A stretch of DNA of 20,133 nt from a virus. Each line of letters begins with the position of its first letter. Positions within the stretch are counted from its first letter, which is position 1. Where the stretch lies: IMG/VR virus record IMGVR_UViG_3300025759_000932, positions 1-20,133 of that record. One strand, written 5' to 3'. Below are positions 1 through 20,133 of this stretch, in pieces. The translations under genes and the position numbers were made by a program. The notes beneath the pieces were generated by a model. The model was not told the origin of the DNA. It ran no database searches and saw nothing but the letters and a program-made list of their open reading frames with translations.

Positions 1-1
1 T

Positions 2-1012
2 AAGTTCGAGTTATTGAACGGTTACGAAGACTACCCAGTAGTAGTTACTAAACTTTCTGAAGATAGTAAGAGGCTCTATGATACTCAAACTATTCCAGAC
101 ATCCTTCGCGGCATTCAGAATCAAGTAAAAGTAGAAAGGGACTCACGTATTGATAGAAACAGTCTAGCCACTCTACCTCCGATTCTTCACCCAGTTGGTC
201 AAGCACCAACAGATTGGGGTCCCGGAAGGATGATACCTTACCGCCGAAAAGGAGATCTCGACTTTGCTCCAACTCCTCCTTCACCAGTTGGTTCCATTGA
301 AATAGAAAAAACAATGGAAGCACAAGCGGACAGACTTTGTGGACTTGATGAAACATCTCAGATCTCTCAAGTGCGTAAACAATTCTTAGTTGATAAGTTC
401 TTACAGCACTCCGCAGAGGTTTTACAGATGTGTTATAAATGCTTCCAGCGGTTTGGACCGGACTCAGTTTTCTTTAGAGTTACCGGATCGCCAGACCCCG
501 TAGCTTTCAACAAGGGTAACCCAGATGAGAACTACGACATAATGATTTCATATGATGTCCTCAATTCGGATCCAGAGACTCAAGAGAAGAAACTTCAACA
601 AATGGTTGCTCTCACGCAACTGGACCGCAGTGGTCGTATTAACATTGATAGCTTGCTCGATGCGGCTGCTAACAGCATTGATCCGGTACTTGCGGATCGT
701 GTGCTACAACCTACAGAAGCAGCTCAAGAACAAGTTGTAAAACAAGTAACAGATGACCTCGCTAAAATCTTTGCTGGTATCGAAATGCCGGCACGTCCTA
801 ACGGTGCTCAAATTGCTCTTACTGTTATCCAGCAGTACGCTTCTCAGCCAGACGTTGCACAAAGACTTCAATCAGATGAAGCATTTGCTGCGAGACTTGA
901 GAAGTACGCCGGACAATACACCTTCCAGATGCAACAAGCACAGAACGCCCAAATCGGTAGAGTCGGTACAGAGCCAGCTCAGATGGGAGACATTAACACA
1001 CAAGGAATATAA
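2..1012 (+). CDS. Portal protein, C-terminal part (5' end outside window)
   Basis: The reading frame is open from base 2, so the TTG at 14 is not a convincing start and the gene begins upstream of the window. The visible ~337 codons look like the C-terminal half of a podovirus (T7 gp8-like) head-tail connector, the dodecamer through which DNA is packaged and ejected. Supporting features are a conserved region with SRIDRN, then a Pro/Gly-rich stretch (HPVGQAPTDWGPG, around bases 191-229), then a Pro-rich segment (FAPTPPSP). A long alpha-helical part follows, and the tail is Gln/Ala-rich, as in portal barrel and C-terminal regions. Position immediately upstream of lysozyme, scaffold and capsid genes fits. 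The family call is from remembered motif similarity and gene order; no search was run. Confidence 0.8.
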   Translation, partial: KFELLNGYEDYPVVVTKLSEDSKRLYDTQTIPDILRGIQNQVKVERDSRIDRNSLATLPPILHPVGQAPTDWGPGRMIPYRRKGDLDFAPTPPSPVGSIEIEKTMEAQADRLCGLDETSQISQVRKQFLVDKFLQHSAEVLQMCYKCFQRFGPDSVFFRVTGSPDPVAFNKGNPDENYDIMISYDVLNSDPETQEKKLQQMVALTQLDRSGRINIDSLLDAAANSIDPVLADRVLQPTEAAQEQVVKQVTDDLAKIFAGIEMPARPNGAQIALTVIQQYASQPDVAQRLQSDEAFAARLEKYAGQYTFQMQQAQNAQIGRVGTEPAQMGDINTQGI

Positions 1013-1013
1013 T

Positions 1014-1547
1014 ATGGCTGATAATTTATCCGCACAAGGCTACGTAGCGAGAGCTGTAGCAAAAAATAAAGGTGCCGAAGAAGTGGCACAAATGATAGGA
1101 GTCAACGAAGGTGTAAGACCAAAAGCTTACAAGGATTCATTGGGCAATATGTCCATAGGAATTGGTTTTAACCTAGAGGACAAAACTAATCAACCCATCT
1201 TGGATTCATTAAATCTCAACAGAGAGGAACTAAAGTCCGGCAAGAGGTCATTAACCGACAAGGAATTATCTTCATTATATAGTTACTCATTGTCTAGAGC
1301 CATTAAGGATTTACAAAAGTTCGACCCCAATATTAAGAGCCGACCCAAGAATGTACAGATGGCATTGATTGATATGTCATACAACTTAGGATACAGTAAG
1401 TTGAGTACATTCAAGAAGATGAAAGCTGCCTTAGAGCAAAATGATTACGGTACAGCGGCGGATGAAATGGTTGATTCCAAGTGGTACAAACAAGTAAAGA
1501 CTAGAGGACCGCGTACTGTAGCACTTATGCGTTCAGCAGCGGAATAA
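1014..1547 (+). CDS. Endolysin / lysozyme, T4-like GH24 muramidase
   Basis: A 177-aa protein whose start lies one base after the portal stop codon, with an AAGGA ribosome binding site at 1002-1006. It would cleave the beta-1,4 bond between MurNAc and GlcNAc in peptidoglycan. The T4-lysozyme active-site pattern is visible: Glu32 in VNEGVRPKAYKD, Asp41 nine residues later, and SIGIG with Ser47 six residues after that. Spacing matches the Glu11-Asp20-Thr26 triad of T4 lysozyme, but Ser replaces the usual Thr. The downstream block ALIDMSYNLG (117-126) and the WYKQVKTRGPRT region (157-168) are also typical of GH24. There is no signal peptide, so release needs a holin, or the enzyme rides in the virion. 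The longer frame open from 753 overlaps the portal gene and is not the real start. Confidence 0.9.
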   Translation: MADNLSAQGYVARAVAKNKGAEEVAQMIGVNEGVRPKAYKDSLGNMSIGIGFNLEDKTNQPILDSLNLNREELKSGKRSLTDKELSSLYSYSLSRAIKDLQKFDPNIKSRPKNVQMALIDMSYNLGYSKLSTFKKMKAALEQNDYGTAADEMVDSKWYKQVKTRGPRTVALMRSAAE

Positions 1548-1550
1548 TTT

Positions 1551-1775
1551 ATGAGTTTAGAAAAGGACTTACAATCACTAGGTAATCACGAGCACTTTGC
1601 TCGATTCCTAAAAGTAGTAGCAGAGCTTCGTGAAGAAACCATTGAAGAGCTACATAACGCAAGCAACGAACAGATACAACAAATATCTGGACGCATTCTG
1701 ACATACGATCAGATACTACAAATGTGCGACTGGAGAAAACTCCAAGTTCGTTTCTCTGATAGGCTTGATACATAA
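1551..1775 (+). CDS. Small conserved-looking phage protein, unknown function
   Basis: A 74-aa, probably helical protein, three bases after the lysozyme stop. The sequence is acidic and Glu/Gln-rich in the middle, with a hydrophobic/aromatic heptad-like pattern (FARFLKVVAELREETIEEL), and ends in a Trp/Arg-containing segment (CDWRKLQVRF). No signal peptide or membrane segment is seen. It lies between lysozyme and scaffold. I do not recognise the family. Its position suggests a small assembly or chaperone-like protein of the head module, but that is only inference. A 74-aa frame runs on the opposite strand over the same bases; this strand was preferred because it continues the operon and has codon use like its neighbours. 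Confidence 0.7.
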   Translation: MSLEKDLQSLGNHEHFARFLKVVAELREETIEELHNASNEQIQQISGRILTYDQILQMCDWRKLQVRFSDRLDT

Positions 1776-1808
1776 GTTATAATACATTTATCGCCATCGC
1801 TCGGCGTT

Positions 1809-1814
1809 AAGGAG
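1809..1814 (+). promoter_or_regulatory. Strong Shine-Dalgarno site for the scaffold gene
   Basis: The sequence AAGGAG lies 10 bases before the ATG at 1825, in a 49-base gap. It stands out because several other major genes in the window, including the capsid protein, have no such site. It shows that the host ribosome does use anti-Shine-Dalgarno pairing and supports 1825 as the start. Confidence 0.6.
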
Positions 1815-1824
1815 TGCAAACATT

Positions 1825-2907
1825 ATGTCAAACGAAATCACAGAGGGAGTCGCTGAACCCTCAACCGAAACAACAGCGTCACAGTCAAATATGTCAGCAG
1901 CGGATTTTGTAAACCGCCGCTTGGGGCAACTAACTGAGGAAACTCAAGAAGTGGCTCCACCAGTTGAAGCAACAGATGAAGTAACAGAAGAAACCGAGGT
2001 CGAGAGTCCAGAGGTGGAGACAAGTGAAGAAATCGTTGCTGAACAAACTGAAGAACCAGAAGGTTCCGAAGATGTTCTTTCACAGTTAGATCTAGATGAT
2101 ATGTCCGAAGACGATCTTCGAGAATTATCCGAGAAGCTAGGAAGTAGAGCAGTCGCTCGATTCGGTGAGCTCACAGCAAAACGTAAAGCTGCTGAAGCAA
2201 AACTGAAAGAGATGGAAGCTCAACTGCAAAATAATAATCCATTAGAAACTCAAGAAGTAGCCAATAATCCCTACGCATCAGTAGATACGTTAGAAGGATT
2301 ACAAGAAAAGGCGAAGGAAGTAACAGATGTCATAGAATGGGCAGAGGAAACATTATTCAATGCAGATGGCTACGGACCCGAAGATGTAGTAACGGAAGTT
2401 GAAGGCAAGGAATTAACCAAATCAGATGTGCGTAAGAGTTTACTCAACGCTCGTAAGGCTCGTGATAAGTACTTACCATCTCAACTACAAACAGTTCAAA
2501 GAGTACAGCAGTCACATCAGCTCAAAGAAGCTTTTGATACACAAGCTGAACAAGAGTTGAACTGGTTACAAGGAGACGACAATGACGTACGCAAAAGCTA
2601 CGAAGCTATGATTGGAGATCCTAGATTCGATTCACTACGAGAAAAAGCAGATCCAGAAGTTGCAGCTCAACTTAACTATCTGATGGCTCACGCAGCGAAT
2701 AGTATTTATGGACGTAAACCAGTCAAGGGAGCTCCGAAGTCAGCTACGTTGACACCTCCAAAAGCAGCAATATCTGCCGGAGCATCATCAGATAAAGGTG
2801 TGAATAAGTCCGTTAAGGCACTTAAAGACCTTAACCAACGGTTTAGACATTCTGGCAACAAGAGTGATTTTATAACTCTCAGAACACAACAAATTAAAAA
2901 TCGTTAA
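1825..2907 (+). CDS. Capsid scaffolding / assembly protein
   Basis: A 360-aa protein directly upstream of the major capsid gene, as in T7 (gp9 before gp10). Scaffold proteins guide prohead assembly and then leave the shell. The first ~100 residues are strongly acidic and rich in Glu, Val and Thr. Residues ~95-140 form a charged helical, probably coiled-coil stretch (AVARFGELTAKRKAAEAKLKE). A middle region contains a conserved-looking acidic patch (~170-190). The C-terminus is basic and helical (KSVKALKDLNQRFRHSGNK onward), which fits the capsid-binding helix-turn-helix of other scaffolds. No protease motif is seen. The assignment rests on composition, size and position rather than a sharp motif. 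Confidence 0.82.
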   Translation: MSNEITEGVAEPSTETTASQSNMSAADFVNRRLGQLTEETQEVAPPVEATDEVTEETEVESPEVETSEEIVAEQTEEPEGSEDVLSQLDLDDMSEDDLRELSEKLGSRAVARFGELTAKRKAAEAKLKEMEAQLQNNNPLETQEVANNPYASVDTLEGLQEKAKEVTDVIEWAEETLFNADGYGPEDVVTEVEGKELTKSDVRKSLLNARKARDKYLPSQLQTVQRVQQSHQLKEAFDTQAEQELNWLQGDDNDVRKSYEAMIGDPRFDSLREKADPEVAAQLNYLMAHAANSIYGRKPVKGAPKSATLTPPKAAISAGASSDKGVNKSVKALKDLNQRFRHSGNKSDFITLRTQQIKNR

Positions 2908-2931
2908 ACAAACACAACCCATTAAAATATT

Positions 2932-3939
2932 ATGGCATTTAGTAATACATATGACACAACAAATACGGGATCTGGTGTTTCTAACAGAGAAGACTTGACA
3001 GATGTCTTGACAATTCTTGCTCCGGAAGAAACTCCAATCCTTTCATCTGCTCAAAAGCAGAAAGCAAACGCTACATTCGTAGAGTGGACAGTAGACGCAT
3101 TAGCTGCTCCATCATCAACTGGTATCCGTGAAGGTGCTGACGTAGGTACATTCACTGATCAGTTCGCTGGACGTGCAAAACTAGGTAACTACATTCAGAA
3201 GTTCCGCCGCGATTACCAAGTATCTGATCTACAAGAAGCAGTTGATTCAGTCGGACCAGCTAAGATTGCTCAAGCAGAAGCTAAAGCAATTCGTGAGCTT
3301 AAACGCGACATCGAAAAAACTATCGCTGGTTCTCAAGATCGTACTGTAGAAAACGGTTCCGACACTCCTTATGCCCTTCGTGGTTTAGGACGTTGGTTAG
3401 AAGCTAACGCTGCTGACTCAGATGTTCCAGCAGCATTCCGTACTCCAGCAGACAGCCGCTACACAGTTGCAGAAGCTGGTGCTACAGCATTCAGTGAATC
3501 AACATTGAATGACATCATCGCTTCTATCTTCAAAGAAACTGGTACAGTTAATGACCTAACATTGGTTGCTGACACTAAATTACGCCGCGTTATCAGTGAT
3601 TTCGCTCGTGTAACTGCTTCAGCTACAAACAATGTGCGTTCAGTAAACTATGACGGTGGAGCTGGTGAAATCAAACTTACTGTTGATTTATACCAATCAG
3701 ACCACGGTATCGTTTCCATCGTAAACGGTAATCCAGATTGTATGCCAGACTTCGGTTCATCCGCTGGTGAGTCCGGATACTTAATCAACCCAGAATACGT
3801 TGGTATTCACGAGTTAATCCCAATGGGATCAACACGTCTACCTAACCAAGGTGGTGGTGAGCGTGGCTACGTGGATTGTGCTCTTACATTAGGAGTATAT
3901 CACCCACAAGCACACGGTGTTATCGAAGGAACTGCTTAA
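2932..3939 (+). CDS. Major capsid protein (SU10 / DUF5309-like HK97 fold)
   Basis: A 335-aa protein immediately after the scaffold. The N-terminus has the pattern I associate with the DUF5309 / SU10-type major head protein family: NREDLTDVLTILAPEETPIL (residues ~18-37), followed by a VEWTVDALAAP segment and then a charged helix (AKAIRELKRDIEK). The GRAKLGNYIQKFRRDYQVS region matches the part usually rich in basic residues. The C-terminus is beta-rich and Gly-rich (GGGERGYVDCALTLGVYHP). It would form the hexamers and pentamers of the icosahedral head. Codon use is the most C-ending and even of the window, as expected of a highly expressed gene. The 24-base leader lacks any Shine-Dalgarno motif. 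A terminator follows 11 bases after the stop. Confidence 0.9.
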   Translation: MAFSNTYDTTNTGSGVSNREDLTDVLTILAPEETPILSSAQKQKANATFVEWTVDALAAPSSTGIREGADVGTFTDQFAGRAKLGNYIQKFRRDYQVSDLQEAVDSVGPAKIAQAEAKAIRELKRDIEKTIAGSQDRTVENGSDTPYALRGLGRWLEANAADSDVPAAFRTPADSRYTVAEAGATAFSESTLNDIIASIFKETGTVNDLTLVADTKLRRVISDFARVTASATNNVRSVNYDGGAGEIKLTVDLYQSDHGIVSIVNGNPDCMPDFGSSAGESGYLINPEYVGIHELIPMGSTRLPNQGGGERGYVDCALTLGVYHPQAHGVIEGTA

Positions 3940-3950
3940 TCCTTACATTC

Positions 3951-3988
3951 GGTACGGGGGGCGAAAGCCCCCTATACCTTTTCTTTTT
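3951..3988 (+). terminator. Intrinsic terminator after the capsid gene
   Basis: Bases 3951-3962 pair with 3967-3978. There is an uninterrupted G/C core (3957-3962 with 3967-3972) closed by a GAAA tetraloop, one G-T pair, one mismatch, and four more pairs at the base. A T-rich run (3979-3988, one C) follows. This is a textbook rho-independent terminator for the + strand. Genes of the same operon continue 15 bases later, so it probably reduces rather than abolishes downstream transcription. Confidence 0.93.
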
Positions 3989-4002
3989 AACTTAAAACTA
4001 TT

Positions 4003-4311
4003 ATGGATATTATTACGGACTTACCAAAGAATTTCACAGATGATGAAATTGATGCAGCATTTATGCAAGAGATCAAGAATGGTTTCAAATTAGAAAGAGA
4101 AACAGAACACGAGAGAGTAGCAGCTGCCGCTAAACAAGCAGCACACCTTAAGGGCACAACGCATCCAGTACTAGGGAAACCAGTAGCCACTATGCCGGCT
4201 CGTGAGTTCTTTAGACTTACAAGTAAGTACGGACACAAGGAGGTACACTCCAAAGAATTTTTAAAGCACTACAATAAAACATTTGCTGAACTTTCCCCTA
4301 ATAAAATATAA
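4003..4311 (+). CDS. Small structural-module protein, unknown function
   Basis: A 102-aa protein, charged and helical. It contains an Ala-rich charged helix (EHERVAAAAKQAAHLKG, ~36-52) and then a compact segment HPVLGKPVATMPAREFFRL (~54-72) followed by KYGHKEVHSKEFLKHY. That second segment reminds me of a small protein encoded between the capsid and tail-tube genes in other marine podoviruses, but I cannot name a function. The start ATG has no ribosome binding site; the leader after the terminator is A/T-rich (AACTATT). Its stop overlaps the next start by one base (TAATG). A minor head or completion protein is plausible from position. Confidence 0.72.
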   Translation: MDIITDLPKNFTDDEIDAAFMQEIKNGFKLERETEHERVAAAAKQAAHLKGTTHPVLGKPVATMPAREFFRLTSKYGHKEVHSKEFLKHYNKTFAELSPNKI

Positions 4312-4919
4312 TGCAAGTAAAAAGTTATACAGATCTCAAAGCACTCATACAAGCGTTAGCCGGTGTGAGTTCTTTTACAACTGAGGAGGATTCTAAGATT
4401 CTCAGTTTTGTAAATCGCCGAGCTGCGGAAGCTTATAACTTGAGTCCATCTTGGTCTAGGTACTTAGTTATTTCCGAAGAAAGAACACTTACCTCCGGTA
4501 ATGTAATACCTTATACTGAAGCCAGTAAAGATGATATAGGTGAGTTTATTCGCATTCATAGAACTCAAGCATTTCAAAAAAACTCAGCTCTTGAATATGA
4601 TTTTTACGTGGATGCTAACGGTGCTAATATTTTAAATATAACTAACGATAATGATACATCAGCATTTGTTACTTATAAAAAAGAACTTCCTACATTTACA
4701 GCGGATTCAACAGACTTTCCACTTGAGTTCTTTTACTTTGTAGCTCACGCATCTTATGCAGACTTCTTACGTATGGATGGTCAGCACGGTAAAGCTCTAA
4801 CCGAAGAACAAATAGCTAAAAACTATTTAGACATCGAGCTAGAAAAAATAGATATTCGTTCAAACAATAACTCAATTAATCACAAATTTTCAACTTACGT
4901 CAATCGACAAAGTCGTTGA
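4311..4919 (+). CDS. Head-tail adaptor / tail tubular protein A-like
   Basis: A 202-aa protein close in size to T7 gp11 (196 aa), the dodecameric ring that joins the portal to the nozzle. The first half has a helix of adaptor type (SYTDLKALIQALAG, then ILSFVNRRAAEAYNLSPSW, ~29-47), with the Arg-Arg/Ala/Tyr pattern common before the first beta region. A beta-rich middle follows (YDFYVDANGANILNI). The last third is helical (PLEFFYFVAHASYADFLR, then EEQIAKNYLDIELEKI), as expected of the C-terminal helices that pack on the portal. It starts by a one-base TAATG overlap with no ribosome binding site, so it is probably translated by reinitiation. The call rests on size, secondary-structure pattern and gene order. 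Confidence 0.6.
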   Translation: MQVKSYTDLKALIQALAGVSSFTTEEDSKILSFVNRRAAEAYNLSPSWSRYLVISEERTLTSGNVIPYTEASKDDIGEFIRIHRTQAFQKNSALEYDFYVDANGANILNITNDNDTSAFVTYKKELPTFTADSTDFPLEFFYFVAHASYADFLRMDGQHGKALTEEQIAKNYLDIELEKIDIRSNNNSINHKFSTYVNRQSR

Positions 4920-4940
4920 CACTCAATGTAAAATACTCAT

Positions 4941-5279
4941 ATGGCAAATTCATTCGTAACTAACCTTTATCCCGTACCAAGTGGAACCGGAAATGACCAC
5001 AGATTGACAGTTGATGCTACCGCTGGTGGCGTTCTGTTCTCTGGAGCAAACGATGACAACACAAGTGCCTTCGATTCATTGACTAAATATATCGCTATGG
5101 ATGTCCAAGACGCTGATGTATTTATGACATTCGATGGTAGTGCACCCACAACATCAAACGGTCACAAGTTATTCGCTGGTAGAAGTTATACCTTCAGCAA
5201 AGAGGCAGCTGTCAAAGCTAAGTTCATTCGCTCCGGTGGTACTTCCGCAAAGATTCACGCATCTCAGTTCACTAACTAA
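4941..5279 (+). CDS. Small beta-rich virion protein, possible fibre adaptor or decoration protein
   Basis: A 112-aa protein with alternating short beta segments and Gly/Ser/Thr/Asp loops, and almost no helix. Its C-terminal half has the pattern DADVFMTFDGSAPTTSNGH, then LFAGRSYTF, then AKFIRSGGTSAKIHASQF. I have seen this type of small beta-sandwich beside tail-fibre genes of many phages. It sits just upstream of the 748-aa receptor-binding candidate and overlaps it by one base (TAATG), suggesting tight co-production. It may cap the head, or adapt the fibre to the tail. The start has no Shine-Dalgarno site. I cannot give a firm function. Confidence 0.65.
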   Translation: MANSFVTNLYPVPSGTGNDHRLTVDATAGGVLFSGANDDNTSAFDSLTKYIAMDVQDADVFMTFDGSAPTTSNGHKLFAGRSYTFSKEAAVKAKFIRSGGTSAKIHASQFTN

Positions 5280-7525
5280 TGTCTTCAGAACAACTAGCTG
5301 ACGGAGTCAACCCTTTGGATGCTGAGTTGGCGGCAACTTGGGACGTACTTAAAGGATACTCTGGTAGAGATACCGATCTAGGAATAGCTCGTAGGTTCGG
5401 GGGTGCCGCAGCTGCGTACTCATTGCGAGACATTGGTGCAATGAATGGTTCTGTTGTCAGAGTTCGTAGAGAACCAAATGATACTACAGCTGGAATAGAT
5501 GACGAAGAAAGATTTTCGGCTAATCAAGTACAAGATGGTACTTTAGAAAAATGGGTAAACGGTGAATTAGAGACTACACTACCAGTAGATGTTGACCCAA
5601 CTAATGCCGCAGCTGCTTATAGTCTTCGTAAGGTAAAAGCTAGTTACAGCGGTGATGCAGTTCGTATTCGTAGAAGCTCAGATGATGTAGAGGTAGATGT
5701 AGCTTTTGATTCAGAAGGTAAGGTAAGTGCTAGTTCGGCGATTACAAATGTAGCTGAAGAAGGTGGTGAAAGTGGACAAACAACTGCTACTACCCTTGGA
5801 GATTTTATTAGTGGAACAGATGCTTTCGTCCACACTTGGTACGACCAAGCTGGGTCAAACAATGCAGTTCAAGCGACTGCTGCTAACCAACCAAAGATTG
5901 CAGAGAGTGGAGCATTGCTTGCTGATGGTATTCAGTTTGATGGTAATAACGATGCACTTAATTTTACAGACTTAACATTAACTGATGCTAGTATATTTAC
6001 AGTATTAGATATAGATGGTACTGAAAATTTACAAATTATTCTTGGTGGTTCTACTGATATTACTACTGCTACTATGATACCTATGATGCAGACATCAAGT
6101 ACAAATACTCAAGTGTACAAAAATGCTACAGTAGGAGGAGCAGAACAAGGTAGCTCGCAATTTAGAAATGCTTCACAAATAACATTAGCTAATAGAGGTG
6201 ATGCTTATAGTGAATTAGCAACTAAAGATAAAATGCTATTTACTATGATGGATGTAGATGTAGCGGCAGATAAGGTTCTTGATGGTATTAGTCAAGTACC
6301 AAGTGATGCAACAACTTGGGGTTTAAAAGGAACAATGGAGGAGTTGATTATTTATAACTCAGACCAATCAGCCAATCGCTTCAAGATTGAGTCCAACATC
6401 AATAACTATTATGGTTTGTACAATGATGCGAATGATTTAACTCAAACTGAGTGGCAAAATACTGGAGCTGAATCATTTAGCTCTACAAGCACAGATGGAT
6501 TTAGTTACAGTAATAGTGCTAGTACATCATTTGTTGGAGTTACCTTAAAAGAGACATTAGCTTTTGGTGATTCTGTGTTTGTTTCATTCAATGCAAGTGG
6601 TGTAACTCACCCAGATAGTTCTGACCAAAGTCCTCAAATAAGATTGAGAGATGCTGTTGGTGGAGGTGATGGAGCATCTGATATTATTCAAGTAACAAAT
6701 GGATTTAATGCACATACACTAACTTATAGTGTTAGCGGTAAAAGCAATGGAGATAATATAGTATTCTCAGAAGGAGATACTGTTGGTGGGACTGTAACTA
6801 TATCTGACTTTAAAGTATCTCGCATAGCTCGTGATGGTTTCGTAGAAACTTGGTATGACCAAAGTGGTAATGGTTTTGATTTAAAAAGCCAAAGTGCAGA
6901 TACACAACCATTCATTGTTAACAATGGTGGATTTACTGGAGGTGTTTATTCTCCATCTCGTTTGAATAATTCAACGAAACAATACTTAGAAATATCTGAC
7001 CCAGACTTTGACTCCACGAATATCACCTCATCTAAATTTGGATGGCTTGCAGTTATGGCAAATATGGAGGAGAATGATGGTTCTCAAGCTGGTGGTGTTA
7101 TACTTGGTAATACTAGAAATACACAATCTTACCCAGCTGGAAGTATTGCTTTAAATTTAAGTGACACAAATCCTAATGGTAGAATGTTTGTTACTAATTT
7201 AAAAACCAGTAGTACTGGAGACTTTATAGGTGCTGTAGATAACGATGATTTATTTTTATCAGAGACAATAGGAACTGCTGTTGTAGATGGTTCATCATTG
7301 AGTACATTTCTAAATGGTACAACTGGAAGTGGAACATTCACTGATTTAACATTAACAAGCAATGTTCACTTTAAAATATTTCAATCAAGTGATTCTGCTA
7401 ATAATGTATACTACCAAAATGCGGCACAAGGATTTATAAAAGAACTTATGTTTATGCAAGGTGATACTATAGATGACATTGTAACCATAAGAAACGAAGT
7501 AAATAATCATTATAATATTTTTTAA
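5279..7525 (+). CDS. Tail fibre / receptor-binding protein with two lectin-like modules
   Basis: A 748-aa protein. Two copies of AAAYSLRxx appear at ~44-51 and ~111-118, the second followed by VRIRRSSDDVEVDVAFD. Two copies of a FVxTWYDQxG motif are at 183-192 and 521-530, each followed by a segment ending QPKI or QPFI. These motifs are typical of the arabinofuranosidase-B-like catalytic domain (PF09206-type) and the concanavalin/LamG folds found in phage tail proteins. Each module closes with an Asn/Tyr-rich end: NINNYYGLY (373-381) and EVNNHYNIF (740-748). Between them, ~385-515 looks like a carbohydrate-binding beta-sandwich insertion. I infer binding to, or possibly trimming of, host surface glycan. 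The GC content drops abruptly near base 5940 (see findings). The gene starts by TAATG overlap, with no ribosome binding site. Confidence 0.75.
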   Translation: MSSEQLADGVNPLDAELAATWDVLKGYSGRDTDLGIARRFGGAAAAYSLRDIGAMNGSVVRVRREPNDTTAGIDDEERFSANQVQDGTLEKWVNGELETTLPVDVDPTNAAAAYSLRKVKASYSGDAVRIRRSSDDVEVDVAFDSEGKVSASSAITNVAEEGGESGQTTATTLGDFISGTDAFVHTWYDQAGSNNAVQATAANQPKIAESGALLADGIQFDGNNDALNFTDLTLTDASIFTVLDIDGTENLQIILGGSTDITTATMIPMMQTSSTNTQVYKNATVGGAEQGSSQFRNASQITLANRGDAYSELATKDKMLFTMMDVDVAADKVLDGISQVPSDATTWGLKGTMEELIIYNSDQSANRFKIESNINNYYGLYNDANDLTQTEWQNTGAESFSSTSTDGFSYSNSASTSFVGVTLKETLAFGDSVFVSFNASGVTHPDSSDQSPQIRLRDAVGGGDGASDIIQVTNGFNAHTLTYSVSGKSNGDNIVFSEGDTVGGTVTISDFKVSRIARDGFVETWYDQSGNGFDLKSQSADTQPFIVNNGGFTGGVYSPSRLNNSTKQYLEISDPDFDSTNITSSKFGWLAVMANMEENDGSQAGGVILGNTRNTQSYPAGSIALNLSDTNPNGRMFVTNLKTSSTGDFIGAVDNDDLFLSETIGTAVVDGSSLSTFLNGTTGSGTFTDLTLTSNVHFKIFQSSDSANNVYYQNAAQGFIKELMFMQGDTIDDIVTIRNEVNNHYNIF

Positions 7526-7527
7526 TT

Positions 7528-7776
7528 ATGAGCGAAGAAACAGATAATTACATTGTATACGACACTCTAGAAGATGCTTTAGTAAAAGCAGATGCAGAGG
7601 GTGCTAGACGAGGCTATGCTTACCACAGAGTAGGTTCTGGTACTCGTTATAAGACTTACCCACAAGTAACTGCTGATGACAAGTATGCACTACTAGTGAA
7701 CGGATACGAACTAACAGAAGATGAAGAGTCAGCTATTACAAATAGCGTCACCTTCCCAGCACCAGAGGAAGTCTAG
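7528..7776 (+). CDS. Small acidic protein following the fibre gene
   Basis: An 82-aa protein starting two bases after the fibre stop. It is acidic, with a pattern IVYDTLEDALVKADAEGARRG (helix, ~9-29), then YKTYPQV, then KYALLVNGYELTEDEES (~52-68). I recall small proteins of this layout next to tail-fibre genes in marine phages. A fibre-assembly chaperone or fibre-tip partner is possible, by position only. No membrane segment or signal peptide is present. Confidence 0.65.
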   Translation: MSEETDNYIVYDTLEDALVKADAEGARRGYAYHRVGSGTRYKTYPQVTADDKYALLVNGYELTEDEESAITNSVTFPAPEEV

Positions 7777-7777
7777 T

Positions 7778-7936
7778 ATGGAAGAGACACTACAAAGATT
7801 ATCCGTAGGAATCTTCGGATGGATAGCCACGGATACATTACAGAGCGTAGACCTTGTGCTTGGCGTAGTGTCTAAATCAGTTCTGATCACTTTAACAGTT
7901 TTATCAATCTATAAACTATGGAGGGAACTTAAATGA
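7778..7936 (+). CDS. Small one-TM protein, possible holin component
   Basis: A 52-aa protein starting at the ATG at 7778, one base after the previous stop, with a GAGGAA ribosome binding site at 7765-7770. The longer frame from 7721 overlaps the preceding gene and was not used. It has a mildly charged N-terminus and one hydrophobic segment (VDLVLGVVSKSVLITLTVLSIY, ~24-45), interrupted by Ser-Lys-Ser. The C-terminus is basic (KLWRELK). Its stop overlaps the start of the next membrane gene (ATGA). Size, single TM and a holin-like neighbour suggest a holin, antiholin or small lysis accessory. This is inference; no family is recognised. Confidence 0.6.
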   Translation: MEETLQRLSVGIFGWIATDTLQSVDLVLGVVSKSVLITLTVLSIYKLWRELK

Positions 7937-8340
7937 CACCAGAATTATTAGCAATGTTAGGTGGTGGAGCTTCTGGCTTTATCTTTAAACTAGTAGGTAC
8001 ATTGGTACAAAACCAAGCAGCACTTACTAAGGGACTAATTGAAAAACAAAAAGCATCAGACGAAAGTGCCGATGCCGCAGCAAAAAGGGTAGATGCCTTT
8101 GGTGCTTGGACACGTAGAATTATTGTACTGACAGTATTATTTGGAGTAATCATTGCACCATTTATTCTAGCAAACAGTGAATCCGGCGTTACCATCGCTA
8201 CTGACTACAGTAATTGGTTCGGAATCTTCAAAGGTACAAATTACCAAACTCTTCACGGATATATCATTCTCCCCGAAATCAAGACAGCCGTTATTAGTAT
8301 AATCAGTTTCTATTTCGGAAGTGCAGCAGTAAGTAAATAG
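7933..8340 (+). CDS. Putative holin (GTA-holin-3TM-like)
   Basis: A 135-aa membrane protein with a strong GGAGGG ribosome binding site at 7920-7925. Hydrophobic stretches are IIVLTVLFGVIIAPFILA (63-80) and IKTAVISIISFYFGSAAV (116-133). A weaker third one is at the N-terminus (LLAMLGGGASGFIFKLVGTLV, 5-25). A charged Ala/Lys-rich linker lies between (DESADAAAKRVDAF) and WTRR precedes the second segment. This three-segment layout resembles the holin family found in gene transfer agents (PF11351-type), whose products make the pores that let endolysin reach the wall. The lysozyme gene lies ~6 kb upstream rather than beside it. Family membership is from remembered layout; the holin role is likely but unproven. 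Confidence 0.6.
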   Translation: MTPELLAMLGGGASGFIFKLVGTLVQNQAALTKGLIEKQKASDESADAAAKRVDAFGAWTRRIIVLTVLFGVIIAPFILANSESGVTIATDYSNWFGIFKGTNYQTLHGYIILPEIKTAVISIISFYFGSAAVSK

Positions 8341-8361
8341 TATGATCTGTAAACTTTGTAA

Positions 8362-9201
8362 ATGGATAAGCAAACTGCCAAAAATAAACTCAAAGAATTG
8401 CGGGATTCTCTGTCCGAAGTCTTGGATGGAAAAGCCTATCAAGATTCTGAAGAGATTAAAGAGCAGTCTGCTGAAGCTATCCAACAAGCTAGGTCAGCTA
8501 GTAAGCAACTTAAAAAGTCTCTTCTTGAAAAAGTAAAAGACCTTCCGGTTGTACAGAAGGTTAGCGAACTAGGCACCGCTGGTAGTGTCGCTGTAAGTAC
8601 AGCCGCAGTTGCTCAGACAACGGTTGCGGTAGATCAGACAGAAGTCTTCGTGGCAAGTGTCGCAAACGATGTTGTCGAAGAGCGTATTGAAGTTCCATTC
8701 TTCATTGATACTTTTGTTGATTTCCACGAGTTGAATGATTGGGGTCAAGTGGTTATCGCTGAGAAGATCGCTGCGGTTTCCGAACAGTCACAGATTTCTC
8801 AACCAGCTGCTGACGCTCCGGACACCACACAAGAAACCTCTCCTTCTTCACAAAGTTCTTCCGCCGAAAATTCCTCTCAAAGCGATCAGCCACAACAAAC
8901 TGATAAATCATCAGAGTCCCAAAGCCAAGAGCAAGAATCAAAAGAAGATAGTTCATCAGAAGAAAGTGAAGAGGTTAAAGAAAGCGATTCAGAACAAGAT
9001 AAAGAAGATAAGCAAGAACAAACCCAAGAACAGCAAACTGAAGAACAGAAACAATCTCAAGAAAGTAATTCATCCTCTGAGACTAGCACAGAGTCCAATG
9101 ATGTCAAGTCCGATTTACCCACAATAGAAACACCTTTTGAACCAATGAATGATGATATGAAGCCTCATTCAAGTACAATCCCAGTATCGCCCACAAACTA
9201 A
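8362..9201 (+). CDS. Ser/Glu/Gln-rich low-complexity protein, unknown function
   Basis: A 279-aa protein in three parts. Residues 1-60 form a charged helix (LKELRDSLSEVL and EEIKEQSAEAIQQARSASKQLKK). Residues ~61-135 are Ala/Val-rich and moderately hydrophobic (GTAGSVAVSTAAVAQTTVAV, 71-90), then an aromatic segment VPFFIDTFVDFHELNDWG (111-128). Residues ~137-250 are a long disordered tract of Ser, Glu, Gln, Asp and Lys. The final ~30 residues are Pro/Thr-rich. There is no clear ribosome binding site. It lies between the holin candidate and another unknown gene. It may be a membrane-associated or virion protein with a flexible tail. I do not recognise the family. Confidence 0.7.
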   Translation: MDKQTAKNKLKELRDSLSEVLDGKAYQDSEEIKEQSAEAIQQARSASKQLKKSLLEKVKDLPVVQKVSELGTAGSVAVSTAAVAQTTVAVDQTEVFVASVANDVVEERIEVPFFIDTFVDFHELNDWGQVVIAEKIAAVSEQSQISQPAADAPDTTQETSPSSQSSSAENSSQSDQPQQTDKSSESQSQEQESKEDSSSEESEEVKESDSEQDKEDKQEQTQEQQTEEQKQSQESNSSSETSTESNDVKSDLPTIETPFEPMNDDMKPHSSTIPVSPTN

Positions 9202-9611
9202 TGAACGCAAAACAATTCGCACAACAAAGAGTAAATCAAAAACTTTTAGGTTATAAAATAAGAAATAAGTTATTTGCCGGAGAAGATAAATATTTTAGGG
9301 AAAATCCAAAAGTCGGAGGTATGGCTAGTTTTGAAACTGGCGATATAATATTAAATCCGTACTCGGATCCTAGTGTTAACAAAACAGCAGTTGCTATGAA
9401 TGAAGCCTTGAGACTAAAAATGAATAATGAAGGATTTGTTCCAAACGTAGATATATCGGATGAGCAAAGAGATTTTTTTAAAGGAACTGCTTATGAAAGT
9501 AATGATGACGCTATAAAACAAACTATATTTGCTAGAATATATTCTGGTGACCCAAGTGCAAAGGCAACGAAAAAACAAATGGAAGCGTACAAAAATTATA
9601 TTAAAAAATAA
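9201..9611 (+). CDS. Hypothetical protein
   Basis: A 136-aa soluble-looking protein that starts by one-base TAATG overlap with the gene before it, with no ribosome binding site. The N-terminus is basic and helical (AKQFAQQRVNQKLLGYKIRNK). The centre has GGMASFETGDIILNP (~39-53), followed by a helix (AVAMNEALRLKM) and a C-terminal helix ending in Lys-Lys. The layout of a Gly-rich turn, a small beta segment and then an Asn-Glu-containing helix is vaguely reminiscent of small peptidase-like or toxin-like domains, but no catalytic motif (such as HExxH) is present. Base composition is clearly lower in GC than the preceding gene. No function is claimed. Confidence 0.65.
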   Translation: MNAKQFAQQRVNQKLLGYKIRNKLFAGEDKYFRENPKVGGMASFETGDIILNPYSDPSVNKTAVAMNEALRLKMNNEGFVPNVDISDEQRDFFKGTAYESNDDAIKQTIFARIYSGDPSAKATKKQMEAYKNYIKK

Positions 9612-9613
9612 AA

Positions 9614-9784
9614 ATGGAATTTTTTAAATATATATTCGATAACTACAAGGACAATATGCTCGGTATAGCATTTGCCTACATTGGTATAATATCAATAGTG
9701 GTGATGTTTTTGCCTAAGGATAACTTCATCTCTAAGCTCTTCAAAGAGTTTGCCTCAATCTTTACATCTTTATTCAAAAAGTGA
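9614..9784 (+). CDS. 56-aa single-membrane-span protein
   Basis: A short gene with ATG at 9614 (two bases after the previous stop) and TGA at 9782-9784. The product has a short aromatic N-terminus (MEFFKYIFDNYKDN), one strong membrane segment (MLGIAFAYIGIISIVVMFLP, 15-34) and a basic amphipathic C-terminal helix (SKLFKEFASIFTSLFKK). This is a plausible holin, pinholin or small accessory membrane protein. Its stop overlaps the GTG start of the PEP-CTERM-like gene by four bases (GTGA), so the two are probably translated together. No family is recognised; the frame is supported by clean coupling on both sides and by the membrane pattern. Confidence 0.65.
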   Translation: MEFFKYIFDNYKDNMLGIAFAYIGIISIVVMFLPKDNFISKLFKEFASIFTSLFKK

Positions 9785-10374
9785 AAATACTTATCCCATT
9801 ATTATTCATAAGTACAGCATTGATAGCTAATGTGTTTCTTAATAGCGTAAGCTATGATTTAACCGTAGATATAGGTGAATCAAATTATGTAGAAGGTTTT
9901 GTATTTGATGATAATTCAGAGGAACAAAATATAAAAACTTATTACGAATATATAGAGTTCCAACCAACTGCTACTGGATTCTATGATTTTAATAATTACT
10001 CAAGTGCATTGAGTAGCGGTACTAACGATACATCTGTATTATTATATGAGGGATTTGCTTCAGATAATAATTTAATCTATGATATGCCTTGGGCATTCAA
10101 TGATGACGAGTATACATTCTTTGGAGGAAAACAAGGAGATTCTTTTGAACATAGCTTTGAAGAAACATCTCTACCCTTTGATGGTTCAATATCTTTAACT
10201 AGTGGTCAAGATTACACAGCGGTGTTCACTTCTTTTGATCCTAACACAACTGGAAGAATACAATTTACAATACAAGGTCCCGGAGAACTTCAAGCGAATA
10301 TACCAGAGTCTATGCACATTGGTTTACTTATGGGACTTTGTTTACTAACATTAACACTAATTAAGAGGAAATAA
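9781..10374 (+). CDS. Secreted surface protein with PEP-CTERM-like sorting tail
   Basis: A 197-aa protein starting at GTG within the GTGA overlap. Residues 1-24 are a signal peptide (Lys2, then a hydrophobic core ILIPLLFISTALIANVFL). Residues 25-168 are beta-rich, acidic and Asn/Ser/Thr-rich. The motifs DTSVLLYEG (83-91), FNDDE (106-110), SLTSGQDYTAVFTSF (138-152) and TGRIQFTIQGPG (157-168) resemble the passenger fold of many PEP-CTERM proteins, which often end in a ...GPG strand. The C-terminus is a Pro-Glu-Ser motif at 175-177, a hydrophobic helix (IGLLMGLCLLTLTLI, 180-194) and KRK at the very end. That is the PEP-CTERM exosortase signal, with Ser in place of the second Pro. Low GC suggests host-derived or recently acquired DNA. 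It could simply be a C-terminally anchored membrane protein. Confidence 0.72.
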   Translation: MKILIPLLFISTALIANVFLNSVSYDLTVDIGESNYVEGFVFDDNSEEQNIKTYYEYIEFQPTATGFYDFNNYSSALSSGTNDTSVLLYEGFASDNNLIYDMPWAFNDDEYTFFGGKQGDSFEHSFEETSLPFDGSISLTSGQDYTAVFTSFDPNTTGRIQFTIQGPGELQANIPESMHIGLLMGLCLLTLTLIKRK

Positions 10375-10376
10375 CT

Positions 10377-10463
10377 ATGGACAAATACGGAAAAGGAAGT
10401 TGCGGCGAAAGAGTCGCTGGTAAGAAAAAACTAATGGGTAAAGGTAAAGGCTACAAAAAATAA
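10377..10463 (+). CDS. 28-aa Lys/Gly-rich micro-protein
   Basis: A very short frame with a well-placed AGAGGA ribosome binding site at 10364-10369 and ATG at 10377. The product is MDKYGKGSCGERVAGKKKLM followed by a Gly/Lys repeat (GKGKGYKK). It is very basic with a single Cys. The stop overlaps the next start by one base (TAATG). Support comes from the ribosome binding site, the coupling and the resemblance in composition to the six genes that follow. Function is unknown; DNA or RNA binding is possible from charge alone. Confidence 0.55.
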   Translation: MDKYGKGSCGERVAGKKKLMGKGKGYKK

Positions 10464-10597
10464 TGCCCGGAGGACTTATATCAGTTGTAGTAATCGGAGA
10501 CAAGAAGAAGGGTTCTTGCTGTCCAGCTTGTGCCGCCGAAAGTGAAGCAAAGGCTATACGCCGTCCTAGCGTAGGATCAACACGTAAGAAAGTATAA
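10463..10597 (+). CDS. 44-aa basic protein with Cys cluster
   Basis: A short gene that overlaps both neighbours by one base (TAATG on each side). It begins MPGGLISVVVIGDKKKG and has a Cys cluster GSCCPACAAES (17-27), then a basic tail (KAIRRPSVGSTRKKV). Three Cys within five residues suggests metal binding or disulfide formation, but no fourth ligand is obvious. No family is recognised. The coding call rests on the perfect coupling and on sharing the basic composition of the cluster. Confidence 0.55.
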   Translation: MPGGLISVVVIGDKKKGSCCPACAAESEAKAIRRPSVGSTRKKV

Positions 10598-10734
10598 TGG
10601 CTAAGATTTGTAAAAAAGGAATCGCTTGGGCACGTAGGACTTTTGATAAGTATCCTAGTGCTTATGCTAATATGGCGGCTAGTAAGTACTGTAAAGATCC
10701 TAACTACGCCAAGAAATCTAAGAAGAAGAAATAA
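10597..10734 (+). CDS. 45-aa basic protein with YPSAYAN motif
   Basis: A 45-residue protein starting by TAATG overlap. It has Cys5, then IAWARRTFDKYPSAYANMAA (9-28), Cys32 and a terminal Lys run. The YPSAYAN motif with flanking Cys is one I recall from small basic proteins and domains in marine phages and large viruses, where it recurs beside other small Cys/Lys motifs. The biochemical role is not known to me. Location inside the late operon suggests a virion or DNA-binding protein. Confidence 0.65.
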   Translation: MAKICKKGIAWARRTFDKYPSAYANMAASKYCKDPNYAKKSKKKK

Positions 10735-10740
10735 TTTATT

Positions 10741-10935
10741 ATGTTACAAGAAAGTAAAGTTCAACAAATACAAAACGCATTAACAACTAATGCAAAGTTA
10801 AAGAAAAGGGTAGACAAAATGCTACAAGAGGGTAGACCCCTAACAAGTGTAGATAAGTTATATCAAAGATCTTTAATTGAAGATAAAAAAAACTTAACCC
10901 AAATGCTTAACGAAGCTAAAAGAAAATCTAAATAA
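10741..10935 (+). CDS. 64-aa helical basic protein
   Basis: A 64-aa protein with no ribosome binding site (the leader is A/T-rich and ends TTTATT). It is nearly all helix (SKVQQIQNALTTNAKLKKRV, then DKLYQRSLIEDKKNLTQML), with a net positive charge and a Lys-Arg-Lys end. No motif is recognised. It follows the YPSAYAN gene by six bases and overlaps the next gene by one base (TAATG). Confidence 0.6.
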   Translation: MLQESKVQQIQNALTTNAKLKKRVDKMLQEGRPLTSVDKLYQRSLIEDKKNLTQMLNEAKRKSK

Positions 10936-11180
10936 TGGGTGAGCTCAAAAAGTGGAGAGAACAAAACTGGGTACGAATCGGAATTGACGGTTCAATCAAA
11001 GGACCTTGTGGAACCTCAAAAGATAAGAAAAGACCAGACCGTTGTCTTCCAATGGCAAAAGCCAAGAGTCTCACTAAGTCTGAAAGAGCGGCTACAGCTC
11101 GCAAGAAAAAAGCTGGCGGAGCAAAAGGAAAACAATTTGTAAGTAACACACCAAAAGCAAAAGTAAGGAGTAAGAAGTAA
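10935..11180 (+). CDS. 81-aa Lys-rich protein with W..ENWVRI/GPCG motif
   Basis: An 81-aa, very basic protein starting by TAATG overlap. The N-terminal third has WREQNWVRIGIDGSIKGPCG (7-26), then DRCLPMAKAKSL (35-46), then an Ala/Lys helix and a Lys-rich tail (GGAKGKQF to VRSKK). I recall this arrangement (Trp-containing start, GPCG, then a second Cys in RCLP) in small basic proteins of marine phages. Two conserved Cys suggest a small metal-bound or disulfide-bonded fold. Function is unknown. A 67-aa frame over the same bases from 10939 is an out-of-frame shadow. Confidence 0.65.
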   Translation: MGELKKWREQNWVRIGIDGSIKGPCGTSKDKKRPDRCLPMAKAKSLTKSERAATARKKKAGGAKGKQFVSNTPKAKVRSKK

Positions 11181-11581
11181 TGATTAAGATAGAGAGAAAC
11201 CCAGACGGTAGCATTAAAGCTGCTTACAGTGTAGATGCTTCTGGTATGAGACTTCGTGCTATGGACCCAACTCCTATTCCAGTATTAGGCTCTATGCCCC
11301 AAGCTACTAAACCTTCATTAGATGCTATTTTAGGAAATGTAAAAGTAGATCCAATTACTGGAAGATCTGGTCGAAGAACATTTGATGAGTTTAAAAATTT
11401 TATAAAAATAAATAAAGAATCTTTCATAAGAGATAAAGGAAAATTTGAAGGATTCAGAGGAGGAGGAATAAAAAGTTTCAATGCTATACTTGATGATCTA
11501 CAAGAAGGTAAATTTGATAAACTTACTGAAGAAGAAGCAAAGTACGTAGACGATTTAAAAAACAATAAAATTAATTTATAA
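11180..11581 (+). CDS. Hypothetical protein
   Basis: A 133-aa protein with an AAGGAG site at 11164-11169 and a TAATG overlap with the previous stop. It opens with a short beta stretch (MIKIERNPDGSIKAAYSV), followed by a Pro-rich linker (MDPTPIPVLGSMPQATKPSL, 28-47), then a helical basic/acidic half (RRTFDEFKNFIKIN and LTEEEAKYVDDL). Base composition falls to very low GC after ~11380. No family is recognised. The Pro-rich linker between two small domains might mark a short tail-completion or linker protein, but this is a guess. Confidence 0.62.
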   Translation: MIKIERNPDGSIKAAYSVDASGMRLRAMDPTPIPVLGSMPQATKPSLDAILGNVKVDPITGRSGRRTFDEFKNFIKINKESFIRDKGKFEGFRGGGIKSFNAILDDLQEGKFDKLTEEEAKYVDDLKNNKINL

Positions 11582-11826
11582 TGGCTATCGACAAAAAGAA
11601 GATGAAGTGCAACGTACCTCGCCGAGATGTTCAAGGCGGCAAGAAGTTCGTAGTAAAAGCTTGTGAAGGTGGTAAAGAAAAGATTATTCGTTTCGGAGAT
11701 GCGAATATGAAAATCAAAAAGAATATACCAGCTAGCAAGAAAAGCTATTGTGCTCGTAGTGCTGGCATTAAAGGCAAAGGAAAGATGTCCGCTAACTATT
11801 GGTCAAGAAAGGCTTGGGACTGCTAG
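11581..11826 (+). CDS. 81-aa basic protein, FGDxNM..YWSxxxW family
   Basis: An 81-aa protein started by TAATG overlap with no ribosome binding site. It contains KFVVKACEGGKEKIIRFGDA (22-41), NMKIKKN, SYCARSAGI and ANYWSRKAW, ending in Asp-Cys. The pattern FGDxNMxIKxxxP...AR....A.YWSxxxW is one I associate with a widespread small domain in phages and other viruses from aquatic samples, often alone or fused to structural or Cys-containing parts. Its role is unknown to me. It ends directly before the nozzle gene without a gap. Four Cys are present (C10, C28, C57, C81). Confidence 0.7.
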   Translation: MAIDKKKMKCNVPRRDVQGGKKFVVKACEGGKEKIIRFGDANMKIKKNIPASKKSYCARSAGIKGKGKMSANYWSRKAWDC

Positions 11827-14154
11827 ATGGCAAGATACGATACATACACTCGCTTCGATGACAGAATGTTGGAGGAGCTAGACCGCGGATTCATTGGATT
11901 CAACAATCGTCTACGCCCAGACCAGTTGACCTCTGGTATTTTATTTGATAGCCAAAATGGTAGAATGGCTCAAAACGGCGAGTGGCAAACTCGTAAAGGT
12001 ATTGATAATATTAAGGCACCTTTATCTGTAGGTGGATCAGCTTTGACTTTACCTTTTGATTTAGATGATGGTGGAACGGAACCACAATTAAATGATGATG
12101 CCGTCAATGAAGTATATGGTTCTTGTATTTTCTCTGATCCCAACGATGAGTCCGAAAGCTATATAATTTTAGCCGCTAACACAAAAGCTGTAGCAATCAA
12201 AGTTTCAGATTCTAGTACTGAATACGATTTAGCATATCCCGGAGGTGAGACCATTTCATCTCCAGTTGAAATGATTCAAGCATTTAATAAACTGATTATA
12301 TTCCGCAAAGGAGATACACCCTTTGAAAAAGATTTATCCGCTACAAATATTAATACAGAGCCAACATTAGACAAGGTGTCAAGCGGAGAGTACAGTCAAC
12401 CAACTCAGATTGTTTGTGCCGCTGGTGAGTTCGCTTTGATTGAAAACCGAGGAGTAGTACACCAAACAGACGGAGTATCTCAAGGAGATATTATTTCAGT
12501 AGTAGGAGATAAAACACTTTCGGCAGATCAAACATCTGGTTTAGTAATCGGAGAAAGATTAACAGTAGCTAAAGTATTTACTGCTGGTTCTACTACAAGT
12601 ATAACAAATGTAACTAAAGCACTTATAACTGGAGGTGAGTTCGATGGATTATACAAAATTACGGCTACTGCTTCTGGTCACGGAAAAAATGTTGGAGATC
12701 CCATTACAATAGCTAATTTTGGTGACGTTAAGATTGACGGTAAAAGATTCGTATCTGAAGTAAACGGAAATGATATAATATTTTATGTTCCACAGAATCC
12801 TTCTACTACAATTAGTGGAGATGAAACTCTAGCTCTAGCCGCTGGATTTGAATTTTATTTGGACGCATCTAAGACAAGTACCCACGTAACAGATGGACAA
12901 AGCTTAACAAGTACACCAGTATTTGCTCGCAAGGTTTCCGAAGGATTAGGATTCTCTCATATGCCAGCACCAGAGTACGGCGTATATCACCAACGCAGAC
13001 TCGCGGTTCCTTACAGATATAGCGTAGATGACGTAGCTGATACATATTCGGATCGTAAAATATTCGATGAGATTCTTATATCAGATATTCTTGATACAGA
13101 TACATACGACCAAGTATACGGACAGTTTAGATTCAATGCTGGTAGATCTGATTTTAACGTAGGTATGTTATCATTCTCTGACGATAAGTTAGTTGTATTC
13201 AACAGAAATAGCATTCATATAGTAGTAGGAAACGGAGACTTAGGCGGATTCCAATCTCAGTTACTTACAGATGAAGTTGGATTAACTGCCAAAAACTCAG
13301 TGATTCAAGTCGGTAATCAGATTATATTCTTATCAGACAACGGTGTTTATGGACTGAGCTTCGTGGACTTATATAACCTTCGCGGAAATGAAGTACCACT
13401 ATCTGAAAGTATTCAAAAGACAATAGATACAATAAACAAAGCACACGTAGATAAAGCTAGTGCTGTATACTTTGATAACAAATATTACTTAGCTGTACCT
13501 ACTGGAACCTCTACAGTAAATAATACTTTATTGATTTATAACTTCTTAAATAAAAGCTGGGAGTCTATAGATACTGTAAATAATGTAGACACAGATGGTA
13601 ATTCTTTCTCATCCTTTGAGTTCACTGAATTATTGGTAGCTGGTAAAGGTTTAAAAAGAGGGGTTTACGTAACAAATACAGATGGTGGTATTCATAGATT
13701 AGAAGTATTCGCTGATGGTATCGATAGAGTAATCACAGATATTGGTCAACCAGCAACGATAAAAGAAACTAGAGTTCAAGGTTCAGCTACTACTAGAATG
13801 TTTACACTAGGTTCCATAGACCGCAAGAAGTTCAACAACTTCGAGCTTCATTTGCAGTCCGGTCCAGATAACTCATCGGATATTTCTATAGCTGCTACAA
13901 CAGAAAATTTAGATAGTAAAGTTCTAGACGAAAATGGCGACTTAGTTGACGGAGCTATTGACCTAAAGAAAGCTAGTAATTATATAGGAACCGTAGTAGC
14001 TCCAGACGAGGATGTATCTGTCAGAGGACGTATCGGAAACAAAAGAGCCTACGGCTTACAAGTGACTTTAACAAGTATTCTAGGTAGACCTAGATTTAGA
14101 TCTCTCAAAATTGCCGGAGCCGAGACGTTCCGCTCGACAAGTAGTGTACAATAG
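11827..14154 (+). CDS. Tail nozzle / tail tubular protein B-like
   Basis: A 775-aa protein, close in length to T7 gp12 (794 aa), which forms the hexameric nozzle at the tip of the short tail. The conserved N-terminus has FIGFNNRLRPDQLTSGILFD (22-41) followed by NGRMAQNGEWQTRKGID, a pattern common to the stabilisation and tail-nozzle proteins of podoviruses. The rest is a long run of beta segments with many blade-like repeats (Gly/Asp turns, aromatic strands), as expected of a beta-propeller. Examples are VVFNRNSIHIVVGNGD and IIFLSDNGVYGLSFVDLYNL. No membrane segment is seen. It starts directly after the preceding stop codon. The call is by size, N-terminal motif and gene order. Confidence 0.68.
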   Translation: MARYDTYTRFDDRMLEELDRGFIGFNNRLRPDQLTSGILFDSQNGRMAQNGEWQTRKGIDNIKAPLSVGGSALTLPFDLDDGGTEPQLNDDAVNEVYGSCIFSDPNDESESYIILAANTKAVAIKVSDSSTEYDLAYPGGETISSPVEMIQAFNKLIIFRKGDTPFEKDLSATNINTEPTLDKVSSGEYSQPTQIVCAAGEFALIENRGVVHQTDGVSQGDIISVVGDKTLSADQTSGLVIGERLTVAKVFTAGSTTSITNVTKALITGGEFDGLYKITATASGHGKNVGDPITIANFGDVKIDGKRFVSEVNGNDIIFYVPQNPSTTISGDETLALAAGFEFYLDASKTSTHVTDGQSLTSTPVFARKVSEGLGFSHMPAPEYGVYHQRRLAVPYRYSVDDVADTYSDRKIFDEILISDILDTDTYDQVYGQFRFNAGRSDFNVGMLSFSDDKLVVFNRNSIHIVVGNGDLGGFQSQLLTDEVGLTAKNSVIQVGNQIIFLSDNGVYGLSFVDLYNLRGNEVPLSESIQKTIDTINKAHVDKASAVYFDNKYYLAVPTGTSTVNNTLLIYNFLNKSWESIDTVNNVDTDGNSFSSFEFTELLVAGKGLKRGVYVTNTDGGIHRLEVFADGIDRVITDIGQPATIKETRVQGSATTRMFTLGSIDRKKFNNFELHLQSGPDNSSDISIAATTENLDSKVLDENGDLVDGAIDLKKASNYIGTVVAPDEDVSVRGRIGNKRAYGLQVTLTSILGRPRFRSLKIAGAETFRSTSSVQ

Positions 14155-14175
14155 TAATAAATAATTTGATAAGAT

Positions 14176-14874
14176 ATGTCTATTTTAGTAAAAGGAACTG
14201 ATTTCGGTCCAACAGAACAAGTAACATCTGGAAAGCTAGATAATCTAGTAGATGCGGCTTCATTCACAAATACTTCAGAGGTTGCCGTAAACTATACTGG
14301 TAGCACTGGTACTTGCTTACAAGGCGGCGGATTAGAGGTTACATCAGCTGGTCAATTACAGATTCAAGACGGTGAAGTAGACTTAGTTAAATTTTCTACT
14401 GCTCTAAAGGATTCAATACATCCAGTCGGCATTATATTAGAAACAACTCAAGAAAGTACAGCCGCAGCTTTCCAAACAAAAATAGGATTTGGAACTTGGG
14501 AAGCTTATGGAAGTGGTAAAGTTACAGTTGGTATTGATTCCGGAGATGATGATTTTGATGCAATAGGAAGCGGAACTAATACAAACGGAACAACTGGTGC
14601 TAAGACTCATACACTGACAGAATCCGAGTTAGCACAACACCATCACCTTGCGGTCGTAGATGGTACTGTTCCAGAAACTGGTGATGTTACTAGCTCGAAT
14701 GCTATATCTGAAAACGCAACACAAAGTAGTTCTACGTTTCAGTCATACAGAATGCGACCAGCAACATCTGGAACATTTGGAACGGTGGGAAGAACATCTC
14801 AAGTTGGTTCTGGTTCTGCTCACAACAATTTACAACCCTATATAGTAGTATACAGATACAGAAGAACAGCTTAA
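14176..14874 (+). CDS. Short tail fibre protein with phage tail collar domain
   Basis: A 232-aa protein. The C-terminal half carries the tail-collar signature: GFGTWEAYGSGKVTVGID (104-121), then GAKTHTLTESELAQHHH (141-157), and the terminal GSGSAHNNLQPYIVVYRYRR (211-230). In T4 gp12 and related fibres the His residues bind metal inside a trimer. The GSGxAHNNxQPY end closes the knob. The N-terminal ~80 residues are a slender beta region (QGGGLEVTSAGQLQIQDGEV) that could form the shaft and attach to the nozzle encoded just before. It is a second candidate receptor-binding protein besides the 748-aa one. The leader (14155-14175) is very A/T-rich with no Shine-Dalgarno site. Confidence 0.87.
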   Translation: MSILVKGTDFGPTEQVTSGKLDNLVDAASFTNTSEVAVNYTGSTGTCLQGGGLEVTSAGQLQIQDGEVDLVKFSTALKDSIHPVGIILETTQESTAAAFQTKIGFGTWEAYGSGKVTVGIDSGDDDFDAIGSGTNTNGTTGAKTHTLTESELAQHHHLAVVDGTVPETGDVTSSNAISENATQSSSTFQSYRMRPATSGTFGTVGRTSQVGSGSAHNNLQPYIVVYRYRRTA

Positions 14875-14875
14875 A

Positions 14876-15883
14876 ATGAAAAACTTTTTAATAGAATTTT
14901 TTAGACCTTTAGATAATCTTATCTACAATTACTTTGTTAAGATCGGAGCTATCAAATGCATTGATACGAACACAGCTATTTCAATAGGAAGTAGTATTTT
15001 AGGTGGTATCTTCGGAAGTAGTAAGGCTAAAAAAGCAGCTCGCCAAAGAGAGGCGGCAATTAGAAATGCTTACGCTAAATTTAGAACCCCACAAGATATA
15101 ATCGAACAGCAGTACACAGATGGTCTTTATGGTCAACAAGCAATGGGTGCTATATTGGGTAAAGAAGCTGAATTAATTCCACAGTTTCAAGAATTATCAG
15201 AACTAAAAGCTCGTGGTATTCGTGACATCCAAGAGGAATCCAAGCTACGTCAGTTAGGTCTATTAGGTCAGTACGGTGGAGATATTAGATCAACCCTAGA
15301 GGATCCAAGATTAGCTAGACTCGCTGAGTTGGATATAGCCGAAGCTGAAAGATTAACAGCAGAGGCTAGTGGACCACTTGGAGTAGAGGCTGCTAGAACA
15401 GCTGAGCAAACTGCACTGAGCTTAGGGCAAAGAATGGGAAGACTCGGAGATGCTTCTACATTAGCTAAAGCCGCTCTAAGTAGAGAGTCCGCACAGAGAA
15501 CACGTAGAACAGAAGCTACTGGTGCACGTCAAAGAGCTTTACAATCTGCACAATATGCTATGGTGGACCCATCTGCTTTCTTATTTGCACCTTCTGCTGA
15601 AGAACAAATTTATGCTAGTACACCACTAGGGGCACAAGTCACAGACCCCGGACAAGCGATTAATCTAGGATCCGCAGAAGATTTACGAAAAGCACAAGCA
15701 ATTTTAGGACAAGGACTAGCACAAGCTCAAGGAACTGCGGCAAGTGGACAGATATTAGGTCAAACAATCGGAGGTATCGGTAATATACTAGGTGGTATGG
15801 ATTTCGGTAGCCGAGGAGCTACATCACCTTTTCAATTAGGTACTCCAGATTTACCAACCCAAGGTTTTAATTTTTATGCTTAG
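14876..15883 (+). CDS. Internal virion protein with Gly-rich hydrophobic ends
   Basis: A 335-aa protein, one base after the previous stop. An N-terminal Gly/Ile-rich segment (AISIGSSILGGIFGSSKAKK, 34-53) and a C-terminal one (GQILGQTIGGIGNILGGMDF, 291-310) flank a long Ala/Glu/Arg-rich helical core (~54-230). Such Gly-zipper segments are common in ejection proteins (T7 gp14-like) that insert into the outer membrane. I infer it is the first of three ejection proteins, given the order nozzle, fibre, then internal proteins. Its end overlaps the next gene by eight bases. The exact counterpart in T7 cannot be proven by eye. Confidence 0.7.
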   Translation: MKNFLIEFFRPLDNLIYNYFVKIGAIKCIDTNTAISIGSSILGGIFGSSKAKKAARQREAAIRNAYAKFRTPQDIIEQQYTDGLYGQQAMGAILGKEAELIPQFQELSELKARGIRDIQEESKLRQLGLLGQYGGDIRSTLEDPRLARLAELDIAEAERLTAEASGPLGVEAARTAEQTALSLGQRMGRLGDASTLAKAALSRESAQRTRRTEATGARQRALQSAQYAMVDPSAFLFAPSAEEQIYASTPLGAQVTDPGQAINLGSAEDLRKAQAILGQGLAQAQGTAASGQILGQTIGGIGNILGGMDFGSRGATSPFQLGTPDLPTQGFNFYA

Positions 15884-16862
15884 AGGATCATCACCAATTC
15901 AATTATCTCAACTCGATATAAGCCCCGCAATTCAAGCTGGGGCTTTAGAGCAACAAGCTGCTGTGAACTTAGCTACTGGTATTCAGCAAGGTATACAAAA
16001 TTTTCAAGCAAAAAAGGAGGAAAAGAAACAGCAACAAATGACTTCCTCTTTGTTGAAGCAATATTTGCCAGAAGGAACTGATGATGAGGCTATCAATGCA
16101 TTAGCTAGAGATAAAGACCTCAGAAATAATTTCTTTGATTTCTTGGGTGCACAAGGTATGGCTCAAGCTAAGTTAAGAGAAGCAGAAGTAGAAGCATCAA
16201 AACTATCTCCGGCTATAGAAAAAAGTGTATTTGAAACAAGTATACAGCCTAAAATAGGTGATGCTAATCTAGCTAGAACCAGAAGCTTAAAAGCCGAAGA
16301 GGGTATATCTTTATTAGATAAAGGTTTAGAAACTGGTTTCGGTGAAAATGTTAAACTAGAATTAAAGAAATTTGGTAACGCTTTCTTAGGAACTGATTTC
16401 GATGTATCCGATCAAGAGGTATTTAAATCGCAAGTTGAGCCATTAATGCTTCAGTACTTAGAGGAAACAAAAGGTGCTATATCTGATAGAGAAATGGCAA
16501 CATTTGCTAGTTGGAGTGCTGGATTAACTAAAGACCCAGAGTCCAACAAACGAATACTTAAAGCAGTTAAAAATATGGCTGATAGGCAAATTAAAGTTAA
16601 TAACTTCTATAGCGATCTGTTAACTAAAACAAGCGATGTAAGAAGCATTAATCTTGAGTTGGAAAAATTTATCAACGATGAAGCATCCAAGAATCCTATA
16701 TTTGTCGGTGGTGAAGGTAGTGTAAGTGACGTAAGTCCCAAACTAGATACCTCAAATGTAATTACTACACAAGAACAATTTGATGCTTTACCAGTTGGTG
16801 CAGAATATAGAGAATCTCCAAATGGACCAATATTTATAAAAAAAATAGCTGATGGAATCTAA
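15876..16862 (+). CDS. Internal virion protein, helical
   Basis: A 328-aa, mostly helical protein. Near the start is a charged coil (FQAKKEEKKQQQM, ~43-55), followed by long helices rich in Lys, Glu, Ala and Leu. The C-terminus has a small separate domain (QEQFDALPVGAEYRESPNGP), a turn motif I recall from other large phage internal proteins. It overlaps the preceding gene by eight bases and the following one by eleven. No catalytic motif (for example a transglycosylase site) is visible. It is likely packaged with or ejected alongside the DNA. Confidence 0.65.
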   Translation: MLRGSSPIQLSQLDISPAIQAGALEQQAAVNLATGIQQGIQNFQAKKEEKKQQQMTSSLLKQYLPEGTDDEAINALARDKDLRNNFFDFLGAQGMAQAKLREAEVEASKLSPAIEKSVFETSIQPKIGDANLARTRSLKAEEGISLLDKGLETGFGENVKLELKKFGNAFLGTDFDVSDQEVFKSQVEPLMLQYLEETKGAISDREMATFASWSAGLTKDPESNKRILKAVKNMADRQIKVNNFYSDLLTKTSDVRSINLELEKFINDEASKNPIFVGGEGSVSDVSPKLDTSNVITTQEQFDALPVGAEYRESPNGPIFIKKIADGI

Positions 16863-19653
16863 ATTCGGAGGAGTACTAAAAGAAGATACCACATCAACTA
16901 CAACCTCTAAGTTCGGTGGTATATTAAAGGGTGAGGCGATTCAGCCTATCCAAGACCCACAAATAGCAGAACAACTAGGTACTAGTATGTATGGTCCCAC
17001 TGAGGTACTTTACGAAGGTGTTGCGGAGCCTATAATAATGGGTAGTGCTATGATGGGTGACGTAGCTGTGAACGCTATAATAGGCATCGCCGATTTTCTT
17101 GGTAATGATAGATTCGTTGCTGAAATGAATGCTCGTAAGGATACTGGAAATATGCCAACTGACATCGCCAATCAGATTAGAGCAGATATTAATAATACAC
17201 TTAATATAGAAGATCCAGTTGAAAGAGGCGAAATAGCCAAACAGAAGTCCGCTGAGTATCTTAAAATGCTTACTTACTACAAGATGGCTCAACCTTTTCT
17301 GAAATTAATTCCGGGGTTGAAGACTGTAGATAAAATGATAACCAGTGACATCGCTAAAAGACCACTTTTGTTTACAGCTGGTGAAGCCGCTGGTATAGGA
17401 GCTGAAACTGAAATAGCCTACAGAGGCGGAGGTCCGATGGCTCAAGGACTTACTGGAGGTCTTGCATCCGTTCTTACTCCGGGGCTTTTCAATTTATCTA
17501 AAAGAGTTGTACAAAAGCTTACTGGAGGAGAGTTACTTAAACAATACGGTCAAAGCAATTTCAATAAAGCATCTGACTTGTTACAAGGTTTTGCTACAAA
17601 GTCGCCGGATGAAATCGCCGAAACTATAAGGCAATACGAAAGTGGAAATATTCCTCTAGAAATAATTACCGGAGACGAAGGATTCACTTCATTAGAAAGG
17701 GCTTTAGTAGATGAAATACAAACTCTTCAACTAAACAAAAGAGATAAGGAATATTTATTAAATCTATCTGAGAATTTTACAAACAGAAAAAATGTAAAAA
17801 ATGCTGCCGACTTCTTGAGGGCAGAGAAGGAAAGACATAAATTATCTATAGATAATTTGATTGCACTAAATCAAAAAAAGGGTTTGCAACAACTCAGTGA
17901 ACTCAGCCCAAATGCCAGTGCTGAAGAAATACAAGAATCAGTCTTTCAATCCCTAAATAAATCATCACAACAAGGACACGGACTTGAGAATGAAGTTTGG
18001 AGAGCTGTAGACTTAGAAAAAAGTGCATTCCAATACCCAAATGCTAGAAAAGCTTTTCAAGAATTACAAAAACAGTTAGGTGAAGTAAAAGATGTAGATA
18101 TGCCGGATTTCGCAACTAAGTTCTTATCAGAACCCGGAAAAATAAAAACAGTGGGTGATCTTTATGGATTGTATAGTAGATTGGGGGAATATGCGGTTAT
18201 CGCTAGATCTAATAAACAGTTTAATACAGCTAGAGTAGCCACAGAATTAAGGAAATCTATATTTGAAGATCTAGACAAGATACCCGGAGCTGGACCAGAA
18301 TTACAAAGAGCTAAAGATGTATCTCGTATGGTAAACGAGAGATTCAATAAAGGTGTAGTAGGAAGAATACTAAGTTATTCTAGAGAAGGTGCAGAGGCTA
18401 TAGATCCTTCATTGATATTACAAAAGACATACAAGAAAGGACAAGAGGGAAAACTTAGCTTTGAGCAATTAACTAAAGCTGTAAGCAGAATGGGTTCAGA
18501 TGAAATGGCTCCACAGACACTAGAGGAGTTTCAAATGATGTCTGGATTGCACGATTATATACGTACTCGATTCGTTGATTTCTCAACTGGTAAAGGCGGC
18601 TTAATTGATCCCGACAAAGCACAGCAATTCCTAGAAAATAATAAGCAACTATTGGATGTTCCAGAATATGCTCCACTAAAAGTTCAATTAGAAAGTGCAA
18701 AGGATACAGCAGATGTATTTAGAGCTGAAGTAAAAGATCTAAAAGATTTATACTCGCATAGATTCGGGACTAAAGGAGAAAAGTCATTTGGTAAATTTAT
18801 AGGAGCTTCTAGTTCAAACAGAATGAAAAGCATTCTAGGTGGAGGAAACCCAGCTGGAGAAATGAAAGAGCTATTGGATTTAATTAATAAATCCCCAATA
18901 AACACATTCAAGCAAGCTGGAGTAAATAAACAAGAAGTACTCCAAGGTGTTAAGGATTCAATATATGAATACATATCTTCTTTCGGGACAAAAAGTGGAG
19001 ACTTTGAGTTACTTACAATAGAAAGTATACTCAAAAATCCAGAAATAAAACAAGCTATCGATTTAGCACTTGATCCATCAGAGATAAAGAACGTAAACAA
19101 ATTTGTAGCAGAGTTAAAGAAGTTTAATAAATACAAGCTTACTGAGTCTAAAGTATCAGCAGCTAATACTCTTGCTAAACAAAGTTTCTTTACACAACTT
19201 GCGGCAATATCAAGTGGTATTATTACTGGTAAGATAGCCTCTGGACCGGGTGCTCTTATGGCAGTTTCTTCTGGTAAAAAAACAGCAACAGAGGTTTTAA
19301 TGAACCTTCAAAAGGGAGAAGTTATAGATATTCTTAACGATGCTATGAAGGACCCTAAGTTGCTAGAAGCACTTATGATGAATAATAACACTTATACTCG
19401 CAAGGGATTTGCTAGAAAAAGAAACTATTTGAACAAGTACTTAATATCTAGAGGTATTGGTGGATTTGTAGAAGGTAAAAACGAAGAGAAATTACAGAAA
19501 GCTATGGAGTCCCAAGACGAAGCTAAAAGTGCTGTGCTTCAATTTATGGGTGACGTTTCAAGATCTCCGCTTGTAGAAACATTAAATCCTTTTTCTAAAA
19601 CTAGGATGTCTATTACTCCGGGGTTAGGTAGAATCCAAGAGTTAATGAAATAA
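16852..19653 (+). CDS. Large internal virion (ejection) protein
   Basis: A 933-aa protein, the largest in the window, overlapping the gene before it by eleven bases. The N-terminus has a short tandem motif (SKFGGVLK at 3-10 and SKFGGILK at 19-26). Hydrophobic and Gly/Ala-rich stretches follow (~46-85 and ~160-215), then a long helical body with many charged residues. Another hydrophobic segment lies near the C-terminus (AAISSGIITGKIASGPGALM, ~783-802). I see no lysozyme or transglycosylase motif. The protein could serve as the T7 gp15/gp16-like ejection core. It is the last gene of the late operon. Confidence 0.7.
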   Translation: MESKFGGVLKEDTTSTTTSKFGGILKGEAIQPIQDPQIAEQLGTSMYGPTEVLYEGVAEPIIMGSAMMGDVAVNAIIGIADFLGNDRFVAEMNARKDTGNMPTDIANQIRADINNTLNIEDPVERGEIAKQKSAEYLKMLTYYKMAQPFLKLIPGLKTVDKMITSDIAKRPLLFTAGEAAGIGAETEIAYRGGGPMAQGLTGGLASVLTPGLFNLSKRVVQKLTGGELLKQYGQSNFNKASDLLQGFATKSPDEIAETIRQYESGNIPLEIITGDEGFTSLERALVDEIQTLQLNKRDKEYLLNLSENFTNRKNVKNAADFLRAEKERHKLSIDNLIALNQKKGLQQLSELSPNASAEEIQESVFQSLNKSSQQGHGLENEVWRAVDLEKSAFQYPNARKAFQELQKQLGEVKDVDMPDFATKFLSEPGKIKTVGDLYGLYSRLGEYAVIARSNKQFNTARVATELRKSIFEDLDKIPGAGPELQRAKDVSRMVNERFNKGVVGRILSYSREGAEAIDPSLILQKTYKKGQEGKLSFEQLTKAVSRMGSDEMAPQTLEEFQMMSGLHDYIRTRFVDFSTGKGGLIDPDKAQQFLENNKQLLDVPEYAPLKVQLESAKDTADVFRAEVKDLKDLYSHRFGTKGEKSFGKFIGASSSNRMKSILGGGNPAGEMKELLDLINKSPINTFKQAGVNKQEVLQGVKDSIYEYISSFGTKSGDFELLTIESILKNPEIKQAIDLALDPSEIKNVNKFVAELKKFNKYKLTESKVSAANTLAKQSFFTQLAAISSGIITGKIASGPGALMAVSSGKKTATEVLMNLQKGEVIDILNDAMKDPKLLEALMMNNNTYTRKGFARKRNYLNKYLISRGIGGFVEGKNEEKLQKAMESQDEAKSAVLQFMGDVSRSPLVETLNPFSKTRMSITPGLGRIQELMK

Positions 19654-19657
19654 AAAA

Positions 19658-19694
19658 AGCCCCCACCGAAAAACAAAACAAAACGGTGAGGGCT
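19658..19694 (-). terminator. Intrinsic terminator for the minus-strand genes
   Basis: Bases 19658-19668 pair with 19684-19694 (10 of 11 pairs; one C-A mismatch) around a 15-base A-rich loop. On the minus strand the hairpin is followed by a run of T's (complement of the A run 19652-19657), so it terminates leftward transcripts. On the + strand no T run follows the stem, so it is a poor terminator for the late operon. Confidence 0.8.
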
Positions 19695-19727
19695 AGTAGA
19701 TAATGGTTAACAATAAACCTAACTGCT

Positions 19728-19883
19728 CTAAGACATATTAGAAAGTAATTCTTTGAGGTATTTCTTTTGCTCTTGTAACTCCTTGCGGCGTTCTTCAAGA
19801 GCCTCTATCCTATAGGACACAGTCCTTGATTCTTCACGGATAAGATTTATCCTAGTGTGCAGTCTCTCAACGTTATCGTTCAT
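19728..19883 (-). CDS. 51-aa coiled-coil protein
   Basis: A short minus-strand gene, ATG at 19883-19881 and TAG at 19730-19728. The product is a single charged coiled coil: MNDNVERLHTRINLIREESR, then YRIEALEERRKELQEQKKY, ending LKELLSNMS. Its start overlaps the stop of the next minus-strand gene by one base (TAATG), the same coupling as on the + strand. It is followed by the minus-strand terminator. Function is unknown. A longer minus frame from 19798 to 19613 runs through the terminator hairpin and into the ejection-protein gene, and was rejected. Confidence 0.6.
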   Translation of the reverse strand: MNDNVERLHTRINLIREESRTVSYRIEALEERRKELQEQKKYLKELLSNMS

Positions 19884-20133
19884 TAGCTCTTAGTTATTTG
19901 TAGGCTTAAGGTGAAGTTCAAGAACCCTACTGATAGCCAAATAATTCTGTCCCCTTTGAGTCCATCAACTTCTACGAAGATAGAAGGAATGATATAGATT
20001 TCGGGCACCTTGAATATATGTAATCTCATAAATGTAAAATAGTTGCGTCCTTTGCCGAGAGGTATCCTATTGGCTTCTCCGACTTCCCTTGTTTTGTGAA
20101 CTCTGTGGAGTTCGGTAATAGTTTCGTAGTCCA
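19883..20133 (-). CDS. Hypothetical protein, C-terminal part (5' end outside window)
   Basis: The minus-strand frame is open from the window edge (base 20131 down) to TAA at 19885-19883. The ~82 visible residues start DYETITELHRVHKTREVGEA and continue through RNYFTFMRLHIFKVPEIYII to a beta-like end (GDRIIWLSVGFLNFTLSLQI). No catalytic motif, membrane anchor or known family is recognised. It is coupled by TAATG to the coiled-coil gene. The two may belong to a leftward early or accessory operon convergent with the late genes. Confidence 0.55.
   Translation of the reverse strand, partial: DYETITELHRVHKTREVGEANRIPLGKGRNYFTFMRLHIFKVPEIYIIPSIFVEVDGLKGDRIIWLSVGFLNFTLSLQITKS

Follow-up and report, generated by a model that had tools for sequence, protein, structure and literature searches.

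A phage protein with a PEP-CTERM-like tail, encoded in a conserved gene cassette

Organization of the locus

We analysed a window of 20,133 bases that constitutes an entire record of a marine virus. An SU10-type major capsid protein encoded in the window (PF17236, E 4e-52) identifies its source as a tailed phage, whose closest named relative is phage C75C1 (capsid protein, 65%); the record of C75C1 carries no host entry, and a literature search found no paper on it. The region of interest comprises the following features.

7933..8340, plus strand: holin-like multi-span protein (phrog_38283) beside the cassette
8362..9201, plus strand: 279-aa acidic, Ser/Gln-rich protein with the hydrophobic motif LGTAG..VA.STA; third cassette member, homologous to 529-558-aa proteins of a second phage lineage (lineage 2)
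9614..9784, plus strand: 56-aa single-span membrane protein; conserved partner directly upstream of the family gene, with homologues in lineage 2
9781..10374, plus strand: PEP-CTERM-like protein of 197 aa with a GTG start
9781..9852, plus strand: signal peptide of this protein, residues 1-24
9853..10299, plus strand: acidic, probably beta-rich passenger; the swapped segment
10300..10371, plus strand: PEP-CTERM-like tail, IPES-MHIGLLMGLCLLTLTLI-KRK

The GTG start of the 197-aa gene overlaps the TGA of the 56-aa gene. Compared with a 94-95% relative (L001), the gene carries 18 synonymous and 12 non-synonymous differences (dN/dS 0.165). Because these changes are mostly synonymous per site, the frame is a real gene, and it is under purifying selection. 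Searches of Pfam, NCBIfam and PHROG gave no assignment, and no relative was found among deposited phages.

The name 'holin' for the product of 7933..8340 is our own reading. A different multi-span protein takes its place in a related contig, L010, and a 72.5% homologue of that protein lies beside the lineage-2 cassette in L245. L010 also encodes (7999-10053) a subtilisin-like protease domain, with an NGTSFSCP serine motif recognized by eye, fused ahead of a gene that is 202 aa long in the window. Separating the acidic gene from the 56-aa gene in the window is a 136-aa ORF (9201-9611); both L001 and the otherwise similar L019 lack it, which marks it as a small insertion. The PEP gene is followed (10378-11826) by very small, mostly Lys-rich ORFs, the order of which is reshuffled between related phages.

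Domain plan of the 197-aa protein

The original prediction described a signal peptide, an acidic passenger ending in TIQGPG, a PES motif, a hydrophobic helix and a terminal KRK, and translation and hydropathy bear out each of these elements. Residues 1-19 have a high hydropathy (Kyte-Doolittle about 2), with the hydrophobic run (residues 3-20) following Lys2 in both the window protein and L001, as expected for the signal peptide of a PEP-CTERM protein. Judging by the -3/-1 rule, our guess is that cleavage occurs after SVS. The passenger (residues 25-174) contains 26 Asp/Glu residues against 3 Lys/Arg residues and no Cys, and this scarcity of basic residues and Cys fits PEP-CTERM proteins (PMC1569441). 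Its beta-rich character, also predicted, corresponds to weak strand prediction in a structure model built from two sequences, which is not confident (pLDDT 38) and which places a helix at residues 4-21. Searches of Pfam, NCBIfam and PHROG recognized no domain in the passenger. TIQGPG stands before IPES (residues 174-177), the C-terminal helix runs to residue 194, and KRK occupies residues 195-197, in agreement with the PEP-CTERM arrangement, in which the helix is followed by basic residues clustered in about the last ten positions. The sole Cys, residue 187, is located inside this helix.

The tail against PEP-CTERM models

PEP-CTERM/exosortase (EpsH, XrtA) is a protein-sorting system of Gram-negative bacteria (Haft 2006, PMC1569441; TIGR02595, PF07589). 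When the window record was searched with TIGR02595, a single match was obtained, at 10300-10371, covering all 24 model positions (1-24) with 14.6 bits (E 0.0023 for the record); the model found no second candidate elsewhere in the 20,133 bases. The curated cut-offs are 16 bits for TIGR02595 and 20.7 bits for PF07589. The proposed check against these models therefore came out in part: the tail aligns to TIGR02595 from end to end, its score lies below the cut-off, and PF07589 gives no match. As to the caution originally attached to the Pro-to-Ser change, the window and L001 have PES, a local variant of a tail that sister phages carry as VPEP (VPEPAFVGLFMGLCLLTLTLIKRK). The window protein appears constructed to act as a PEP-CTERM protein. 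Since it scores below the curated cut-off and lacks the third motif residue, we do not file it as a formal PEP-CTERM member; it is probably a divergent form, judging from a homologue, L230, that has the third residue and exceeds the cut-off.

Relatives at the same locus

To collect relatives independently of the motif, we used the upstream 56-aa gene (9614-9784) as an anchor, which gave 29 loci. The gene that follows is intact and adjacent in 27 of these and stands two genes further on in L111, and all of them end in [VI]PE[PS], a helix and basic residues. As this ending recurs after the 56-aa neighbour in all 27 intact, adjacent cases, the tag is not a product of chance. Apart from L001 (L090 in this set), the genes encode 88-126-aa acidic proteins that start with MSHE and have no signal peptide. 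A profile search widened the family to 52 distinct sequences; because one of its two patterns contained VPEP, it is the anchor set that serves as the unbiased one. In 50 of the 52 distinct cases the 56-aa gene adjoins the family gene; a contig end cuts one of the two exceptions.

PE is invariant in these 52 relatives, with P as the third residue in 50, A in one and Q in one; at about 4 bits apiece, the P-E-P columns of the family alignment exceed every column of the helix. The related contigs contain 105 distinct ORFs with a C-terminal transmembrane segment, of which 47 show PE[PASQ] ahead of the helix. This family accounts for 44 of the 47 (40 starting MSHE, one MTLS, one MSYL, the window and L001), and the remaining 3 are other ORFs. 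The TIGR02595 cut-off is exceeded by 10 of the 36 records of the set formed by the window and its relatives. The best tail, VPEPSTYALLAGFAVLIFTMIKRRNK (G028/L164), scores 22.7 bits with TIGR02595 and 23.5 bits with PF07589, above the cut-off of the latter, and four tail types (G014, G016, G021 and G025) give no match to TIGR02595. The MSHE relatives have no hydrophobic start, and some carry 20-35 extra, basic residues after the helix. Almost all bacterial PEP-CTERM proteins have a signal peptide (PMC1569441), and by that standard the missing signal peptide, the extensions beyond the helix and the model-negative tails are unusual. A structure model of the MSHE family (pLDDT 71) begins the C-terminal helix at the motif and has no match in the PDB. 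At the other end of the family proteins, M1-S2 is invariant and H3-E4 nearly so (52 sequences, 42% mean column identity), with no recognized domain.

A separate reading of these genes, in which a programmed frameshift from the 56-aa gene would supply the membrane segment to the MSHE proteins, was rejected on two grounds, namely that conservation of the A-run ahead of the stop fails in L108, L109 and L110 and that the gene stands alone in L111.

Exchange of modules at the motif

Comparison of the window with L019 revealed 87-97% DNA identity as far as the start codon and 95% in the tail region, whereas the intervening segment is unrelated. The window gene is therefore the usual gene with its front part exchanged, the break falling at the PEP codons. 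The secreted passenger replaces the usual front part only in the window and in one close relative, L001. Exchange in both directions is seen within the MSHE family, where 37 pairs combine an N-part at least 85% identical with a tail at most 50% identical, and 19 pairs combine an N-part at most 60% identical with a tail at least 90% identical. In lineage 2, L234 and L235 are 28-50% identical in the passenger, and identity climbs to 88-96% at the VPEP codons and on into the tail. A sorting tag would be expected to retain its motif and helix type as the cargo changes; a simple anchor would have no need to preserve PE. Retention of the tag while the front part is swapped suggests that these phages may use the host sorting machine to alter the surface of the infected cell.

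A second, T4-like phage lineage

L230 emerged from a scan with a VPEPST tail pattern. Its 218-aa product is homologous to the window protein over the full length, with 29% identity, a pairwise E of 2e-22 and a shuffle z of 18. This homologue has a signal peptide, VPEPSTYALLAGFSVFMYVAIRKRN and a canonical VPEPSTYALLAGF tail, and its TIGR02595 score, 19.0 bits in the record search and 16.6 bits in the protein scan, is above 16 in both. The terminase and capsid genes of L230 are of a different kind from those of the window.

The cassette itself recurs in this lineage. In L233, from the same sample as L230, the genes encode, successively, an acidic protein of 552 aa, a transmembrane protein of 59 aa, a signal-peptide protein ending in IPEPATYGLVMSGALLTLLLRKRK (22.2 bits) and a homologue of the L230 protein that runs off the contig. 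The 59-aa protein is homologous to the window 56-aa protein (E 1e-11), and the homology of the small transmembrane proteins of the two lineages is clear. Further contigs repeat the small transmembrane gene with the PEP-tagged gene; we treat them as one lineage because they share the cassette and its neighbours, and one of them can be placed among T4-like marine phages on account of a peptidase (phrog_459) common to cyanophages and other T4-like marine phages. Other lineage-2 members reach 17.1-25.7 bits, and the TIGR02595 cut-off is passed in 4 of the 8 lineage-2 records. Upstream of the small transmembrane gene lie the 529-558-aa homologues of the window 279-aa protein. As low complexity may have inflated this similarity, we re-tested it with a profile and shuffles; the score across lineages is modest and exceeds all 200 shuffles.

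In four of these contigs, a 382-395-aa protein with a signal peptide and a terminal Phe is encoded directly after the PEP-tagged gene.

L240:4651-5838: signal-peptide protein ending in Phe, next to the PEP-tagged gene
L243:809-1972: as above
L244:1548-2696: as above
L245:3316-4479: as above

Its best match is the beta-barrel porin family BBP2_2 (E 0.01-0.03 in 2 of the 3 proteins scanned), which is below the cut-off, and it is possibly an outer-membrane beta-barrel.

Across both lineages, the homologues that the original prediction had proposed to seek in related phages all keep PE; no homologue with a transmembrane segment and no PE was found, and members of both lineages pass the TIGR02595 cut-off. 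The central proposal, a PEP-CTERM-like signal on a phage protein, is thus well supported by a tail that is kept in relatives and by homologues above the curated cut-off in two phage lineages.

Comparison with known systems

The window protein shares with PEP-CTERM proteins the signal peptide, a passenger low in basic residues and Cys, PE(P), a single helix and a basic extreme C terminus, and the family as a whole shares with them the combination of diverse passengers with a constant tag. It differs in being phage-encoded in a conserved cassette, in the PES motif of the window, in the lack of a signal peptide from most members of the SU10-capsid group and in the lack of a phage exosortase. The three-part plan of motif, helix and basic cluster is also common to the LPXTG/sortase, GlyGly-CTERM/rhombosortase (PMC3237569) and MYXO-CTERM/myxosortase (PMC11980579) systems; the motif here, in contrast, is PE(P) rather than LPXTG, GlyGly or an invariant Cys. 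The phage cassette is probably a new form of known PEP-CTERM sorting, of which the window protein would be a divergent variant.

Phages are known to alter the surface of infected cells through envelope proteins of their own, including superinfection-exclusion and lysogenic-conversion proteins, which the window protein would resemble in this respect; we know of no such protein that carries an exosortase tag. U-spanins such as T1 gp11 have a domain exported to the periplasm and a membrane helix at the C terminus, a plan that the window protein, encoded near a holin-like gene, would share. The window protein differs in its PE motif and exchangeable passenger, and as it has no lipobox Cys after the signal peptide (its only Cys lying in the helix), identification as a classical u-spanin was rejected.

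Proposed function and alternatives

We consider it probable that the window protein is a secreted passenger with a PEP-CTERM-type tail that is sorted by the host exosortase, as part of a portable phage cassette that remodels the envelope of the infected cell. Sec would export the passenger, and the C-terminal helix, with KRK in the cytoplasm, would stop the protein in the inner membrane, so that PE faces the periplasm. Exosortase would then cut at PE and pass the passenger to the outer surface. This enzyme would have to come from the host because the phages carry none; no exosortase is encoded in the 14 viral records examined or in phage C75C1. In the MSHE members, which have no signal peptide, the acidic N-part could cross the membrane as an N-tail. 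The cassette consists of an acidic membrane protein, a small transmembrane protein and the PEP-tagged protein, joined in one lineage by the outer-membrane beta-barrel-like protein, and in it the tail persists as passengers are swapped. Its most probable use would be envelope remodelling, by blocking superinfection, changing aggregation or helping release; a role in release is kept open by the position beside the holin-like gene. Several observations weigh against this reading: the window tail reads PES and scores under the curated cut-off, the usual MSHE proteins start without a signal peptide, some relatives extend past the helix or have tails that give no model match, the phages encode no exosortase, and the passenger yielded neither a recognized domain nor a confident structure.

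Alternatively, the tail could simply anchor the protein in the membrane as part of a complex for lysis or release, in which PE merely caps the helix at the membrane face without any exosortase and the protein works with the small transmembrane, acidic membrane and holin-like proteins, perhaps as a spanin substitute. The window cassette does come directly after the holin-like gene, a multi-span membrane gene near the cassette is common to both lineages, and the absent signal peptides and basic extensions of MSHE members, together with the tails that match no PEP-CTERM model, also agree with an anchor. We nevertheless regard this as rather unlikely, given that PE is invariant while the helix sequences vary and are exchanged exactly there, and that the distant homologue L230 ends in the canonical tail and not in just any anchor. 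The nearly invariant, non-hydrophobic MSHE start and the clean swap between the window and L019 could also mean that the MSHE proteins are tail-anchored actors in the cytosol, N terminus in, and that the window variant, a secreted protein unrelated to them, owes to recombination a tail irrelevant to sorting. Such an orientation is improbable: because the tail ends are basic and the N-parts acidic, the positive-inside rule puts the N-part outside, and the signal peptides that the window variant and lineage 2 carry on the same tail type fix the same topology.

Least credible, in our estimate, is the recent capture of a host PEP-CTERM gene whose passenger brings the phage no benefit. In favour of capture, the passenger was found in only two contigs of the SU10-capsid group; against it, the gene is under purifying selection, homologues in the second lineage lie beside the same cassette genes, and one pattern-based scan of genome contigs gave no bacterial homologue. 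The sole genome-contig match, 33 residues of a Bacteroidetes metalloprotease-like protein, was judged spurious, and a plasmid search for the source of the passenger gave no match.

Extending sorting by host exosortase to the family as a whole, we put at about even chances the broader proposal that marine phages of at least two unrelated lineages share a portable three- or four-gene cassette that uses host exosortase for modular display, with passengers exchanged at the cleavage motif to give a variable infected-cell surface. What advantage PEP-CTERM/exosortase sorting confers is poorly understood, and its use by phages was absent from the part of the literature covered by our search, in which no title or abstract on PEP-CTERM or exosortase with phage, virus or prophage reported a phage-encoded PEP-CTERM protein. 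In a phage family whose cargo is exchanged and whose only constant parts are the tag and helix, the tag would seem to be enough for delivery, and the proteins would supply small natural exosortase substrates for biochemistry. Host-exosortase sorting would also imply exosortase-bearing marine bacteria as hosts of these phages and would be a new way for phages to remodel the surface of their hosts.

PEP-CTERM proteins were also observed in further viral contigs. L216/L219 and L223 encode proteins that score 25.9 and 26.3 bits, respectively; the L216 gene is near a contig end, so host flanks are possible there. In another viral group (L211, L212, L214, L215 and L228; contigs of 30-73 kb), a signal-peptide protein of 114-117 aa has a middle part rich in Gly and Asp and carries the tail VPEPSTYALFAGMIGLGYAVYRRK, which scores 23.3 bits with TIGR02595.

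Follow-up and report, generated by a model that had tools for sequence, protein, structure and literature searches.

The seven tiny basic genes at 10377-11826 of the window, by which we mean the whole uncultured IMG/VR virus fragment of 20,133 bases analysed here, include three (g45, g81a and g81b, carrying the modules here called P, A and F) that, judged by sequence comparison, are stand-alone copies of modules strung together in the virion proteins of other phages. We lean, if only slightly, towards the reading that its products are small basic proteins located inside the head, which would enter at the prohead stage and then stay with the DNA. The support for it, established at the level of sequence, is a family relationship made up of module identity, a conserved cassette and fused relatives in virions; the interior location and the retention with DNA are what we infer from fusions to head proteases and from the capsid of phage P-SCSP1u, which consists of the major capsid protein (MCP) alone. 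Added to the preliminary description of this DNA are the relation of the cluster, as a probable split form, to multi-module virion proteins, the presence of the g81b module on head proteases, a GKG peptide family that travels with the cassette, and a function that we infer.

Organization of the cluster

The late region of the window is podovirus-like. Its genes run in the order portal, lysozyme, acidic scaffold-like protein, SU10-type MCP (PF17236, 4e-52), other structural genes, holin-like gene, the cluster, a 775-aa protein and a Gp10_C tail protein, where portal, scaffold and holin are putative names suggested by gene order. The cluster consists of seven head-to-tail ORFs (Table 1), and the preliminary description proved accurate as to their sizes, coupling and charge: five junctions are TAATG one-base overlaps, a 6-base gap separates g45 from g64, and the products are without exception basic, with pI values of 9.1-10.8 and net charges from +3 to +19. 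Downstream, g81b abuts the 775-aa gene starting at 11827. The neighbours are mostly acidic, with net charges of -28 (scaffold-like), -16 (MCP), -54 (a 748-aa protein) and -34 (the 775-aa protein); the scaffold gene is not adjacent to the cassette. The signature motifs are present and conserved, one of them having been misread (the sequence is WREQNWVRI, not W..ENWVRI). A location between tail genes was too loosely worded, as it fits the head-closure/tail-tube-like gene downstream, but the genes upstream encode a putative secreted protein and a holin-like product.

Two proteins encoded upstream were also noted. The 197-aa neighbour is acidic and starts with a hydrophobic N-terminus; near its C-terminus is another hydrophobic stretch, which ends in KRK and is reminiscent of a sorting signal. 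The protein matched no PHROG, Pfam or NCBIfam family above noise. A 279-aa protein (8362-9201; net charge -35, Gln/Ser/Glu-rich) is a possible electrostatic partner of the basic products.

Table 1. The cluster and its immediate neighbours in the window.
Feature	Coordinates	Strand	Basis
Upstream neighbour, 197 aa, GTG start, hydrophobic ends	9781..10374	+	ORF
g28, 28 aa, GKGSCGE-type basic micro-protein	10377..10463	+	ORF; motif family; pN/pS
g44, 44 aa, CCPAC protein	10463..10597	+	ORF; relatives keep CC..C
g45, 45 aa, YPSAYAN module (P)	10597..10734	+	phrog_27331 3.1e-22
g64, 64 aa, accessory	10741..10935	+	ORF; 6/161 sources
g81a, 81 aa, WVRI/GPCG module (A), DUF5872-like	10935..11180	+	phrog_23735 1.1e-27
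g133, 133 aa, accessory inserted in cassette	11180..11581	+	ORF; 11/161 sources
g81b, 81 aa, FGDxNM...YWS module (F), DUF6321-like	11581..11826	+	phrog_7595 1.2e-15
775-aa neighbour, head-closure Hc3 / tail-tube-B-like	11827..14154	+	phrog_3287 3.8e-14, phrog_578 3.2e-8

Three of the genes form a conserved cassette

The seven genes had been described as one unit. Across 161 sources, which take in the window itself and a copy of it (L001), relatives were found for g81b in 128, g81a in 112, g45 in 96 and g44 in 26, and for the accessory genes g133 and g64 in only 11 and 6; the 775-aa gene had relatives in 109, mostly straight after g81b. The counts for g64 and g133 rule out a single functional unit of seven genes, and the conserved cassette comprises three to five of them. 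Purifying selection is clear on g45, g81a and g81b, with pN/pS ratios of 0.18 (41 relatives), 0.22 (71) and 0.18 (85) respectively, and is weaker or thinly sampled on g28 (0.40; 4 relatives), g44 (0.45; 11), g133 (0.49; 7) and g64 (0.53; 2 relatives only); these ratios are uncorrected, were taken against distinct IMG/VR relatives and have pS near saturation for some genes.

Module order was compared across 239 loci gathered by similarity to g81b, g81a and the g81b type of Roseobacter phage CRP-901 (80 kept for each among the matches listed, one shared); P was never used as bait. Among these matches, P, A and F occurred together in 121 loci, F alone in 102, F with P in 7, A with F in 6, A alone in 2 and A with P in 1, in a sample where contig ends truncate many loci and where the g81a HMM missed a CRP-901 copy known from another comparison. 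The 121 full cassettes among the matches listed each lay on one strand and followed one cyclic order, P-A-F in 96 and F-P-A in 25; the median gap from P to A was 36 nt. With identical copies removed there were 106 cassettes among the matches listed (82 P-A-F, 24 F-P-A), and in 5 of these the gap exceeded 400 nt. Where 3 kb was present on both sides of a stand-alone F, both partners were found in 47/74 loci among the matches listed. An FPSAYAS gene often takes the position of YPSAYAN in loci where the latter is missing, and FPSAYAS or WPSAYAS variants were found either at the position of g45 or within fused proteins. In the window the modules run P-A-F, interrupted by g64 and g133; we assign g45, g81a and g81b to the conserved cassette and class g64 and g133 as local extras.

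The same modules occur in phages of Pelagibacter, Roseobacter and cyanobacteria. The cassettes of HTVC106P and HTVC027P (Pelagibacter) and P-SCSP2 (Prochlorococcus) carry P, A and F as small separate genes, as in the window, and in T7-like relatives the small forms adjoin scaffold and capsid genes. A further small basic family (GLYANIHAKRKRI...) is encoded next to the cassette genes of T7-like cyano- and pelagiphages (L173, 4213-4365; L175, 3861-4007; L185, 3279-3455) and is absent from the cluster ORFs of the window. The expectation that such short genes escape gene callers holds true in relatives: two cassette genes of CRP-901, a PSAYGS-type and a DUF5872-like ORF lying head to tail before an 'HVA1 family protein' gene, are unannotated (L167, 3463-3983), and in phage C75C1 (OQ984151) the annotated CDS0044 (L162, 3320-3508) is in another frame than the g45 relative at 3358-3486.

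Family assignment of the individual products

Relatives of g81a and g81b pass the cut-off of the Pfam families DUF5872 or DUF6321, whereas the window proteins do not. At E ≤ 1, g81a had no match to DUF5872 (PF19197, gathering score 27.5) and g81b none to DUF6321 (PF19846, gathering score 28.5), and direct membership of DUF5872, DUF6321 or DUF5754, all three of unknown function, was rejected for the window proteins because no match reached the cut-off. Against DUF5872, the A protein of P-SCSP2 scored 53.3 bits, above the gathering score, and that of HTVC027P 21 bits, below it, leaving P-SCSP2 as the only one of the two to pass; F is of the DUF6321 type in both phages. Profile comparison of g81b with the DUF6321 seeds (hhalign) gave a probability of 95.6 (E 1.2e-8, 51 columns). 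For DUF5754 (PF19058), the FGD module had no match in the window, and the HTVC008M gp131 match (E 0.17) was under the cut-off, with nothing above it. Phrog_23735 is common to the window and HTVC027P, and a genome scan for g81a returned one distant match.

Profile searches gave no PHROG match for g28, g44, g64 or g133, no Pfam match above threshold for g64, and no helpful NCBIfam match for six window proteins. The CC..C motif of g44 is retained among its 15 distinct relatives, and the cysteine pair C25/C37 of g81a in 9/9 aligned proteins. The cysteine positions of g81b shift between subfamilies, and for this reason we make no claim of a metal site (zinc finger). Lysine-rich tails are found throughout the relatives of the cluster families.

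A peptide family that travels with the cassette

Members of the g28 family were counted by the motif M-x(0-9)-G-K/R-G-S/T-Y/C-G, since an iterated HMM drifted onto neighbouring genes. Among the matches listed, the 239 IMG/VR loci contained GKG(S/T)(C/Y)G in 47/26,623 short ORFs, one per locus, and shuffled ORFs gave a mean of 0.0. All 47 lay on the cassette strand, 46 of them no more than 600 nt from a cassette module (median distance 30 nt); the motif was drafted after some members were known, and strand and distance played no part in the drafting. We thus class the 28-aa product of g28 as a member of a GKG(S/T)(C/Y)G peptide family encoded beside the cassette.

The family divides by its cysteine or tyrosine. 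RGRP is the core of the AT-hook. TYG-type relatives carry GRP in 22/22 and RGRP in 8, compared with RGRP in 38/34,177 other short ORFs; the SCG type, to which the window's g28 belongs, has GRP in 0/25, ruling out an AT-hook for this protein. These counts bear on a histone-like role, in line with the DNA condensation suggested as one option in the preliminary description, in which the proteins would coat or bundle late phage DNA and reach the head together with it, contact with the prohead being secondary. The GRP of the TYG type, the lysine-rich tails and the net charges of +6 to +19 of g28, g44, g45, g81a and g81b all suit such a role; the SCG type of the window speaks against it, as do the protease fusions and the fold comparisons described below, and we regard it as possible but doubtful.

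The modules recur in fused virion proteins

The preliminary description had suggested looking for the motifs as fused domains elsewhere, and they were found in cyanomyovirus proteins, in head proteases and in cytidyltransferases. One chain carries A, then WPSAYAS, then a C-terminal DUF6321 in ACG-2014f gp131 (926 aa, located between the terminase genes), in S-B43 and in S-SCSM1 ORF29 (517 aa, with A at residues 71-142 of the open frame). In P-SSM4 a single protein (T4-GC119) combines A with DUF6321, and WPSAYAS belongs to a protein nearby; in S-CREM2, gp160 combines A with WPSAYAS, and DUF6321 is on gp137. The fused proteins of cyanomyoviruses (S-SCSM1 ORF29, PHROG 727, T4-GC119) are thus single polypeptides of 430-930 aa with extra modules, ORF29 holding types A, P and F and the P-SSM4 protein A and F, whereas the window has three genes with spacers.

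The A family links the window strongly to these fused proteins. Here, g81a aligns with modules of virion proteins, and the A4 model matched in the S-SCSM1 and S-CREM2 genomes at E 7e-25 and 9e-26, although it included stretches of these proteins; an earlier A model, seeded without S-SCSM1, gave 4.5e-15. The link between g45 and WPSAYAS is the weakest, with profile comparison probabilities of 44-78 together with a shared PSAYA core and position.

Two further observations concern the fused proteins. S-CREM1, the third genome checked, has one stand-alone DUF6321 gene (L270, 2387-2662) and no A or P; this gene lies between the small and large terminase genes, where related phages have the fused protein, placing split and fused forms at one site. 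Both fused virion proteins (L179, 42662-44215; L184, 21843-22736) bear another cysteine module, CW-GYEKKG...NCVKK.

Carriers of the modules are detected in virions

Published information on the phages and viruses discussed here comes from the available parts of PMC10665884, PMC9146016, PMC10575957, PMC9602691, PMC3037559, PMC12085832, PMC7567579, PMC9040626, PMC9964418, PMC6224464, PMC13002823 and PMC8299487. According to these, 45 proteins of S-SCSM1 were detected by mass spectrometry (MS), and the S-CREM2 virion table lists gp160 with 7 unique peptides and gp137 with 4; the S-SCSM1 record marks ORF29 as a virion protein. Scans of the whole records found each module once per genome, always in ORF29, gp160 or gp137. 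All three carriers are therefore in the published MS lists (3/3), against 45/282 and 52/221 over all genes. The chance of this under random detection is about 0.009 (45/282 x 52/221 x 51/220), a rough figure that makes 3/3 modest evidence because detection favours large late proteins. CsCl preparations can hold contaminants, as the S-CREM2 authors remark of their own non-structural proteins in the part of their paper available. The excerpts of the P-SSP7, mimivirus DNA-protein and S-TIM4 papers make no mention of these modules, and the available account of the S-SZBM1 proteome leaves five proteins of unknown function unnamed.

The earlier suggestion that the cluster products are packaged thus gains support through relatives, namely the three carriers in two MS-studied cyanophages, and would by extension apply to the window. 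These MS data come from fused proteins of distant myoviruses, and another part of those proteins could direct their entry into virions. The stand-alone forms might instead be late proteins that act only inside the cell and stay out of the particle, such as assembly chaperones or RNA-binding regulators, and the cited literature, as far as available, does not report them in particles. Their fused relatives, however, are in particles and remain there after purification, and we hold an exclusively intracellular role to be highly improbable.

The F module is joined to head proteases and nucleotide enzymes

In ICP1 ORF125, an XkdF-type protease (PF14550, Pfam 6.6e-10) is followed at the C-terminus by a g81b-type module (3.8e-15), whereas g81b in the window stands alone. 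The ICP1 literature, in its available parts, describes Gp125 as the predicted procapsid protease. A module of this type also precedes an XkdF-type protease in 5 IMG/VR loci, all of one lineage, and the count of such fusions is therefore small. A maturation protease must be in the prohead before DNA, which leads us to favour a role of the module in prohead entry over a purely DNA-borne one. The histone-like reading would have to accommodate a module riding on enzymes expected in the prohead before the DNA.

Predicted folds were also compared. The AlphaFold2 models of g81a and g81b had pLDDT values of 76-77 (g81b: pLDDT 76, pTM 0.61). The g81b model matched domains within larger predicted phage proteins (17 rows at probability of at least 0.98); the proteins matched include one named XkdF, one named ChaB, ICP1 ORF125 and a Marseillevirus protein (E 0.096). 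Against the PDB, Foldseek returned no match at E < 1 for either model, the best VIA Z score was 2.0, and sequence searches found no solved relative of the modules. The absence of a DNA-binding protein above noise in this fold comparison is a further point against a histone-like role.

In Melnitz gp18 and in L258, the F module also ends a cytidyltransferase that bears DUF5824. Cytidyltransferase/NMNAT-like proteins have been detected by MS in S-SM1, S-SCSM1, S-CREM2 and S-SZBM1, as the available parts of those reports state. This linkage, together with the fused relatives in virions, would suit an effector cargo that travels in the virion and, once ejected, acts early on host nucleic acids or enzymes, a role of the kind that the S-SCSM1 and S-CREM2 authors propose for the cytidyltransferase/NMNAT-like enzymes in the accessible text. 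The same modules across phages of Pelagibacter, Roseobacter and cyanobacteria nevertheless point to a structural partner more than to a host target, and the g81b module rides on head proteases as well; we consider effector cargo quite unlikely. As separate observations, DUF5824 accompanies the g81b module in cytidyltransferase and XkdF fusions (L258, L260, L174) and may be another head-associated module, and in immuto phages and HTVC008M (L170, 4291-5282; L164, 2055-4246) a g81b-type gene comes straight after an 'NAD synthetase' or cytidyltransferase gene.

The P-SCSP1u capsid argues against a cement protein

P-SCSP1u encodes a DUF6321 protein (4.3e-28) directly after its MCP, and its capsid, described at 3.2 Å in the available part of the structural report, consists of MCP alone with no decoration proteins. 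Since the capsid is MCP-only though the module is encoded, stand-alone F would not be an icosahedral cement in this phage; it would lie inside without symmetry, or be absent. An unannotated GKGTYG peptide ORF was also seen between the MCP and DUF6321 genes (L185, 2939-3034). The preliminary description had offered virion stabilization as one function. The location in the late structural region, the small size of the products and, in T7-like relatives, the adjacency to the capsid gene would fit a cement or decoration protein stabilizing an icosahedral shell, but the capsid of this relative disfavours the idea: we rejected it as the main reading and give it only the slimmest chance.

Discussion

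The interior-head reading invites comparison with the internal proteins IPI-III of T4, small basic proteins that enter the T4 prohead and remain with the DNA. We propose this as an analogy and not as a sequence comparison; the targeting peptide and protease cleavage are features of T4. In the mechanism that we propose, the coupled late genes would be translated together, as their overlaps suggest, and the modules may enter the prohead by contacts with the acidic scaffold or inner shell, as the protease fusions and the charge of the products suggest. Basic tails, and perhaps the GKG peptide, might then grip the entering DNA, and the proteins might stay in the mature head and even be ejected with the genome, both steps being speculative.

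A wider proposal is that P, A and F form a virus-wide head-entry code of interchangeable domains (alone, strung together, or fused to proteases or nucleotide enzymes) that would bring proteins into tailed-phage proheads and, by way of DUF5872/DUF5754-type relatives, into the particles of algal and amoebal giant viruses. The preliminary description had associated the motifs with aquatic phages and other viruses. The first part agrees with the marine phages found here; the giant-virus link depends on the DUF5872 match of a phage relative, on the listing of DUF5872 and DUF5754 proteins in the available part of an algal virus paper, and on the Marseillevirus predicted-fold match noted above. We think a code of this breadth unlikely.

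The families are common in marine phages, with at least 577 relatives of g81a and at least 555 of g81b, all filed as of unknown function, and deposited annotation misses genes of 20-45 aa. Searches of the open-licence literature found no paper on the relation between split and fused forms of these modules, and none on DUF6321 or DUF5824. Seen as the split form of larger virion proteins, the cluster points to a shared, uncharacterised set of phage-head parts. The apparent sharing of modules between separate tiny genes and large virion proteins offers a first functional handle on these families; should the modules prove to bring proteins into the head, they would amount to natural encapsidation tags.
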